Source of the DNA: Kineothrix alysoides
Lineage (GTDB): Bacteria; Bacillota; Clostridia; Lachnospirales; Lachnospiraceae
Direction: 5' to 3'
DNA length: 64,000 nt
Assembly (NCBI RefSeq): GCF_000732725.1
Contig: NZ_JPNB01000001.1
Coordinates: 372,001-436,000 of the forward strand
Shown here: positions 1-64,000 of the stretch, piece after piece
Numbering within the stretch: the stretch's first letter is position 1
Layout of the letters: every line of letters starts with the position of its first letter
Notes under the pieces: generated by a model
Database searches by the model: none
Seen by the model: only the letters and a program-made list of their open reading frames with translations
What the model was told of the DNA's origin: nothing
Position numbers and translations under genes: made by a program

Positions 1-836
1 AGCAGCTTGCAAAAGAATCGGCGTTATCCCCTTTTTATTATCAAAGGTTATTCTCTCGTCTTGTTAAAAAACCGGTTCGGGAATACATGAAGCTGCGCCG
101 ATTAGCTTGCGCATGTGAGTCTCTTGCTGATAAACATCGCCGCATTTTAGATATTGCGCTGGATTGCGGCTTTGGGAGTCATGAAACATTTACAAGGGCA
201 TTCAAAGACGCCTACAAAATGACGCCGGAAGAATATCGCAAACAACCGGTAATGCTCAATCAGTTTGATAAGCCCGATTTATTGCTTAACTACACAATGA
301 TCGATGAAGGGGTTCCGCTTATCAGTGATGGACTTGTGCTGGAATTCAACCGCAAAAAGCTCCTGCAGCCAATTCTCTTTATGGGCGTGACGGGCATCAT
401 CCCCATTGAGGGGCAAATGCCGCTTGGCGAAGCTACAGGCGTAGATATGCCTGGTCAAGTATGGGAAAATTTTCACCAAGAAAAACAACTTATTCCCCGG
501 ATAGAGGGAGGGCATGAGTTGGGAGTTGCTTATCTTGGTGATGTACCTGAAGGCTATTTCACTTACTTTGCCGGTGCAGAAGTGGCGCAGGGAATAGACG
601 ATAGCCGCTTTGTCAAATGGGAGCTTCCTGCCAGAGAATATATTGTTTGTGGATTTGAAGCAGAAAATTTTGAACAACTCGTAACCGTAGCAATCAATAA
701 AGCTGTAAAATATAGCGGGCTTTGGCTTGAAAAACATGGATTGACTATGGATGTTTATTCTCCTGAAATGTACTACGACAGTTCACCTGAAAGTAGTTAC
801 ATGGAATTGTGGATGCCGGTATCAGAAAAATGCTGA
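1..836 (+). CDS. AraC-family regulator with GyrI-like effector domain (5'-truncated by window edge)
   Basis: The frame is open from the first complete codon at position 3, so the gene starts before the window. The visible N-terminal part is the second helix-turn-helix half of an AraC/XylS DNA-binding domain (ILDIALDCGFGSHETFTRAFK, then the conserved PEEYRK end). After it comes a roughly 160-residue GyrI-like/SOUL-type effector-binding domain. This is the Rob/BmrR-like arrangement, known to sense small hydrophobic or cationic compounds and activate efflux or detoxification genes. The ATG at 87 would cut through the DNA-binding domain and is not a true start. No target gene is evident downstream; the next gene is an unrelated membrane protein. 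Confidence 0.88.
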   Translation, partial: QLAKESALSPFYYQRLFSRLVKKPVREYMKLRRLACACESLADKHRRILDIALDCGFGSHETFTRAFKDAYKMTPEEYRKQPVMLNQFDKPDLLLNYTMIDEGVPLISDGLVLEFNRKKLLQPILFMGVTGIIPIEGQMPLGEATGVDMPGQVWENFHQEKQLIPRIEGGHELGVAYLGDVPEGYFTYFAGAEVAQGIDDSRFVKWELPAREYIVCGFEAENFEQLVTVAINKAVKYSGLWLEKHGLTMDVYSPEMYYDSSPESSYMELWMPVSEKC

Positions 837-1132
837 TAACGCGTAATTAATATTTGAAGTACTATATATATTACAAAGAATATGAAGCTATCAAATTTCA
901 ATTTGCAGATTAACCTATAAGAATTGGCGGCTAAAGGAAGAAATCTTTTTCGCCTGATTACTACAAAAAGGCATGGCTTTCCATTAAGGGGATGCTATGT
1001 TTTTTTATGCAGCAAAATATGTTATGATTGATTTAAAGCTAATCACGCAGATAAACAGGAGTTAGCCGGTTCGAATAACAATTGAAGAATTTCCGAATGG
1101 TACCAGATTTAGATTAAGAGGGATTATAGAAT
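837..1132. other. Intergenic spacer holding repeat B copy 1
   Basis: About 300 non-coding bases. Positions 941-1067 resemble 4242-4506 in two blocks (see repeat B). A -10-like TATGTTATGATT lies at about 1018-1029. The RBS AGAGGGA precedes the 1133 ATG. No open frame is convincing. Confidence 0.5.
941..1067 (+). repeat. Dispersed repeat B, copy 1 (uninterrupted)
   Basis: The left block begins AAATCTTTTTCG and runs through GGGGATGCTATGTTTTTTT. The right block is TATGTTATGATT...CAGATAAACAGGAGTT. Both blocks recur in the same order upstream of the VOC gene (4242-4306 and 4451-4506), where a different repeat lies between them. Both copies sit directly upstream of a small accessory gene, so this may be a mobile promoter/leader segment. 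Similarity was judged by eye. Confidence 0.5.
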
Positions 1133-1618
1133 ATGCTGTTAGTTGAAATAATTGTTTTATGTGTTCTGTTTTTTGGAATCTGCTATTTTAATACGGGTAA
1201 TGATGAAAGAAATATCAAGAGCTATTATTCATATCCTGAAGAAGTACAGGAAATCGTAAAAAAGAATCCTGTGTTAAGGAACAAGATCAGGAGCGCGAAA
1301 TCTATAGTGACATTCCTGTCAAATGTTGTAGTCTTTGGCATTGTAATATTTATATTTGGATTCTTTATTAAGCAACCATCTGTTTGGAATAACTTTATAA
1401 ACTTATTGATTTTGGGGCAGTGCTTAAATGCGTTCGATTTTTTGATAATTGATATGATATGGTGGCGGAATTCTGCAAGAATAAGATTTACCGGCACAGA
1501 AAATATGGCGGAACTATATAGGAATCCCCAAAAACACTTTATCTCATTTTTAAAAGGTGTTTTGGTGTTTTTAATTGTTGCATTGATTGATGGAATGATA
1601 TTATCACTTATGAACTAA
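1133..1618 (+). CDS. Hypothetical integral membrane protein
   Basis: 161 residues with about four hydrophobic segments (near residues 2-19, 58-80, 85-106 and 138-158) and a charged loop at 22-55. An RBS-like AGAGGGA lies 10 nt before the ATG. I do not recognise the family. The conserved-looking loop YYSYPEEVQEIVKKNP and the mid-membrane FDFLIIDMIWWR suggest a real protein rather than chance. It stands alone between an AraC-type regulator and an MBL hydrolase, in AT-rich accessory DNA. No function is assigned. Confidence 0.7.
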   Translation: MLLVEIIVLCVLFFGICYFNTGNDERNIKSYYSYPEEVQEIVKKNPVLRNKIRSAKSIVTFLSNVVVFGIVIFIFGFFIKQPSVWNNFINLLILGQCLNAFDFLIIDMIWWRNSARIRFTGTENMAELYRNPQKHFISFLKGVLVFLIVALIDGMILSLMN

Positions 1619-1642
1619 ACCCCAATTGGACAAAAGCTTTCC

Positions 1643-1694
1643 AAACAATGCGCAGCTACGCGTGCAGAACAAAAGCTGTGCTGCCGAAGTACTT
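1643..1694 (+). repeat. Dispersed repeat A, copy 1 (fragment)
   Basis: It matches the core of repeat A (AACAATGCGCAGCTACGCG, then AACAAAAGCTGTGCTGCCGAAGTA). The left hairpin and the right arm of the second hairpin seen in copies at 37416 and 57235 are absent, so this is a decayed copy. It lies in the spacer after the 1133-1618 gene. Confidence 0.75.
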
Positions 1695-1885
1695 GACTGG
1701 GAGAAGGGTGGTGAATAACTAATGAAGGGAACTTCACTGCCTATGATGATAGGGCTGTTTTTTCGTATACATCATCAAAGATTGTTTTCTAAATAATTTA
1801 TCAGGTTAAAGTGATTTTTTATAATAGCAGATTTTTAAAAGCCAAGTCTCTCAACTTTTGCTATGCTCTGAGTAAGGAGGTTGAG

Positions 1886-2692
1886 ATGATGAAACTGATT
1901 TATTTTTTTGACCATTATATTAAGCCTTTTTCTATGAAAGGTAAAAAATATGCCAATCCTGCCAATACAGGTATCATTGGAAATGGAATAAGTTGTATCA
2001 GAGAATATGACGTGAATTTCTGGTTTTACACAAAGGGAAACAAGTCGATTGTGTTTGATTCAGGACATTTGAATTTCAAACATATAGACAAGGAATTAGA
2101 AAAGATAGGCATAAATGGTAAAGATATAAAAAATGTCTTTCTTACTCACGCAGATGTTGACCACGCCGGAGGTGTTGATATAAACGGAGTAAATATTTTT
2201 CCTGATGCTATGGTCTATTTGGGCAGAAAAGAAGAATCCTATCTTAATAATACAACATACCGTTTTCAAAGATTACACATAAAAATAAATAACTGCGTAA
2301 AAATTAAAAATGGATATACACTTCTTGATGACATGCAGACAGTTATGGCTGGCGATATTAAAGTACAGGCAATCCATATCCCCGGGCATACATTGGGGCA
2401 TCTCTGCTATATTGTTGATGATAAAATTCTCATAAGCGGAGACTGCCTTGCAATCAACCAAAACGGCGGATACAGTTTTTTTGAATTCTTTACACAGTAC
2501 CCGGAAATGAATAAAAAATCCTTGCGCCGATTGAAAGAATTGATTTCACAGAAAAAGATTGAAATGGTATGTACCGGGCATAGTGGCTATTATACAGATT
2601 TGACATCTCTTTTTAGTCACATAGATGAATCGGCTAAATTCAGCAAAAGGTGTCCATTTGATAAAGATGCACCCTACAATTTATTCCAATGA
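1886..2692 (+). CDS. MBL-fold metallo-hydrolase (AHL-lactonase-like)
   Basis: Metallo-beta-lactamase fold hydrolase of about 268 residues. The metal motif is LTHADVDHAGG, a HxDxDH variant of HxHxDH. Downstream metal ligands appear in IPGHTLGHLCY, LISGDCL and CTGHSGYY. This pattern fits the N-acyl-homoserine-lactonase/glyoxalase II-like branch; the substrate cannot be told. Start: two ATGs at 1886 and 1889 follow a good AAGGAGG; the frame extends upstream to 1811 but has no RBS there. The Asp in place of the second His may change metal preference. It stands alone, in an AT-rich accessory setting. Confidence 0.85.
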   Translation: MMKLIYFFDHYIKPFSMKGKKYANPANTGIIGNGISCIREYDVNFWFYTKGNKSIVFDSGHLNFKHIDKELEKIGINGKDIKNVFLTHADVDHAGGVDINGVNIFPDAMVYLGRKEESYLNNTTYRFQRLHIKINNCVKIKNGYTLLDDMQTVMAGDIKVQAIHIPGHTLGHLCYIVDDKILISGDCLAINQNGGYSFFEFFTQYPEMNKKSLRRLKELISQKKIEMVCTGHSGYYTDLTSLFSHIDESAKFSKRCPFDKDAPYNLFQ

Positions 2693-3014
2693 CATTCCTT
2701 TTAACTAAAATCTTTTTTCTGCTGTTATCGTAAGCAAAGATGACAAGTTTTCAATAAGAAGGCTTGTCAATTCTTCTTTTATTTATGCGAAGTTGAGGTA
2801 CTTTACAAGAATCATGACAGCAGCCGGCAGTATTCTGCCAGATAACGGTTCTGTTTGGCAGATATAGTTTATAACCAGATACAGCAGAACCGGCAGAAAG
2901 TTCAGATAAAAAAGATGCATGTCTTTTCTATTTGATTTTTTAATATTACAATTAGTACAGATTATTTATATATTTTTTAGCGGGACAATAAGAGTACGAA
3001 AGGATTAATTATCA
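2693..3014. other. Intergenic spacer with hairpins
   Basis: 322 bases with no convincing gene. It contains an inverted repeat GACAAG/CTTGTC (2742-2768) followed by a T-rich run, a weak terminator for the MBL gene. It also contains GGCAG/CTGCC (2826-2839) and CGGTTCTG/CAGAACCG (2846-2892). The last 70 bases are very AT-rich and presumably hold the promoter of the CPBP gene. Confidence 0.45.
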
Positions 3015-3779
3015 ATGAACGATATTCGATATGCAAGGATATACTTAATGGGTACTATGGCCCAAATGATAATTATATGCTTGATTATTGCCATTTTGAG
3101 GACAAATGCAATTCAATATCCTAAAATATTGGAGATTATATTTCTAATAATAGGAGGATCATCTTCCGCACTATGGGGAATCATTATTTCTTTAAAAGCA
3201 AAAAGGGCAGAATCTCTTCATAGAATAATAAAAGACTTTTTTAAAATCAAACAGAGTGTACGACACTATGGAATAGTAGCGCTATTCATACTTATTATTT
3301 TTGGATTTCAGTTTTTTACAGGCAGCTTTTTGGACGGTACAAAGTGGTATTCGTTTTTTGTTTTTTTTATTGTGGCAATAGTTTTTGGAGGGATAGAAGA
3401 AATAGGCTGGAGATATACATTTCAACCTATCATTGAGCAAAAAGTAACTTTCGGGATTGCCAGTACTATTACATTTGTATCATGGTGCATATGGCACTAT
3501 ATGTATTTCTATTTGACCGATAGTTTACAAAGTATACAACATATTTCATTTATTATCGGATTATTGGGAAGCAGTTTTGGCTTGGGAGCAATCTATTATA
3601 TTAGTAATAGTTTATGGCTATGTGTATTATACCATTGTCTTTTGAATGTATTTTCTCAAACAATGATGGTAAATGATTTAAAAATAGTAATTGTATGTAA
3701 TGCGGTTTGTATAATACTTTCTATTGTTATGGTTAAGGGAAGAGGTGATAATAATGCGTGTTCAACTGCTAAAAGCTGA
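3015..3779 (+). CDS. CPBP-family intramembrane metalloprotease
   Basis: 254 residues, about eight membrane segments. The ABI/CPBP signature is visible: motif 1 GGIEEIGWR (EExxxR), a histidine motif in WCIWHYMYF, and a third motif near CVLYHCLLN. These Glu/His residues are the proposed zinc site of Rce1-like intramembrane proteases. In Firmicutes, relatives act in bacteriocin self-immunity or maturation, but no bacteriocin gene is seen here. RBS GAAAGGA lies upstream of the ATG. Its last 26 nt overlap the following GNAT gene, so the two are probably cotranscribed. Confidence 0.87.
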   Translation: MNDIRYARIYLMGTMAQMIIICLIIAILRTNAIQYPKILEIIFLIIGGSSSALWGIIISLKAKRAESLHRIIKDFFKIKQSVRHYGIVALFILIIFGFQFFTGSFLDGTKWYSFFVFFIVAIVFGGIEEIGWRYTFQPIIEQKVTFGIASTITFVSWCIWHYMYFYLTDSLQSIQHISFIIGLLGSSFGLGAIYYISNSLWLCVLYHCLLNVFSQTMMVNDLKIVIVCNAVCIILSIVMVKGRGDNNACSTAKS

Positions 3780-4224
3780 TACCGATGATTGCTGTCAAAT
3801 ACATCAGATGCAAATAAAAGCGTTTGCATACTTGCTTGATAAATACCATGATTGTACTACAAATCCAGGTGCCGAACCTCTTGAAAGAGTTATACAAAAG
3901 ATGGAGCAAACTTGTACCGACTATTATTTCATTCGGCTCGGCAGAGAAAATATCGGTGCAATTAGAATTGTAAGATTACATAACGGTGCACACAGAATCT
4001 CTCCAATGTTTATCTTGCCGGAATTTCAAGGTGAGGGGTATGCCCAACAAGTCATAAAGAATATTGAGTCTCTTTACCCGGACGCTTGCCGTTGGGAGTT
4101 GGATACTATAAAGCAAGAGCCGAAGCTATGTTATTTATATGAAAAAATGGGTTATGTAACAACGGGTAAAGAAGAGAACATACAGCCTGATATGACAATT
4201 ATTTTTTATGAAAAACTAGTATGA
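3754..4224 (+). CDS. GNAT-family N-acetyltransferase
   Basis: 156 residues from the ATG at 3754, which follows GGGAAGAGGTGATAATA; an upstream in-frame ATG at 3724 has no RBS. The acetyl-CoA-binding signature is in motif A (ISPMFILPEFQGEGYAQQVI, matching V-x-P-x-x-Q/R-x-x-G-x-G/A). It is followed by WELDTIKQEPKLCYLYEKMGYV, the usual beta5/alpha4 with Y-x-x-x-G-F/Y. The acceptor substrate is unknown. The start lies inside the 3' end of the CPBP gene (26-nt overlap), suggesting translational coupling. Confidence 0.87.
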   Translation: MRVQLLKADTDDCCQIHQMQIKAFAYLLDKYHDCTTNPGAEPLERVIQKMEQTCTDYYFIRLGRENIGAIRIVRLHNGAHRISPMFILPEFQGEGYAQQVIKNIESLYPDACRWELDTIKQEPKLCYLYEKMGYVTTGKEENIQPDMTIIFYEKLV

Positions 4225-4241
4225 TATTTGTCAAAAGCAAA

Positions 4242-4506
4242 AAATCTTTTTCTGGCATTATTTAAAAGAGCATAGCGTTTTCAACAGGGGGATGTTATGT
4301 CCTTTTTATATCATAGGAAAGACCTTGCTGCTTTAATGCGTGAAGGTGTTACCCTTCAGGCCAACAATGCGCAGCTACGTGCGAGGAGCAAAACCTGTGC
4401 TGCCAAAGTATTCGGCCGCGAGAGTGTGCAAAGTATACTTTTGTTCTCTAGTAAAGCGTGGTATTATGGATTCAAGATTTATTCAGTCAGACAGATAAAC
4501 AGGAAG
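4242..4506 (+). repeat. Dispersed repeat B, copy 2 (split by repeat A)
   Basis: The left block 4242-4306 (AAATCTTTTTCTGG ... GGGGGATGTTATGTCCTTTTT) and right block 4451-4506 (GTATTATGGATTCAAG ... CAGATAAACAGGAAGTT) match the continuous copy at 941-1067. The 144 bases between them are a copy of repeat A. The right block ends about 40 bases before the VOC start codon. Confidence 0.5.
4307..4450 (+). repeat. Dispersed repeat A, copy 2 (inserted in repeat B)
   Basis: It begins TATATCATAGGAAAG, corresponding to TATGTAATAGGAAAG in other copies. It carries the core AACAATGCGCAGCTACG, then GAGCAAAACCTGTGC, and ends with ACTTTTGTTCTC, the inverted partner. The left hairpin arm is degenerate. The repeat is open in one frame and extends the VOC reading frame upstream, giving a misleading long ORF. 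Confidence 0.7.
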
Positions 4507-4545
4507 TTGCAGTGCAGATTATTTATATTAGGAGGAATTAGCGTT

Positions 4546-4971
4546 ATGGATGATGAACTGAAAATAAAAATGTACTCATTTACAGTGGATTGCAAAGAAC
4601 CGCATAAATTAGCCCAATTTTATGCGGCGTTGCTCAAGTGGGAAGTAATGGTTATTGATGAAGATTGGGCATGTGTATACGCTCCAGGAACCAATCAGGG
4701 AACATATCCCGGTATATTGTTTCAACAAAACCCTGAGTATGAACCGCCTGTGTGGCCGGCAGAGCCTGAAGCTCAGCAGCAAATGGCACATATAGACTTC
4801 GCTGTTAATGATTTGGAAAAAGCAGTTCAATATGCGGTCCAATGCGGAGCAGCAATCGCAGAGGAACAATTTTCTAATAATTGGAGGGTTATGCTTGACC
4901 CCGCCGGACACCCTTTTTGCTTATGCCAAATGAGATCAATTATCGAGAGTGCTCATTTTGCGTTGTTATAA
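4546..4971 (+). CDS. VOC-family (glyoxalase/bleomycin-resistance-like) protein
   Basis: 141 residues from the ATG at 4546, preceded by AGGAGGAATTAGCGTT. The frame stays open upstream to 4297, but that extension is only translated repeat A and B and should be dropped. It has two beta-alpha-beta-beta-beta modules: MYSFTVDCKEPHKLAQFYAALLKWE at the start, and AHIDFAVNDLEKAVQYAVQCGA ... RVMLDPAGHPFCLCQ at the end. That final motif (LDPAGHPFCL) is typical of the 'glyoxalase-like domain' VOC proteins. The substrate is unknown; small accessory VOC proteins are often associated with resistance to antibiotics or electrophiles. Confidence 0.88.
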   Translation: MDDELKIKMYSFTVDCKEPHKLAQFYAALLKWEVMVIDEDWACVYAPGTNQGTYPGILFQQNPEYEPPVWPAEPEAQQQMAHIDFAVNDLEKAVQYAVQCGAAIAEEQFSNNWRVMLDPAGHPFCLCQMRSIIESAHFALL

Positions 4972-5281
4972 GAGAATAGTATAAGCATTATGTGAGGCTT
5001 AACAAATTCCTGTTTTTCTGTATCTAAAAAAATCACATGTGCCTTATTTTCTAACGTACTAATCGGCTTTTAAGCCTTGTTCATGTAAGAGTGGTTCCAT
5101 TTGATTTCATGATAATTGTCCATTGGTACCGTGACAATAGAAATAAATTGCAGCCACACAATCCCCTGTTTGCTGAGTCTGCATTTCAGACTGTAGACAA
5201 AGGCTATTTTTTAATATAATATTATACACGTAAATATAAGCATGATATGTCATATCAATCAGAATTTTAGTGGAGGCTGAT
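4972..5281. other. Intergenic spacer upstream of the methyltransferase-like gene
   Basis: 310 non-coding bases. AGTCTG/CAGACT forms a short hairpin near 5188-5204. A promoter-like TAGACA followed after 17 bases by TAATAT lies around 5200-5230. No ORF or match to the other repeats was seen. Confidence 0.4.
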
Positions 5282-5767
5282 ATGGAAGATAAGAAGCATC
5301 TGCCATTATATGGAATTGGACCGGCTTACGGAGTTACAATTATTATGCTGACTGTGATGGGGACTATTCTCTCTTCAAAAGGATTTTTCAGCAGCGGACA
5401 GTATGATTTTTTGAGGATACCATTGGCTATAATCGGTATTATTCTTATTGTTTACGGCGCTATCCTTTGGATAGCAGCGGTTGGGCTGGCTAAAATTGAT
5501 GTAAATATCTCAGATAATTGTTTGGTTACGGCAGGAGTATACGCCTATGTTCGGAATCCAATTTATTCAGCATTTATGATTGCCTGTACAGGAGTACTCT
5601 TGTGTTTCAACAATCTATGGCTGTTAATCTTGCCAATGATATATTGGGCATTTATGACCGCCTTAATGAAGAATACGGAAGAAAAGTGGTTGAAGGACTT
5701 ATATGGCCAGGAGTACATCGACTATTGCGAGCGCGTAAATCGATGCATACCGTGGTTTCATAGATAA
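5282..5767 (+). CDS. Isoprenylcysteine carboxyl methyltransferase-like membrane protein
   Basis: 161 residues with about four membrane segments. The C-terminal half has the ICMT/PEMT-family signature: VYAYVRNPIYSAF (RNPxY/H) near residues 89-101, and EEKWLKDLYGQEYIDYCERVNRCIP, the SAM-binding/active-site region of small integral methyltransferases. The ATG at 5282 follows GTGGAGGCTGAT at good spacing and is preferred over the GTG at 5270, which overlaps the RBS. Bacterial members have mostly unknown substrates. Monocistronic. Confidence 0.85.
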   Translation: MEDKKHLPLYGIGPAYGVTIIMLTVMGTILSSKGFFSSGQYDFLRIPLAIIGIILIVYGAILWIAAVGLAKIDVNISDNCLVTAGVYAYVRNPIYSAFMIACTGVLLCFNNLWLLILPMIYWAFMTALMKNTEEKWLKDLYGQEYIDYCERVNRCIPWFHR

Positions 5768-5810
5768 ATTATAAGGGTAGGAAATCTAACACACCATACG
5801 CCAGTTTCAC

Positions 5811-5945
5811 TCATATTATTTCATTTGTCTCTTCATGAGATGTAATGGTAACAAAAAGAATATAAGCTTTACCATCTGGTATCGCTTTGCCCATTGTATT
5901 GGCGTCGGTGTTGCCTCAGGACCAGTAATTTTCGATACATAAAAC
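5811..5945 (-). pseudogene. Possible decayed gene remnant
   Basis: On the minus strand an unbroken 34-codon run ends at the stop at 5811. It reads GNTDANTMGKAIPDGKAYI, then LFVTITSHEETNEII. It is preceded by an in-frame TGA (5916-5918) and more protein-like residues (CIENYWS). The composition looks like real protein, but there is no start, RBS or recognisable family. It may be the residue of a lost gene in this accessory region. Confidence 0.25.
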
Positions 5946-5979
5946 CCTTCTAAAATTTAAAAAAATTTAAAAAAAGGCT

Positions 5980-6008
5980 GTACATATATAAACTGGTGTG
6001 CTATAATC
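5980..6008 (+). promoter_or_regulatory. Promoter of the P-type ATPase gene
   Basis: TGTACA, a 17-base gap, then TATAAT (-10 at about 6003-6008), about 150 bases upstream of the start codon. This gives a long leader that carries the two hairpins described next. Confidence 0.6.
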
Positions 6009-6028
6009 ATTTTAGAACGAAAGTTCAA

Positions 6029-6087
6029 ATGTAAAATTCCCCTTTTACATGAGAAGGACATCCATCGCAAGGTGGGTGTCCTTTTTT
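6029..6087 (+). terminator. Leader with tandem hairpins; the second is an intrinsic terminator (putative attenuator)
   Basis: Hairpin 1 is ATGTAAAA/TTTTACAT (6029-6050), a perfect 8-bp stem. Hairpin 2 is GGACATCC/GGGTGTCC (6056-6063 with 6074-6081), followed directly by TTTTTT (6082-6087). It lies between a good promoter and the ATPase start, so it would terminate that gene's own transcript unless relieved. It does not match the yybP-ykoY manganese riboswitch consensus that often precedes such pumps. Confidence 0.55.
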
Positions 6088-6155
6088 CTATATACATATT
6101 TTCTCTTGTACAGGCATATAAAAGCATAGGACAAAGTACAAGCGGAGGCATGTTT

Positions 6156-8843
6156 ATGTATGAGAATAAGTCGATTCGGGAGACCGGTCAAATACTGAAA
6201 AGTGATACGGAAAGAGGATTAGACGGCGCGGAAGCCGCAAGCAGGCTTTCGCAGTATGGGAAGAACAAGCTAAAGGAGAAAAAAGAAAAGACAAAAATAG
6301 CATTATTTTTGGAGCAGCTGAACGATCCGCTCATTTTTATTCTGTTCGTTGCAACAGCAGTTTCCATGCTCTTAGGGGAGATGGGAGATGCGGCAATTAT
6401 CATTACGGTTATAGTCGTAAATGCTTTTGTGGGTGTAGTTCAGGAGGGTAAGGCGAGAAAAGCGATCGAGGCCCTGAAGAAGCTGACGAGCCCTCATGCC
6501 ATCGTAAAGCGAAACGGGAAACAGAAGGAAATTGTAGCAGAAGACTTGGTGCCGGGGGATATTGTTTGTTTGGAAGCGGGCAGGCAGGTGCCGGCAGATC
6601 TTCGGTTGACGAAAACCATGAGCTTAAAAATTGAGGAGTCTGCCCTTACGGGAGAATCGGTGCCTGTGGATAAAGATGCCGGATATTTGGCGGGGGGTAA
6701 AACAAGCATAAACGAATGTAAGAATATGGCATTTATGTCAACCAATGTGACCTATGGACGGGGTGAAGGAATCGTGGTGGAGACCGGCATGGGCACGCAA
6801 ATAGGACATATTGCTGATATGATCAGCGAGACGAAGGAGGAGATGACTCCTCTTCAGAAGCGTCTGGCAGATTTGGGCAAGGTACTCAGCGCGGTAGCAG
6901 TGTTTATCTGTGCGTTTTTGTTCCTCGTAGCGGTTTTGCAGAAAAGAGATGTGGGAGATATGCTGCTTACGGCTATTTCCCTGGCAGTGGCGGCTGTTCC
7001 CGAGGGGCTCCCGGCCATTGTGACCATCGTCCTCGCTCTCAGCGTATCCAGAATGGTAAAGGTAAATACAATTATCAGGCGGCTTCCTTCGGTGGAGACA
7101 TTGGGAGCGGTAAATGTGGTTTGCTCCGATAAGACGGGAACCCTTACCCAGAATAAAATGGTAGTGAAGAAATGCTATGTGGATTCCAGGACATGGCCCT
7201 CCGACGCTTTGGACGAAAATAGATACCGAGAGCTGTTTCTGGGCTGTGCATTATGCAACGATGGGAATATTTCCGGAGGGGAAAGGATCGGTGATCCCAC
7301 GGAGCTGGCCCTTCTCGACCTGGCCAAGCGGTATGGAATCACCAGAGAGGCTGCCGAGTCTTCCTATCCCAGAATAGATGAAAAAGCGTTTGATTCCAAT
7401 AGAAAAATGATGACAACCCTGCATAGGGGCGTGGCAGGAAAGGTATCCTATACCAAGGGCAGCACCGAAGAAATATTAAAGCGCTGCAAGTATATGCAAT
7501 CCCACGGCAAGAAGGTACCTATGACCGACTCAGGGAAACGGGATATTATGCAGGCGGTGGGACAGATGGCGGCAGAGGCCCTGCGCGTGCTGGCGGTAGC
7601 CATGCGGGAGGGTGCGCCGGATGCGGAGGAGAGAGAGCTCACCTTTATTGGCTTGGTAGGGATGATGGACCCGGCAAGACCGGAAGCGGCAGAGGCAGTG
7701 CAAGCTTTCAAGGAGGCAGGAGTAGATACGGTGATGATCACAGGTGATCATATCGATACTGCGTTCGCCATAGCGCGGGAACTGGGCATCGCTTTCCGCC
7801 GGGAAGAGTGCTTGAGCGGCAGTGAGCTGGAGCTTCTTACGGAAGAGGCGTTCGGGGAAAAGGCGGAGCACATCAAGGTTTATGCGCGGGTATCGCCTGA
7901 GCATAAAGTGAAAATAGTAGATGCCCTGAAGAAAAAGGGAAAAATTGTGGCAATGACCGGAGACGGCGTAAACGATGCCCCTTCCCTTAAATGTGCAGAC
8001 ATAGGAATTGCTATGGGAATGAATGGCACGGATGTGGCGAAAAATGCCTCGGATATGGTGCTGACTGACGATAACTTCGCAACGATCAGGAAGGCCATTG
8101 AAGAGGGAAGAGGAATCTATGAAAACATTCGCAAGGCGATTCTCTTTCTGCTTTCCTCTAATTTCGGAGAAATCATTACGATGCTTGCAGCGATTCTCGT
8201 AGGGCTTCCTTCTCCGCTAAAGGCCAGTCACATTCTCTGGATTAATCTGATTACGGACTCCCTTCCTGCGCTGGCACTGGGAGTGGATGAGAACGATGGA
8301 AAAGAGCTTATGAGGCAAAGGCCCAGAAAGAGCGAGGAAAATCTTTTTGCCAGGGGGGGGCTTGCCTGTACGCTTTGTTATGGAGTGGTCATAGCGACAA
8401 TAAGCATTACGGCGTTTCTGCAGGTGCCATACGGAGAACTTCTAAGACAGGGACTCCCTGTCAGTCTTCCGAATATAGAATCGATGCTGAGGCTGCCTGA
8501 ACTCTTAAATAAAGCACAGACCCATGCCTTTACCGTGCTTGGGATGAGCCAGCTATTTCACGCCATAGGCATGCGGGATGTGAATAAGTCGGTATTTCGT
8601 ATGAATCACTTTTCCAATAGTTATATGATATTCGCCTGTGCGGTGGGAATTGGATTACAGGTTCTTGTAACGGAGATACCTTATTTCGTAGAACTGTTTG
8701 GAACGACAAGGCTGACACTGGCAGAATGGGGATGTTTGGCAGCATTGTCGTGTACGCCGCTTTTGGTACACGAGCTTCTGATTATAGGCGGAATTGCGGA
8801 TCGTAAGCCGGTACCCGCGGCAGAGCCGGCCTTACGGGTTTGA
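6156..8843 (+). CDS. Cation-translocating P-type ATPase (Ca2+-type, PMR1/SERCA-like)
   Basis: 895 residues. An N-terminal cation-ATPase domain is followed by an actuator loop (EESALTGES), then TM4 with AVPEGLPAIV (about residues 280-290), the Ca2+/Mn2+ P2A signature. The phosphorylation site is CSDKTGTLTQNK (Asp about 325). Further motifs are the hinge MTGDGVNDAPSLK (about 600-612) and TM6 ILWINLITDSLPALALG with the N-x-x-T-D ligand set. Known relatives export Ca2+ or Mn2+. ATG 6156 is chosen because GGAGG lies 7 nt upstream; ATG 6150 is only 1 nt from it. Monocistronic, with an attenuator-like leader. Confidence 0.92.
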   Translation: MYENKSIRETGQILKSDTERGLDGAEAASRLSQYGKNKLKEKKEKTKIALFLEQLNDPLIFILFVATAVSMLLGEMGDAAIIITVIVVNAFVGVVQEGKARKAIEALKKLTSPHAIVKRNGKQKEIVAEDLVPGDIVCLEAGRQVPADLRLTKTMSLKIEESALTGESVPVDKDAGYLAGGKTSINECKNMAFMSTNVTYGRGEGIVVETGMGTQIGHIADMISETKEEMTPLQKRLADLGKVLSAVAVFICAFLFLVAVLQKRDVGDMLLTAISLAVAAVPEGLPAIVTIVLALSVSRMVKVNTIIRRLPSVETLGAVNVVCSDKTGTLTQNKMVVKKCYVDSRTWPSDALDENRYRELFLGCALCNDGNISGGERIGDPTELALLDLAKRYGITREAAESSYPRIDEKAFDSNRKMMTTLHRGVAGKVSYTKGSTEEILKRCKYMQSHGKKVPMTDSGKRDIMQAVGQMAAEALRVLAVAMREGAPDAEERELTFIGLVGMMDPARPEAAEAVQAFKEAGVDTVMITGDHIDTAFAIARELGIAFRREECLSGSELELLTEEAFGEKAEHIKVYARVSPEHKVKIVDALKKKGKIVAMTGDGVNDAPSLKCADIGIAMGMNGTDVAKNASDMVLTDDNFATIRKAIEEGRGIYENIRKAILFLLSSNFGEIITMLAAILVGLPSPLKASHILWINLITDSLPALALGVDENDGKELMRQRPRKSEENLFARGGLACTLCYGVVIATISITAFLQVPYGELLRQGLPVSLPNIESMLRLPELLNKAQTHAFTVLGMSQLFHAIGMRDVNKSVFRMNHFSNSYMIFACAVGIGLQVLVTEIPYFVELFGTTRLTLAEWGCLAALSCTPLLVHELLIIGGIADRKPVPAAEPALRV

Positions 8844-8869
8844 TTTATAGCAGGCAGTTATGCTATAAT
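8840..8869 (+). promoter_or_regulatory. Promoter of the ABC exporter gene
   Basis: TTGATT (8840-8845), 18-base spacer, TATAAT (8864-8869). The -35 overlaps the stop codon of the P-type ATPase. The exporter start lies 27 bases downstream of the -10, so the exporter has its own promoter. Confidence 0.65.
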
Positions 8870-8895
8870 GTATTTCGGACATCAGGAGAAAGAAT

Positions 8896-10656
8896 ATGAA
8901 TAACAGACAATATAAGACAAACGAATTGCTAAAGAGATTTATTCCTTATTTCAAACCCTACAGACAAACGCTTTTTATGGACTTATTCTGCGCGGCACTG
9001 ACTACGGTGTGCGAGTTGGTGCTGCCGCTCATCATGAGGTATATTACTAACGAAGGATTGTATAATCTGGCCGCTCTGTCGGTGTGGACGATCGGCAGAC
9101 TGGGACTTTTATATCTGGCTCTTCGCATCGTGGATTGCATCGCTGCCTACTATATGGCGAACATGGGCCATGTGATGGGTGCCAAAATAGAGACGGATAT
9201 GCGCAAGGATGCCTACATTCATTTACAGAAGCTGTCGGATACCTACTATAATAATACGAAGGTCGGACAGATTATGGGCAGGATTACCAACGACCTGTTC
9301 GACGTGACAGAATTTGCCCATCACTGTCCGGAAGAGTTCTTCATTGCGGCGATTAAGACGATTACCTCTTTCATCATACTGGCGGGAATCAACGTGCCGC
9401 TGACGCTTATTATTTTCGTTTTCGTACCGATCATGATTGCAGTGTGTATGCCATTGAATTTCAGGATGAGGGGAGCCTTCAGCAAGCAAAGGAACCAAAT
9501 CGGTGAGCTGAACGCGAGAATTGAAGACAGCTTGCTCGGTCAGCGGGTGGTGAAGGCTTTTACCGGTGAGGATGCGGAAAACGACAAGTTCGCCAAGGAC
9601 AATGAGGACTTCCTCGATATCAAAAAGAATATGTACCGTTATATGGCGACCTTTCAGACGTCCACGAGGATGTTCGATGGAATCATGTACCTTGCGGTGG
9701 TGGTGGCCGGAGGTATCTTTCTGGTGAAAGGACTGATTGTGGCAGGCGATTTGGTGGCGTACATGCTGTACGTGACGACGATGATAGCGACCATAAGGCG
9801 TATTATTGAATTTGCGGAGCAGTTTCAGCGGGGTATGACCGGCATCGAACGGTTTCTGCAGATTATGGACGCGGATATCGAGATTTTTGACGAACCGGAT
9901 GCGAAGGAAATGGTATTTACAGAGGGGAATGTGGTTTTTGAAAATGTGAGCTTCGAATATCCCGACGACCACAACATCATCTTCGAGAATTTGAACCTGC
10001 AAATAATAAAAGGAGAGAAGGTAGCGATCGTAGGGCCTTCAGGAGGGGGAAAGACTACACTTTGTAACTTGATTCCCCGTTTTTACGATGTGACAGGGGG
10101 CAGAATTACGATAGATGGAGAGGATGTCAAGAACTTTACGTTAAAGAGCCTGAGGAAAAATATAGGAATCGTGCAGCAGGATGTATATCTTTTTTCGGGA
10201 ACAATATTTGAAAATATTGTATATGGAAAGCAGGGGGCCGGAAAAAAGGAAGTGATGGAGGCGGCGAAGAAGGCCGGTGCTCATGAATTCATCATGGAAC
10301 TTAAGGACGGTTATGATACTTATGTGGGCGAACGGGGCGTGAAGCTCTCGGGAGGGCAGAAACAAAGAATCAGCATCGCCAGAGTATTTCTGAAAAATCC
10401 TCCGATCATCATTCTGGATGAGGCTACTTCGGCGTTAGATAATGAAAGTGAATTCGCTGTTGCACAGTCACTCTCCCGGCTTTCGGAAGGAAGAACCACT
10501 CTTACCATAGCTCATAGGCTTTCTAGTATACGTAATTCCGATAGGATACTTGTGCTGACAGAAGCGGGCATCGTGGAAGAGGGAAACCACGATACGTTGT
10601 TGGAAAATAAAGGAATTTATTATCAGTTCTATACGATGGCCAACGAATTGAAATAG
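8896..10656 (+). CDS. ABC-type exporter, fused permease-ATPase half-transporter
   Basis: 586 residues. A six-helix exporter transmembrane domain occupies about 1-320. The nucleotide-binding domain has Walker A GPSGGGKTT (about 379-387), Q-loop (IVQQDVYLFSGT), signature LSGGQKQR, Walker B IIILDEATSALD and the switch AHRLSS. This is the MsbA/BmrA/LmrA fold. With a single half-transporter gene it should work as a homodimer. Likely substrates are lipids, drugs or peptides; none can be told. RBS AGGAGAAAGAAT precedes the ATG. Neighbours do not suggest a substrate. Confidence 0.93.
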   Translation: MNNRQYKTNELLKRFIPYFKPYRQTLFMDLFCAALTTVCELVLPLIMRYITNEGLYNLAALSVWTIGRLGLLYLALRIVDCIAAYYMANMGHVMGAKIETDMRKDAYIHLQKLSDTYYNNTKVGQIMGRITNDLFDVTEFAHHCPEEFFIAAIKTITSFIILAGINVPLTLIIFVFVPIMIAVCMPLNFRMRGAFSKQRNQIGELNARIEDSLLGQRVVKAFTGEDAENDKFAKDNEDFLDIKKNMYRYMATFQTSTRMFDGIMYLAVVVAGGIFLVKGLIVAGDLVAYMLYVTTMIATIRRIIEFAEQFQRGMTGIERFLQIMDADIEIFDEPDAKEMVFTEGNVVFENVSFEYPDDHNIIFENLNLQIIKGEKVAIVGPSGGGKTTLCNLIPRFYDVTGGRITIDGEDVKNFTLKSLRKNIGIVQQDVYLFSGTIFENIVYGKQGAGKKEVMEAAKKAGAHEFIMELKDGYDTYVGERGVKLSGGQKQRISIARVFLKNPPIIILDEATSALDNESEFAVAQSLSRLSEGRTTLTIAHRLSSIRNSDRILVLTEAGIVEEGNHDTLLENKGIYYQFYTMANELK

Positions 10657-10717
10657 TAAAACCTTACGTTTTAATGATAATTGAAAGTGTAAAGCATCGC
10701 GTGAAGCTCTTTAATTC

Positions 10718-10746
10718 TTGATATGGAGCGTCGATTTTTGTATAAT
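10718..10746 (+). promoter_or_regulatory. Promoter upstream of the short SDR-like gene
   Basis: TTGATA (10718-10723), 17-base spacer, TATAAT (10741-10746), about 70 bases upstream of the 10817 ATG. Confidence 0.6.
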
Positions 10747-10816
10747 AAAAACAGTTCAAGGCGCGCTGAACTAATACACTAAGAATAAAAATCCAATAAA
10801 CAAGGAGACAAAAACC

Positions 10817-11170
10817 ATGCTTCCTAGAAGAACATGTGTGATTGTGGGCGGTGCAAAGGGTGAAGGGAGCCTTCTTGCAGAAAAATATGCAGGCCAAGGG
10901 TATCTCATCGCTTTTATGGACATCGACAAAGAAGCAGGCCGTTCACTAAAAGAAAAAATTGAACATGGGTATGGAGGAAAGGTGTTTTTCTTCCATGGAG
11001 ATGCAAACAGCGAGGAAGATTTAGAATTGTTTGCGGGTGCCGTCATCGGACAATACAAAAAGATAGACTGTCTGTACTATCGAAGAGATATTGCCGAGGG
11101 AGCGGACCAAATTGAAGAGTTGGTAGGCCACAATTTAAAAAAGGGAGGAACCATAGAGGCTTATCGCTGA
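10817..11170 (+). CDS. Truncated short-chain dehydrogenase-like protein
   Basis: 117 residues with the first half of a Rossmann fold. It has a glycine-rich loop CVIVGGAKGEGSLLAEKYA (TGxxxGxG-like), an acidic beta2 end MDID, and HGDANSEEDLELF, matching the D-V/A-x-x position of SDRs. The usual NNAG, catalytic S-Y-x-x-x-K and C-terminal half are missing; normal SDRs are about 250 residues. It keeps a good promoter and RBS (AAGGAGACAAAAACC), so it may be an expressed NAD(P)-binding remnant rather than silent debris. A dehydrogenase activity is not supported. Confidence 0.65.
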   Translation: MLPRRTCVIVGGAKGEGSLLAEKYAGQGYLIAFMDIDKEAGRSLKEKIEHGYGGKVFFFHGDANSEEDLELFAGAVIGQYKKIDCLYYRRDIAEGADQIEELVGHNLKKGGTIEAYR

Positions 11171-11241
11171 GCAGTTATTAAGTCATAGATAAAAGGTATT
11201 AGGGGAATTGTGTCTGTAAGGCGGACAGAAAGGCGTTTTAT

Positions 11242-12843
11242 ATGAAGCTAACATTTATCGGGGCCGCTCATGAGGTGACGGGAAGCTGTCATCTTGTGGA
11301 GGTAAACGGAAAGTATATCTTGATCGATTGCGGAATGGAGCAGGGGATTCAGGTATACGAGAATGCGAAATTACCGATGGAGGAAGCACTGATCGATTAC
11401 GTACTGCTGACACATGCCCATGTGGATCACTCGGGAATGCTCCCCGGGCTGTACGCAAAAGGCTTTAGAGGACAAGTACTGGCGACTGTGGCCACTACGG
11501 ATTTATGCAATATTATGCTGCGCGACTGTGCACACATTCAGATGCACGAGGCGGAGTGGAAGAATCGCAAAGCGAAGAGGCATTCGGGAACGGAGCCTCA
11601 TGAACCGATATATACGATGGCAGACGCTGATGGAATTATCAAACGGCTCGTACCATGTAACTATGACCAGATAATAGAATTGTGTGAAGGGGTCCGCATT
11701 CGTTTTACGGATGTGGGTCACCTTTTAGGCTCGGCAAGCATCGAAATATGGATGACCGAAAACGGAAGCACAAAAAAAATCGTATTTTCCGGTGATTTGG
11801 GAAATAAGAATCAGCCGCTGATCAAAGATCCGAAACGGACTGAGGAAGCGGATTACGTAGTAGTAGAATCCACCTACGGAGATAGGATACATTCCGAGAC
11901 GAGGCCGGATTATGTGGCTGAGCTTGCACAGATTCTTCAAAGGACCTTCGATGCAGGCGGAAATGTAGTTATACCCTCCTTCGCGGTGGGAAGAACGCAG
12001 GAGATGCTCTATTTCCTGCGGCAGATAAAGGCGGAAAGGCGTTTAAAAGGATATCCGAACTTCCCGGTTTATGTGGATAGTCCGCTGGCAGTGGAAGCTA
12101 CGGAAATTTTCCAGAAGAATGTGAGCAGTTGCTTCGATGAAGAAGCGATGGAGTTGTTCAATCAGGGAATCAACCCGATACGCTTTCCGGGCCTGCATCT
12201 GTCAATAACAAGTGACGAATCTAAGGCGATTAATTTCGACAGCACGCCGAAGGTCATTATATCGGCATCCGGCATGTGTGAGGCCGGAAGAATAAGGCAT
12301 CATTTGAAGCACAATCTATGGCGGCCGGAGTGTACCATATTGTTCGTAGGATATCAGGCGAACGGAACGCTCGGAAGGACGTTGGTGGAAGGGGCTAATG
12401 AGGTGAGGCTTTTCGGAGAGACGATTGAGGTTCGCGCGAATATCAGCTTGCTAAAGGGTATCAGCGGACATGCGGATAAGGACGGGCTGATCGAATGGCT
12501 GCAAGGCTTTAAGAAAAAGCCGGAAAAGGTATTTGTTGTGCACGGAGAAAGCAGCGTTTGCGATGCTTTTGCCGAAGGTCTGGAAAGAGAATACGGAATT
12601 TCTTCCTATGCCCCTTACAGCGGCACATGTTTTGACCTCCTTACAGGTGAACTGATTTATGAAGCTTCACCGATACTTTTAGGTAAGAAGAAGGCGCACA
12701 TCGTTTCTGACGTATTTACACGTCTTACGGCGGCAGGTACACGCCTGCTTGCCGTAATTAAAAAGAATGAGGGCGGCGCGAATAAGGATCTGGCACGCTT
12801 TGCGGACCAGATTAATTCGCTGTGCGATAAATGGGATAAATAG
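11242..12843 (+). CDS. MBL-fold/beta-CASP ribonuclease-like protein
   Basis: 533 residues. The N-terminal metallo-beta-lactamase domain carries THAHVDHSG (H58, H60, D62, H63), GHLLGSASIEI and FSGDLGN. A beta-CASP insertion follows, with PSFAVGRTQEMLYFLR and VIISASGMCEAGRIRHHL. The closing RNA-specificity motif is ISGHADKDGLIEWLQ, then FVVHGE. This is the CPSF73/TTHA0252/YsgA-like family, known RNA endo- or exonucleases. It is distinct from RNase J, which lacks this ending. About 60 extra residues at the C-terminus have no recognised domain. Upstream of, and possibly cotranscribed with, thyA. Confidence 0.9.
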   Translation: MKLTFIGAAHEVTGSCHLVEVNGKYILIDCGMEQGIQVYENAKLPMEEALIDYVLLTHAHVDHSGMLPGLYAKGFRGQVLATVATTDLCNIMLRDCAHIQMHEAEWKNRKAKRHSGTEPHEPIYTMADADGIIKRLVPCNYDQIIELCEGVRIRFTDVGHLLGSASIEIWMTENGSTKKIVFSGDLGNKNQPLIKDPKRTEEADYVVVESTYGDRIHSETRPDYVAELAQILQRTFDAGGNVVIPSFAVGRTQEMLYFLRQIKAERRLKGYPNFPVYVDSPLAVEATEIFQKNVSSCFDEEAMELFNQGINPIRFPGLHLSITSDESKAINFDSTPKVIISASGMCEAGRIRHHLKHNLWRPECTILFVGYQANGTLGRTLVEGANEVRLFGETIEVRANISLLKGISGHADKDGLIEWLQGFKKKPEKVFVVHGESSVCDAFAEGLEREYGISSYAPYSGTCFDLLTGELIYEASPILLGKKKAHIVSDVFTRLTAAGTRLLAVIKKNEGGANKDLARFADQINSLCDKWDK

Positions 12844-12904
12844 TGTATGGCGGTATGAAGGTATGGACCGCTATAAAGAAAAGACAAGGAGATAATTCGC
12901 GGAT

Positions 12905-13753
12905 ATGAGCCTGGCAGATAAAATATTTATTGATATGTGTAAGGATATATTGCAAAACGGAACGAGTACGGAAGGAGAAAAGGTCCGTCCCCGTTGGGAG
13001 GACGGAGCTCCGGCGTATACTGTGAAGAAATTCGGCGTGGTGAACCGCTATGATTTATCGAAGGAGTTTCCGATTCTGACCCTTCGCAGGACCGCATTAA
13101 AAAGCGCCACGGACGAATTGCTCTGGATTTGGCAGAAGAAGTCGAACAATGTAAAGGATCTGCACAGTCATATATGGGACGAGTGGGCAGATAAGGACGG
13201 ATCGATAGGAAAGGCCTATGGATATCAGATGGGCGTGAAGCATCAATATAAGGAAGGGATGATGGATCAGATAGACAGAGTGATCTTTGATTTGAAGAAT
13301 AATCCCTTCAGCCGCAGGATTATGACCAATATCTATGTGCATCAGGATTTGCATGAGATGAATCTGTATCCTTGTGCTTATAGTATGACCTTTAATGTGA
13401 CGCAGAAAAAGGGAGCGGACAAGCTGACCTTGAATGCGATTCTCAATCAGCGCTCTCAGGATGTGCTGGCAGCGAATAACTGGAACGTAGTGCAGTATTC
13501 GGTGTTAGTTCATATGCTGGCACAGGCGTGTGATATGGAGGCAGGAGAACTTATTCATGTGATCGCGGACGCTCATATTTACGATAGGCATATACCGATT
13601 ATCGAGGAGCTGATAAGCAGGCAGCCTTATGATGCGCCTGTTTTTACGCTTAACCCTGATGTTAAGGACTTTTATGAATTTACAAGAAACGACGTGAAAT
13701 TAGAAAATTATGTGACGGGACCGCAGATAGAAAATATACCGATAGCGATCTAG
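12905..13753 (+). CDS. thyA: Thymidylate synthase, ThyA of the Bacillus/phage phi3T type
   Basis: 282 residues. Makes dTMP from dUMP with methylene-tetrahydrofolate. Recognisable blocks are FPILTLRRTALKSATDELLWIWQ, HIWDEW, IGKAYGYQMG, the active-site Cys157 in LYPCAYSMTF, NQRSQDVLAANNWNVVQYSVL and DAHIYDRHI. The Cys context (PCAYS, not PPCH) and ELLWIWQ-KSN match the phi3T/B. subtilis ThyA branch rather than the E. coli type. RBS AAGGAGATAATTCGCGGAT. The product dihydrofolate is recycled by the folA gene 166 bases downstream, a functional pair. Confidence 0.95.
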   Translation: MSLADKIFIDMCKDILQNGTSTEGEKVRPRWEDGAPAYTVKKFGVVNRYDLSKEFPILTLRRTALKSATDELLWIWQKKSNNVKDLHSHIWDEWADKDGSIGKAYGYQMGVKHQYKEGMMDQIDRVIFDLKNNPFSRRIMTNIYVHQDLHEMNLYPCAYSMTFNVTQKKGADKLTLNAILNQRSQDVLAANNWNVVQYSVLVHMLAQACDMEAGELIHVIADAHIYDRHIPIIEELISRQPYDAPVFTLNPDVKDFYEFTRNDVKLENYVTGPQIENIPIAI

Positions 13754-13861
13754 TATATCATCCACAAATTAACTGGACCGATTACTTGCCTAAACTTCCG
13801 GCTGCAATATGTGAAAGTTTATCCAGCGTACTCAGTCCGGTTATTTGATGGATGATATACT
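13752..13861. repeat. 110-bp nested inverted repeat between thyA and folA
   Basis: The outer arms 13752-13778 and 13835-13861 begin and end with a perfect 12-bp inverted match (AGTATATCATCC/GGATGATATACT), continuing imperfectly for about 27 bases. An inner pair TAAACTT/AAGTTTA lies at 13791-13797 and 13815-13821. The left arm includes the thyA stop codon. There is no T-run, so it is not a simple terminator. It may be a small palindromic repeat element or an mRNA-stabilising structure. Confidence 0.7.
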
Positions 13862-13919
13862 GTACACTATAAATTGAATGATAAATGATGAAGAAGCAGA
13901 TGGATACGGAGGATGAGCT

Positions 13920-14417
13920 GTGAATTTGATAGTTGCGGTAGACAGTAATTGGGCGATAGGCAATCAAAAGGAATTATTAATCAGGATTCCCAACGACCAC
14001 AAGCACTTTCGCGAAGAAACGACGGGCAAGGTGGTGGTGTTAGGAAGGAAGACTCTGGATACCTTCCCGCAGGGAATGCCTTTAAAGAACCGGGTAAATA
14101 TTATTTTATCTTCCAATCCTGACTACACGGTGAAGGATGCCGCAGTAGTACATAGCTTGGAGGAGCTTTTAGAGGAACTTAAGAAATACAGGAGCGAGGA
14201 TATCTATATCATCGGGGGGGAAAGCATTTACCGCCAGATGCTTCCTTATTGTGATGTGGCGCATGTGACCAAAATAGAGCACAGCTATACGGCAGATGCT
14301 TATTTTCCCAATCTGGACGAGCTGCCGGAGTGGAAGATTACGGCGGATAGCGATGAGCAGACGTATTTCGACATTGCATATCAATTTATTAAATACGAAA
14401 AGGCTTCCGGAAAATAG
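13920..14417 (+). CDS. folA: Dihydrofolate reductase
   Basis: 165 residues, the usual DHFR size. N-terminal MNLIVAVDSNWAIGNQKELL, IPNDHKHFREETTGKVVVLGRKTLDTFP, the nucleotide-binding IYIIGGESIYRQMLPYCD, and the closing HSYTADAYFP are all canonical. The catalytic acid is the Asp in the IPNDHKHF helix. The start is GTG, with ACGGAGG 7 bases upstream. It reduces dihydrofolate formed by ThyA; the genes are adjacent and on the same strand, divided by the 110-bp inverted repeat. Confidence 0.95.
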   Translation: MNLIVAVDSNWAIGNQKELLIRIPNDHKHFREETTGKVVVLGRKTLDTFPQGMPLKNRVNIILSSNPDYTVKDAAVVHSLEELLEELKKYRSEDIYIIGGESIYRQMLPYCDVAHVTKIEHSYTADAYFPNLDELPEWKITADSDEQTYFDIAYQFIKYEKASGK

Positions 14418-14418
14418 T

Positions 14419-14472
14419 AAGCGAATTTAAATGCAGGAATCATGCGTTACTGAGGACGGAGTGAACAGTAAC
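14419..14472 (+). repeat. Partial copy of the MITE-like element (right end only)
   Basis: GCGAATTTAAATGCAGGAATCATGCG and the terminal GTGAACAGTAAC (14461-14472) match the right third of the full element at 48591-48739, except that a small internal hairpin is missing. It abuts the folA stop codon. Confidence 0.75.
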
Positions 14473-14576
14473 GAAAACAAATGCCGGCATGAATTATTGA
14501 CTTTTACTTAAAAAAGTATAATAATGTATAGAAAATGAAAAAGAAACCGGCATTATAAGCTGAAGAGGAGAAGAAC

Positions 14577-15602
14577 ATGGAAAAGAAAAATCTGGACTGG
14601 GCAAACATTGGTTTTGGTTATATTGAGACAGATAAAAGATATGTCTCCAATTATAAGGACGGAGCATGGGATGCAGGCGTCCTGACAGAAGATTCCATGG
14701 TCACCATCAGCGAATGTGCAGGTGTGCTGCAGTATGCGCAGACGATATTTGAAGGAATGAAGGCATATACTACGGAGGACGGGCGTATTGTTACTTTCCG
14801 TCCCGATTTGAACGCTGCGCGCATGGAGGATTCGGCAAAGCGGCTGGAGATGCCTGTTTTCCCGCAGGAGCGTTTCGTTGACGCGGTAGTGCAGACTGTT
14901 GCAGCTAATAAAGCATACGTTCCTCCTTTTGGTTCAGGAGCGACATTATATTTGAGACCTTATATGTTTGGAAGCAACGCCGTAATCGGGGTAAAGCCGG
15001 CATGCGAGTATCAGTTCAGAGTGTTCGCCACTCCGGTAGGGCCGTATTTTAAAGGCGGTGTAAAGCCTTTGACTATCTGTGTCAGCGATTTTGACCGTGC
15101 GGCGCCGAATGGGACGGGACATATCAAGGCAGGGCTTAACTATGCGATGAGCCTTCATGCGATTGTATCCGCTCATAAGAACGGATTCGATGAAAATATG
15201 TATCTGGATGCGGCTACGAAGACGAAGGTGGAAGAGACCGGCGGCGCTAACTTCTTGTTCATTACGAAGGATAACAAGGTAGTAACGCCCAAATCTGACA
15301 GCATTCTTCCGTCTATTACAAGGCGTTCCCTCATGTATGTGGCAAAGGAATATCTGGGACTGGAAGTGGAAGAACGCGAGGTTTCTCTGGAGGAAGTGAA
15401 GGATTTTGCGGAGTGCGGGCTTTGCGGCACGGCAGCGGTTATTTCTCCGGTAGGAAAAATCGTGGATCATGGCAAGGAAATCTGCCTGTCCAGCGGCATG
15501 GGCGATATGGGACCAGTTACGAAGAAACTGTTTGATACCTTAACGGGAATCCAGATGGGTAAGATTGAAGCGCCTAAGGGATGGCTTGTGGAGATTGAAT
15601 AA
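14577..15602 (+). CDS. ilvE: Branched-chain amino acid aminotransferase
   Basis: 341 residues, fold-type IV PLP enzyme transferring amino groups between Glu and Leu/Ile/Val keto acids. Motifs seen: FEGMKAY, RPDLNAARM, LYLRPYMFGS, the PLP-lysine region GTGHIKAGLNYA, then EETGGANFLF and CGTAAVISPVG. Length and the FRP--N--RM pattern match class II BCATs. RBS GAAGAGGAGAAGAAC. A TTGACT/TATAAT-like promoter lies at about 14498-14523. Ends in a strong terminator; monocistronic. Confidence 0.95.
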   Translation: MEKKNLDWANIGFGYIETDKRYVSNYKDGAWDAGVLTEDSMVTISECAGVLQYAQTIFEGMKAYTTEDGRIVTFRPDLNAARMEDSAKRLEMPVFPQERFVDAVVQTVAANKAYVPPFGSGATLYLRPYMFGSNAVIGVKPACEYQFRVFATPVGPYFKGGVKPLTICVSDFDRAAPNGTGHIKAGLNYAMSLHAIVSAHKNGFDENMYLDAATKTKVEETGGANFLFITKDNKVVTPKSDSILPSITRRSLMYVAKEYLGLEVEEREVSLEEVKDFAECGLCGTAAVISPVGKIVDHGKEICLSSGMGDMGPVTKKLFDTLTGIQMGKIEAPKGWLVEIE

Positions 15603-15687
15603 AGATTTTATACGGTGGTAACAACAGCAATAAAGTAACAGATATGGAAGTTGAGATTTGTGCTAAAGAATAAAATAGGTGTCTATG

Positions 15688-15733
15688 GGGGCTGTAGGAT
15701 TAATGTGCAAACGTTAATATACGGCCCTTTTTT
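15688..15733 (+). terminator. Intrinsic terminator of ilvE
   Basis: The stem pairs GGGGCTGTAGGATTAA with GTTAATATACGGCCC, with mismatches, then TTTTTT at 15728-15733. Confidence 0.8.
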
Positions 15734-16005
15734 AATCGGGGGAAAGGATTTATTATAGTAAGGCATGAAAGTACTGCTTTTCCTATGACATAAATACGAG
15801 TGAAAAACATTCGTGTTGTCCTAATAATTTATTAAATATCGGGATTAAAAATGCAGGAAAGGGCAGAATGTGATATTCTTTATATGTAACAGAATTAAAA
15901 AAGCCGGCAGTAAAGCTATCAGAGAAGTCAAATAAATAATTCAAATAAGAATGTAAGATAGAATGCCGGACAAAAAGACGAGATAAGAAAAGGCAGGAAA
16001 GCAAA
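15734..16005. other. Intergenic spacer before the PHP-sbcDC operon
   Basis: AT-rich bases between the ilvE terminator and the PHP gene. Nothing coding was recognised. AGGCAGGAA precedes the GTG start at 16006. A GCCGGCA/TGCCGG pair (about 15902 and 15963) could form a distant stem. Confidence 0.4.
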
Positions 16006-16767
16006 GTGCAAAAAATAAAACTATTACAGGAATACCCTTATTTATATGAGACCCATCTGCACACCTCACAAAGCAGTGCATGTGCGCGCAGTACCGGGGC
16101 AGAGATGGCGAAGGTCTGCAAGGAGGCAGGCTATACCGGAATTATTGTGACGGACCACAATTGGGGAGGCAATACTGCGGTATACCGGACGAAGCCATGG
16201 AGGGAATGGGTGAATGAATTTGTAAAGGGTTATGAGGATGCGAAGCTCATGGGTGATAAGATAGGTCTGGATGTCTTTTTCGGATACGAAGCAGGATTTC
16301 AGGGAACGGAATTTCTCATTTATGGGGTGGATAAGGATTTTATGTTAACTCATCCTGAACTGAGGCAGGCATCTGTGGAGGAGCAGTACATGCTGGTAAA
16401 GCAGGCAGGCGGTATGGTGATACACGCCCATCCGTTTCGGGAAGAATTCTATATTCCACAAATAAGGCTGTACCCTGATTATGTAGATGGGGTGGAGGGA
16501 ATCAATGCCACTCACTCCAATAAAAAGAGCAAATCCCATTACGATCCGGCTTTCGATCAGAAGGCAATCGCTTACGCGAGAGAGAATCGCCTTCCGATGA
16601 CCGCCGGTTCCGATATCCATATGACGGCGCTGCTGGGCGGCGGAGTTGCTTTTAAACGAAAGCTGGCAGATATTCACGACTTCATAAAGGCAGTATCGGA
16701 GGGAGAGGATTATTTGCTGACCAATGGTGACAAATGGTTTAAGAAGGATGGGGAGTTATATTTATGA
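16006..16767 (+). CDS. PHP-domain phosphoesterase
   Basis: 253 residues. The polymerase-and-histidinol-phosphatase fold shows its metal motifs: YETHLHTS (HxH), IIVTDHNWGG (DHN), FGYEAGF (Glu), VIHAHPFRE (HAHP) and AGSDIHM (SDIH). Substrates of such stand-alone PHP proteins vary (nucleotides, phosphorylated sugars); none is assigned. The start is GTG with AGGCAGGAA upstream. It overlaps sbcD by 4 nt (ATGA), which argues for one operon with the SbcCD nuclease and perhaps a role in processing its products (inference). Confidence 0.88.
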   Translation: MQKIKLLQEYPYLYETHLHTSQSSACARSTGAEMAKVCKEAGYTGIIVTDHNWGGNTAVYRTKPWREWVNEFVKGYEDAKLMGDKIGLDVFFGYEAGFQGTEFLIYGVDKDFMLTHPELRQASVEEQYMLVKQAGGMVIHAHPFREEFYIPQIRLYPDYVDGVEGINATHSNKKSKSHYDPAFDQKAIAYARENRLPMTAGSDIHMTALLGGGVAFKRKLADIHDFIKAVSEGEDYLLTNGDKWFKKDGELYL

Positions 16768-17897
16768 GGTTTCTGCATACGGGCGATTTGCATCTTGGAA
16801 AAACGGTCAATGATTTTTCCATGATAGCGGACCAGAAGTATATTCTGGAGCAGATTACGGATATGGTAAAAAAAGAGGCTGCAGAGGCATTAGTGATTGC
16901 AGGAGATGTATATGACAGAGCAATTCCTCCGGCTGAAGCAGTGACGCTGTTAAATGATTTTCTTACGCAGATGGTGCAGCTTGGAGTTACGGTGCTTATG
17001 ATAAGCGGCAATCACGATTCACCGGAACGTGTGAGCTTCGCGGAAGAAATATTGAAAGAAAAAGGGGTATATATAGCAGGAATATATAAAGACGGCTTAA
17101 AAAAGATTCCCTTCTTTGATGAATATGGGGAGGTAACCTTTGTTTTGTTACCCTTTATAAAGCCGGCTGTTATCGGCACCAGAACCAATGGGGAAGCGGT
17201 GGAGAAGCTGCTTGCGGCGGAGGAGAAAAAAGAGGGAACCCGCCGCGTGCTGGTCAGCCATTTCTTCGTTACCGACTGCGGCAGAGAGCCGGAGCTTTCC
17301 GACGGGGAGACGACGATACATGTCGGGGGACTGGATAATGTGGAGGCTTCGCTCTTTAACGGTTTTGACTATGTGGCGCTGGGGCATATACATAAGCCGC
17401 AGAGAATCGGCGAAAGACAGATTTATTATGCGGGGGCGCCGTTAGCCTATTCCTTTTCTGAGGCAGGGCGGCAGAAAACAGTGAATCTGGTAGAGATAAA
17501 AGGGGAGGGGGATATTACAGTAAAGCAGCTTCCTCTCACACCGCTGCATGAAATGCGTAAAATCAGGGGAAGAATGGAGGAACTGATGGCGGATGAGGTG
17601 GCGGAAGCGGCGGACCGGTTCGATTATATTCAGGCCCAGCTTGCCAATGAGGAGGAATTGATCGACCCGATTGGTACCTTGCGGAGCGTTTACCCGAATA
17701 TCATGCAGATCGTGCTTATGAAAAACGAAAGCAGGGGAAATCCGGAATATGAAAGCAAGGCGGCGGAGAAACGCAAGAGCATTCCTGAGCTGTTTGCCGG
17801 ATTTTATCAGATGGTGCGAAACGAAGAGCCGGATGAGGAACGCATGGAAATTATTCTGGAAACGGCAAAGGAGACGGAAGGAGAGCAGGAAATATGA
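16764..17897 (+). CDS. sbcD: Exonuclease SbcCD subunit D
   Basis: 377 residues, the Mre11-like nuclease subunit. Phosphodiesterase motifs: HTGDLHLGKT (I), VIAGDVYDRAIPP (II), MISGNHDSPERV (III), VSHFFV, and LGHIHKPQRI with AGAPLAYSF (IV-V). With SbcC it cleaves hairpins and protein-blocked DNA ends using Mn2+. It overlaps the upstream PHP gene and the downstream sbcC by 4 nt each (ATGA), so the three are translationally coupled. Confidence 0.95.
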   Translation: MRFLHTGDLHLGKTVNDFSMIADQKYILEQITDMVKKEAAEALVIAGDVYDRAIPPAEAVTLLNDFLTQMVQLGVTVLMISGNHDSPERVSFAEEILKEKGVYIAGIYKDGLKKIPFFDEYGEVTFVLLPFIKPAVIGTRTNGEAVEKLLAAEEKKEGTRRVLVSHFFVTDCGREPELSDGETTIHVGGLDNVEASLFNGFDYVALGHIHKPQRIGERQIYYAGAPLAYSFSEAGRQKTVNLVEIKGEGDITVKQLPLTPLHEMRKIRGRMEELMADEVAEAADRFDYIQAQLANEEELIDPIGTLRSVYPNIMQIVLMKNESRGNPEYESKAAEKRKSIPELFAGFYQMVRNEEPDEERMEIILETAKETEGEQEI

Positions 17898-20515
17898 AAC
17901 CGGAGATTTTGATACTTTCCGGATGGGGACCGTATAGGGACAAGGTGGAGGTAGACTTTACCCGGTTGGAGGAGAGGGGACTTTTCCTTATTACGGGGGC
18001 TACCGGAGCGGGAAAGACCACTCTTTTCGATGCGATTACTTATGCTCTCTACGGGTACCTGAGCGGTGAGATGAGAGAAAAGAACAGCGTGCGCAGCGAT
18101 TTCGCAGGTGCCGATACCGCCACCTTCGTGGAGCTTCTGATGCGGCATGGGGATAAAGAATACCGCATCTTGCGCAATCCTGAATACCTCCGCCCGAAGA
18201 GGAGACAGAGCGGCAGCGGAGAGCTTACCAAGGAAAAGGAAAACGCAGTGCTGTATATGCCGGACGGCAGCGTAATACAGGGAAGCAGCGAGGTGAACCG
18301 CAAGCTGCAGGAAATTCTCGTGCTGGACTATCGCCAGTACAAACAGATTTCTATGATAGCCCAAGGGGAGGTCGCCAGGCTTCTGTCGGCATCTCCTGCG
18401 GAAAAGACGAGAATTTTCAGAGAGATATTCTCTACTGCAGTATACGATAGATTTGCGGGAATCCTGCGCAGCCATTCCAATGAGCTGTACAAGCAGGTGA
18501 TGGAATGCAGGCACCGCATGGAAGAGGATATTCATATGCTCTCCTCAAGTGAGACGGAAGATAATGAGGAACTTTCCGTTCTTTTATCGGGGGAAAGTTA
18601 CCGTTATGATAAGATCATCGACTGCCTGGGAGAAGCACTTTCCGGGCATGAGGAGGCTTTTTCGCAGGCGAAGAAGGCATATTTGGCCGTGGAAAAGGAA
18701 ATTACTGTTCTGATGGAAACGATAAGTCTTGGAGAGCAAATAAACGGTAAGCTTCTCAAACTGGAAAAGGAGAATGAAACGATCCGCGTCTTAAAGGAAA
18801 ACCAGGATGAAATCGATAAAAAAACGATGGAACTGAAAAAAGCCAGGGCAGCGGCCGGGCTTAACGGAGATTATATTGGAAGTGAAAATGAAAAGAAGCT
18901 TCTAACGTCTCTGTTCCAAAAGGAGCAGGAGGGGAAAACGGAGCTGGAAAGGCTGACAAGCAGAACAGAGGAACTGCGCCCCCTTTATGATAAAAAGGAT
19001 AGGATAACTGCGGCCTACGAAAGCAGGAATGTTTATGAAGGGAAAAAGAAGCTTCTGATAGAAATAACGGAGCAAAGGACGATAAAAGAGGAAGAGTTAT
19101 GTAAGCTTCAAAAGGAATATCTGGAAAAGGAAACGGCGGCGGAAGGAAAAAAAGAAGCGTATGAAGCTGCAGATAAGATTTACAAGAGGGCAGCGGTTGG
19201 TATCGCGGCAAGGCTTTTGAAGGAAGGAGAGCCTTGTCCGGTCTGCGGTTCTTATGAGCATCCTCATATTGCAGAGATAACCGAGAATGTTCCTGATGAA
19301 GAAAAGCTGAAAGCTCTTAGAGATAACTATCAAAAGGCTAATCGCAGCCTTATGGAAATTCACGGAAAGACTTCTTCCTGTAAAGGAGAAGTTCAGGGGA
19401 GAATGGAGCAGGAAGAAGACGTAAAGAGACAGTTAAAGGAAGTCTCCACGGCGTTGGAAGGGATGGAGAAGGATGTTTTAGAAGTGGTGGATAAGATGTC
19501 TCATGCAGAATATGAGAAAATTGTTGTCCTATACCAAAGAATCCATGTGCAGATGGAAGAAAGGGCGGCAGCCTGCGGGAAGATAGCACAGGAAATCACC
19601 ATCCAGAGAAAGCGGGCACAGGAAGCGCAAGACTCCTTTGAAGGAAAGTATAAAGCGTCGGGCTTTCCGGATTTTCAAAGCTTTAGGCAGAGCGTGAGAA
19701 GCAGTGCTCAAATAGAATTTCTGGAGAATGAAATCAACGATTATTATAGAAAAATAGAGGCTTCGGAGCACATGATCTCTCACCTGCAAGAAGAAACCAA
19801 GGGGGAAAAGCCAGCGGATATCGGGATACTTAAAGAGGTATTGAAAGAGAAACGGGAAGAAAGGCAGTCGGCGATTTCCTTGCAGAATAAATGGAATTAC
19901 CGTTTGCAGGAGGTAAAAAAGATCAGGAAGTCCCTTCAGGAAAAACAGGAGCGCGTGCAGGGGTTGAACCGGGAATACGGAGCGGTAAAGGATCTGGATA
20001 ATCTGGCATCAGGGAATAATCCGAAAAGACTTGTATTTGAGCAATATGTGCTGGCTGGATATTTCGAAGAAATCCTTCGGGCGGCAAATGTCAGGCTTTC
20101 CAAGATGACGGGCGGGCGTTTCGAGCTTTCCAGAGCGGAAGAAGTGAGCGACGGCAGGACGAAGGACAATCTGGAAATGCAGGTATTCGATTACTATACG
20201 GGGAAATGCCGTTCGGTAAAAACACTGTCCGGCGGGGAATCCTTCAAGGCATCCCTATCTCTTGCGCTGGGTATGAGCGATGTAATTCAAAGCTACAGCG
20301 GAGGAATTCGCGTAGAAACGCTCTTTATTGACGAAGGCTTCGGCTCTCTGGATGCGGAATCGTTGGAGCAGGCATGTCAGACACTCATGTCATTAGTGGA
20401 AAAGGATCGCTTAATAGGGATTATTTCCCATGTTCCCGAGCTGTCGGAGAAAATAGAAAAACAAATAGTGGTTACAAAAACAAATGTAGGCAGCAGCATA
20501 AAGGTTATGGTATAA
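17894..20515 (+). CDS. sbcC: Exonuclease SbcCD subunit C (Rad50-like ATPase)
   Basis: 873 residues. Walker A GATGAGKTT lies near 35-43 after KPEILILSGWGPY. Long coiled coils (about 180-440 and 460-690) flank the zinc-hook CPVCGS (Cys about 447 and 450). The C-terminal ATPase half has LVFEQYVLAGYFEEIL, signature LSGGESF (about 778) and Walker B TLFIDEGFGSLD (about 812). Partner of SbcD in hairpin and stalled-end processing. Shorter than E. coli SbcC (about 1050) because of shorter coils, as usual in Firmicutes. 4-nt overlap with sbcD. Confidence 0.95.
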   Translation: MKPEILILSGWGPYRDKVEVDFTRLEERGLFLITGATGAGKTTLFDAITYALYGYLSGEMREKNSVRSDFAGADTATFVELLMRHGDKEYRILRNPEYLRPKRRQSGSGELTKEKENAVLYMPDGSVIQGSSEVNRKLQEILVLDYRQYKQISMIAQGEVARLLSASPAEKTRIFREIFSTAVYDRFAGILRSHSNELYKQVMECRHRMEEDIHMLSSSETEDNEELSVLLSGESYRYDKIIDCLGEALSGHEEAFSQAKKAYLAVEKEITVLMETISLGEQINGKLLKLEKENETIRVLKENQDEIDKKTMELKKARAAAGLNGDYIGSENEKKLLTSLFQKEQEGKTELERLTSRTEELRPLYDKKDRITAAYESRNVYEGKKKLLIEITEQRTIKEEELCKLQKEYLEKETAAEGKKEAYEAADKIYKRAAVGIAARLLKEGEPCPVCGSYEHPHIAEITENVPDEEKLKALRDNYQKANRSLMEIHGKTSSCKGEVQGRMEQEEDVKRQLKEVSTALEGMEKDVLEVVDKMSHAEYEKIVVLYQRIHVQMEERAAACGKIAQEITIQRKRAQEAQDSFEGKYKASGFPDFQSFRQSVRSSAQIEFLENEINDYYRKIEASEHMISHLQEETKGEKPADIGILKEVLKEKREERQSAISLQNKWNYRLQEVKKIRKSLQEKQERVQGLNREYGAVKDLDNLASGNNPKRLVFEQYVLAGYFEEILRAANVRLSKMTGGRFELSRAEEVSDGRTKDNLEMQVFDYYTGKCRSVKTLSGGESFKASLSLALGMSDVIQSYSGGIRVETLFIDEGFGSLDAESLEQACQTLMSLVEKDRLIGIISHVPELSEKIEKQIVVTKTNVGSSIKVMV

Positions 20516-20578
20516 TATTTGCGGATATTTGGCATAACAGCGAACTGCGAATAATTGAGGAAGTATGAGGTATATCGA

Positions 20579-21982
20579 ATGCAAAAAAACTATGATGTAA
20601 TTATAATAGGCGCAGGCCCGGGAGGAATCTTCTGTGCATATGAGCTGGCGGATAAAAACAAGGATTTGAAGGTTCTGGTGGTGGAAAAGGGACGCTCTAT
20701 CGAAAAGAGAAATTGTCCCAAGCGTGTGACCAGGCAGTGCGTAGGGTGTAAACCTTGCTCTATTACCACGGGCTTTGCAGGTGCGGGAGCATTTTCTGAC
20801 GGAAAGCTGTCCTTATCTCCCGATGTGGGAGGCAATCTTCCTGCCATTTTAGGTTATGACGAGACGCTGAAGCTGATTGGAGAATCGGACAGCGTCTACT
20901 TGAAGTTCGGCGCAGATGAAAGCGTGTACGGTGTGGACAAGGAAAAAGAAATACGCGAAATAAGAAGAAAGGCCATCAATGCCAATTTGAAACTTATAGA
21001 ATGCCCGATCCGTCACCTTGGCACGGAGGAAGGTTACAAGATTTATTCCAAGCTGCAGCATCATCTGGAGGAGGAAGGCGTTCATCTGATGTTTAATACG
21101 ATGGTGGAGCAGATTCTCGTGGAGGAAGGCAAAGCGGTAGGAATCGTTACCGATAAAGGCGAATCCTATTATGCAGGAGAAATCGTTTCGGCTGTGGGCC
21201 GGGAGGGTGCGGACTGGTTCAAGGACAAATGCGATGAGATCGGCATTGAGACTACGCCCGGAACGGTGGATATCGGCGTTCGCGTGGAAGTACGCGACGA
21301 AGTGATGCAATTTTTGAACGAGAATCTGTATGAGGCGAAGCTCGTTTTATATACACCAACCTTCGATGACAAAGTGAGAACTTTCTGTACCAATCCTTCG
21401 GGAGAAGTTGCGACGGAATATTACGAGGGCGGACTTGCGGTTGTAAACGGACATGCATACAAATCCAAGGAGTATAAGACCAATAATACAAACTTTGCGA
21501 TTCTCGTATCCAAGAATTTTACAAAGCCCTTCAAGACTCCTATCGAATATGGCAAGCAGATCTCGCAGTTGTCCAATATGCTTTGCGGCGGGAGAATTAT
21601 GGTACAGACCTTCGGAGACTTCAAACGGGGCAGGAGGACTACGGAGGAGAGGCTTTGCAGAAACAACTTGATTCCTACGCTGAAGGATGCGGTGCCGGGA
21701 GATTTATCCCTGGTATTCCCTCACAGAATTATGGTGGATATTCAGGAGATGCTGGAGGCGTTAGATAAGGTGACTCCGGGAATTGCTTCGGATGAGACTC
21801 TGCTTTACGGCGTGGAAGTGAAATTCTATTCCAATAAGGTAGTGGTGGATAAGAACTTTGAAACAAGCGTGAAGGGACTTCGCGCGATTGGTGACGGAGC
21901 CGGTGTGACGCGCGGGTTACAGCAGGCCTCGGCCAACGGAATCAGCGTGGCGAGAAGTATATTGAAGGGGATGGAAAGATAA
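20579..21982 (+). CDS. FAD-dependent oxidoreductase (COG2509-like)
   Basis: 467 residues. An N-terminal dinucleotide-binding YDVIIIGAGPGGIFCAYELA is followed by a cysteine-rich stretch, KRNCPKRVTRQCVGCKPCSI, and then GFAGAGAFSDGKLSLSP. The end has IGDGAGVTRGLQQASANGISVA. I recognise this as the 'uncharacterised FAD-dependent dehydrogenase' family; the substrate is unknown. The Cys cluster (C-x8-C-x2-C-x2-C) could hold an Fe-S centre or be redox active (inference). The start at ATG 20579 is set by GAGG 8 nt upstream; an upstream TTG at 20555 has no RBS. A parvulin lipoprotein gene follows after 2 nt. Confidence 0.85.
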   Translation: MQKNYDVIIIGAGPGGIFCAYELADKNKDLKVLVVEKGRSIEKRNCPKRVTRQCVGCKPCSITTGFAGAGAFSDGKLSLSPDVGGNLPAILGYDETLKLIGESDSVYLKFGADESVYGVDKEKEIREIRRKAINANLKLIECPIRHLGTEEGYKIYSKLQHHLEEEGVHLMFNTMVEQILVEEGKAVGIVTDKGESYYAGEIVSAVGREGADWFKDKCDEIGIETTPGTVDIGVRVEVRDEVMQFLNENLYEAKLVLYTPTFDDKVRTFCTNPSGEVATEYYEGGLAVVNGHAYKSKEYKTNNTNFAILVSKNFTKPFKTPIEYGKQISQLSNMLCGGRIMVQTFGDFKRGRRTTEERLCRNNLIPTLKDAVPGDLSLVFPHRIMVDIQEMLEALDKVTPGIASDETLLYGVEVKFYSNKVVVDKNFETSVKGLRAIGDGAGVTRGLQQASANGISVARSILKGMER

Positions 21983-21984
21983 AG

Positions 21985-23094
21985 GTGTTTGGGTGTAATA
22001 AAAAATTATTAAAAAAAAGAAGCGGAATGAGTGGAGAATGCTCATGGAAGCGAGCAGCAGCCATCCTTATGATTGTGTGTTTTGCCGGACTGTTCAGTGC
22101 CTGCGGCAATAAGGATGAGAGCGGTACGAAATTCGTTCTGACTACCGGTTTTGGCAAGGATGAGATATTCCGCATAGAGACAATTTCCTGCAAGCTGCCT
22201 GAGATTATGGTGTACCTTACCAATTCCCAGAACCAGTATGAAGGAGTGTTCGGCTCCAGCATATGGGATGCGGATATCGAAGGAACGACCTTGGAGCAGA
22301 ATGTGAAAGATACTGCTCTGGCGCGCATTGCTCAGATAAAAACAATGAATCTTCTGGCCAAGCAGCATGGTGTGGAGCTGTCCGAGCAGGAGATGGAACA
22401 AGTAACGGAGGCAGCCGGGATCTATTATAATTCTCTGAATGAGAAGGAGAAGGAATTGCTGGGAGTGACGGAAGAGACGATTACCACTCTGTACCGTGAA
22501 TATGCGCTGGCGAATAAGGTTTACGGCTATATCATCAAGGACATCAACCCTGAAATCAGCGACGATGAAGCGAGGACGATTACGGTCCAGCACATTCTGA
22601 TCAAAACCTATGCGCTGGATGGAACGGGAGCGAAAATTGAATATACGCAGACCGCCAGGGACGATGCTTACGAGAGGGCGCAGACAGTTTTAAAGCTTGC
22701 CCGGGAGGGCACTGATTTCGGAGAGCTGATCGAGAAATACAGCGAAGACAATAAAGGAACGTACTCCTTCGGTAAAGGAGATATGGAGAAAAGCTTCGAG
22801 GATGCGGCATTCAATCTGGAAACGGGAGAAATCAGCGGTATTGTGGAAACGGAATACGGATACCATATCATTAAATGTATAAGTACCTTCAATAGGGAAG
22901 AGACCGATGCGAATAAGGTGAAGATTGTGGAGGAGCGCAAGAAGGAGGTATTTGGCCAGGAATATGATACCTTTGTGGGCACGTTGACGAGGAATCTGAA
23001 CGAAAGTCTTTGGAATAGCGTGACATTCATCCACGATCCGGAGGTGAAGACCTCTAGCTTTTTTGACATATACGGACAGTACTTTAAAGAATAA
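21985..23094 (+). CDS. Parvulin-type peptidyl-prolyl isomerase lipoprotein (PrsA/SurA-like)
   Basis: 369 residues with GTG start, or 355 from ATG 22027. A signal peptide (AAAILMIVCFAGL) ends in lipobox FSAC, so the protein is anchored outside the membrane. A SurA-N-like helical region follows. A rotamase domain (about 200-310) has TVQHILIKT, AREGTDFGELIEKYSED, GDMEKSFEDAAFNLETGEISGIVETEYGYHIIK. It should assist folding of exported proteins. Cotranscription with the FAD enzyme is likely given the 2-nt gap; a functional tie is unclear. Start choice is uncertain because neither RBS is strong. Confidence 0.88.
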   Translation: MFGCNKKLLKKRSGMSGECSWKRAAAILMIVCFAGLFSACGNKDESGTKFVLTTGFGKDEIFRIETISCKLPEIMVYLTNSQNQYEGVFGSSIWDADIEGTTLEQNVKDTALARIAQIKTMNLLAKQHGVELSEQEMEQVTEAAGIYYNSLNEKEKELLGVTEETITTLYREYALANKVYGYIIKDINPEISDDEARTITVQHILIKTYALDGTGAKIEYTQTARDDAYERAQTVLKLAREGTDFGELIEKYSEDNKGTYSFGKGDMEKSFEDAAFNLETGEISGIVETEYGYHIIKCISTFNREETDANKVKIVEERKKEVFGQEYDTFVGTLTRNLNESLWNSVTFIHDPEVKTSSFFDIYGQYFKE

Positions 23095-23159
23095 GTTTTA
23101 GTTTACAAAAATTTTAGAAATGCGCAAAACGGCTTGTATGCTGGATAAAACTTGTGTTA

Positions 23160-23186
23160 TTAGCACTCATTTTTAATGAGTGCTAA
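23160..23186. promoter_or_regulatory. CIRCE operator (HrcA binding site)
   Basis: Perfect consensus TTAGCACTC-N9-GAGTGCTAA. It lies about 120 bases upstream of htpG, just before a TTGACT/TAAAAT promoter. HrcA repression through CIRCE is the standard control of groE and dnaK operons in Firmicutes; here it marks htpG as part of that regulon. Confidence 0.95.
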
Positions 23187-23193
23187 TTTTCTC

Positions 23194-23222
23194 TTGACTT
23201 TTTTTGGAGAGAGAATTAAAAT
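23194..23222 (+). promoter_or_regulatory. Putative SigA promoter of htpG
   Basis: TTGACT (23194-23199), 17-base spacer, TAAAAT (23217-23222). The CIRCE ends 7 bases before the -35. An alternative promoter reading through the CIRCE is possible (TTGTAT near 23133). Confidence 0.55.
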
Positions 23223-23304
23223 TTCATTATGTGGCCGGGAAAGAGGTTTTTGCCGGTCAAAGTAGTTTAAAAATGAACAAAATCAGAAAGGAAAGTGACT
23301 TTTT

Positions 23305-25389
23305 ATGGCAGCAAAACATGGTAGTTTATCAATCAATAGCGATAATATTTTCCCGATTATCAAGAAATGGCTGTATTCCGATCATGATATTTTTATGAGG
23401 GAACTTATTTCTAACGGATGTGATGCGATTACTAAGCTGAAGAAGTTGGAAATGATGGGAGAATGTACTTTGCCAAACGATTATAAGGCGAAGATACAAG
23501 TATTGGTGAATCCCGAAGAAAAGACTTTGAAATTTATCGATAACGGTATAGGAATGACGGCCGAAGAGGTGGAAGAATACATCAACCAGATCGCTTTTTC
23601 CGGTGCGACGGACTTTTTTGAAAAATATAAGGATAAGACCAACGAGGACCAGATCATCGGACATTTCGGTTTGGGCTTTTATTCTGCGTTCATGGTAGCG
23701 GACCAGGTGCATATCGATACTCTTTCTTATAAAGAGGGAGCAGCTCCCGTTCATTGGGAGTGCGACGGCGGCACGGAATTTGACATGGAAGAAGGAACGA
23801 GAACGGAAGTAGGTACGGAGATTACTTTGTTTATCAACGAAGACTGCCTCGAGTTCTGCAACGAATATAAGGCGAGAGAGATTATTAAGAAATACTGCGC
23901 CTTCATGCCTACAGAAATTTATTTATCAAAAGAAAACACGACGGAAACCCAGATTATCAAAGCGGATGAAAAGCTGGATACGGACACTGTATTGGAAGAG
24001 GTTGCCAAGGAAAAAGAAGAGGATGAGCAGAAGCTTAAAATAGCCAAAAGGCCGGAGCTTCTCAACGAGACGAATCCTCTTTGGGCGAGACATCCTAACG
24101 AGTGTACGAAAGAGGAATATCTGGAATTCTACCGCAAGGTGTTTCAGGATTACAAGGAGCCGCTGTTTTGGATACATCTGAATATGGATTATCCCTTTAA
24201 TTTAAAGGGGATTCTCTATTTTCCCAAGATCAACACGGAATATGAATCCATCGAAGGTACCATTAAGCTATACAATAACCAAGTATTTATTGCTGATAAT
24301 ATCAAGGAGGTCATTCCGGAGTTTCTGCTTTTACTAAAGGGAGTGATCGATTCTCCCGACCTGCCGCTTAACGTCTCCAGAAGCGCGCTTCAAAACGACG
24401 GCTTTGTGAAGAAGATTTCCGACTACATTACGAAGAAGGTTGCGGATAAACTGGCCGGAATGTGCAAGACGGAGAAAGAGGAGTATGAAAAATACTGGGA
24501 TGATATCAGTCCATTCATCAAATTCGGCTGCTTAAAGGATGACAAATTCTGCGAGAAGATGACAGATTACATTCTCTTTAAAGATTTGGACGGAAAGTAC
24601 CTGACTCTGCCCGAGTGTCTGGAGGTCAACAGAATCGACACGGAGGATGCCGTAGATGAGAATGGAAATAAGGTGGAAGCTGAAGTTGTAGACGAAGATG
24701 GCAGCAAGGCGAAGACCGATATCTTAGATGAAGATGGAAATGTTGTGGATGAAAATGCCGGTGAAGAAGAGAAGAATGAAAAAGTAATCTACTATGTAAC
24801 GGATGAAAAGCAGCAGAGCCAGTACATCAACATGTTTAAGAATGCCAAAATGGACGCTGTCATTTTGACTCATAATATTGACCAGCCCTTTATTTCCCAG
24901 TTGGAAGCGAAAAATGAAGGCATTAAGTTCCAGCGTATCGATGCGGATATCACAGATACGCTCAGGGCGAAGACCTCCAAAAAAGCGGAAAAGGAAATGG
25001 AAGAGCAGGCTGAAGAAATTGCAAAAATTATGAAGAAGGTCCTGAAAAAGGATGCTTTGACCGTGAAAATAGAAAAACTGAAAAACAAAAAGATTTCTTC
25101 CATGGTCACGATATCTGAGGAAAGCAGACGTATGCAGGATATGATGAAGATGTACTCCATGCCTGGAATGGACATGGGTATGTTCGGCAAAGAGGGGGAA
25201 ACGCTGATTCTCAATGCGAGCCATCCTTTAGTGCAGTATGTTCTGGATAATAAAGAGGACGATAACGTAAAGATGATCTGCGAGCAGCTCTATGACTTGG
25301 CGATGATTCAGAACGCACCGCTCGAGCCGGAAGCGATGACTAAATTTATTGCGAGAAGTAACGACATCATGATGCTTCTTACGAAATAA
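23305..25389 (+). CDS. htpG: Chaperone HtpG (Hsp90)
   Basis: 694 residues. The N-terminal GHKL ATPase domain shows ELISNGCDAITK, DNGIGMTAEEV and GHFGLGFYSAFMV. The middle domain has the catalytic-loop region PLNVSRSALQ. A C-terminal dimerisation domain follows. It is about 70 residues longer than E. coli HtpG. The excess is largely an acidic, Asp/Glu-rich insert at about 444-492 built on a repeated DENG/DEDG unit, seen in clostridial HtpGs. Preceded by a perfect CIRCE. RBS GGAAAGTGA. Ends in an intrinsic terminator; monocistronic. Confidence 0.97.
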   Translation: MAAKHGSLSINSDNIFPIIKKWLYSDHDIFMRELISNGCDAITKLKKLEMMGECTLPNDYKAKIQVLVNPEEKTLKFIDNGIGMTAEEVEEYINQIAFSGATDFFEKYKDKTNEDQIIGHFGLGFYSAFMVADQVHIDTLSYKEGAAPVHWECDGGTEFDMEEGTRTEVGTEITLFINEDCLEFCNEYKAREIIKKYCAFMPTEIYLSKENTTETQIIKADEKLDTDTVLEEVAKEKEEDEQKLKIAKRPELLNETNPLWARHPNECTKEEYLEFYRKVFQDYKEPLFWIHLNMDYPFNLKGILYFPKINTEYESIEGTIKLYNNQVFIADNIKEVIPEFLLLLKGVIDSPDLPLNVSRSALQNDGFVKKISDYITKKVADKLAGMCKTEKEEYEKYWDDISPFIKFGCLKDDKFCEKMTDYILFKDLDGKYLTLPECLEVNRIDTEDAVDENGNKVEAEVVDEDGSKAKTDILDEDGNVVDENAGEEEKNEKVIYYVTDEKQQSQYINMFKNAKMDAVILTHNIDQPFISQLEAKNEGIKFQRIDADITDTLRAKTSKKAEKEMEEQAEEIAKIMKKVLKKDALTVKIEKLKNKKISSMVTISEESRRMQDMMKMYSMPGMDMGMFGKEGETLILNASHPLVQYVLDNKEDDNVKMICEQLYDLAMIQNAPLEPEAMTKFIARSNDIMMLLTK

Positions 25390-25413
25390 TTGAAGATAGT
25401 TTGATTTATTGAT

Positions 25414-25447
25414 CGGGAAAAGCACCTGCGAGGACTTTTCCCGATTT
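25414..25447 (+). terminator. Intrinsic terminator of htpG
   Basis: CGGGAAAAG/CTTTTCCCG stem (25414-25422 with 25435-25443) followed by ATTTT. Confidence 0.85.
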
Positions 25448-25477
25448 TAATAGGGTGGGGAAAGAAAACTAAAATAT

Positions 25478-25507
25478 TTCACAAGTGGCCGCTTTTTGGC
25501 ATATAAT
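25478..25507 (+). promoter_or_regulatory. Promoter of the SpoIID-like/peptidoglycan-binding gene
   Basis: TTCACA (25478-25483), 18-base gap, TATAAT (25502-25507), 30 bases before the start codon. The -10 is good; the -35 is moderate. Confidence 0.5.
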
Positions 25508-25536
25508 GAGATAAATGAATAGATAGAGGTATTTCC

Positions 25537-26808
25537 ATGCCTGTAAATATTATACATTCAGCGCAACAGGGGCCATTAGACAACACCTATGCCGGGGGTC
25601 TGAAAATAAGTGTGACCTCCACGCTGGGACCACTCCCCGTTCAGGGCGCTACGGTTTCGATTTCATATACTGGAATGAGCGATTCCATTATAGAAACTTT
25701 GGATACGGATGAGTCGGGACAAACCGAAGAAATAGATCTTCCGGCACCTCCGCTGGAATATAGTCTGGAGCCGGAAAGCAACCGCCCTTATTCCGAGTAT
25801 GACATTCAAGTAAATGCACCCGGATATGAACCTATTTTGATAGCGGGAACACAGATATTACCGGATGTTTTGGCATTACAGCCAGTCGAGATGATTCCCA
25901 GAGACATCCCGGGAACGGAAGAGGAGATAGTAATTCCTTACCATACCTTGTACGGAGATTATCCGCCTAAAATACCGGAAGATGAAATTAAACCGATGGC
26001 CGAAACGGGAGAAATTGTACTTAGCAGAGTGGTAATTCCTGAGTTTGTGGTTGTACACGACGGCGTTCCCTCTGATGCTTCCGCCCCCAACTATTATGTC
26101 AGATATAAGGATTACATCAAGAACGTAGCTTCCTCGGAGATCTATGCCACATGGCCGGAGAGTTCGATTTACGCGAATATTTTATGTATTATGTCGGTGA
26201 CTCTCAATAGGGTATATACTGAGTGGTATCGGAATCAGGGCTATAATTTTACGATTACGTCTTCCACTGCTTACGACCAAAAGTGGATGAAAGGAAGAAA
26301 TATCTATGAAAATATCGATTATCTTGTAGATACAGTTTTTGCCAATTTCTTATCGCGGCCAGGGGTCAGGCAGCCGATCTTTACTTCCTTTTGTGATGGT
26401 AGTCGGGTGACCTGCAATGGACTTAGCCAGTGGGGATCGAAATTTTTAGGAGATGAAGGTTATACGGCGATAGAAATAATCCGTAATTATTTTGGAAATG
26501 ATATGTATATCAATACGGCGGAAAGCGTCGCGGGCGTGCCGGCGTCGTGGCCGGGGTATAATTTGACAGTTGGTTCCAGCGGGGAGGCGTCGCTTCAGAT
26601 TCAGCAGCAATTGAACCGCATAGGACAGAATTATCCTGCGATACCGAACGTAACGGCGGATGGAATTTATGGGCCGCAGACGGCAGAAGCAGTAAGGGTA
26701 TTTCAGGGGATTTTCAACATTCCGCAGACGGGAATCGTGGATTATCCTACGTGGTATAAAATATCCAATATTTATGTGGGCGTAACTCGGATGGGAGAAC
26801 CGGGGTAA
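25537..26808 (+). CDS. SpoIID-like protein with C-terminal peptidoglycan-binding domain
   Basis: 423 residues. Residues about 20-110 look like a carboxypeptidase-regulatory-like beta-sandwich (GLKISVTSTLGPLPVQGATVSI). Residues about 190-330 resemble the SpoIID/LytB family (YVRYKDYIKNVASSEIYATWP, then IYANILCIMSVTLNRVYTEW, and GLSQWGSKFLGDEGYTAIEIIRNYFG). The C-terminus is a PG_binding_1 repeat (LQIQQQLNRIGQNYPAIP, DGIYGPQTAEAVRVFQ). SpoIID members cut denuded glycan in the spore cortex or septum. There is no signal peptide, so it may act in the spore or mother cell. Weak RBS (AGAGGTATTTCC). Confidence 0.75.
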   Translation: MPVNIIHSAQQGPLDNTYAGGLKISVTSTLGPLPVQGATVSISYTGMSDSIIETLDTDESGQTEEIDLPAPPLEYSLEPESNRPYSEYDIQVNAPGYEPILIAGTQILPDVLALQPVEMIPRDIPGTEEEIVIPYHTLYGDYPPKIPEDEIKPMAETGEIVLSRVVIPEFVVVHDGVPSDASAPNYYVRYKDYIKNVASSEIYATWPESSIYANILCIMSVTLNRVYTEWYRNQGYNFTITSSTAYDQKWMKGRNIYENIDYLVDTVFANFLSRPGVRQPIFTSFCDGSRVTCNGLSQWGSKFLGDEGYTAIEIIRNYFGNDMYINTAESVAGVPASWPGYNLTVGSSGEASLQIQQQLNRIGQNYPAIPNVTADGIYGPQTAEAVRVFQGIFNIPQTGIVDYPTWYKISNIYVGVTRMGEPG

Positions 26809-26906
26809 ACTATGAAGCGATGAGGTTTTTTGAATCTTAGGAATATTGTGAGTACTTCATAAGTTTGAAACCGGGATGGAAAAGGGAAAGGAGTAAGGAC
26901 GAAAGA

Positions 26907-27146
26907 ATGAAAAGGAGTAGAGGCAGTAAAAAGACGAAGATGTGTTGGAAGAGCTTGGATAAGGGGATCAGCCAGGCACTTGAGAACCGGCGGAAGGTAG
27001 GGGCAGCGAAGCAGAAGATTCGCCTGAAGGCGGTGAAGGAGAGGCAGAAGAAGGTGGAGAAGAGCATAGATAAGGCCGTTTTTGCGTTCTGCTCTGTGAT
27101 TTGTCTCATTGCTGCCTGGATTGAGGTGAAGGAAAGAAGAAAATAA
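26907..27146 (+). CDS. Small basic hypothetical protein
   Basis: 79 residues from ATG 26907 (AAGGAC 8 nt upstream); a TTG at 26865 could add 14. Very Lys/Arg-rich, helical (KRSRGSKKTKMCWKSLDKG, then AKQKIRLKAVKERQKK), with one short hydrophobic segment (AVFAFCSVICLIAAWI) near the C-terminus, suggesting a membrane-tethered basic peptide. I do not recognise it. It could be a chance frame, but the RBS, composition and position before a terminator favour a gene. Confidence 0.45.
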   Translation: MKRSRGSKKTKMCWKSLDKGISQALENRRKVGAAKQKIRLKAVKERQKKVEKSIDKAVFAFCSVICLIAAWIEVKERRK

Positions 27147-27168
27147 TAGATTTTTAAGTTATGCAAAA

Positions 27169-27215
27169 AGAGAACGGCTGCTGTGCGCTGTAGTGCCGTT
27201 CTCTTTCCTTAAGGA
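27169..27215. terminator. Bidirectional terminator between convergent genes
   Basis: AGAGAACGG...CCGTTCTCT stem with flanking A-run on the left and TTTCCTT on the right. It serves the plus-strand small ORF and the minus-strand ABC operon. Confidence 0.75.
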
Positions 27216-27248
27216 AATTTCCATTCTTAGAGTGATTTTTCTTACAAG

Positions 27249-28088
27249 TTAATCCAAATTCAATTTTCTCCTCATCATATATTCCGTAAGGAAATATAAG
27301 AGCGTTCCTACGATGATTGAAATGATGCCCGAGCCGACAAGTATCAGCTTTATTAAAGTTCCGACAGCGGCCGGCGTCATAGTGTCGGCGGCATACGGAT
27401 CGGAGATGATACCTAACAACGGGATATTCATCAGCATGGAGGAACTAAACTGTACGATGACATATTCCGCTACATACCAAATAACCGCGCCAGCCACTTT
27501 GTGCTTGGTAAACATCTGTCCGAGGGATACGGCAGAATACATCATCAGTATGGAGAAAAAGGTAGTAATGATCATTAGCAAAATAATGAATAGTACAAAG
27601 ACGACTAAATTCCCAAAAACCTCTTCCATTACCGGCAAGACCTCTCTCTTTATTTCCTGCCATACATTTACAACCTCGTAGGTATTAATGTAATCCTTCA
27701 TTGCTGCAATAAGGATGAAAAAAATACTGAAACATATAACGATTCCTGTAATAATGCTCCATATTACGCTGACGAACAGCTTGGAAAAAATAATATCCCT
27801 GGGAGATACCGGAAGGGTATTCGTAAGATAGCCTTCGTCCGTGTATACATTCTTATAAAAACGTATGGCGATGTACACAGCAACTGCGATGGAACCCGCC
27901 ATTAGGGCCAAATAGTAAAACATGATGGCAACGACCATAAAGGTGTCCATGATTTCGAAGTCCAATTCCCAAAAGGGTGAAAGCAAGGAAACGGCTCCTA
28001 TAAATGTTATGATAAGAAGAAAAACATTAATGGCCGCAGGAACCTTCCAGAAGGATTTCCATTCGTATTTAAATAATTTGCCTAACAT
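27249..28088 (-). CDS. ABC-2-type transporter permease (YtrC/D-like)
   Basis: 279 residues with about six membrane segments. Starts MLGKLFKYEWKSFWKVP, typical of ABC-2 permeases that pair with YtrB-like ATPases. RBS GGAGGTGTTTGC lies upstream. Its start overlaps the ATPase gene by 7 nt, so the two are coupled. Last gene of a GntR-ATPase-permease operon; substrate unknown, and family members are often linked to cell-envelope stress from peptide antibiotics. Confidence 0.85.
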   Translation of the reverse strand: MLGKLFKYEWKSFWKVPAAINVFLLIITFIGAVSLLSPFWELDFEIMDTFMVVAIMFYYLALMAGSIAVAVYIAIRFYKNVYTDEGYLTNTLPVSPRDIIFSKLFVSVIWSIITGIVICFSIFFILIAAMKDYINTYEVVNVWQEIKREVLPVMEEVFGNLVVFVLFIILLMIITTFFSILMMYSAVSLGQMFTKHKVAGAVIWYVAEYVIVQFSSSMLMNIPLLGIISDPYAADTMTPAAVGTLIKLILVGSGIISIIVGTLLYFLTEYMMRRKLNLD

Positions 28089-28780
28089 GCAAACACCTCC
28101 CTGAAATAAGAGTCTATGGACCTGCCATATTGCTCTCTGATCTGATCTACCGGCAAATGAGAAAGAACCTGCCCTTCGCGGATAAAAATGACTTCATCCA
28201 GAATGTTCTCGATGTCGGAAATCAAATGGGTGGAGAGCAGTATGCTCGCATTCTCGCTATAATTGCTTATGATCGTCTTTAAAATATAATCTCTGGCAGC
28301 AGGATCCACACCTGCGATGGGTTCATCCAGAATATACAGATCCGCATTACGGCTCATGACAAGAATGAGCTGAACCTTTTCCTTGGTACCCTTGGATAAG
28401 GTCTTTAACCTTGCTTCAAAGGAAATGCCGAGCGATTGCAGCATGGTAAATGCCGTATTTCTGTTGAAGTCCTCATAAAAATCACAGAAGTAATCCACGA
28501 TATCGCATACCCTCATACCGTCCTGAAGATAAGTTTTTTCCGGAAGATAGGCAACTCTCGCTTTGGTCTGGATTCCTGGAGCGAATCCGTTTATTGTTAT
28601 GCTTCCTGCAGTGGGCGTCAAAAGGCCGTTCATCATCTTAATGAGAGTGCTCTTTCCGCTTCCGTTTGGTCCTAAAAGCCCGATGATTTTTCCTCGCGGT
28701 ATCATGAGATTCATGTTGTTTACCGCCACCGTTCTGCCGTAACTTTTAGTTACTCCTCTGATTTCGGCTAAAAATTCCAT
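28082..28780 (-). CDS. ABC transporter ATP-binding protein (YtrB-like)
   Basis: 232 residues. Walker A GLLGPNGSGKSTLIK (about 34-48), a degenerate signature LSKGTKEKVQ in place of LSGGQ, Walker B LYILDEPIAGVDP and the H-loop STHLISD. The LSKG signature is usual in the YtrB/EcsA branch. Its RBS (GAGGGGGAG) is embedded in the last codons of the gntR gene, and it overlaps the permease by 7 nt. Confidence 0.92.
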   Translation of the reverse strand: MEFLAEIRGVTKSYGRTVAVNNMNLMIPRGKIIGLLGPNGSGKSTLIKMMNGLLTPTAGSITINGFAPGIQTKARVAYLPEKTYLQDGMRVCDIVDYFCDFYEDFNRNTAFTMLQSLGISFEARLKTLSKGTKEKVQLILVMSRNADLYILDEPIAGVDPAARDYILKTIISNYSENASILLSTHLISDIENILDEVIFIREGQVLSHLPVDQIREQYGRSIDSYFREVFAC

Positions 28781-28782
28781 AT

Positions 28783-29151
28783 TTACTCCCCCTCTTTGGC
28801 TGTTTTTTCAATGAGATTCAAAATCTCTTTTTCCGAATAGCCCAGTTCCTTCATCATCTGAAAAAAGTTCTTAATACATTCTTCGGCCAAGTGTGCCTGC
28901 GTCTGATTGATCAATTCGATATCCTCCGTTACGGTGCGTCCGCTCGTTCTCTGTGTTACAATTAGACCGTTTCTTTCCAGTTCCGCGAAAGCTTTTTGCA
29001 TTGTATTCGGATTGACGCTCGCTTCTGCGGCCAGTTCTCTGACACTCGGAAGCCGGTCGCCGGCTTTATAACGGCCTGAAATAATCTGCGTTTGTATTAT
29101 TTCAACGAGTTGTGTGTAAATAGGTTTATCTGCATTTAATATCCACGCCAT
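28783..29151 (-). CDS. GntR-family regulator, YtrA subfamily
   Basis: 122 residues from ATG 29151 (AAGGAAGGATCAC upstream); a TTG at 29172 could add 7. A winged helix (IQTQIISGRYKAGDRLPSVRELA, then VNPNTMQKAFAELERNGLI) is followed by a short helical tail with a C-terminal GYSEKEILNLIE, the hallmark of YtrA proteins that lack a large effector domain. First gene of the operon with an ABC ATPase and permease, 2 nt apart. It probably represses its own operon through the inverted repeat at 29181-29214. Confidence 0.92.
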   Translation of the reverse strand: MAWILNADKPIYTQLVEIIQTQIISGRYKAGDRLPSVRELAAEASVNPNTMQKAFAELERNGLIVTQRTSGRTVTEDIELINQTQAHLAEECIKNFFQMMKELGYSEKEILNLIEKTAKEGE

Positions 29152-29180
29152 GTGATCCTTCCTTTCTTTCAATTTATTGG

Positions 29181-29214
29181 ACAGTAGTTTGTCGGTAGTC
29201 GTTTGTACTACTGT
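29181..29214. promoter_or_regulatory. Putative operator for the GntR/YtrA regulator
   Basis: A perfect 8-bp inverted repeat ACAGTAGT-N18-ACTACTGT sits between the gntR start and its promoter (on the minus strand TTGACA, 17 bases, TATTGT at about 29223-29251). Location downstream of the promoter fits repression by the first gene product. Confidence 0.65.
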
Positions 29215-29222
29215 ATTACTTA

Positions 29223-29251
29223 ATTAATACAATAGTATAAAAATATTATTT
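29223..29251 (-). promoter_or_regulatory. Promoter of the GntR-ABC operon
   Basis: Read on the minus strand: TTGACA, 17-base AT-rich spacer, TATTGT, followed by the ACAGTAGT/ACTACTGT operator. Confidence 0.6.
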
Positions 29252-29295
29252 TGTCAACCTATAAATCACACTTAAATTGAATTTCTTCGCGCGGT

Positions 29296-29325
29296 TGCTA
29301 AAAGGGGTTTCTTAATGGTATAATT
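29296..29325 (+). promoter_or_regulatory. Promoter of the DUF5717-DUF5716 operon
   Basis: TTGCTA, 18-base spacer, TATAAT (around 29320), about 35 bases before the TTG start. It diverges from the GntR-operon promoter within the same intergenic region. Confidence 0.6.
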
Positions 29326-29358
29326 TAATAATGTAAATCTGGTGTGGGGTGAAATAAT

Positions 29359-32300
29359 TTGAGGAAGGTAATGGGCGATTTATTAGAGGGCAGATTTGAT
29401 TATGAGAAGCCGGAATGCAATCAGGAAACTTATGATAGCGGCATCTTAGACTTTTCATCCTTAAGTCTGGAGCTTTTCCTGAACAAAGGGGAGATGGAAG
29501 AGGGTTCCTTTATCATATCGGGGCCTGCAGATAAGCTTATGGAAGGGTACATATATTCCTCGGAGCTTAGAATGGAATCCTTAAGTAAGGAGTTTATCGG
29601 AGTAAAAGAAGAAATTGCATACCGGTTTCGTTCGGAGGGGATGAAGGAAGGGGATGTTCTTACCGGCCAGTTTTCCATCATATCCAATTACGGGGAGTAC
29701 GAGCTTCCATACCGTATCGAAATTGTCTCCGGCACCGTGACTTCGAGCCTCGGTGACATCAAGAACATGTTTCATTTCGCCAATCTGGCTAAGGCGAACT
29801 GGGCGGAGGCGGTGAAACTTTTTTATTCCAAGGAATTCGAGCGTTTATTTACGGACGGTAACGACAGACAGTACTACGGAGCTTACAAGGGGCTTTCTGC
29901 GGTATACGGTAACGAGCAGAATGTAGAGGAATTTCTTCTCGAGATAAATAAGAAGCAGAAGGTGGAGTATATACTGAGCGAGACTGATATCTGCATCGAG
30001 GATCCCTATGATATTTCGGAGCACAGTCTTACGGTTACGCGAAATGGATGGGGACATACTTTTTTGAATATTGGGACAGAGGGGGATTTTCTTACCTTAG
30101 AGAAGGAAAAGATATCGGACGATGACTTTCTGGGGAATTCCTTTTGTCTAAACTATTATATAGACAGCGAAAAGCTGCATGCCGGGCGCAATTACGGCGC
30201 CATACATATCTTTAATTCCTGTGTCAGCCTGACGATACCCGTCTTAGCGGTTCGCAATATGGAGCATAAGCGGGCATTGGGAATCCGCAGGGAGAAGAGG
30301 AATCTCCTCTTGGTGCTGATGAAACATTATGACTCCTTCCGCATGAAAAAGATGAATGCACGGACATGGATGGCTGAGACGGAGAAGCTGGTGGAACGGC
30401 TTGCGGTGCTTGATGAGAAGGACATACAGATAAGGCTGTTCCGAGTACAGATTCTTATTACGCAGGAACGATTTAATGAAGCACAGTGGCAGTTAGAGCG
30501 AATCCAATCGGAGATTCGGGAAAACAGTTGTCCCCCGGAGATCTATTGCTATTACTTATATTTAACTACGCTGCACAATGGAGAGCCCTCCTATGTGGAG
30601 GAAGTATCGAGGAAGGTGGAGCGGATATACTATGACAATCCGAATAACTGGAGGATTGCATGGCTTATGCTGTATCTGTCGGAGGAATACGGCAAGAGTC
30701 CTTCCAGGCGCTGGCTGATGCTGGAGGAGCAGTACAGCAGAGGGGGAAGGAGCCCTGTTCTGTATGTCGAGGCATGGCATCTGTTAGAGCTTAATCCTAC
30801 CCTCCTTTTGAAACTTGGCTCCTTTGAGATTCAGGTGTTGAGTTACGCTGCGAAAAGGGAACTTTTGACGCAGGACTTGATTTTGCAGGTGCGGTATTTG
30901 GCGCTGAAGCTGAAGTCCTATTCGGAAAGAGTTTACTATATATTAGCTTCCTGTTACGAGAAATTTCCGGATAAGGAGACACTGCAGGTCATTTGCACGT
31001 TGCTGATAAAGGGAAATAAGGCGGAGGGCCGCTATTTCAAATGGTATCGGCTGGGCGTAGAGGCGGAGCTTCGCATTACGAAACTCTATGAATATTATAT
31101 GATGTCCCTGCCTGAAGATTATGACGGAACTCTTCCTAAGATTATTCTTATGTATTTTTCCTACCACAGTGAGCTGGATTATGAAAAGAACGCTTTTTTG
31201 TATTCCTATGTATATAAGAGAAGGGAAGAACAGCCGGAAGTATATTTAAATTACTGCGAACGCATTGAGCGGTTCGTTTTGGATCAGATACATAAGGGGC
31301 GGATGAATAAGAACCTGGCCTATTTATATAAGAATACGATATCGCCCCGAATGGTAAATGAAGAGGTGGCACAGAAGCTGGCCTATCTTATTTTCATGAA
31401 CCACTTGACTATGGAAAACAAAGATATCAGACAAGCGATTGTAAGCTATTCCGTCAGCAGACAGGAATATAAATATCCGGTAGGCGGGGACGGAGCGTGG
31501 GTGCCTCTTTACGGCAGCGATTATAAGCTGCTTCTGGAGGATAAGGAGGGAAACCGGTATTGTGCCAGTGTACCCTTCCAGGTGGAAGCGATGATGCCGC
31601 CGGATAATCTGCTGCTTATAATCAGCCCTTATGTGACGGAGCATATGGGTCTTGCACTGCATATATGTGCAGGAGACAAGGCTTTTGTGGAGATTACGCA
31701 GGCAAATGAAAGGCGGTTTAGGTATATTGCTGCTAACGCTCATATGGCGGAACGCACCAAGAGCGAAGTAAGGCTTAAGCTGGTGCATTATTATTATGAG
31801 CAGGACTATATGCGGGAATTAGACGATTATCTGGAGGAGCTGCAGCCGGAGGTCATGGAGGAGAGGGAGAGAAATGAAATCCTTCGCCTTATGGTCATTC
31901 GGGGAATGTATGATAAAGCCTTTGAATGGGTAAAGCGTTTCGGTGCAGAGGGTATAGAGACAAAGACTCTCGTACGTCTGTGCAGCCGCCTGATATCACG
32001 GGACGGTTTTTTAGAGGATACGGCGCTGACCTATTGCGTTCATTATGCGTTTAAGAAGGGAAAGTATGACGGAAACCTGATTACCTATCTTGGTTATTTC
32101 TACAACGGACTGCTAAGGCAGCTGCGGGATATATGGAAAGCTGCGACGGCCTTTGACGCGGAGACCTATGAACTGTGTGAAAGAATTCTTGTGCAGATGC
32201 TGTTTGCCGGTTCCTTTGTGGGAGAGCGGATGGAAATCTTCAAAGCCTATGTATCAGGAGGCGCGAAGGCACAGGTGGAACATGCGGTTCTTTCCCAATG

Positions 32301-32952
32301 TGCTTTTGATTATTTTGTAAAGGACAAGCTGCCGGATGAGTTCATTTTTACAGATACCGTCAGGGTCTATGATAGAGGAGAGCGGCTTCATAAGGTATGT
32401 AAGCTGGCACTGTTGAAATATTATGCCGAGAATAGGCAGGATACCACGCCGAAGATAAACTCGGTAATTAAGAAGTTTTTATACGATATGCTGGATGAAA
32501 ATATTTATTTTTATTTTTTTAAAGAGTATACGAAGGAAATCCCGATTATGAAGCAGTTTGCGGATAAGACGATGATTGAGTATAAGGTCAGGCCGGGAAG
32601 AAAAGCAGTTATCCATTTCATTGTGGAAAAAGGGGAGTTTACGGAAAAGGAATATAGAAAAGAAGAAATGCGGGATATGTACGGCGGTGTGTGCGTGAAA
32701 GCGTTCGTCCTATTCTTCGGAGAAAAGCTTCAATATTACATTACGGAAGAAGGGGACGGCAAAGAACAGCTTACAGAAAGCGCGTCCATCAGTAAGAGCG
32801 ATATTTTGCAGGAGGAAGCGGAGGACAGATTCAGCATGATAAATGACATCGTAGTAGGGAAGACACTTCAAGACTACAATACGGTGGATTGTTTATTGGA
32901 AGAGTATTACGGGAAGGAGTATATGACCTCGCAGATATTTAAGCTGCGCTGA
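29359..32952 (+). CDS. DUF5717-family giant solenoid protein
   Basis: 1197 residues. I recognise it as the DUF5717 family, uncharacterised. Two beta-sandwich-like modules (about 20-130 and 215-305) are followed by a long helical, TPR-like solenoid (about 320-700). A third beta segment with YPVGGDGAWVPLYGSDYKLL lies at about 705-795, then a second solenoid (about 800-1060), then an alpha/beta tail. No signal peptide or membrane span, so cytoplasmic. The TTG start is chosen because GGGGTGA lies 7 nt upstream and the ATG at 29371 is too close to its own RBS. First of four same-strand genes; next is an Hsp70-like protein 29 nt away. Likely a scaffold or client-binding partner (inference). Confidence 0.75.
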   Translation: MRKVMGDLLEGRFDYEKPECNQETYDSGILDFSSLSLELFLNKGEMEEGSFIISGPADKLMEGYIYSSELRMESLSKEFIGVKEEIAYRFRSEGMKEGDVLTGQFSIISNYGEYELPYRIEIVSGTVTSSLGDIKNMFHFANLAKANWAEAVKLFYSKEFERLFTDGNDRQYYGAYKGLSAVYGNEQNVEEFLLEINKKQKVEYILSETDICIEDPYDISEHSLTVTRNGWGHTFLNIGTEGDFLTLEKEKISDDDFLGNSFCLNYYIDSEKLHAGRNYGAIHIFNSCVSLTIPVLAVRNMEHKRALGIRREKRNLLLVLMKHYDSFRMKKMNARTWMAETEKLVERLAVLDEKDIQIRLFRVQILITQERFNEAQWQLERIQSEIRENSCPPEIYCYYLYLTTLHNGEPSYVEEVSRKVERIYYDNPNNWRIAWLMLYLSEEYGKSPSRRWLMLEEQYSRGGRSPVLYVEAWHLLELNPTLLLKLGSFEIQVLSYAAKRELLTQDLILQVRYLALKLKSYSERVYYILASCYEKFPDKETLQVICTLLIKGNKAEGRYFKWYRLGVEAELRITKLYEYYMMSLPEDYDGTLPKIILMYFSYHSELDYEKNAFLYSYVYKRREEQPEVYLNYCERIERFVLDQIHKGRMNKNLAYLYKNTISPRMVNEEVAQKLAYLIFMNHLTMENKDIRQAIVSYSVSRQEYKYPVGGDGAWVPLYGSDYKLLLEDKEGNRYCASVPFQVEAMMPPDNLLLIISPYVTEHMGLALHICAGDKAFVEITQANERRFRYIAANAHMAERTKSEVRLKLVHYYYEQDYMRELDDYLEELQPEVMEERERNEILRLMVIRGMYDKAFEWVKRFGAEGIETKTLVRLCSRLISRDGFLEDTALTYCVHYAFKKGKYDGNLITYLGYFYNGLLRQLRDIWKAATAFDAETYELCERILVQMLFAGSFVGERMEIFKAYVSGGAKAQVEHAVLSQCAFDYFVKDKLPDEFIFTDTVRVYDRGERLHKVCKLALLKYYAENRQDTTPKINSVIKKFLYDMLDENIYFYFFKEYTKEIPIMKQFADKTMIEYKVRPGRKAVIHFIVEKGEFTEKEYRKEEMRDMYGGVCVKAFVLFFGEKLQYYITEEGDGKEQLTESASISKSDILQEEAEDRFSMINDIVVGKTLQDYNTVDCLLEEYYGKEYMTSQIFKLR

Positions 32953-32981
32953 TATGCGGGGATATAGGGGTTTTATAAGTT

Positions 32982-34298
32982 ATGCTTTTGGAAAAAACAG
33001 AAGGAATTCTTAAAAAGAACAGCAGAAGAATCGCCATCGGCTATGACCTATGCGATTCCTATGCGCAGATTAGCTATTGTTTTCCCGACTCGGAGGAGCC
33101 CGAGACTCTTGCGGCGGTAACGGGAACGGAGCAATTCAATATTCCCTTGGTACTCTGCAAAAAAAATGGAGTAAACCAATGGTTTTATGGCAGGGAAGCT
33201 CTTAAGTTCGCTCAGGAAAAGGAGGGGGTATTGGTAAAAGACCTTCTAAGCCTGGCAAGAGAAGGGGAGTCTGTGGAAATTGATGGGGACAGCTTCGATT
33301 CGGTTGCCCTTCTCACCTTATTTATTAAGCGGAGCATGTCCGCCTTAGGGCTGGTGGCGCCGCCGGAATATCTGGAGGGAATCATGTTTACAGCAGACGA
33401 CTTGGACAAACGGATGGTGGAAGTATTTTCTAAGGTAGCGGCGAACTTACACCTGAAAACGGACAAAATTTTCTTCCAGAGCCATGTGGAAAGCTTCTAT
33501 TATTATACTATTTATCAGCCTAAGGAGTTGTGGACTTACGAGGCGTTGCTGTGCGACTATGACAACCGGCGGATGAAGGTGTACGCTCTTAACAGCAACA
33601 AGAAGACTACTCCAGTGGTAATGTACATTGATATCGAGCAGTACGAACAAATACGGCGGAAGGACCCGGAAGCATTAACTGAGATGGAGGAGGACGAGAA
33701 GCATCTATTGGACATGCAGTTTCTGGACATTGTGAAGGAAAAGTGCAAGGACAGAATCATATCCTGCGCCTACTTGATCGGGGACGGCTACAAGGAGGAT
33801 TGGGCGTCGGAATCATTGAAATATCTTTGTATGGGAAGACGCGTGTTCAAAGGAAACAACCTTTACAGCAAGGGTGCCTGCTATGGGATATGCGAGAAGC
33901 TGACATGGAGCACAGAAGGGAAAAATTATGCTTTTCTCGGTTTGGATAAACTTAAGGCAAACATAGGAATGAAGGTGTTGCGAAGGGGATTGGATTCGTA
34001 TTTTGCGGTTATGGATGCCGGAGTCAACTGGTTTGAAGCGGGGAAGGAATACGATGTGATATTGGAAGATGGCAGCGACATATCCATTATTCTCACGCCT
34101 CTTAACGGCAAGGAAGCACGAGAGATTCACATGACGCTGGAAGGGATTCCGGAGAGGCCAAAGCGAACGACAAGGCTTCGCATCACGATGGAAATGGCTT
34201 CGGAGAATCAAGTGAACGTAAGGGTGAAGGATATGGGCTTTGGAGAGCTTTTTCCTTCTTCCGGCGGAGAATGGGTAAAGACATTCGACATGGTGTAA
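32982..34298 (+). CDS. DUF5716-family Hsp70/actin-like (ASKHA) protein
   Basis: 438 residues. Hsp70 features can be read directly. A phosphate-1-like strand RRIAIGYDLCDSYAQISY lies at 15-32. A second one, LLCDYDNRRMKVYAL, starts at 189. An adenosine-site-like AYLIGDGY (263-270) leads to GRRVFKGNNLYSKGACYG (285-302), comparable with the DnaK GG-x-P...EAVAxGAA region. A C-terminal beta domain contains GIPERPKR (388-395) and NVRVKDMGFGE (412-422). These match DnaK SBD-beta GIPPAPRG and NVSAKDKGTG. The helical lid is absent. Probably an ATP-driven substrate-binding protein of unknown role. Start RBS is weak; coupled to the gene before. Confidence 0.75.
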   Translation: MLLEKTEGILKKNSRRIAIGYDLCDSYAQISYCFPDSEEPETLAAVTGTEQFNIPLVLCKKNGVNQWFYGREALKFAQEKEGVLVKDLLSLAREGESVEIDGDSFDSVALLTLFIKRSMSALGLVAPPEYLEGIMFTADDLDKRMVEVFSKVAANLHLKTDKIFFQSHVESFYYYTIYQPKELWTYEALLCDYDNRRMKVYALNSNKKTTPVVMYIDIEQYEQIRRKDPEALTEMEEDEKHLLDMQFLDIVKEKCKDRIISCAYLIGDGYKEDWASESLKYLCMGRRVFKGNNLYSKGACYGICEKLTWSTEGKNYAFLGLDKLKANIGMKVLRRGLDSYFAVMDAGVNWFEAGKEYDVILEDGSDISIILTPLNGKEAREIHMTLEGIPERPKRTTRLRITMEMASENQVNVRVKDMGFGELFPSSGGEWVKTFDMV

Positions 34299-34323
34299 CT
34301 ACAAAAGCGGGAGGAGAAGGACC

Positions 34324-35157
34324 TTGGGAAAAGTATTACTTTGTATAGGAAGATATGCGAAGTTGCCGTATTTTATGGAGAAAGCATACGTCAATGTCTA
34401 TTCCGCAGAGGAGTTATGTTATTGTCTTATGCAGAACATTCATCTGATTGACAGAGAAATTATGGACGAGAATCTGGCGGACTGGCTGGCGAAGGAGTGC
34501 GGGGTGGAAGAACTGTCGGAACGTCTTTTGCACATGCTGAAAGAGGAATGCTCCATCGGCGATTTCATAGAGTGCATTCTGGACTTCGTAGGCTATGGTG
34601 AGAGAGAAGAAACTGAGAGGATAAAAGAAAATTTAAAAAGCGGAATCAGTCTTAGCATGTATGAGAAGAAAAAGATGAGAGCGGATTATTTTGCGCAAAA
34701 CGGTAAATATATACTTGCGCTGAAAAGTTATGACATTTTGCTGGACGAGCTTCCGGAATCAGAAAGAGATTTGAAGGCCAAGGTATATCATAACAGAGGT
34801 ACCGTTTACGCATTGTTCTTTCAATTCGCGGAGGCGGCAGAAAGCTTTAAACAGGCATATGAATGCGACGGCGCTGAGGAATCCCGCCTCGGATATCTGG
34901 CAGCCAACCGCATGAGGATGAACGAGACGGAATATGTGGATTTTATTGCAGGGCAGGAAGGGGATTATGGGCTGTCTTTGAAGGTGGAGGAGTTGTTTCA
35001 AGAGGCTAGGAGTCAGTTCGAGACTACCGAAAAAAGCAGAATGCTTTTTACCTTAAAGGTCTGTAAAGAGGAGAGAAATTCCATATCCTATTATGAAGAA
35101 ATTGAGCGTATAACCGGTGAATTGAAGGAACAGTACAGAGAGAATGTTTCTGAATAG
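34324..35157 (+). CDS. TPR-containing protein of the DUF5717/DUF5716 operon
   Basis: 277 residues, no signal peptide. Residues 1-105 form an unassigned helical domain. TPR-like repeats lie at about 115-195 (ADYFAQNGKYILALKSYDILL, KVYHNRGTVYALFFQFAEAAESFKQAYECD), then a helical tail. TTG start, with GGAGGAGAAGG upstream. 25 nt after DUF5716 and 12 nt before the coiled-coil gene. TPR proteins commonly dock to Hsp70 C-termini, which fits a partner role (inference). Confidence 0.7.
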   Translation: MGKVLLCIGRYAKLPYFMEKAYVNVYSAEELCYCLMQNIHLIDREIMDENLADWLAKECGVEELSERLLHMLKEECSIGDFIECILDFVGYGEREETERIKENLKSGISLSMYEKKKMRADYFAQNGKYILALKSYDILLDELPESERDLKAKVYHNRGTVYALFFQFAEAAESFKQAYECDGAEESRLGYLAANRMRMNETEYVDFIAGQEGDYGLSLKVEELFQEARSQFETTEKSRMLFTLKVCKEERNSISYYEEIERITGELKEQYRENVSE

Positions 35158-35169
35158 CGAAGGAGAAGT

Positions 35170-36372
35170 ATGGGGCTGATTAAGAAGAACAAATTATTTC
35201 AGAAGGTTTCGGGCTGGAAGGCAAAAAGGGACGTAAGGCTGGAGGAATATGAAGACGCGAACTGGATGGAACTGGAATACGACAGAAAGTCGATTCAGGT
35301 TCATGACAGCGGACAGAGACAGGATTATATTAAGGCCTTTGCGGATCAGATAGCGGATGCGAAGTTGGAGCTTGAGAATCTGAACTTGGAATACAACACG
35401 GTTACTTCCTATTTAAAGGATATGGAGGAAATCGAAGCGCTTCCTGAGGAAGAAATGCGTGAGCTTAAGGCAAGCGCAGAGAAAATTGACAAACTGGAGA
35501 ATGAGCGGGGCGTCTACCTTGGGAAAAAGAATCGTATGAGCGACGAGCGGTTTCATCAGGTGGAACGAATAGAGAAAGAAGCGCAGGAAGCCTGCCGTAA
35601 GCTTGCTTCGGCCGAGGAGGACCAAAACCGCATCAAACAGGATATGTTCCGGCTGGATGGAGAAAAGCATGCCTATTTATATAGAAAAGATGAACTGAGA
35701 AATATGATAGCGGATTCCAGAGGAATGGCAATTATCTGCGGCGCAGCCTTTGTCGTATGCTTCGCAGTGCTTCTCGTATTGCAGTATGGCATGGATATGG
35801 ATACACAGCTGGGGTTTTTACTGACGGCAGGTATTGCAGCCCTTGTCATCACCCTTCTTTATCTGAGGCATACGGAAGCCATTAAGGAGCTTAAGAAAGT
35901 AGAGGCCGGCATTAACAGGATTATCCAGCTTCAAAACAGGGTAAAGATACGATATGTGAACAATACCAACCTTTTGGACTATCTTTATTTGAAATATCAG
36001 GTATCCAGTGCCAAGGAGATGAGTACCTTGTGGGAGAAATATAAGATAGAAAAGGAAGAACGTAAAAGCTACAGGCAGGCGGAGCTGGAGCTTGACGATT
36101 GCCAGCAGGAGTTGTTAAACATCTTAAAATGCTATCAGATTAAGGATCCCGCTATCTGGCTTCACCAGACAGCAGCGATTCTGGACAGCAAGGAAATGGT
36201 GGAAATACGGCATAGCCTCATTATACGGAGACAGTCGCTGCGCCGCCGTATAGACTATAATAAAGAGGTAATCATAGCCGGAGCCCAAAATGCGATAAAG
36301 GATATGGCTGATAGTTATCCTCAGTATGCGAGGGAAATTAAAGAGCTGACGGACAGATTTGGAGATATTTAG
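35170..36372 (+). CDS. Coiled-coil protein with central membrane hairpin, operon partner
   Basis: 400 residues. An N-terminal charged, coiled-coil half (about 45-175) is followed by two adjacent membrane segments (about 182-205, MAIICGAAFVVCFAVLLVLQ; and 212-236, LGFLLTAGIAALVITLLYL), then a second coiled coil (about 238-395). Both long arms probably face the cytoplasm, making it a candidate membrane anchor for the other three proteins. RBS AAGGAGAAGT. Last gene of the operon. No family recognised. Confidence 0.7.
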   Translation: MGLIKKNKLFQKVSGWKAKRDVRLEEYEDANWMELEYDRKSIQVHDSGQRQDYIKAFADQIADAKLELENLNLEYNTVTSYLKDMEEIEALPEEEMRELKASAEKIDKLENERGVYLGKKNRMSDERFHQVERIEKEAQEACRKLASAEEDQNRIKQDMFRLDGEKHAYLYRKDELRNMIADSRGMAIICGAAFVVCFAVLLVLQYGMDMDTQLGFLLTAGIAALVITLLYLRHTEAIKELKKVEAGINRIIQLQNRVKIRYVNNTNLLDYLYLKYQVSSAKEMSTLWEKYKIEKEERKSYRQAELELDDCQQELLNILKCYQIKDPAIWLHQTAAILDSKEMVEIRHSLIIRRQSLRRRIDYNKEVIIAGAQNAIKDMADSYPQYAREIKELTDRFGDI

Positions 36373-36432
36373 TTACTATTCAGCCTTACGGCCTTATAGC
36401 AGAGATATTTAACTTATGGAAATGTTTTGTCC

Positions 36433-36461
36433 TTGACAGTAAAAGCCGGGCATGATACTAT
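36433..36461 (+). promoter_or_regulatory. Promoter of the amino-acid binding-protein gene
   Basis: Consensus TTGACA (36433-36438), 17-base spacer, TACTAT (36456-36461). The leader of about 115 bases before the ATG has repeated GTGCAGTG/CAGTGTGA words but no recognised riboswitch. Confidence 0.7.
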
Positions 36462-36583
36462 GACAGCGTGCTGACAGTTTAGCAAGATGCAGTGTGACTA
36501 TAGTGCAGTGCATTGGAAGAAACGTAAAGCACATTAGAAACTATCTATTGTTGTAAAAATGAGACGGATGAGGAGAACATAGT

Positions 36584-37369
36584 ATGAAAAAGGCGATTGC
36601 ACTATTATGCGCGGCAATGATGGCTGCGGGCGTGCTTACGGCATGCGGCGGAAGCGATTCGGGAAAGACTTTTACTGTAGGATTCGATGCGGAATTCCCC
36701 CCTTACGGTTATATGGATGAGAACGGTGAATACATAGGATTTGATTTGGACCTCGCAAAAGAGGTATGCGAGCGCAACGGATGGACCTTCGTAGCGCAGC
36801 CGATCGATTGGGATTCCAAGGATATGGAGTTATCCTCCGGTTCCATCGATTGTATTTGGAACGGATTTACGATTCAGGGACGTGAAGACGCTTATACATG
36901 GTCGGTACCCTATGTTGATAACAGCCAGGTGTTCGTAGTGGCGGCAGATTCCGGCATTACCTCTCAGGCTGACCTTGCCGGAAAGGTAGTAGGGGTACAA
37001 AAGGATTCCTCAGCCCTTGCAGCGCTGACCGGAGATGCTTCCGACTTAGCATCTACTTTTGAGGAACTTCAGCAGTATGGTGATTATAACGTTGCATTTA
37101 TGGATCTGGAGCAGAATGCGATTGATGCTCTTGCCATCGATATCGGAGTAGCGAATTATCAGATCAGCTCCAGAGGCGACAGCTTCGTGATTCTGGGTGA
37201 GCAGCTCGCTTCCGAGCAGTATGGAATCGGATTTAAGCTGGGCAATGAGGAGCTTAGGGATAAGGTGCAGAAAACCTTGCTGGAAATGGCTGACGATGGA
37301 ACTTTTATGAAAATTGCGGAAAAATACTCTGATTTCGGCTTGACAGAGAGCATTTGCATAGGAAAGTAA
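36584..37369 (+). CDS. Amino-acid ABC transporter substrate-binding lipoprotein
   Basis: 261 residues. Signal peptide with lipobox LTAC (Cys about 21). SBP_bac_3 fold: FTVGFDAEFPPYGYMDENGEYIGFD at the start, WNGFTIQGRED, and GIGFKLGNEELRDKVQKTL near the end. Similar to polar amino acid (cystine/His/Gln/Arg type) binding proteins. Forms an importer with the permease and ATPase genes downstream, but is separated from them by its own terminator and a copy of repeat A, allowing more binding protein than transporter. Confidence 0.92.
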   Translation: MKKAIALLCAAMMAAGVLTACGGSDSGKTFTVGFDAEFPPYGYMDENGEYIGFDLDLAKEVCERNGWTFVAQPIDWDSKDMELSSGSIDCIWNGFTIQGREDAYTWSVPYVDNSQVFVVAADSGITSQADLAGKVVGVQKDSSALAALTGDASDLASTFEELQQYGDYNVAFMDLEQNAIDALAIDIGVANYQISSRGDSFVILGEQLASEQYGIGFKLGNEELRDKVQKTLLEMADDGTFMKIAEKYSDFGLTESICIGK

Positions 37370-37378
37370 CCGGTTAAA

Positions 37379-37416
37379 AAACCGCTGCAATATAATATAT
37401 TCGGCAGCGGTTTTTT
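37379..37416 (+). terminator. Intrinsic terminator after the binding-protein gene
   Basis: ACCGCTGC/GGCAGCGGT stem with AT-rich loop, then TTTTTT. Repeat A starts at the end of the T-run. Confidence 0.85.
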
Positions 37417-37549
37417 ATGTAATAGAAAAGTGCTCCTATTACATAAAAGCCCTTCGGGCAAACAATGCGCAGCTACGCGCGGAACAAAAGTTGTGCGGCG
37501 GAAGTATTTGTTCGCGAGAGTGTGAGAAGCACACTTTTGTTCTTTTTAT
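37416..37549 (+). repeat. Dispersed repeat A, copy 3 (complete)
   Basis: Left hairpin TATGTAATAG/CTATTACATA (37416-37425 with 37436-37445); mini-hairpin GCCCTTCGGGC; core AATGCGCAGCTACGCGC. Second stem is GAACAAAAGTTGTGC paired with GCACACTTTTGTTC, one bulge. The frame running through it (from 37465) extends the permease gene falsely. Confidence 0.8.
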
Positions 37550-37587
37550 GGTATATTTATATATATGGCGGAAAATGGAGGCATTAT

Positions 37588-38238
37588 ATGAGCTTAGCAA
37601 CGATTGTGTCACAACTTTTTAAGGGGATGGGAATAACGGTGGAAATCTTCTTTCTGACGCTGTTATTTTCTTTGCCGTTGGGGCTTGTCCTTTCTTTTGG
37701 CAGGATGTCCAAGAACGGAATATTGAAAAGTGTCAGTAAATTTTACATATCCGTTATGCGCGGAACCCCTTTGATGTTGCAATTGATTGTCGTATATTTC
37801 GCTCCATTTTACGTGTTCGGGCTAAAAATATCCTCCGGCTACCGCTTTATGGCGGTAATCATTGCCTTCGTACTCAACTATGCGGCTTATTTCGCGGAAA
37901 TCTACCGCTCAGGTATCGAATCTATGCCTATAGGGCAATACGAAGCGGCGAAGGTACTGGGATATACGAGATCCCAGACGTTTTTCAAAATTATACTGCC
38001 TCAGGTAATGAAGCGGATATTGCCGCCGGTTACCAATGAAACGATTACGCTTGTGAAGGATACGTCTCTGGCGTTTGTACTTGCGGAAACAGAGATGTTT
38101 ACCATCGCTAAGCAGATCGCGGCCAAGGAGACGAGTATCATGCCGTTGATGGCGGCGGGATTTTTCTATTATCTATTCAATTTAATTGTTGCCAGCTTCA
38201 TGGAGTATTTGGAGAAGAAGCTGAACTATTACAGATAG
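37588..38238 (+). CDS. Amino-acid ABC transporter permease
   Basis: 216 residues from ATG 37588 (GGAGGCATTAT upstream). The open frame to 37465 is translated repeat A and is excluded. About five membrane segments, HisM/GlnP type, with MRGTPLMLQLIVVYF and the EAA loop YEAAKVLGYTRSQTFFKIILPQ that contacts the ATPase. Followed after 18 nt by the ATPase gene. Works with the lipoprotein at 36584. Confidence 0.93.
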   Translation: MSLATIVSQLFKGMGITVEIFFLTLLFSLPLGLVLSFGRMSKNGILKSVSKFYISVMRGTPLMLQLIVVYFAPFYVFGLKISSGYRFMAVIIAFVLNYAAYFAEIYRSGIESMPIGQYEAAKVLGYTRSQTFFKIILPQVMKRILPPVTNETITLVKDTSLAFVLAETEMFTIAKQIAAKETSIMPLMAAGFFYYLFNLIVASFMEYLEKKLNYYR

Positions 38239-38256
38239 GAAGGAGGGTGAAAGGAA

Positions 38257-39012
38257 ATGAATCTGCTTGAAATCAACCATATGAAAAAGGGATTTGATGG
38301 TACGGGGGTGTTAGAGGATATTTCTTTGTCGGTGAAGGAGGGGGAAGTGGTATCCATTATCGGCCCTTCGGGTTCCGGAAAATCCACCTTGCTTCGCTGT
38401 GCGACCATGCTGGAGAAGATGGATGGCGGGGAGCTGAAATATATGGGTGAGGCTGCCGCATGGGAGGAAAGCGGAAAGTGTGTATATGCAGGGAAGCAGA
38501 AGCTTAAGGAGATACATAAGCATTTCGGCCTGGTATTCCAGAGTTTCAACCTCTTTCCTCATTACAGTGTTATGAAAAATATTACGGACGCGCCAATAAG
38601 CGTGGATAAAGTCTCCAAGAAGGAAGCGGAGGAGAGGGCTCTTAAATTGCTAAAGCAGCTTGGGCTTGAAGAGAAAAAAGATGCGTATCCCTATCAGCTT
38701 TCAGGAGGGCAGCAGCAGAGAGTTTCCATCGCACGCGCGTTGGCTCTGCAGCCTAAGATTCTGTTCTTCGACGAGCCAACCTCGGCGTTGGACCCGGAGC
38801 TTACCGGCGAAGTACTGAGAGTCATTAAGGAATTGGCAAAAGAGCATATGACGATGATTATCGTGACCCATGAGATGCAATTTGCCAAGGAACTGTCGGA
38901 CCGCATTGTTTTCATGGAGCAGGGATTGATACAGCAGGAGGGAACTCCGGAGGAAATCTTTACTGCCCCCAACGAGCGCGTTAGGGAATTTATTGGAAAA
39001 TTTACTGCATAA
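38257..39012 (+). CDS. Amino-acid ABC transporter ATP-binding protein
   Basis: 251 residues, GlnQ/HisP type. Walker [14 protein letters not shown] (about 38-50), Q-loop [12 protein letters not shown], signature [15 protein letters not shown], Walker [15 protein letters not shown], and H-loop [28 protein letters not shown]. An extra stretch (about 63-85, rich in Glu/Lys) lies before the Q-loop, as in some clostridial members. Closes the importer operon. Confidence 0.94.
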
Positions 39013-39064
39013 TCCCCTTTTTTTCAGCACAATGGAAAAAATGATATGAGGGAAGACGGCGGTA

Positions 39065-39093
39065 TTGATTTATAAAATTAACTGGTATATACT
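39065..39093 (+). promoter_or_regulatory. Promoter of the purCF genes
   Basis: TTGATT (39065-39070), 17-base spacer, TATACT (39088-39093), about 80 bases upstream of purC. No purine riboswitch or PurBox was recognised in the leader. Confidence 0.6.
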
Positions 39094-39169
39094 TCATAGT
39101 GATGATTTTGTATTTTGGTATACAATAATATTGTGTTTTTGTGCCTGATGGGGCAGAACGGAGGAAAAA

Positions 39170-39874
39170 ATGAAGAAACTGGAACAGCTTTATGAAGGAA
39201 AAGCAAAAAAGGTGTTTGCAACGGATGATCCGGATATCGTAATCGTGGATTATAAAGACGATGCTACAGCCTTTAACGGTGAGAAAAAGGGAACGATTGC
39301 AGGAAAAGGCGTTATTAACAACAGAATGACGAACCACGTTTTCAAACTTCTGGAAAAGGAAGGCGTACCGACCCACCTTGTAGAAGAGCTGAGCGATCGG
39401 GAGACGGCCGTAAAGAAAGTAGAAATCGTTCCGCTGGAAGTAATTATCCGTAATGTGGCAGCAGGAAGCTTTTCCAAGAGACTGGGCGTTCCGGAAGGCA
39501 CTCCGTTCAAAGAGCCTACCATCGAATTCAGCTATAAGAACGACGATCTCGGAGATCCGCTGATCAACAGCTATTTTGCAGTTGCTCTGGAACTGGCGAC
39601 ATGGGAGGAAATCGAAATTATCGAAAAATATGCATTCAAAGTAAACGAAGTACTGAAAGCATATTTTCTTCAAGCAGATATTAAATTGATAGATTTTAAA
39701 ATAGAATTCGGCCGTTATCATGGAGAAATCATTCTTGCGGACGAAACATCTCCGGATACATGCAGACTTTGGGACGTTCACACGGACGAGAAGCTGGACA
39801 AGGATCGCTTCCGCAGGGATATGGGAAATGTAGAGGAAGCATACAACGAAGTCTTCAAACGTTTGGGGTTATAA
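39170..39874 (+). CDS. purC: Phosphoribosylaminoimidazole-succinocarboxamide synthase
   Basis: 234 residues. SAICAR synthetase joining aspartate to CAIR in purine synthesis. Seen: [57 protein letters not shown] and [14 protein letters not shown]. Typical compact bacterial length. RBS ACGGAGGAAAAA. purF starts 4 nt after its stop codon. Confidence 0.96.
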
Positions 39875-39878
39875 AAAG

Positions 39879-41360
39879 ATGCTGCAACGACGGATCGAAG
39901 GAGAGACAGGAGCAGATTTGGAAAATATTTCTGTAATGGGGGACCCGGATAAGCTAAGGGAAGAATGCGGCGTATTCGGTATATATGATTTTGCCGGAGG
40001 CGACGTGTCTTCTGCTGTTTATTACGGGCTTTTGGCGCTCCAGCACAGAGGGCAGGAGAGCTGTGGTATAGCGGTCAGCGATACCAAGGGACCGAAAGGC
40101 AAGGTGTTAAGCGCAAAGGAGATGGGACTGGTAAACGAATCCTTCACTCCCGAAATGCTGGAAAAGCTAAAAGGCGATATCGGTGTAGGACATGTGCGCT
40201 ATTCCACTGCAGGAAGCAGCACGAGAGAGAACGCGCAGCCGTTAGTGCTTAACTACGTGAAGGGAACCTTAGGCTTAGCCCATAATGGTAACCTGATTAA
40301 TGCACCCGAGCTTCGGCACGAGCTGGAGTATACCGGCGCTATTTTTCAGACCACTATCGATTCGGAGGTCATCGCGTATCATATTGCCAGAGAGCGTCTG
40401 AACACGAACACGGTAGAGGCGGCTGTCGGACGGGCCATGCAGAAGATCAAGGGAGCTTATTCTCTGGTAATCATGTCGCCGAGAAAGCTTATCGGAGCGA
40501 GAGATCCCTTCGGCTTTCGCCCTCTTTGTATCGGAAAGAGGGAGGACGCTTATGTATTGGCTTCCGAAACATGTGCGCTGGATACGATAGGAGCGCAGTA
40601 CATCCGTGATGTGCTTCCGGGAGAGGTTGTCACGATTTCCCCTGAAAAAGGTATTGAATCCGATACCAGCCATTGCATAAGCGATAAAGAGCACAGCAGA
40701 TGCGTTTTTGAATACATTTATTTCGCAAGACCGGACAGTTATATCGACGGAGTAAGCGTCTACAATTCCAGAATACTGGCGGGTAAATTCCTCGCCATGG
40801 ATTCTCCGGTAGAGGCAGATCTCGTGGTAGGAGTGCCGGAGTCAGGAAACTGTGCGGCTTTGGGCTATTCCCTTCAGTCGGGTATTCCTTATGGGCAGGC
40901 GTTCGTTAAGAATTCCTACGTTGGACGTACCTTCATCAAACCCAAGCAGAAAAACAGGGAGACCAGCGTACAGGTCAAGCTGAATGCTTTGAAGGAAGCG
41001 GTTTCCGGAAAGAGGGTCATTATGATTGACGATTCCATTGTCCGCGGTACTACCTCCGACCGTATCGTGCGTATGCTCAGGGAGGCAGGAGCAAAAGAAG
41101 TGCATATGCGGGTAAGCTCGCCGCCCTTCTTATGGCCTTGTTACTTCGGAACGGATGTACCGGCAAGGGAGCAGTTGATTGCCTATAACCGTTCTATAGA
41201 AGAAATCTGCGAGGTGATAGGCGCCGATTCTCTGGCGTACTTAAAAGAAGAGAGATTGGAAGAAATGGTAAACGGCCTGGGCGTCTGCAAGGGCTGTTTC
41301 AGCGGAACATATCCGCTCGTTCCTCCCACGGAGGATATTAGAGGGGATTATGACATGTAA
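39879..41360 (+). CDS. purF: Amidophosphoribosyltransferase (catalytically complete)
   Basis: 493 residues. First committed purine step, PRPP + Gln to phosphoribosylamine. The N-terminal nucleophile is Cys30 in EECGVFGIYD, behind a propeptide as in B. subtilis PurF. If ATG 39936 is the true start, the propeptide is 10 residues. The PRPP loop VIMIDDSIVRGTT and Fe-S ligands (CVFEYIYF, WPCYFG, CKGC) are all present. No strong RBS at either start; 4 nt from purC suggests coupling. Ends in a terminator at 41369-41411. Confidence 0.95.
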   Translation: MLQRRIEGETGADLENISVMGDPDKLREECGVFGIYDFAGGDVSSAVYYGLLALQHRGQESCGIAVSDTKGPKGKVLSAKEMGLVNESFTPEMLEKLKGDIGVGHVRYSTAGSSTRENAQPLVLNYVKGTLGLAHNGNLINAPELRHELEYTGAIFQTTIDSEVIAYHIARERLNTNTVEAAVGRAMQKIKGAYSLVIMSPRKLIGARDPFGFRPLCIGKREDAYVLASETCALDTIGAQYIRDVLPGEVVTISPEKGIESDTSHCISDKEHSRCVFEYIYFARPDSYIDGVSVYNSRILAGKFLAMDSPVEADLVVGVPESGNCAALGYSLQSGIPYGQAFVKNSYVGRTFIKPKQKNRETSVQVKLNALKEAVSGKRVIMIDDSIVRGTTSDRIVRMLREAGAKEVHMRVSSPPFLWPCYFGTDVPAREQLIAYNRSIEEICEVIGADSLAYLKEERLEEMVNGLGVCKGCFSGTYPLVPPTEDIRGDYDM

Positions 41361-41368
41361 AATAAATG

Positions 41369-41411
41369 ACCCGTGGAATTCGAGGAAGACTGCGAGTTTC
41401 ACGGGTATTTT
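41369..41411 (+). terminator. Intrinsic terminator after purF
   Basis: ACCCGTG (41369-41375) pairs with CACGGGT (41400-41406), followed by ATTTT. Confidence 0.7.
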
Positions 41412-41464
41412 AGCGGAAAGAACAAATTGAAAAGTAAAAAGTGAAGAGAAAAAGGAGAAGCGGT

Positions 41465-42898
41465 ATGAGCACAGATAGGTATCAAAGTCCTCTTTCAGAG
41501 CGTTATGCTAGCAAAGAGATGCAGTATATTTTTTCGCCTGATATGAAATTCAGGACATGGAGAAGGCTGTGGATTGCGCTGGCGGAGACGGAGAAGGAGC
41601 TTGGACTCAATATCTCTCAGGAACAGATCGACGAGCTGAAGACTCATGTGGAGGACATCAATTATGATGTTGCCAGGGAGAGGGAGAAAGAAGTGCGTCA
41701 TGATGTCATGAGCCATGTGTATGCTTACGGCGTGCAGTGCCCCAAGGCGAAGGGAATCATTCACCTCGGCGCTACTTCATGCTACGTAGGGGATAATACG
41801 GATATTATCGTTATGACCCAGGCGCTTATGCTGGTAAAAAAGAAGCTGGTAAACGTGATGAAGGAGCTTTCGGATTTTGCGGACAAATATAAGGAGCAGC
41901 CAACCTTGGCGTTTACTCATTTTCAGCCTGCCCAGCCTACTACGGTAGGAAAGCGCGCAACGCTTTGGCTTCAGGAGTTCTGTCTGGATCTGGAAGATCT
42001 GGATCATGCACTTTCTCATATGAAGCTGTTGGGTTCTAAGGGAACTACCGGAACACAGGCTTCTTTTCTTGAGCTTTTTGACGGCGATCAGGAGAAAATC
42101 GATAGGATAGACCCGATGATTGCGAAGAAAATGGGATTTACGGAATGTTATCCTGTATCGGGGCAGACCTATTCCAGAAAAGTGGACACAAGAGTAGTCA
42201 ACGTGCTGGCAGGCATTGCGGCAAGCGCTCACAAGATGTCTAACGATATTCGCCTGTTACAGCATTTGAAGGAAATAGAGGAGCCTTTCGAGAAGGGGCA
42301 AATCGGATCTTCTGCAATGGCATATAAGAGAAATCCCATGAGGAGCGAGAGAATAGCTTCTCTTGCAAGATATGTTATGGTGGATGCGCTGAATCCCGCC
42401 ATTACCTCCGCGACCCAGTGGTTTGAAAGAACGCTGGACGATTCTGCCAATAAAAGACTTTCCGTTCCGGAAGGCTTTCTTGCGATAGACGGAATCCTCG
42501 ATTTGTGTCTGAATGTGGTAGACGGCCTCGTAGTATACCCGAAGGTAATTGAGAAGAGACTGATGAGCGAGCTTCCTTTTATGGCCACGGAAAACATCAT
42601 GATGGATGCGGTGAAAGCGGGAGGCGACAGGCAGGAACTGCATGAGAGAATCCGCACGCTTTCCATGGAAGCCGGAAAGAATGTGAAGGAAGAGGGCAAG
42701 GATAACAATTTGTTAGAGTTGATTGCGGCAGACCCGGCATTCAATATGACCCTTGGGGATTTGCAAAAGACTATGGACCCGACCAAATATGTGGGACGTT
42801 CCAGAGAGCAGGTGGAGGCGTTCCTTGTGTCTGTAATCGCACCTATTTTAGAAGAAAATAAAGAGCTGTTGGGTGTAACGGCAGAAATTAACGTATAA
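41465..42898 (+). CDS. purB: Adenylosuccinate lyase
   Basis: 477 residues from ATG 41465 (AAAAGGAGAAGCGGT upstream); a GTG at 41441 lies before the RBS. Fumarase/aspartase superfamily enzyme acting twice in purine synthesis (SAICAR and adenylosuccinate cleavage). Seen: the catalytic-His region GATSCYVGDNTD, FTHFQPAQPTTVGKR and the signature GSSAMAYKRNP. Separated from purF by a terminator but within the same purine cluster. Confidence 0.96.
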   Translation: MSTDRYQSPLSERYASKEMQYIFSPDMKFRTWRRLWIALAETEKELGLNISQEQIDELKTHVEDINYDVAREREKEVRHDVMSHVYAYGVQCPKAKGIIHLGATSCYVGDNTDIIVMTQALMLVKKKLVNVMKELSDFADKYKEQPTLAFTHFQPAQPTTVGKRATLWLQEFCLDLEDLDHALSHMKLLGSKGTTGTQASFLELFDGDQEKIDRIDPMIAKKMGFTECYPVSGQTYSRKVDTRVVNVLAGIAASAHKMSNDIRLLQHLKEIEEPFEKGQIGSSAMAYKRNPMRSERIASLARYVMVDALNPAITSATQWFERTLDDSANKRLSVPEGFLAIDGILDLCLNVVDGLVVYPKVIEKRLMSELPFMATENIMMDAVKAGGDRQELHERIRTLSMEAGKNVKEEGKDNNLLELIAADPAFNMTLGDLQKTMDPTKYVGRSREQVEAFLVSVIAPILEENKELLGVTAEINV

Positions 42899-42915
42899 AG
42901 TATCGGGATGTATAG

Positions 42916-42956
42916 GCGTATTTTTAAGGCCGTAAGGTTTTAAGGATACGCTTTTT
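42916..42956 (+). terminator. Intrinsic terminator after purB
   Basis: GCGTAT (42916-42921) with ATACGC (42946-42951) plus inner TTTTAA/TTAAGG pairing, then TTTTT. Confidence 0.75.
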
Positions 42957-42991
42957 ATACCGAAATATATGAGATAATAGGGAGAGTAGTT

Positions 42992-44395
42992 ATGGGTGGA
43001 TTTTTTGGAGTAGCATCGAAAAGTGATTGTATGTTCGATTTGTTTTTCGGAACGGACTATCACTCTCATCTGGGAACGAGGCGGGCCGGTATGGCGGTGT
43101 ATGGGAAAAAAGGCTTTGACCGTTCGATTCATAATATTGAAAATGCGCCGTTTCGTACGAAATTTGATAAGGACGTGAATGAAATGAGCGGAAATATAGG
43201 TATCGGGTGTATTTCTGATTATGAGCCTCAGCCGCTGATCGTGCGTTCCCACCACGGGACCTATGCGATAGAGACGGTTGGAAAAATAAACAATATGGAT
43301 GAAATCGTGGAGAAGATTTTCGCCACCGGGCATTCTCATTTCCTCGAAATGAGCGGAGGGGATATCAATGCGACGGAGCTGGTCGCGGCGGTAATCAACG
43401 AGAAGGATAATCTGGTGGACGGCATAAAGTATGCGCAGGAAATTATAGACGGCTCCATGACGATGCTGATTATGACCTCAAAGGGGATTTATGCCGCCAG
43501 AGACCGTTTGGGAAGAACTCCGGTTTCTATCGGAAGGAAGAAGGATGCTTACTGCATATCTTTTGAAAGCTTCGCCTATTTGAATCTGGGCTATACCGAG
43601 GAGAAGGAGTTAGGCCCCGGAGAAATTGTGATTATCACGCCGGAAGAAATGCATACTCTTGCAGCTCCGGGAACCGATATGAAGATATGTACCTTTTTAT
43701 GGGTGTATTACGGGTACCCCTCCTCTTCCTATGAAGGATTCAGTGTAGAGGGGATGAGATATAACTGCGGTGCGCTGTTGGCCAAGCGCGATGATGTGAA
43801 GCCGGACATCGTAGCAGGAGTGCCGGATTCCGGGACCGCGCATGCCATCGGTTACTCCAACGAGTCAGGAATTCCCTTTTCCAGACCTTTCATTAAATAT
43901 ACCCCTACGTGGCCGCGCTCCTTTATGCCCACGATTCAGAGCCAGAGAAACTTAATTGCAAAGATGAAGCTGATTCCGGTGCACGATTTGATTCAGGATA
44001 AGAGCCTGCTCTTAATCGACGATTCCATTGTCCGCGGCACCCAGCTCAGGGAGACTACCGAATTTTTATATCAGAGCGGTGCCAAGGAGGTACATATCCG
44101 TCCGGCATGTCCGCCCCTTTTGTACGGCTGTAAATATTTGAATTTCTCCCGTTCCACTTCAGAAATGGACTTAATTACCAGACGGGTTATCAAGGACTTG
44201 GAGAGAGAGGGAAGATTTACACAACTAAGCGCCTATTCCAATCCGGAGACAGAGGAATATAAGGAGATGCTCGGGCGTATCAGTAAGGAACTGAATTTCA
44301 CCTCCCTTCGCTATCATAGGCTGGATGATATGATAGAGGCGGTGGGCATCGATAGGTGTAAGCTGTGTACCTATTGCTGGGATGGAAAAGAATAA
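42992..44395 (+). CDS. PurF-like paralogue lacking the N-terminal nucleophile Cys
   Basis: 467 residues. Same two-domain plan as PurF: an Ntn-type glutaminase fold (GTRRAGMAV, IGIGCISDYEPQPL) and a phosphoribosyltransferase domain with LLLIDDSIVRGTQL. The chain begins MGGFFGVAS where PurF begins (M)CGVFG, so Cys is replaced by Gly and glutaminase should be dead. Fe-S ligand positions are kept (Cys233, Cys380, Cys456, Cys459), with extra Cys373 and Cys462. It may use free ammonia, or act as a partner or regulator of PurF (inference). ATG follows GGGAGAG. 12 nt before an HD-domain gene. Confidence 0.88.
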   Translation: MGGFFGVASKSDCMFDLFFGTDYHSHLGTRRAGMAVYGKKGFDRSIHNIENAPFRTKFDKDVNEMSGNIGIGCISDYEPQPLIVRSHHGTYAIETVGKINNMDEIVEKIFATGHSHFLEMSGGDINATELVAAVINEKDNLVDGIKYAQEIIDGSMTMLIMTSKGIYAARDRLGRTPVSIGRKKDAYCISFESFAYLNLGYTEEKELGPGEIVIITPEEMHTLAAPGTDMKICTFLWVYYGYPSSSYEGFSVEGMRYNCGALLAKRDDVKPDIVAGVPDSGTAHAIGYSNESGIPFSRPFIKYTPTWPRSFMPTIQSQRNLIAKMKLIPVHDLIQDKSLLLIDDSIVRGTQLRETTEFLYQSGAKEVHIRPACPPLLYGCKYLNFSRSTSEMDLITRRVIKDLEREGRFTQLSAYSNPETEEYKEMLGRISKELNFTSLRYHRLDDMIEAVGIDRCKLCTYCWDGKE

Positions 44396-44407
44396 GGGGT
44401 AAAGCGA

Positions 44408-45088
44408 GTGAAAAAAGAAGTCTTTAACATGCTCGAAGCCCATATGCTATCTTGCATGAAGGACAGTGCACATGATAAAGCGCACATTTACCGCGTATTG
44501 TACGAGGCCTTGGATATCGCACAAACGCAACAGGATGTGGATTATGATGTTTTGATTGCCTCCTGCCTGCTGCACGATATCGGCAGACAGGAGCAATTTG
44601 AAGACCCGGCGCTGTGCCATGCGCGGGTAGGAGCAAAAAAGGCATACAGCTTTTTAGTGGAGCAGGGATTCTCCAAGGAATTTGCGGATAAGGTTTCCTC
44701 GTGTATTCTGACCCATCGATACCGAAAGGATAATCTCCCCCAAAGCATTGAGGCTAAGATTTTATTCGATGCCGATAAAGTGGATGTTACCGGTGCTATA
44801 GGCATTGCACGCACTCTTGTATACAAGGGGCAAGTATCGGAGCCGCTGTATTCTACGGGACCGGAGGGAGAAATTTTGGATGGAACTGACGATGCTTGTC
44901 CTTCTTTTTTTCAGGAATATAAGTATAAGCTGGAAAAATTGTATTCCGGTTTTCTGACGGAAAGAGGCGCTGAAATTGCGAGACAGAGGCAAGAGGCGGC
45001 TGTTGCTTTCTATGAGAGTATCCGGAGCGAAGTTAAGGGGTCTTGCCAAAAGGGCCTGGATTACCTGGACAGATACGTGGATGAATGA
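44408..45088 (+). CDS. HD-domain phosphohydrolase
   Basis: 226 residues. HD superfamily motifs: AHDKAHIYRVLYEA (first His), CLLHDIGR (HD) and a distal DADKVD. This is the YedJ/YpgQ type, known to hydrolyse (d)NTPs or related nucleotides. The GTG start, with AAGGGGTAAAGCGA upstream, sits 12 nt after the PurF paralogue. The pair may be cotranscribed, which would fit nucleotide metabolism. A degenerate tandem repeat begins just after its end. Confidence 0.87.
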   Translation: MKKEVFNMLEAHMLSCMKDSAHDKAHIYRVLYEALDIAQTQQDVDYDVLIASCLLHDIGRQEQFEDPALCHARVGAKKAYSFLVEQGFSKEFADKVSSCILTHRYRKDNLPQSIEAKILFDADKVDVTGAIGIARTLVYKGQVSEPLYSTGPEGEILDGTDDACPSFFQEYKYKLEKLYSGFLTERGAEIARQRQEAAVAFYESIRSEVKGSCQKGLDYLDRYVDE

Positions 45089-45117
45089 AGGCTGCAAATG
45101 AGTTTGCTTCGGGAAAA

Positions 45118-45294
45118 TTGCTTTGAGGTAGTTGCTTTTGGGTAGTTGCTTTTGAATAGTTGCTTGAATAGTTGCTTTTGAGTAAATGCTTTGAGGTAGT
45201 TGTTTTTGAGTAAATGATTTGAGGTAATTGCTTTTGAGTAATTGTTTTTGGGTAGTTGTTTTGAAGCAATTACTTTTATGTAATTACTTTGAAA
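45118..45294. repeat. Degenerate tandem array, unit about 14 bp
   Basis: About 13 head-to-tail units of 12-15 bases, consensus TTGCTTTTGAGTAG, with variants TTGCTTGAATAG and TTACTTTTATGTAA. It starts 30 bases after the HD gene stop. Translated on the minus strand it gives a low-complexity Lys/Gln/Ser/Thr-rich frame with no RBS, so it is non-coding. Confidence 0.85.
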
Positions 45295-45573
45295 GAAGCT
45301 ACTTTCTTACATAGCATCGGTCTTTATGATTTATTTTTTAAAACTCAATATAAGAACAGGTTATGTTACTCATAAATAATATTGATTTTATTTATGAGTA
45401 ATTTTATTGTATAATTGTAAAGTATTCGGGAGGAGTAAATATTATGATGCCCCGGCATACTAGTGTATTGACTTGTTTCTAATGAGACTGGCAAAACTCT
45501 TAGTCGAAGGAGGAACGGGACCGCACATTTTATGGAACAAGGGAAAATTTAAGTTTGCAGGAGGAAATCGACT
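45295..45573 (+). other. purA leader region with possible leader peptide
   Basis: A TGTATAAT -10 lies at about 45408-45415. A strong GGGAGGAG then precedes ATGATGCCCCGGC, a 12-codon frame (MMPRHTSVLTCF, stop at about 45482). A second AGGAGG at about 45509 is not followed by a well-placed start. The true purA RBS GCAGGAGGAAATCGACT follows. No known riboswitch class was recognised. Confidence 0.4.
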
Positions 45574-46866
45574 ATGGTAAAGGCAGTTGTCGGCGCTAAC
45601 TGGGGCGACGAAGGAAAAGGTAAAATTACAGATATGCTTGCACAGGAGGCGGATATTATCGTTCGTTTTCAAGGAGGAGCAAACGCAGGGCACACTATTG
45701 TGAACAACTACGGTAAGTTTGCGCTCCACACGCTGCCCTCGGGGGTATTCTACGACCATACGACCAGTGTGATCGGTAATGGAGTAGCCTTGAATATTCC
45801 GGTTCTTTTTAATGAAATCAAGTCTATTACGGATAGGGATGTGCCGATGCCCAAGATTCTGGTGTCGGACAGAGCCCAGATTGTAATGCCTTATCATATC
45901 TTGTTCGACCAATATGAGGAAGAACGGCTGGGTGGGAAATCCTTTGGTTCTACCAAGTCCGGTATTGCACCATTTTATTCTGATAAATATGCAAAAATAG
46001 GCTTTCAGGTAAGTGAGCTTTTTGATGATGAGCTGTTAAAGGAAAAAGTCGTGAGGATTGCGGAAGCAAAAAATGTGCTTTTGGAGCATCTGTATCATAA
46101 GCCTTTGCTCGATCCTGAGGAACTGCTCTTGACGCTTCACAGCTATAGGGAAATGGTGGAGCCATATGTCTGCGATGTATCCGCCTTTTTGGATCAGGCG
46201 ATAAAGGAAGGTAAGACGATATTGCTTGAGGGTCAGCTTGGTACGTTAAAGGATACGGACCACGGCATTTATCCCATGGTGACATCTTCCTCTACTCTGG
46301 CTGCTTACGGCGCGATAGGGGCAGGAATTCCTCCTTATGAAATAAAAGAAATCATTACGGTATGCAAAGCATATTCTTCAGCAGTCGGAGCAGGTGCTTT
46401 CGTATCTGAAATTTTCGGAGAAGAGGCGAATGAACTCAGACTAAGAGGCGGCGATGGAGGAGAATTCGGTGCTACTACAGGACGTCCCCGCCGCATGGGG
46501 TGGTTTGACTGTGTCGCTTCCAAATACGGCTGCAGACTACAGGGAACTACCGACGTGGCATTCACGGTTCTGGACGTGCTGGGCTATCTGGATAAGATTC
46601 CTGTTTGCATAGGTTATGAAATCGACGGCGAAGTGACGACCCAGTTCCCCGTAACAGCGAAGCTGGAGAAGGCAAAGCCGGTACTTAAAACGCTGCCGGG
46701 CTGGAAATGCGAAACCCGCGGAATCAAGACCTATGAAGAGCTTCCGGAGAATTGCAGGAATTATATCGAGTTCATCGAGGAGCAAATCGGTTATCCGATT
46801 ACGATGGTAAGTAACGGACCGGGAAGAAATGATATTATCTATAGAAAGAGTCTTTTACAAAGATAA
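45574..46866 (+). CDS. purA: Adenylosuccinate synthetase
   Basis: 430 residues. GTP-dependent IMP + Asp to adenylosuccinate, the first AMP-branch step; PurB then completes it. Seen: VVGANWGDEGKGKITD (P-loop with catalytic Asp), FQGGANAGHTI, GSTKSGIAPFYSDK, LEGQLGTLKDTDHGIYP and GTTGRPRRMGWFD. Strong AGGAGG RBS. Ends in a strong terminator. Confidence 0.97.
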   Translation: MVKAVVGANWGDEGKGKITDMLAQEADIIVRFQGGANAGHTIVNNYGKFALHTLPSGVFYDHTTSVIGNGVALNIPVLFNEIKSITDRDVPMPKILVSDRAQIVMPYHILFDQYEEERLGGKSFGSTKSGIAPFYSDKYAKIGFQVSELFDDELLKEKVVRIAEAKNVLLEHLYHKPLLDPEELLLTLHSYREMVEPYVCDVSAFLDQAIKEGKTILLEGQLGTLKDTDHGIYPMVTSSSTLAAYGAIGAGIPPYEIKEIITVCKAYSSAVGAGAFVSEIFGEEANELRLRGGDGGEFGATTGRPRRMGWFDCVASKYGCRLQGTTDVAFTVLDVLGYLDKIPVCIGYEIDGEVTTQFPVTAKLEKAKPVLKTLPGWKCETRGIKTYEELPENCRNYIEFIEEQIGYPITMVSNGPGRNDIIYRKSLLQR

Positions 46867-46871
46867 TAAAG

Positions 46872-46907
46872 TGCCGCATGACCGCAAAAAGTGGTCATGC
46901 GGCTTTT
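46872..46907 (+). terminator. Intrinsic terminator of purA
   Basis: GCCGCATGACC/GGTCATGCGGC stem followed by TTTT. Confidence 0.85.
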
Positions 46908-47027
46908 GGCTGAAGTGATCGTGGTATGTTCGCGGAGTCTTACAGGCGGGAAAAATAAATAGTCAAGCTGTTAGGGATATGGTACAATAAGGAAAACGAA
47001 ACGGGCATGAAAGCGTAAGGGCAGAGG

Positions 47028-47927
47028 ATGACGAATAATCTGGAATATTACAAGGTTTTTTACTACGCCGCGAAGCTGGGAAGTCTGACGATGGCGGCGG
47101 AGATGCTTTCCATATCCCAGCCGGCGGTAAGTCAGTCGCTGAAGCAGCTGGAGAGCCTTATCGGAGCGAAGCTCTTCGTCAGAGTCTCCAAGGGAGTAAA
47201 GCTGACGGCGGAAGGCGCACTTTTATATAGCTATGTGGCAAAGGGCTACGAGCAAATAGAGCTGGGGGAAAAGAAGGTAGCGCAGATGCTCAATCTGGAA
47301 TTAGGGGAAATGCGCATCGGTGCCAGCGATATGACACTTCGTTTTTTCCTGCTTCCGTACCTGGAAAAATTTCATGAACAATATCCGGGAATTAAGGTCA
47401 CGGTAACAAATGCCCCAACGCCTGAGACTTTGTATTATTTGCAGGAGGGGAAGATCGATTTCGGTGTGGTGAGTACCCCATTTGAGGCTGTATCCGGCAT
47501 ACAGGCAGTGCAGGTAAAGGAAATAGAGGATATTTTTATCGCAGGCCGCAAGTTCATCCAATATAAGAATAAAACGCTGGACTTGAAGGACCTGGAAACG
47601 CTGCCGATTATTTCGTTGGAAAAGAAGACGAGCACAAGAAGCTATATGGATAGTTTTCTCGAAAAAAACGGGGTAGTGATGAATCCGGAATTTGAACTGG
47701 CAACCAGTGATATGATCGTTCAGTTCACCCTGCGCAATCTGGGAGTCGGGAGTATTATGAAGGAGTTTGCAGCGGAGCATTTGGAATCGGGGAAGATATT
47801 TGCGCTTCGTTTTAATAAAATCATACCTAAGCGGCATTTTTGTGTCGTGACGGATACGGGGAATTTATTGTCCGCCGCCGCGAGAAATTTACTGCAAATG
47901 ATATGCAGCGATAAAGAGGACAAATAA
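47028..47927 (+). CDS. LysR-family transcriptional regulator
   Basis: 299 residues. N-terminal winged helix: NLEYYKVFYYAAKLGSLTMAA, SISQPAVSQSLKQLESLIGAKLF, then the LysR effector-binding (periplasmic-binding-protein-like) fold. ATG with GCAGAGG upstream. Unlike typical LysR regulators, no divergent target gene is adjacent: purA lies upstream on the same strand and a HAD gene downstream, 35 nt away. Effector unknown. Confidence 0.93.
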   Translation: MTNNLEYYKVFYYAAKLGSLTMAAEMLSISQPAVSQSLKQLESLIGAKLFVRVSKGVKLTAEGALLYSYVAKGYEQIELGEKKVAQMLNLELGEMRIGASDMTLRFFLLPYLEKFHEQYPGIKVTVTNAPTPETLYYLQEGKIDFGVVSTPFEAVSGIQAVQVKEIEDIFIAGRKFIQYKNKTLDLKDLETLPIISLEKKTSTRSYMDSFLEKNGVVMNPEFELATSDMIVQFTLRNLGVGSIMKEFAAEHLESGKIFALRFNKIIPKRHFCVVTDTGNLLSAAARNLLQMICSDKEDK

Positions 47928-47962
47928 GAATAATTGCGAAAAGGCTTTAGGAGGAAATGACA

Positions 47963-48565
47963 GTGATAAATACAATTATTTTTGATATAGGTAATGTACT
48001 GACAGGATTTGAGTGGAAGGCATTTTTCCAAAAGTTCGGCTATTCGGAGGAAATACTGGACAGGATTTCAAAGGCTACAGTGGAGAGCGGAACATGGGCT
48101 GAATACGATAGAGGAGCTTTGTCGGATGAAGAGATTATGAATGCGTTCATCGCCAACGATCCTGGTATTGAAAGGGAGCTGAGGGAGTCGCTGGAAAATA
48201 TTCAGGGAATGCTTATAAGATATGACTATGCGATTCCGTGGATAAAAGAGTTAAAAGGAAAGGGGTACCGGGTGTTGGTTTTATCTAATTTTGCCAGCCG
48301 CGCTGCCAGTGACTGCAAGGATGCCTTGGACTTCCTTGAATATGTGGATGGAGGAATCTTATCTTATAAGGAAAAATTTATTAAGCCTCAACCGGAAATC
48401 TATGAGTTGTTAATAGACAGATATCAATTGAATCCAACAGAGTGCGTGTTCTTGGACGATACGTTAGCCAATTTGACGGCTGCGGAGAAATTTGGCATTC
48501 ATACAGTTCATTTTCAAAACAAGAAGCAGGCCGAGATGGAGCTGTCCAAACTGGGCGTTAAGTAG
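47963..48565 (+). CDS. HAD-superfamily hydrolase
   Basis: 200 residues. Motif I IIFDIGNVLTGF (the canonical nucleophile Asp followed by I rather than x-D; the second acid is replaced by Gly-Asn as in YihX/haloacid-dehalogenase-like members). Motif II VLVLSNF, motif III Lys in KEKFIKPQPEIYE, motif IV FLDDTLAN. GTG 47963 is preferred because AGGAGG lies 8 nt upstream; ATG 47957 is only 2 nt from it. Similar to YihX sugar-phosphate phosphatases; substrate unknown. Confidence 0.85.
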   Translation: MINTIIFDIGNVLTGFEWKAFFQKFGYSEEILDRISKATVESGTWAEYDRGALSDEEIMNAFIANDPGIERELRESLENIQGMLIRYDYAIPWIKELKGKGYRVLVLSNFASRAASDCKDALDFLEYVDGGILSYKEKFIKPQPEIYELLIDRYQLNPTECVFLDDTLANLTAAEKFGIHTVHFQNKKQAEMELSKLGVK

Positions 48566-48582
48566 AAAAGTACACATGTTGT

Positions 48583-48747
48583 AATTCAGGGTTACTGTTC
48601 ACACAGCAGCTTAACACTTGCTGTTAAGCTATGTAAGAACGTGATTCAAGAGATGATTTCTGCTTCGCAGAGCCAATTTACATGCAAAATTTTTGCATTG
48701 CAGAAATCATGCGTTGCTGAGAACGGAGTGAACAGTAACAATTCAGG
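48583..48747. mobile_element. MITE-like element with 12-bp terminal inverted repeats and 8-bp target duplication
   Basis: TIRs GTTACTGTTCAC (48591-48602) and GTGAACAGTAAC (48728-48739) bound a 149-bp element. Both sides are flanked by the direct repeat AATTCAGG (48583-48590 and 48740-48747). Inside are hairpins CTTAACA/TGTTAAG, ATGATTTCTGC/GCAGAAATCAT and ATGCAAAA/TTTTGCAT. No ORF, so it would need a transposase in trans. A right-end fragment occurs after folA. Confidence 0.85.
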
Positions 48748-48849
48748 AAAATGATGCACAGCTCACTTTTGTTTTATAATTTACAATGAATTCTGTGTAC
48801 AATGGAAGTAAGATTTTGTACGAAAGATAACGTTTAATTGGAGGCTTAT

Positions 48850-50667
48850 ATGTTTAAATACTTAAAAGATAAACTAAGCAGGCACAAAAGCGATCCTTTT
48901 AAAAAAGAAGGTCTTAAGATATGTGCAATATACCTTGTAATCGGGCTTTTCTGGATTTATTTTTCCGATAGGATTGTCAATTACCTCTTTAAAGACGAAC
49001 ATGCCATTTTAAGAATAAATACCTATAAAGGGACGGCTTATGTGCTTTGCACGGCTCTGATTCTTTATTTTCTCATTTCGGACCTTCTGAGAAAGGTGGA
49101 GATAATGAAAAGAAAGCTGAACGAAAGCTATGACGAGCTGTCGGCTTCCAACGAAGAGCTGCAGTCCTATGTGGAGGAACTGACCGCTTCGGATGAGGAG
49201 CTGCGCACCCAGTACGATCAAATCGTGGAATACGGAGAAAAGCTTAGGGTAAGTGAGGAGAAATATAAATCTCTGATTACAGAAATGCAATTAGGATTGG
49301 CGCTTTACGCAGGAAATCCGGGAGATGATCTCTATCATTATAAAGTGGTGGATACAAACTACAGTCATGAAGTTTTAACGGGATTCAAACAGAAGGACAT
49401 CTTAGGGAAATATTTCTATGAAATTCACGTAGACATGGAGCCGGAGAACGCTGCGAAGCTGATACATACCATTACCACCGGAGAGCCTACCCGCTACGAA
49501 AGACTTCAGAAAAAAACAAATTATTATTACGAAGTTATCGCTTATAGGCCTATGGATAATCAATTGGCAATTATTGTAAATGACATTACAAAGCGCAAGC
49601 AGGCGGAAGGACGGCTGAACTTCTTAAGCTATCATGACCAGCTTACTGGCCTATTCAACCGCAGATTTTTCGAGCAGGAATTGGTTGCTTTGGATAAGGA
49701 TGAGAATTATCCTCTTATGATTACGATGATAGATATAAACGGACTAAAGCTGGTCAACGATTCCTTCGGGCATGCGACAGGTGACAAATATATTCAGATG
49801 GTGGCTAAGGTGCTCATTGAGGGTACGAGAGATCAGGACGTTGTGTGCAGACAGGCGGGTGACGAATTCATTATCTTCTCTCCGAAAACGGACGATGCAC
49901 AAATGCAGAAGATTATTGAAGATATGAACGAGGCAGCCAGAAAAATGGATGTCAATTCTGTTCCTCTTTCGCTGTCCTTCGGTTACTGTGCGAAGAAAAG
50001 CAGCGATGAACCGCTGCCAGAGGTTATGAAAAGGGCAGAAAGATACATGTATAAGAAGAAGTTGTTAGAAAGCTCAAGCGTAAAGGGGAAGACTGTCTAT
50101 ACGATCATGACTACCCTGCATGAGAAGAATCCAAGAGAGGAGCAGCATTCCCGAAGAGTTTCCCAGCTTTGCGAGAAGATGGGCGTTGCGATGGGCCTTA
50201 GGGACGATGAGGTGAAGGAGCTTCGGACGGTGGGACTTTTACATGATATCGGCAAAGTAGCTATAGAAGAAGGAATCTTAAATAAGCCCGGAAAACTGGA
50301 CGAAATGGAATGGGAAGAAATCAAGAAGCATCCAGAAATAGGTTACCGGATACTGAGTACGGTAAGCGATCTTTCGGAACTGAGCGAATATGTGCTTTCC
50401 CATCATGAAAGATGGGACGGAAAAGGCTATCCCAGGGGGCTGAAGGGCGAGGATATACCGCTTCAGTCGAGAATCATAGCAATTGCGGACGCATACGACG
50501 CGATGCGAAGCGAGAGAAGTTATCGCAAGGCGCTATCGAAAGAATATGCGGTCAGCGAGTTAGAAAAGGGAGCAGGAACTCAATTCAACGAGTCCTGTGT
50601 CAATGTTTTTATCGAACAAGTAGTGAAGGATGACGATATCTACGAGTGTGATTTGTGCAGCATATGA
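48850..50667 (+). CDS. Membrane-bound PAS-GGDEF-HD-GYP cyclic-di-GMP enzyme
   Basis: 605 residues from ATG 48850 (GGAGGCTTAT upstream). Two membrane spans (about 20-42 and 58-82), a coiled coil (about 85-145), a PAS-like domain (about 145-255), a GGDEF domain and an HD-GYP domain. The GGDEF site reads AGDEF, active-compatible, with I-site RDQD five residues before. The HD-GYP domain has LLHDIGKVAI, HPEIGYRIL, HHERWDGKGYPRGL. Both synthesis and breakdown sites look intact, so it may switch on the PAS/membrane signal. Monocistronic, in its own promoter unit. Confidence 0.93.
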   Translation: MFKYLKDKLSRHKSDPFKKEGLKICAIYLVIGLFWIYFSDRIVNYLFKDEHAILRINTYKGTAYVLCTALILYFLISDLLRKVEIMKRKLNESYDELSASNEELQSYVEELTASDEELRTQYDQIVEYGEKLRVSEEKYKSLITEMQLGLALYAGNPGDDLYHYKVVDTNYSHEVLTGFKQKDILGKYFYEIHVDMEPENAAKLIHTITTGEPTRYERLQKKTNYYYEVIAYRPMDNQLAIIVNDITKRKQAEGRLNFLSYHDQLTGLFNRRFFEQELVALDKDENYPLMITMIDINGLKLVNDSFGHATGDKYIQMVAKVLIEGTRDQDVVCRQAGDEFIIFSPKTDDAQMQKIIEDMNEAARKMDVNSVPLSLSFGYCAKKSSDEPLPEVMKRAERYMYKKKLLESSSVKGKTVYTIMTTLHEKNPREEQHSRRVSQLCEKMGVAMGLRDDEVKELRTVGLLHDIGKVAIEEGILNKPGKLDEMEWEEIKKHPEIGYRILSTVSDLSELSEYVLSHHERWDGKGYPRGLKGEDIPLQSRIIAIADAYDAMRSERSYRKALSKEYAVSELEKGAGTQFNESCVNVFIEQVVKDDDIYECDLCSI

Positions 50668-50699
50668 TGAAGAGGAGTTTTTACTCCTCTTCATCCTTT
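50666..50699. terminator. Bidirectional terminator shared by two converging genes
   Basis: GATGAAGAGGAG/CTCCTCTTCATC, a 12-bp perfect stem with a TTTTT loop side. It overlaps the stop region of the GGDEF/HD-GYP gene and encodes the last residues (DEEE) and stop of the minus-strand gene. Confidence 0.8.
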
Positions 50700-50923
50700 A
50701 AAATATCCATGGAGGCGATGGTATGCTTGTCCTTGAACTTTCCGTAAAGCCATATGTAAATCCATAAGAGAATGGGCAGACCGATGGTCGCCACGAGGCA
50801 GGCTTGGAAAAGAGTGCCTGAGCCGGGGAAATCCAGCAGGGCAATTACAAAGGTAGCTACGTATAAAAGAACCAATAGGACTATGCAGATCCAAGCGGCA
50901 ATCTGTTTCGATTTTTTCTTCAT
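50681..50923 (-). CDS. Small two-span membrane protein
   Basis: 80 residues from the ATG at 50923, with GGAG 6 nt upstream. Longer upstream reading to 51115 crosses a terminator-like hairpin and is rejected. Two hydrophobic segments (about 8-29 and 38-63), with Lys-rich start MKKKSKQ and acidic end DILKDEEE. I do not recognise a family; function unknown. Its 3' end forms half of the shared terminator. Confidence 0.7.
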   Translation of the reverse strand: MKKKSKQIAAWICIVLLVLLYVATFVIALLDFPGSGTLFQACLVATIGLPILLWIYIWLYGKFKDKHTIASMDILKDEEE

Positions 50924-51266
50924 AGGAACTCCGTTTCTTATTTCATATTTTATACATAACATAGCACATTCCGCATGAAATGGAAATAATAAAAGTCCCC
51001 GAAAATGTATTTTTACATTTCCGGGGACTTTTTTAGGGGAGGATAAGTATTTTTTCTTATCTTGGGTAGTTATCAAAGGAGGGGGTTCCTTTGATAGTTT
51101 TATTATTGACGGCATTTTCGGCTTTATTCATAAAAAATAAAAAAAATTTACTTTTTTTAAAAAATATTATATACTATCAATAGTTTGGACATAGTTTTCT
51201 GTTTTTAACGGAATAGTTAACTCGGATTTGAAGAAAAATATATAATAAGCAGAAGGTGGTATTACA
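50924..51266. other. Intergenic region with two hairpins and a divergent promoter
   Basis: A strong hairpin AAAGTCCCCGGAAA-type (50993-51035: AAAAGTCCCCG/CGGGGACTTTT, then TTT) is of terminator form in both directions. A second stem TATCAAAGGA/TCCTTTGATA lies at about 51072-51096. An AT-rich tract follows, then TTAACT (51217-51222), 18 bases, TATAAT (51241-51246), the promoter of the SEC-C gene. Confidence 0.55.
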
Positions 51267-51770
51267 ATGGCATTATTAAAACAGTGGCATGACATGGCCT
51301 ATTCGGAAACAGCCAATAAAGGCGATTTACAAAGACTCTGGGCAGATTATTTTCAGAAAGAGAAAGAAATTTATACAAAGCTTCTGGAGAATCCCGAGGA
51401 AGTAGTAAAAGGTACCGTGAAGGAACTGGCTGAGAAGTTTGATGTTGATATTATGACGATGATAGGTTTTCTCGACGGAATCAACGAAAGTTTGAAGGTC
51501 GTGAACCCTATTGACGAGATGGAGGAGGACACGGAAGTTTCTCTCGATTTCGATAACGAGCTTCTTTATATGAATATGGTCGGTGCAGGTGCGGACTGGC
51601 TGTACGAGCTGGAAGAGTGGGAAGATATTTTCGATGAGGAAAAGAGAAAAGAGCTTTATAGAATACAGAAGGTTTCTACTACGATTGTAAAAGGCGCTAA
51701 GACATATCCTAACGATCCCTGCCCTTGCGGAAGCGGTAAGAAATATAAAAAATGCTGCGGCAAAAAATAA
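51267..51770 (+). CDS. SEC-C zinc-motif protein
   Basis: 167 residues. An N-terminal helical domain (about 1-140, acidic) is followed by the SEC-C motif DPCPCGSGKKYKKCCG at the extreme C-terminus, a zinc-binding tail shared with SecA and YecA-like proteins. Such proteins can bind ribosomes or Sec components; this one's role is unknown. RBS AGAAGGTGGTATTACA. Its last codons form the first unit of a downstream tandem array. Confidence 0.88.
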   Translation: MALLKQWHDMAYSETANKGDLQRLWADYFQKEKEIYTKLLENPEEVVKGTVKELAEKFDVDIMTMIGFLDGINESLKVVNPIDEMEEDTEVSLDFDNELLYMNMVGAGADWLYELEEWEDIFDEEKRKELYRIQKVSTTIVKGAKTYPNDPCPCGSGKKYKKCCGKK

Positions 51771-51839
51771 GAATGCTGCAGTAAAAATAAGTATGTCTCA
51801 GAAAAAATAAGAATATGCTTAAGCAAAAATAAGAATAAG
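51753..51839. repeat. Tandem array seeded by the SEC-C gene 3' end
   Basis: Four units of 20-24 bases with consensus TGCTGCAG-CAAAAATAAGAA. Unit 1 (TGCTGCGGCAAAAAATAAGAA) is the coding end C-C-G-K-K-stop. Units 2-4 lie after the stop codon with increasing divergence. Confidence 0.75.
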
Positions 51840-51899
51840 TCTTTACAGATTAAAAAAAGTAGCATAGAATGATAATAAGCAATGAAATATGGATAATAC

Positions 51900-52147
51900 A
51901 AGGAAGAGAAGAGTAAGGTGCGGGAACGTATCAGAGAGGGATACCTGCTTGCCAAGGCAAGCGGAGCTGGAAGTATTCCGACGGAAAGCATCCGAAGACC
52001 ATCTCGGAGTGACCCCAATCAGGTCCGGCGGCACCGTTATCGCCGAATGAAGCGGCTTTGTTTTAAACAAGGCAAAAAGGGTGGAACCGCGTAAGACAGC
52101 TATACGTCCCTTACATCGTACATAGAGTGCGATGTAGGGGATTTTTT
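51900..52147 (+). ncRNA. Threonine T-box riboswitch (thrS leader)
   Basis: The T-box sequence AGGGTGGAACCGCG lies at 52078-52091. Upstream is stem I with a GAGAGGGATA element and a candidate specifier ACC (51998-52000, Thr codon). The terminator stem CCCTTACATCGTAC/GTGCGATGTAGGGG (52108-52140) is followed by TTTTTT. Uncharged tRNA-Thr should favour the antiterminator and raise expression of the small gene and thrS downstream. The specifier was assigned by eye. Confidence 0.93.
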
Positions 52148-52176
52148 GTACGCCAAAATAAAAGGAGGAAAATGAA

Positions 52177-52422
52177 ATGCAGGAAAGATGGAATGAGTTA
52201 CAGCAGATTTTGGAAGAAATGACGATAATGAAGAAAAGGGAATACGCTTTGACCCTGACCGTTTGTGTTTTGGCCGGTCTGGTAATCGGAATGCTGATTT
52301 CACCGAAGAAAAGAGTGATGATCGGAAGCAATAATGGGAACAACACTGGAAACAATAATGTGAGCGGCTTAGATGCCGATGAGTTCTGCGACTGCGAAGA
52401 TGATTGCTGCTGTGAGGAATAA
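52177..52422 (+). CDS. Small membrane protein with Cys/Asp-rich tail, in the thrS T-box operon
   Basis: 81 residues. A helical N-terminus (QERWNELQQILEEMTIMKKREY), one membrane span (about 26-44, LTVCVLAGLVIGMLIS) and an Asn/Gly-rich linker. The acidic Cys-rich end has five cysteines (FCDCEDDCCCEE). RBS AAAGGAGGAAA. It lies between the T-box terminator and thrS (140 nt gap), so it should share threonine control. No family recognised; the tail could bind metal (inference). Confidence 0.75.
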   Translation: MQERWNELQQILEEMTIMKKREYALTLTVCVLAGLVIGMLISPKKRVMIGSNNGNNTGNNNVSGLDADEFCDCEDDCCCEE

Positions 52423-52562
52423 CTGAGGGCGGCGATAGGAAAGCAGTGAAGAAAGAATAAAGAAAACGAAATAAAAGAAGAGATGAAGAAATAAAAGAGA
52501 TAGAAAAGCTGGAGAAGTAAAAGTAACAAAAGCAATAGAACAGATAAAGGAGTTGGAAATTA

Positions 52563-54527
52563 ATGAAAATAACTTTAAAAGATGGGAGCAGTAAAGAATA
52601 TGGTTCGCCGATGCGTGTTATCGATATTGCGGCGGACATCAGCGAGGGCCTTGGAAGAGCGGCATGTGCCGGAGAAATAGATGGTAAGGTTGTGGATTTA
52701 CGTACTGTTGTGGAGCAGGACTGTGCGCTTAATATTTTGACTGCAAACGATAAAGAGGGGATAAGGGTAGTCAGACATACGGCTTCCCATGTGCTGGCGG
52801 AGGCGGTCAAGAGGCTATATACCGACGCGAAGCTGGCAATCGGGCCGAGCATCGACACCGGCTTCTATTATGATTTTGAGCATGAGCCATTTACAAGAGA
52901 GGACCTTGACAATCTGGAAGCAGAGATGAAGAAGATCATTAAGGAAGGGAACTCCTTGGAGAAGTTCACACTCTCCCGTGAAGAGGCGATAAAATTTATG
53001 GAAGAGAAGAGCGAGCCTTATAAGGTGGAGCTGATTCGTGACCTTCCTGAGGATGCGGTGATTTCTTTTTATAGTCAGGGCGATTTCGTGGATTTGTGTG
53101 CGGGGCCTCATCTCATGAGCACGAAGGGAATCAAGGCGTTTAAGCTTATTTCCTCCTCCGGCGCATATTGGAGAGGCAATTCCGATAATAAGATGCTCCA
53201 GAGAATTTACGGTACGGCTTTTAATAAGAAAGAAGAGCTTGCCGATTATTTGGAGTATTTGGAGAACATTAAGAAACGTGACCACAATAAATTGGGCCGC
53301 GAAATGGAGCTTTTTACTACGGTTGATGTAATCGGTCAGGGACTTCCGCTGCTGATGCCCAAGGGAACGAAGATGATTCAGACGATGCAGCGCTGGATTG
53401 AGGATGAAGAGGAAAAGCGCGGCTATATGAGAACGAAGACTCCTCTCATGGCAAAAAAAGATTTGTATGTGATTTCCGATCACTGGGATCATTACAAGGA
53501 AGGCATGTTCGTACTGGGAGATGAAAATGATGAGAATGCGGAAGTTTTCGCACTTCGCCCTATGACCTGCCCGTTCCAGTACTATGTATACAAGCAGAGC
53601 CAGAAATCCTACAGAGACCTTCCCTGCCGCTATGGTGAGACATCCACTCTTTTCCGTAATGAGGATTCGGGAGAGATGCACGGACTTACCAGAGTGCGCC
53701 AGTTCACTATTTCCGAGGGCCATTTGGTCGTGCGTCCGGATCAGGTGGAAGAGGAATTCAAGGGGTGTGTGGACCTGGCGAAATATTGTATGACGACTCT
53801 CGGTCTTCAGGACGACGTATCGTACCGTTTGTCCTTATGGGATCCGAACAATCAGGATCACTACCTTGGAAATGCAGAGCTTTGGGATGAGGTTCAGGAT
53901 ATGATGCGTACGATTTTGAATCACATCGGAATCGAGTATACGGAGGAAGAAGGAGAGGCGGCGTTCTACGGTCCTAAGCTGGATATTCAGGCGAAGAACG
54001 TATACGGCAAAGAGGATACGATGATTACGATCCAGCTCGATATGTTCCTTGCGGAGCGCTTTGATATGACCTTTGTGGATAAGGACGGTGAAAAGAAGAG
54101 ACCTTATATTATTCACAGAACTTCCCTGGGATGCTACGAAAGAACGTTGGCATGGCTGATTGAAAAATATGAAGGAAAGTTTCCTACATGGCTCTGCCCG
54201 GAGCAGGTGCGTGTCCTTCCCATTTCCGAAAAATATGAAAAATATGCGCAGGAAGTAGAAGAAAAATTAAAGGAAAACGGCGTGCTCGCCACCATGGATA
54301 GCCGTTCTGAAAAAATTGGTTTTAAAATCCGCGAGGCGAGACTTGCAAAGCTTCCGTATATGCTTGTAGTCGGGCAGAAGGAAGAAGAGGATAAGACCGT
54401 TTCTGTAAGAAGCCGCTTTGCGGGTGATGAGGGAGTGAAGTCCCTGGAGGAGTTCGTGGAGCAGATTTGTAAGGAAATCAGAACAAAAGAAATAAGAAAA
54501 GAAGAAGTGCAGGAAGAAAGCAAATAG
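52563..54527 (+). CDS. thrS: Threonyl-tRNA synthetase
   Basis: 654 residues. N-terminal TGS domain (about 1-62), editing domain with HTASHVLAEAVKRLY and a CAGPHL metal site, and a class II core (motif 2 FRNEDSGEMHGLTRVRQFT, motif 3 GCYERTLAWLIE). C-terminal anticodon-binding domain (WLCPEQVRVLPIS). Standard length. RBS AAGGAGTTGGAAATTA. Controlled by the upstream T-box. Confidence 0.97.
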   Translation: MKITLKDGSSKEYGSPMRVIDIAADISEGLGRAACAGEIDGKVVDLRTVVEQDCALNILTANDKEGIRVVRHTASHVLAEAVKRLYTDAKLAIGPSIDTGFYYDFEHEPFTREDLDNLEAEMKKIIKEGNSLEKFTLSREEAIKFMEEKSEPYKVELIRDLPEDAVISFYSQGDFVDLCAGPHLMSTKGIKAFKLISSSGAYWRGNSDNKMLQRIYGTAFNKKEELADYLEYLENIKKRDHNKLGREMELFTTVDVIGQGLPLLMPKGTKMIQTMQRWIEDEEEKRGYMRTKTPLMAKKDLYVISDHWDHYKEGMFVLGDENDENAEVFALRPMTCPFQYYVYKQSQKSYRDLPCRYGETSTLFRNEDSGEMHGLTRVRQFTISEGHLVVRPDQVEEEFKGCVDLAKYCMTTLGLQDDVSYRLSLWDPNNQDHYLGNAELWDEVQDMMRTILNHIGIEYTEEEGEAAFYGPKLDIQAKNVYGKEDTMITIQLDMFLAERFDMTFVDKDGEKKRPYIIHRTSLGCYERTLAWLIEKYEGKFPTWLCPEQVRVLPISEKYEKYAQEVEEKLKENGVLATMDSRSEKIGFKIREARLAKLPYMLVVGQKEEEDKTVSVRSRFAGDEGVKSLEEFVEQICKEIRTKEIRKEEVQEESK

Positions 54528-54593
54528 CCGTATATTTTCTATAAAAGAAAGCCATACTAACCATGGTAATATTTTTGTCTGATAGGAGGTTAG

Positions 54594-54911
54594 ATGATGG
54601 CTCAGTTAGATTGTATAGTGGATAGTTGTGTTTATAACAAAAGCGAATGTTGCTGCAAGGGTGACATAATGGTAGGAGGAAAGCATGCGCATCACGAAGA
54701 CGATACTTGCTGTGAAAGCTTTTCCGAGAAAAGAGGAGATTCCTATACCAGTGCGTTGGAGCATCCTTGCAAGACGATAAGCATAGACTGCGAGGCGTCT
54801 AAATGTGTGTATAACAGCAACTATAAATGCTTTGCCCAGCACGTGGATATTAAGGGCTGCGGCGCGTCCGATTGCAGGGAAACAGCCTGCGCTACTTTTA
54901 AGGAAAGATAG
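54594..54911 (+). CDS. DUF1540-domain Cys-rich protein
   Basis: 105 residues. Two copies of the DUF1540 motif: LDCIVDSCVYNKSECCCKGDI and IDCEASKCVYNSNYKCFAQHVDI, ending CGASDCRETACATF. Cysteine/histidine content (HAHHEDDTCC) suggests metal binding. Role unknown; the domain is common in spore-forming Clostridia. RBS AGGAGGTTAG; two adjacent ATGs (54594, 54597). Followed by a strong terminator. Confidence 0.88.
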   Translation: MMAQLDCIVDSCVYNKSECCCKGDIMVGGKHAHHEDDTCCESFSEKRGDSYTSALEHPCKTISIDCEASKCVYNSNYKCFAQHVDIKGCGASDCRETACATFKER

Positions 54912-54920
54912 AATGTGGTA

Positions 54921-54960
54921 AAAAATCTCCGCAGAGAGAAAAGCTTCGCGGAGATTTTTT
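54921..54960 (+). terminator. Intrinsic terminator after the DUF1540 gene
   Basis: AAAATCTCCGC/GCGGAGATTTT stem followed by TTTTT. Confidence 0.85.
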
Positions 54961-55084
54961 TTGCTGTAATTGTTACGGAATTGCGAATTTTATTACATTT
55001 TTTGTTTTTTCACTTGTATATAAGAAATATTTTCTCTATAATAGGAAAGTATAAAACGATTTTGTGGGAATTACAGGGGTTAGT

Positions 55085-55729
55085 ATGAAGAATAAGAAAA
55101 TAGCTGCTTTGGCAGCGGCAGGGACACTGACGATATTGGCAGTGTGCGGAACCTTCGCAGTGAAAACGGTTTTTGCAGCGGAGGAAAGAATATCGATATC
55201 CGGTTCGGAAGAGTCCAGGCAGACGATGCTTAAGGACGATACCGATACGGAAGCCTTAAAGGTATATAAAAAAGAAGTGTATAGTGAGGAAGGGTGCACG
55301 TTTCTCCTTCCGGAAGGATATGTTGCAAGTGATAGTATAGAAGGAATGTATATTTCGGAAAGAAGGCCGGTAGATTCTTCCAATATTTATTATTCCGTTT
55401 CCGAAGCGGCGGATGCAGAAACTCTGGGTGATGCTTTGGCTTCCGGCTCTTACAAGACAGAAGTGGAGAAACGCTTCAAGGAAGCTTACGGTGCGGAGGC
55501 GGTTATTGGAACTTACCAAATGCAGAAGCTTATGGTGGACGGATGTCCGGCATATAAGATCGAGCTTTCCTGTACCTTGGAGAATATGACGATGGAGCAG
55601 CTCATTTACATCATTGCAGCGGACAGAACATATACCATTACGTTTTCCCAGTCGCCGGACGATGAGAGGATGGAGGAATTCGCGCAGAGTGCCCAGACGA
55701 TTCAGATGGTCTTTCAGGAAAACGAATAA
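55085..55729 (+). CDS. Putative exported protein of unknown function
   Basis: 214 residues from ATG 55085; an upstream in-frame start at 55064 has no RBS. Signal peptide (MKNKKIAALAAAGTLTILAV, cleavage near VFAAEE). The mature part is alpha/beta (GCTFLLPEGYVASDSIEGMY, then AADRTYTITFSQSPDDERMEEFAQSAQTIQ), reminiscent of PsbP/DUF1795-like folds that detect membrane or ribosome-linked cargo (weak inference). Immediately upstream of the infC promoter. Confidence 0.7.
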   Translation: MKNKKIAALAAAGTLTILAVCGTFAVKTVFAAEERISISGSEESRQTMLKDDTDTEALKVYKKEVYSEEGCTFLLPEGYVASDSIEGMYISERRPVDSSNIYYSVSEAADAETLGDALASGSYKTEVEKRFKEAYGAEAVIGTYQMQKLMVDGCPAYKIELSCTLENMTMEQLIYIIAADRTYTITFSQSPDDERMEEFAQSAQTIQMVFQENE

Positions 55730-55739
55730 AATTTAGCGC

Positions 55740-55768
55740 TTGACATACGAAAGAGTTAATGTTACACT
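55740..55768 (+). promoter_or_regulatory. Promoter of infC-rpmI-rplT
   Basis: Consensus TTGACA (55740-55745), 17-base spacer, TACACT (55763-55768), giving a leader of about 195 bases. Confidence 0.8.
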
Positions 55769-55774
55769 ATTTAA

Positions 55775-55939
55775 GCGTGTGAAGTACGCGGATAAAATCA
55801 AGCAGAGTATCCACTCTCACCCTATAGCGATCGGGCTCATAGGCGTTTATACTCCGAAATTTCCCGTCTGTGTGATATTTCACATAATGCGGGCAGCGAG
55901 GATGTACATTTGGTGGATAGTTATGCTATCCACTTTTTT
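55775..55939 (+). ncRNA. infC operon leader with attenuator (L20-leader-like)
   Basis: A structured leader (TATAGCGATCGGGCTCATAGG, GTGTGATATTTCACAT hairpin) ends in terminator GTGGATAG/CTATCCAC (55913-55933) plus TTTTTT. This layout is as in Firmicute infC-rpmI-rplT, where L20 binds the leader and promotes early termination. The class assignment is by context and feel, not by covariance search. Confidence 0.65.
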
Positions 55940-55968
55940 ATGCTTATTATTACGAGGAGGGCAAAACC

Positions 55969-56475
55969 ATTAGCGATTTATTGATTAACGAACAGATTAG
56001 AGACAAGGAAGTACGTGTTATTGGCGAGAACGGGGAGCAGCTAGGAGTTATGACCGTAAAGGATGCTATGAAACTGGCTGAGGATGCGGAACTCGATTTG
56101 GTAAAGATTGCACCTACTGCAAAGCCACCTGTTTGTAAAATTGTTGATTATGGAAAGTTCAAATATGAACAAGCCAGAAAAGAAAAAGAAGCGAAAAAGA
56201 AGCAGAAGGTAATTGAAGTAAAAGAAATTCGTTTATCTCCGAACATTGATACCAATGATTTGAATACAAAGATAAGCGCAGCCAAGAAGTTCATAACTAA
56301 AGGTGATAAGGTAAAAATAACTCTTCGTTTCCGCGGACGCGAGATGGCTCATATGGCAAGCAGCAGGCATATTCTGGAGGATTTTGCTCAGACATTAGCA
56401 GATATTGCGGTTGTGGAGAAAGCTCCGAAAGTGGAAGGCAGAAGTATGACGATGTTTTTAACTGAAAAGCGTTAG
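55969..56475 (+). CDS. infC: Translation initiation factor IF-3, with AUU start codon
   Basis: 168 residues. The start is ATT at 55969: GAGGAGGG (55954-55961) lies 7 nt upstream and the frame reads (M)SDLLINEQIRDKEVRVIGENG. The first TTG, at 55981, would be 19 nt from the RBS. AUU/AUA-type starts on infC are known to let IF-3 repress its own synthesis. Both domains are present (TAKPPVCKIVDYGKFKYEQ linker; IKLRFRGREM-like KITLRFRGREMAH). Confidence 0.95.
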   Translation: MSDLLINEQIRDKEVRVIGENGEQLGVMTVKDAMKLAEDAELDLVKIAPTAKPPVCKIVDYGKFKYEQARKEKEAKKKQKVIEVKEIRLSPNIDTNDLNTKISAAKKFITKGDKVKITLRFRGREMAHMASSRHILEDFAQTLADIAVVEKAPKVEGRSMTMFLTEKR

Positions 56476-56525
56476 TTCGTACAGTTAAAATATATAAAAT
56501 TGATGGAGTATAGGAGGAATTGAAT

Positions 56526-56723
56526 ATGCCAAAAATGAAGACAAGCAGATCGGCTGCTAAACGTTTTAAATTAACAGGAACAGGTAAATTGAAGAGAAAC
56601 AAAGCTTACAAACGCCATATCTTGACGAAAAAGTCCGCGAAGAGAAAGAGAAATCTCAGACATTCGGCTATTACAGATGCAACCAATGTTAAGAATATGA
56701 AGAAGATTTTACCTTATTTGTAA
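56526..56723 (+). CDS. rpmI: 50S ribosomal protein L35
   Basis: 65 residues ([21 protein letters not shown]..., [14 protein letters not shown]...). ATG 56526 with AGGAGGAATTGAAT upstream; the TTG at 56520 is inside the spacer. Second gene of the infC operon, 50 nt after infC. Confidence 0.97.
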
Positions 56724-56762
56724 TACCAATATTTTTTTGAGTCGTAAGGAGGACAATGAGAC

Positions 56763-57119
56763 ATGGCAAGAATTAAAGGCGGCGTGAATGCCAAGAAAAA
56801 ACACAATAGAGTATTAAAGCTTGCAAAAGGTTACAGAGGAGCAAGATCAAAACAGTATAGAGTAGCTAAGCAGTCTGTTATGAGAGCTTTAACGAGCGCT
56901 TATTCAGGAAGAAAAGAAAGAAAGCGTCAGTTCAGACAGCTTTGGATCGCTCGTATCAATGCGGCAGCCAGAATGAACGGCTTATCTTACAGCAAATTTA
57001 TGTATGGCTTAAAGCTTGCTGAAGTGGATATGAACAGAAAGATGCTGGCAGAGCTGGCAGTAAACGATGCAGAAGGCTTTGCAGCACTCGCAGAACTTGC
57101 AAAGAGCAAGATCGCGTAA
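56763..57119 (+). CDS. rplT: 50S ribosomal protein L20
   Basis: 118 residues ([40 protein letters not shown], ...). The likely feedback repressor of the operon through the leader. RBS AAGGAGGACAATGAGAC. Followed by a terminator. Confidence 0.97.
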
Positions 57120-57202
57120 TAAACTTAAAGACATGATAAGTTCAATTGCTTAATGAAACGGTAATTGTATCATATAATGCGATTAAGATAAGAAATTTAG
57201 GC

Positions 57203-57235
57203 CCTGAGGATATGTTATCCTTAGGGTTTATTTTT
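57203..57235 (+). terminator. Intrinsic terminator of the infC operon
   Basis: CCCTGAGGATA/TATCCTTAGGG stem then TTTATTTTT. Repeat A follows without a gap. Confidence 0.85.
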
Positions 57236-57358
57236 ATGTAATAGGAAAGAACACCTATTACATAAAGTATGGATGCGCAGCTACGCGCGAGGAACAAAAG
57301 CTGTGCTGCTAAAGCATTTGGTGGCAGGAATATATGAAGCACACTTTGTTCTATTAAT
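57235..57358 (+). repeat. Dispersed repeat A, copy 4 (complete)
   Basis: Left hairpin TATGTAATAGG/CCTATTACATA (57235-57245 with 57254-57264). Core GATGCGCAGCTACGCGCGA. Second stem AACAAAAGCTGTGC with GCACACTTTGTT. As in copy 3, it begins inside the T-run of a terminator. Confidence 0.8.
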
Positions 57359-57396
57359 GATTTACCAATAATTTGTAAAAATTGAGTAATTTCTGT

Positions 57397-57425
57397 TTAT
57401 CAACAAGGTATATTCAGTGTATACT
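57397..57425 (+). promoter_or_regulatory. Promoter of pepD
   Basis: TTATCA (57397-57402), 17-base spacer, TATACT (57420-57425), 67 bases before the ATG. Confidence 0.55.
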
Positions 57426-57492
57426 ATAAAAGTAGCGGATAAATCATTGCAATCCGGTTACTGAAATTAGTATAAAGAACGAGGATGAAACG

Positions 57493-58938
57493 ATGGATAT
57501 ATTAAAAGATTTAAAGCCCCAAAAGGTATTTTATTATTTCGAACAGATATGCCGTATTCCCCACGGATCAGGAAATATAGACAGATTGAGCGATTATCTG
57601 GCGGCTTTTGCAAAAGAGCGGAAATTAGTATGTATACAGGACGAGCTCAAAAACGTAATTATAATAAAGGAGGCAGCGCCCGGCTATGAGAAGGAAGCGC
57701 CGATTATTCTGCAGGGGCATATGGACATGGTAGCAGTGAAGAAGCCGGGAGCTGCTATCGATATGGAGAAGCAGGGACTGGAGCTTAAGTTGGACGGAGA
57801 TTATGTCTATGCGGAAAATACCAGTCTGGGCGGCGATGACGGAATAGCGGTGGCCTATGCTCTGGCTATATTGGACGATGAAACGCTGAAGCATCCGAAG
57901 CTGGAAATCATCATTACGGTGGACGAAGAGGTAGGCATGGACGGAGCAAGAGGAATCGATGTGTCTATGCTGGAGGGAAAGCGGATGCTGAATATCGACT
58001 CGGAGGAGGAGGGAATCCTCTGGGCAGGCTGCGCGGGAGGCGCGCGAGTGGACTGGGAAGTGCCTGTCACCTGGGAGATGAAAAGCGGTAGCATATGCAA
58101 GGTGAGTATAAAAGGTCTGTCAGGAGGCCATTCGGGAGCAGAAATAGATAAAGAGAGGGGAAATGCCAACTGGCTGCTTGGGCGGCTCTTGGAGGAACTT
58201 CAGGATATCCGGGGCTTTTCTGTCGCACAGTTGGAAGGAGGTCTTGCCGACAATGCCATTCCAAGGGAGGCTTCGGCTACTGTGGTAGTGGATTGGGAAA
58301 AGGAAACAGAGCTCACAGACGTGATAAAGAGAGTGGAATCAGAGTTAAAGCAGGAGCTTCAGACGAAGGACACCGGAGTCTTTATCGAAGTGAAGGACCC
58401 GGCAAGCGGAAGCATCCGTTGTCTGACAGCGGAGTCTGTAAGAAAGGTTTCTTACCTGCTTTTTACCGCGCCGAATGGAGTGCAGGCCATGAGCGCGGAT
58501 GTAAAAGGATTGGTGGAGACCTCTCTGAATATGGGAATTATTGAGCTTAGAGAGGAAGCGTTCAAGGCTCATTTTTCGGTAAGAAGCTCTTTGGAAAGTG
58601 CTAAGTGGGTATTGATCAGGCGGCTGAAACGTCTGGTGGAGACGGCAGGCGGAACACAAGGGGTTCAGGGAGATTATCCCGGCTGGGCATATCAGGTGGA
58701 TTCTCCTTTTCGGGATATGGCGGCGCAGGTATACAGGGAAATGTTTGCAAGGGAGCCGGAAGTGAAGGCTATTCATGCGGGCTTGGAGTGTGGGCTGCTG
58801 TCGGCGAAGATTCCGGGGTTGGAATGCATATCCATAGGACCGGATATGAAGGATATTCATACTACGGAGGAACGTCTGAGTATTTCCTCTACGGAGAGAA
58901 TGTGGAACTATGTGTTAGAGATATTAAAACAGAAATAA
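57493..58938 (+). CDS. pepD: Aminoacyl-histidine dipeptidase (M20 family)
   Basis: 481 residues. Di-zinc peptidase cleaving Xaa-His dipeptides. Motifs: PHGSGNID, LQGHMDMVAVK (first His), LGGDDGIAVAYALAIL (bridging Asp), TVDEEVGMDGARGID (catalytic Glu). C-terminal GLECGLLSAKIPG and DIHTTEERLSI. A dimerisation (lid) domain lies between. RBS ACGAGGATGAAACG. Followed after 63 nt by the AI-2E-family gene, probably cotranscribed. Confidence 0.95.
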   Translation: MDILKDLKPQKVFYYFEQICRIPHGSGNIDRLSDYLAAFAKERKLVCIQDELKNVIIIKEAAPGYEKEAPIILQGHMDMVAVKKPGAAIDMEKQGLELKLDGDYVYAENTSLGGDDGIAVAYALAILDDETLKHPKLEIIITVDEEVGMDGARGIDVSMLEGKRMLNIDSEEEGILWAGCAGGARVDWEVPVTWEMKSGSICKVSIKGLSGGHSGAEIDKERGNANWLLGRLLEELQDIRGFSVAQLEGGLADNAIPREASATVVVDWEKETELTDVIKRVESELKQELQTKDTGVFIEVKDPASGSIRCLTAESVRKVSYLLFTAPNGVQAMSADVKGLVETSLNMGIIELREEAFKAHFSVRSSLESAKWVLIRRLKRLVETAGGTQGVQGDYPGWAYQVDSPFRDMAAQVYREMFAREPEVKAIHAGLECGLLSAKIPGLECISIGPDMKDIHTTEERLSISSTERMWNYVLEILKQK

Positions 58939-59001
58939 AGTTACCGGATAAAAACGAAAGAACAAAACGGGAGAAACGGAAGAACAAAATAGGAGAAGAT
59001 T

Positions 59002-60210
59002 ATGGATTTAAACAGAAAGAATGTGAAAAGTATAAGAGGCCTGATTATTTTCACGGCATTCATATGTCTTGCCGTATGGAGGATCGACGTTGTGTTACAA
59101 GGGATATTCTTTGTCATCGGTATTATAAAGCCTTTTCTATACGGCGGTGCAATTGCTTTCGTGCTGAATATACCCATGGGGGCGATAGAGAAAAGGTTAT
59201 TTAGTAAAAATAAAAATATAAGAATTGAAAAAATGAAACGGCCTATCAGTATTGTGCTATCCTTTGTACTGGTAATTCTTTCCCTGGTTCTGGTGGGATT
59301 GATCGTAGTACCCCAAGTGACGAGGACCTTGATTGACTTGGGAAATAAGATTCCCCAGTTCCTCGTAGAGATGCAGGTACAGCTGGAGAAACTTTTTGCC
59401 GCACAGCCACAGCTTCTTTCTGTGCTTACAGAGCTGGAACCTGAACAGCTCAATTGGGATTCCATTATGAGCGGGACTATAGACTTTCTGAAAAATGGAT
59501 TCGGAAGTATGCTGGCGTCTACCGTGACGGTGGCTTCTAATATTATCGGGGGAGTGGTAAATCTCTTTGTAGCCCTTATTTTCTCCTTTTATATCCTCGC
59601 TCAGAAAGAAAAGCTGGGAGACCAGATTCAACGTATCATGCAGGCTTATTTCAGCGAGAAGATATATAAGAAAATGATGAAGGTTTTTTCGTTGGCAGGA
59701 AGAACTTTCAGCAGCTTTATTACCGGACAGTGTACGGAGGCAATCATTCTTGGCTCCATGTTCGTGGTGTGTATGGTGATTTTCGGCTTTCCGTATGCGG
59801 TACTGGTGGGCGTACTTATAGCATTTACGGCATTGATACCGATTGTGGGAGCATTTATCGGGTGCTTTGTGGGAGCATTTCTCATCATGGTGGATGATCC
59901 GATAAAGGCGGTCTGGTTTCTCGTTCTGTTCATCATTTTACAGCAGGTAGAGGGAAATCTGATCTACCCCCATGTAGTGGGGAATTCAGTAGGATTACCT
60001 TCAATATGGGTGCTTATGGCCGTTACCTTGGGCGGCAGCCTGATGGGAGTAGCGGGTATGCTCATCTTTATTCCTATCGTTTCTACGGTATATTCACTGC
60101 TGCGCGAGGACGTTAATAAGAGGAACGAGCAAAAAATCATACAAAAGGCGGAAGTTGTTAAAAAATCAGAGGTTAAGAAAACGGAATCCAAAAAAAATAA
60201 TAATTTGTAA
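59002..60210 (+). CDS. AI-2E-family (TqsA/YtvI-like) permease
   Basis: 402 residues with about eight membrane segments and a cytoplasmic Lys/Glu-rich tail. PF01594 features: GGAIAFVLNIPMGAIEKRLF, the extracytoplasmic domain (about 95-165), LVGVLIAFTALIPIVGAFIGC, and LQQVEGNLIYPHVVGNSVGLP, which is the family signature. Members transport diverse solutes, and 'AI-2 exporter' is only one; the solute here is unknown. RBS AGGAGAAGATT. Confidence 0.92.
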   Translation: MDLNRKNVKSIRGLIIFTAFICLAVWRIDVVLQGIFFVIGIIKPFLYGGAIAFVLNIPMGAIEKRLFSKNKNIRIEKMKRPISIVLSFVLVILSLVLVGLIVVPQVTRTLIDLGNKIPQFLVEMQVQLEKLFAAQPQLLSVLTELEPEQLNWDSIMSGTIDFLKNGFGSMLASTVTVASNIIGGVVNLFVALIFSFYILAQKEKLGDQIQRIMQAYFSEKIYKKMMKVFSLAGRTFSSFITGQCTEAIILGSMFVVCMVIFGFPYAVLVGVLIAFTALIPIVGAFIGCFVGAFLIMVDDPIKAVWFLVLFIILQQVEGNLIYPHVVGNSVGLPSIWVLMAVTLGGSLMGVAGMLIFIPIVSTVYSLLREDVNKRNEQKIIQKAEVVKKSEVKKTESKKNNNL

Positions 60211-60219
60211 AAATTATAG

Positions 60220-60248
60220 TTGATTTTATGACGTATAGCATATATAAT
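60220..60248 (+). promoter_or_regulatory. Promoter of the tRNA-Pro gene
   Basis: TTGATT (60220-60225), 17-base spacer, TATAAT (60243-60248), 13 bases before the mature tRNA. Confidence 0.75.
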
Positions 60249-60261
60249 AGTGATTGCGTCT

Positions 60262-60334
60262 CGGGGTGTGGCTCAGGTGGTAGAGCGCTACTTTAGGGAA
60301 GTAGAGGCCGCAAGTTCAAGTCTTGTCACTCCGA
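60262..60334 (+). tRNA. tRNA-Pro(AGG)
   Basis: Full cloverleaf by hand. Acceptor CGGGGTG/CACTCCG with one G-U and discriminator A. D stem GCTC/GAGC. Anticodon stem CTACT/AGTAG with loop TTAGGGA, so anticodon AGG (reads CCU). T stem GCAAG/CTTGT with loop TTCAAGT. CCA is not encoded. The scaffold is the standard bacterial tRNA-Pro; A at position 34 is unusual. Confidence 0.93.
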
Positions 60335-60337
60335 TGC

Positions 60338-60372
60338 AAAAGCCTAGATTTTCTAGGCTTTTATTTTTTTGT
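60338..60372 (+). terminator. Intrinsic terminator of the tRNA gene
   Basis: AAAAGCCTAGA/TCTAGGCTTTT stem then ATTTTTTT. Confidence 0.85.
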
Positions 60373-60395
60373 TTTATATTTTCTATTGTCAGTTC

Positions 60396-60833
60396 TTAAT
60401 TTTCATAGTGTTCGAACCACTTTTCCTTGGTTTCATAAACCGCGTTAGAGGAATACAAGGCCGGAGCAAAAACAGAAAACATCTTTAAATCGATCTGGCC
60501 GATGTTAATCACGTTATGCCACGTTCTGGCAGGGACTATTATGGCGTATCCTTCATATGCCTGTACCTGCATGGTAAGGCATTCTTGACAATTACCCATG
60601 ACGACAAAGGCATTACCCCGTACGATATAAAATATCTTATCTGAGTTTTGATGCATATCTATCCCGATGTCAGAGCCCACAGGTACTGACATAAGTGGTA
60701 TTTGCATATTTTTACTGGTCCACCTGGTAATAAAAAAGAGGTCATTAGCTATCGTATCCCGTCCCAAATCTGTCACATAGGAAGCAGTATCCTGTGTTAA
60801 GCTGCCAGAGTTTTGCCCTGTATAAATATCCAT
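60396..60833 (-). CDS. Cupin-domain protein
   Basis: 145 residues. Double-stranded beta-helix motifs: IGIDMHQNSDKIFYIVRGNAFVVMG (motif 1, here H-x-N-x-D-K) and YAIIVPARTWHNVINIG (motif 2). The metal-site pattern is partly kept (two His, Asp/Glu substitutions), so an enzymatic role is unsure. RBS AAGGAATAATAAC. The only minus-strand gene in this part; it converges on the tRNA terminator. Confidence 0.82.
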   Translation of the reverse strand: MDIYTGQNSGSLTQDTASYVTDLGRDTIANDLFFITRWTSKNMQIPLMSVPVGSDIGIDMHQNSDKIFYIVRGNAFVVMGNCQECLTMQVQAYEGYAIIVPARTWHNVINIGQIDLKMFSVFAPALYSSNAVYETKEKWFEHYEN

Positions 60834-61126
60834 GTTATTATTCCTTGATATTTTCTATAGTATATATTATATGTATTTGCTGTATTTAGTGTTGCTATCT
60901 TTGAAACAGCTTTATTGAAGGGTTCCCGGCTTCAAGGAAGATGATTTAACAACAATTAATTGTATCCCATTGGAGAAATTGCATAAATATTATTGTTGTA
61001 AAAAACTAAAAATTGGCTAAAAAAGTTAACAAAATTGCATTGCATAGTTATTCGAAAAAGTGTATGATAAATAACGGAATAAATTGAATTTCTATTTGAA
61101 GTATTTAGTGGAAGGGAAGGAGAAAT
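60834..61126. other. Intergenic region between divergent cupin and DUF975 genes
   Basis: AT-rich bases. Probably holds promoters for both genes, but no confident -35/-10 pair was fixed. No ORF or repeat was recognised. A GAAGGGAAGGAG RBS lies before the 61127 ATG. Confidence 0.4.
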
Positions 61127-61831
61127 ATGTGGTCAAGAAGTGAATTGAAGGGTAGAGCAAAATGGGTTTTAAAACAGTGTTATTGGAAAGCGGTGTTAGT
61201 CAGCCTTATATTGGCAGTAATAACGGGGGAGCTATTCGGTAACTCGGGGAGTAACAGAGAGATAAGCAAGACGATAAATGAAAATGGAGGAATGCCGTAT
61301 TTAGCTTTTATTATTACTACGATTGTGGCAATTCTCATGGTCCTAGTTGTGATTGGAATTGTGATAGATATATTCTTTTTCGGTCCTTTGGAGGTAAATA
61401 TAAGACGATTCTTTATTATTAGCAGGGTGGAACCGGCGGATTTAAATGAACTCGGTTTCAGTTTCAAAAATTCTTATATGAATGTGGTAAAAATACAGTT
61501 TTTGCGGGGATTGTTTAATTTCTTATGGTACCTTCTTTTGATAGTGCCCGGAATTATCAAGTTTTATGAGTATCGTATGATTCCTTATATTTTGGCGGAG
61601 AATCCGGAAATGGACAGCCAAGAAGTATTCAGACTCAGCCGTGATATGATGAACGGCGAGAAATGGAATACTTTTGTGCTGGATTTGTCCTTTATCGGAT
61701 GGAGGATTCTGGGTGCGTTGACCTGCGGCTTACTTCTGGTATTTTACGTATGTCCGTATCAGAACCTGACTAATGTGGAATTATACGACGTGTTAAAGAA
61801 CAAACTTTTCGGTTCTGCAAATGCGGAATAG
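61127..61831 (+). CDS. DUF975-family membrane protein
   Basis: 234 residues, about five membrane segments. Starts MWSRSELKGRAKWVLKQCYWKAV, the typical DUF975 N-terminus (S-R-x-E-L-K-x-x-A-K). Later FLWYLLLIVPGIIKFYEYRMIPYILAENPEM and SRDMMNGEKWNTFVLDLSFIGW match the family. Function unknown. Good RBS (GGAAGGAGAAAT). A tandem array begins right after its stop. Confidence 0.9.
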   Translation: MWSRSELKGRAKWVLKQCYWKAVLVSLILAVITGELFGNSGSNREISKTINENGGMPYLAFIITTIVAILMVLVVIGIVIDIFFFGPLEVNIRRFFIISRVEPADLNELGFSFKNSYMNVVKIQFLRGLFNFLWYLLLIVPGIIKFYEYRMIPYILAENPEMDSQEVFRLSRDMMNGEKWNTFVLDLSFIGWRILGALTCGLLLVFYVCPYQNLTNVELYDVLKNKLFGSANAE

Positions 61832-61833
61832 AA

Positions 61834-61980
61834 GATAGGCCGGATAGGAAATAGGCATGATGGGAGACAGACCGGATAGAAATGCACGTGATGGGAGATA
61901 GACCGAATAAGAAATAGCCGGGATGAGAGATAGACAGAATACAACATAGACAGAATGAGAGATAGGCAGAACATAGATGG
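61834..61980. repeat. Degenerate tandem array, unit about 32 bp
   Basis: About 4.5 purine-rich units, each built on GATAGACCGGATAGAAATAG...GATGGGA. Located immediately after the DUF975 stop codon. Any frame across it is low-complexity without an RBS. Confidence 0.75.
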
Positions 61981-62039
61981 TTTAGGAAGTTACATAAAAT
62001 TAAATGTAGTATATACGTAAGATAAACGGAGGAAGAAAA

Positions 62040-63743
62040 ATGAAGCTCAGAACGCAAATTCTATTGTTGGTCAGCATACCGCTTTTGGCATTAGGAGCGA
62101 TTACCTATGTGATAGGATCTCAGAGGATAACGGCTATAATGACGGATACAATAGAAAAAGGACTCATTTCGACAACAATAGCGGTAAGGGATACCATCAG
62201 CTCAGGAAGGGAAGGAGACTTTCGTCTGGATGAAAATGGGGATATGTGGAAAGGCGACAGCTTGAATATATCCCAGAGCGCAGAAGTCGTGGATGATATC
62301 AAGGAAGAAACAGGAATGGAAGTGACAATTTTCTTCGGAGATACGAGATATATGACCTCTGTGAAGGATGACAAGGGAGAGCGCGCCATAGGAACCAAGG
62401 CATCGGATAAGGTAATTGAGATTGTATTAACGGGTGGAAATGATTATTTTGCCCAGAGGGTGGATGTGGCAGGTGAAGAATTTTTTGCATATTATCTCCC
62501 TATATACAACGGCGATTCCAATACTCCGGTGGGAATGGTGTTCACCGGTATAAGTCAGGAAAAAGCAGAGGCCTCCATCAACAATATCCTCTATAGCTTA
62601 TTGGGCATCATATTGATTTCGGTCGTTCTTTTCGTTGCTGTCGCATGGTTAATTTCCAATGGAATTATAAAAGGTGTGAAGGCCGGAGTCGGAGCCATCG
62701 AAGAGGTTGCAAACGGAAACCTGACCGTGAACATTGACACGAAGGCGATGAAGCGTAAGGACGAGGTGGGAGAAATGCTTACCGCGATAGCGAAGCTGAA
62801 GGAAGAGCTGGTGCGCTTAATCGGACAGATAGCCGATAAAAGCGGGCAGGTACATCGGGAGGCCGAGGTGCTGAGCAAGAAGGCAGAAAGCGCGTCGGAG
62901 ATGATGGCACAGGTGGAGAAGGCTACTTCCGATATCGCGGCTGGCGCCGGTTCTCAAGCGGAGGAGACTCAGGAAGCTACGGAAAACATAGTGTTGATGG
63001 GCAGTATGGTGGAGGAAACGAACAGAGAGGTGGGCAGCCTCGCGGATAATTCCTCTCAGATAAAGGAGTCGGGAGACGCGGCTACGGATACGCTTCAGGA
63101 GCTGAATGACATTAACCATAAGGTTACGGAAGCTATTGGCATTATATATCAGCAGACGAATACGACTAACGAATCTGCAATGAAGATTAAGGAAGCTACC
63201 AGCCTGATTACATCCATTGCGGAAGAGACCAATCTATTATCCTTGAATGCGACGATAGAAGCGGCCAGAGCCGGGGAACAAGGCAGAGGCTTTGCAGTGG
63301 TTGCAGCTCAGATTCAGAAACTCGCCGAGCAGTCTGATGAGTCGGCAAGGCAGATTGAGACTATTATCAGCGATTTGATTCACGATTCTCAGGAAGCCGT
63401 GACGACGATGAATGAGATTAAGGAAATCATGAAGGAACAGAATATAAAGGTAACCCGCACAGATGATAACTTCGACGAAGTAAAGGCGGGTATTAGCCAA
63501 TCAATGCTTAGCATCAAAGCAATTGCCGACCAGACGAAGAAACTGGATGAAGCGAGAGTAAAGGTGATCGACGGCGTGCAGAACCTGACTGCCATAGCGC
63601 AGGAAAATGCAGCATCTACGGAGGAAACCTCCGCTTCTGTTATGGAGGTGGGCTCAATCGTGGAGAACATCGCTGCCAGCGCAGGCGGGCTGGAAAAGAT
63701 TGCGGATGAATTGAAGGAAAGCATTGGGACATTTAGGTTGTAA
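62040..63743 (+). CDS. Methyl-accepting chemotaxis protein
   Basis: 567 residues. TM1 about 7-25; extracytoplasmic single-cache-like sensor about 26-185; TM2 about 187-208; HAMP ([23 protein letters not shown]) about 212-262; then the cytoplasmic signalling coiled coil with hairpin tip [28 protein letters not shown]. Transmits ligand binding to CheA/CheW. No C-terminal methyltransferase-tether pentapeptide is seen. RBS GGAGGAAGAAAA. Monocistronic. Confidence 0.95.
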
Positions 63744-63794
63744 GAGAAATTAAGTAACAACTCGGACGTGATTAACGGACCGTGTGGTATATGC

Positions 63795-63839
63795 AGACAC
63801 TCATTTTAGGGAAGGGAACCTGAAATGGGTGTTTTGTAT
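63795..63839 (+). terminator. Putative terminator after the MCP gene
   Basis: ACACTCATTTTAGG pairs with CCTGAAATGGGTGT, followed by TTTG. Imperfect stem with a short T-run. Confidence 0.6.
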
Positions 63840-63856
63840 GTGTGGGATATGTATTT

Positions 63857-64000
63857 GTGTATATGGGAATTTGTGTATATGGGAATTGGTGTATATGGGA
63901 ATTGGTGTATATGGGAATTTGTGTATATGAGAATTTGTGTATATGAGAATTTGTGCATGCAGGAATTTGTATATATGGGAATTTGTATATATGGGAATTG
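63857..64000. repeat. 16-bp tandem array running off the window end
   Basis: Exactly nine head-to-tail 16-bp units, consensus GTGTATATGGGAATTT, with last base T or G and GAG/GGG variants; unit 7 is the most diverged (GTGCATGCAGGAATTT). The array reaches base 64000, so its true length is unknown. Confidence 0.92.

Follow-up and report, generated by a model that had tools for sequence, protein, structure and literature searches.

Pseudo-Hsp70s are, to our knowledge, known mainly from eukaryotic cases. Ssz1 of the ribosome-associated complex has neither an ATPase cycle nor a lid, and is a fixed subunit of its complex, the partner being an Hsp40. The nearest published idea for the locus analyzed here is the HSP70–GrpE theme of the GAP1-N2 systems; these are GTPase-centred, with HSP70, GrpE, a truncated second HSP70, and a beta-sandwich or TPR protein (Kaur et al., 2020; PMC7159879).

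The window, i.e., the whole 64,000-nucleotide stretch of DNA that was analyzed, belongs to the genome of Kineothrix alysoides (4.68 Mb, three contigs). Its family, Lachnospiraceae, is large and dominant in the gut. The sequence-only reading of the window had placed in it a four-gene set on one strand, and all four open reading frames are found there, tightly packed on the plus strand with intergenic gaps of 29, 25, and 12 bases:

29359..32952, + strand: gene A (DUF5717), 1197 aa, TTG start; predicted scaffold with two PapD-like/ASH Ig domains and a long alpha-solenoid
32982..34298, + strand: gene B (DUF5716), 438 aa; lid-less pseudo-Hsp70
34324..35157, + strand: gene C, 277 aa; conserved N-terminal domain (IYSxEELCY) and TPR
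35170..36372, + strand: gene D, 400 aa; helical part, membrane hairpin, helical part; putative optional membrane tether
29295..29324, + strand: weakly supported promoter-like sequence upstream of A, TTGCTA-18-TATAAT, in which TG precedes the second hexamer

Gene A is assigned to PF18984 and PF18983 (Pfam E-values 0 and 6e-102), and gene B to PF18980 (1e-109); the TPR matches of gene C are weak (best 7.8e-6, under the curated cut-off), and no Pfam family over the cut-off was found for gene D. An in-frame ATG of gene A at 29371, yielding MGDLLEGRF, is closer to the family consensus and may be the true start. The promoter-like site carries little weight, since the 12 such sites observed in 29100–36700, with 13.7 expected, are at chance level. 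The single exact match in the window to the CIRCE consensus of the HrcA heat-shock regulon is at 23160, before htpG, and none precedes gene A by the same exact-match search. The set had been put forward as a candidate undescribed system, and no description was found in the open full-text literature: DUF5717 has no match there, and the sole match of DUF5716 is an apparently unrelated paper (PMC8115291); subscription papers and preprints lie outside the scope of this search, and an earlier description there is possible.

Gene B consists of two parts:

33021..33941, + strand: B residues 14–320, Hsp70 nucleotide-binding-domain (NBD) fold without subdomain IIB and with degenerate nucleotide motifs
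33957..34289, + strand: B residues 326–436, SBD-beta; the protein ends there, and the helical lid is absent

The structure predicted from an alignment of the window protein with 68 of 80 loci agrees with Foldseek on an Hsp70 NBD followed by SBD-beta without a lid, as had been proposed from sequence. All 50 Foldseek matches listed are Hsp70/Hsp110-type chains, and an assignment of B to actin, MreB, or another ASKHA branch was rejected. The strings quoted earlier as Hsp70 traits are all present in B; in a profile–profile comparison with the K3 Hsp70s of sister families (described below), 411 columns align with the same element order (probability 99.8, E 1e-27). In profile searches against PDB sequences DnaK is matched at E 3e-7 by B alone, and at E 6e-28 by B combined with its sister-family counterpart K2.

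Nucleotide-binding positions were checked against the genome's own DnaK in 56 of 61 B proteins, the five fused B–C proteins being left out. In phosphate-1 (DLGTTN) of the window protein, the places of D8, G10, T11, and T12 hold Asp, Cys, Asp, and Ser, the Asp at the D8 place being seen in 47/56 proteins; in phosphate-2 (DLGGGT), the places of D194, G196, G197, G198, and T199 hold Asp, Asp, Asn, Arg, and Arg. The place of K70, the catalytic lysine of DnaK, is Leu in the window protein, and Lys in 10 of the 56. The place of E171, the catalytic Glu of DnaK, aligns with His in 29/56, with a near-invariant Glu (E170) two residues further, in a region where the alignment is uncertain; the first adenosine-motif Gly is kept in 55/56. 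The counterpart of residues 185–261 of the own DnaK, a stretch with the checked residues of the subdomain IIB nucleotide clamp, is absent from all 56 proteins, and the occupancy of residues 471–583 (helical lid) in B is 0. Hence the role of ATP-driven binder, given to B by the sequence-only reading, does not fit the replaced phosphate-1 threonines, K70, and phosphate-2 GGGT, or the loss of subdomain IIB in all 56 proteins compared. B is probably not an ATPase; given the conserved Asp and adenosine-motif Gly, it could still bind ATP in a changed mode.

All four genes are under purifying selection. In 10 of 56 candidate close pairs, some with a common member, dN/dS is 0.039–0.095 for A, 0.024–0.121 for B, 0.031–0.143 for C, and 0.016–0.098 for D; these values are approximate, as dS exceeds 1 in some pairs.

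The other proteins show the following parts:

29440..29736, + strand: A residues 28–126, first PapD-like/ASH beta-sandwich
29956..30264, + strand: A residues 200–302, second beta-sandwich
30268..32559, + strand: A residues 304–1067, alpha-solenoid with a beta stretch at 680–744 (predicted secondary structure)
35713..35871, + strand: D residues 182–234 (about), membrane hairpin (19-residue Kyte–Doolittle windows above 1.6)

The model of A, built from the window protein and 56 of 80 loci (pLDDT 86.7), contains also a C-terminal beta region, and with a pTM of 0.57 its domain arrangement is uncertain. The solenoid has partial structural matches to helical-repeat proteins; a whole-chain match was dismissed, TMq being at most 0.17 among the matches listed. 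By this model, A looks like a scaffold with the beta-sandwich/solenoid build suggested earlier, and D, with its predicted hairpin between helical arms, looks like the membrane-anchored coiled coil suggested with it. The N-terminal domain of C is common to the proteins of Lachnospiraceae and sister families; the window protein has 277 aa vs. about 385 aa in sister families, and several repeats fewer.

Among 150 genomes of Lachnospiraceae, one per genus, PF18980 (B) is present in 145, and PF18984 (A) in 147. Two genomes have two PF18980 matches each (G129 and G137; in G137 these are two pieces of one stretch), and two have neither A nor B (G029 and G091). The C profile, searched in nine genomes, gives no match in G091 and weak TPR-type matches alone in G029. 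Genes A, B, and C are adjacent, on one strand, and in constant order in 61/61 loci, i.e., the window and 60 loci picked for holding B, mostly on long contigs. In five of the 60 (L040, L042, L051, L054, and L057) B and C form one open frame. Elsewhere, three exceptions were found: G039 has A on one contig and B, C, D, and a valS-like gene on another, neither part being at a contig end; G020 (67% complete) has B alone, with A and C absent within 20 kb; and G146 (68% complete) has A alone, followed by other genes. The apparent separation of A and B in G009, G051, and G055 is caused by contig breaks, and in G098 gene A runs into the contig end. Strong matches to D (E 1e-60 or better) are seen in 65/150 genomes, in 64 of them shortly downstream of B and in the same orientation, and in one on another contig. 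D is also present in 76 of 80 named loci, which are an unfair sample for this gene, as they comprise the best 80 of 579 and close relatives of the window. Thus, of the expectation that the four genes stay together in related genomes, the part on A, B, and C held, as did the adjacency of DUF5716 and DUF5717 outside G039, G020, and G146, while the part on D did not: A-B-C is the usual unit, and D is optional.

In the neighborhood, a valS-like gene is seen downstream near 24/61 family loci; an aminotransferase-like gene with the opposite orientation lies on the upstream side (both named by eye). HtpG was rejected as a part of the system, a relative (cluster c32) being near the operon in 3 of 61 loci listed. 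With PF00012, the genome of the window yields DnaK, split over two pieces of a single frame, a protein read here as MreB-like, and one weak match.

In other families of the order, PF18983 is found in 60 of 131 genomes (59 over the cut-off). In 26 of these the locus was read, and there the genes mostly belong to a longer, apparently undescribed cluster, typically arranged as A_N, A_C (in some cases fused into a single gene), Hsp70 K1, GrpE-like X, K2 (the counterpart of B), Hsp70 K3, Hsp70–VWA K4v, and C; D is seen in five (G441, G525, G548, G555, and G563). The complete run from K1 to K4v is present in 18/26, including G467, with extra genes inserted, and G441, with K4v and C each split in two frames. 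The run is cut by the end of the locus or contig in G470, G443, G448, and G442; K3 onward is missing from G505; G451 has A and K2 only; and G511 and G473 have A_C without an Hsp70-type gene in the stretch examined. A gene labelled C follows K4v in 16 of these 18 genomes; at that position G555 has an unlabelled 308-aa frame, and G467 has none.

The identity of these genes is seen in Pfam. In L113, the HSP70 family is matched by K1, K3, and K4v at 6e-78, 2e-63, and 8e-92, with a VWA domain after SBD-beta in K4v; K2 matches PF18980 at 2e-33 and HSP70 at 2e-14. Three of 22 X frames were scanned, and all three contain the GrpE domain PF01025 (E 7e-11, 1.4e-8, and 5e-12, all above the 25.8-bit cut-off). 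The residue check covered 23/23 frames of K1, 22/22 of K2 (one genome twice), 19/22 of K3, and 19/31 of K4v (two genomes twice). All 16 checked positions are kept in 19/19 K4v sequences; in K1 they are kept except for the E267 place and, in 1/23, K70. K3 keeps both phosphate loops, but its K70 place is occupied by Tyr, Phe, Leu, or Trp in 19/19; in K2 both loops are degenerate, while the subdomain IIB region (own-DnaK 185–261) has an occupancy of 0.87. Over the helical-lid region (471–583) occupancy is 0 in K1, K2, and K3; in K4v it is 0.72, but the letters are those of the VWA stretch. Judged by these alignments, none of the four has a recognizable helical lid.

An extension of the cluster beyond the order was rejected: among 391 genomes of the class, the A_C profile matches 16 from Lachnospiraceae and, weakly, a TPR-like protein of G188 (E 1.5e-4). 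PF18980 is found in 10/291 genomes, every one from Lachnospiraceae, and the matches listed for the K4v profile, with at most two candidates per genome scored, reach no further than position 503 of the 692-position model and stop short of the VWA stretch.

The tree of 73 proteins (24/56 B, 22 K2, 10/19 K3, 8/23 K1, 8/19 K4v, and one DnaK), with several long branches, drawn by midpoint, and with no outgroup for A, separates K1, K3, K4v, and DnaK from K2 and B with support of 100/100. The B proteins group together (100/100) and branch with the K2 protein of L106 (99/94), whose genome carries the longer cluster. B and K2 are thus of common descent, and K2 is paraphyletic, which makes loss in Lachnospiraceae simpler than gain elsewhere. 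With B placed among K2, Lachnospiraceae probably lost the ATP-driven subunits, and the window operon is probably a reduced form of the longer cluster with its three more Hsp70s and GrpE-like protein; the direction, loss rather than gain, is read from this one tree. The flanks are common to loci of both kinds: the valS-like gene is seen also in sister loci L209 and L219, and the oppositely oriented aminotransferase-like gene on the upstream side is shared as well. Relocation of K1, K3, or K4v elsewhere in Lachnospiraceae genomes was rejected, the K3 profile reaching at most 200 bits across the 150 genomes vs. 676–841 bits for K3 genes of at least 530 aa (with a similar, not identical model). 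G451, where A and K2 are the only genes of the cluster, may represent another case of reduction to this core.

Our main reading, with a probability of about 0.48, is that the operon is a reduced, order-specific, Hsp70-derived system, in which B serves in a docking or assembly platform free of an ATP cycle. In the sister cluster, the Hsp70s K1 and K4v, which keep almost every catalytic residue tested, and the Hsp70 K3, which has intact phosphate loops and no catalytic lysine, would act with GrpE-like X, scaffold A, TPR adaptor C, the degenerate K2, and sometimes D. From Lachnospiraceae K1, X, K3, and K4v would have disappeared, the degenerate subunit surviving as B alongside A, C, and often D. 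A, B, and C would form a cytosolic complex, membrane-held where D is present; C would be attached to B as an adaptor, and D would serve as an optional tether. SBD-beta of B, aided by the PapD-like domains of A, might bind one constant client or partner with no ATP cycle involved, making this a platform for docking or assembly and not a folding machine; a motor, if needed, could be borrowed from the housekeeping DnaK, which is present in the genome. A bolder form of the same reading, tentative and at somewhat less than even odds, is that a multi-Hsp70 machine of one order lost its motors and exchange factor, that the remaining ATP-independent pseudo-Hsp70/scaffold/TPR core is near-universal in a gut family, and that in the intact form three additional Hsp70s without lids are coupled, one of them having VWA in place of the lid. 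The three A-B-C exceptions slightly lower our confidence in both forms.

Among the alternatives, B might be a co-chaperone platform for the housekeeping DnaK, like Ssz1 in RAC or Hsp110, positioning DnaK on one client class or stimulating it there. This is unlikely: the HPD motif is absent from the sister-family A, X, C, and D proteins, and likeness to Ssz1 does not demonstrate such a role. Still less probable is a working ATP-driven chaperone, whose remodelled pocket continues to cycle, assisted by the co-factors A, C, and D; the retained Hsp70 fold and SBD-beta, the Asp at the D8 place, the adenosine-motif Gly, and purifying selection agree with it, while the loss of subdomain IIB in all proteins, the rarity of Lys at K70, and the replaced loops of the window protein do not, K2 of the longer clusters is already degenerate at the same loops, and none of the family loci has a gene labelled as GrpE-like. 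Decay to a functionless remnant, for which the loss of the catalytic parts might speak, is extremely improbable in view of dN/dS values of 0.016–0.143 (approximate) over four genes in 10 close pairs, and of the retention of B in 145/150 genomes.

Two further explanations assign the set to a specific process. A conflict (anti-invader) system, kin to the GTPase-centred HSP70/GrpE systems, is suggested by the second GAP1-N2 theme, which includes HSP70, GrpE, a truncated HSP70, and an FNIII–DnaJ/TPR fusion (PMC7159879). We consider it very improbable: in 17 clusters the interval from A_C to K4v contains no unlabelled frame of at least 60 aa, and therefore no GTPase, none of the proteins A–D matches a PADLOC family at E 0.01, and presence in 145/150 genomes is unlike that of a defence island. 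In the sister cluster, K3 and K4v of L113 match PADLOC PDC-M61B (4e-11 and 2e-7), and X weakly matches ZorA (0.0014). A GTPase domain is absent from the scanned A, X, C, and D proteins, the outer genes being judged by their first residues only. An accessory role in sporulation comes to mind with the valS, folC, and spoIIA-like genes downstream in some genomes, where SpoIIAA-, SpoIIAB-, and SigF-like products (clusters c21, c19, and c17) were recognized by eye at four to seven loci. Its chances are slimmer yet, as SpoIVA is over the cut-off in 102/150 genomes vs. 145/150 for B, and B is present in 46 of 48 genomes without SpoIVA, some of them incomplete; the set does not follow sporulation.

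With genes so close to universal in a dominant gut family, a single experiment could open a pathway. The order offers a bacterial pseudo-Hsp70 with catalytic relatives beside it in sister families, and the full clusters, partial clusters, and A-B-C units form a natural series in which to study the role of a dead subunit and the reasons why motors are expendable. How Hsp70s hold clients is a further question, touched by the lid-less Hsp70s and by K4v with its VWA domain after SBD-beta.

Compared with DnaK and other Hsp70s, B has the same NBD fold, SBD-beta, and element order; in the window protein it differs in having no lid, subdomain IIB, phosphate loops, or catalytic lysine, and it has A and C as its usual neighbors. 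Ssz1 is tied among the best structural matches of B; unlike it, B has no subdomain IIB, and the sister-family A, X, C, and D proteins have no HPD motif. Residues 28–126 and 200–302 of A fold like PapD-like/ASH proteins (HYDIN, CEP192, and FimC), a structural likeness with no sequence relationship shown, whereas A goes on into a long alpha-solenoid. With the GAP1-N2 systems (PMC7159879), the sister cluster has in common HSP70, GrpE, a truncated HSP70, and a beta-sandwich/TPR protein; unlike these, it has no GTPase between A_C and K4v and contains four Hsp70-type genes, one with VWA after SBD-beta, and the set is, again unlike the GAP1-N2 systems described there, near-universal in Lachnospiraceae.

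The longer cluster of the sister families encodes, among its Hsp70-type proteins, the following two at locus L113:

L113 790-2862: K4v, an Hsp70-VWA fusion, with orthologues in other sister loci
L113 2862-4499: K3, an Hsp70, with 18 orthologues

K4v and its orthologues carry a MIDAS-like motif, DTTGSM, and their VWA stretch comes after SBD-beta, at the place expected for the lid. In K3 and all 18 orthologues both phosphate loops are retained, while the place of the catalytic lysine is taken by Tyr, Phe, Leu, or Trp; hence, judging by these residues, the K3 proteins may bind ATP without normal hydrolysis.

A further HSP70 match, falling within a 350-aa frame, is seen in the genome of the window:

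G000, contig C1, 1380328-1380993 (locus L229): HSP70 match, weak (E 2.6e-5)

Three features precede the operon in the window:

23160: exact CIRCE match, 145 bases ahead of the htpG start
23305-25389: htpG (Hsp90), 4 kb upstream of the operon
25537-26808: protein adjoining htpG, its matches SpoIID-like and SleB-like

Both matches of the latter protein are under their cut-offs. Among the matches listed, an htpG relative is close to the operon in 3/61 loci; relatives of the 25537-26808 protein (neighbour cluster c18) are close to it in five. Downstream, a zinc-ribbon and TPR-like protein (cluster c10, family and sister loci) recurs in 11 of the 61 loci, frequently after folC and before SpoIIAA-like genes.

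The usual gene order is not always kept. G039 (listed contamination, 5%), with A on a different contig (L247, L248) from B-C-D and valS, is the sole clear case of such separation in a well-covered genome. In G467 (L123, L218), the cluster is stretched by inserted genes, several of which begin lipoprotein-like. The sister-family genome G451 (L121) has A and K2, the degenerate Hsp70 counterpart of B, only; this looks like a separate, independent case of reduction to the core seen in the window's family.
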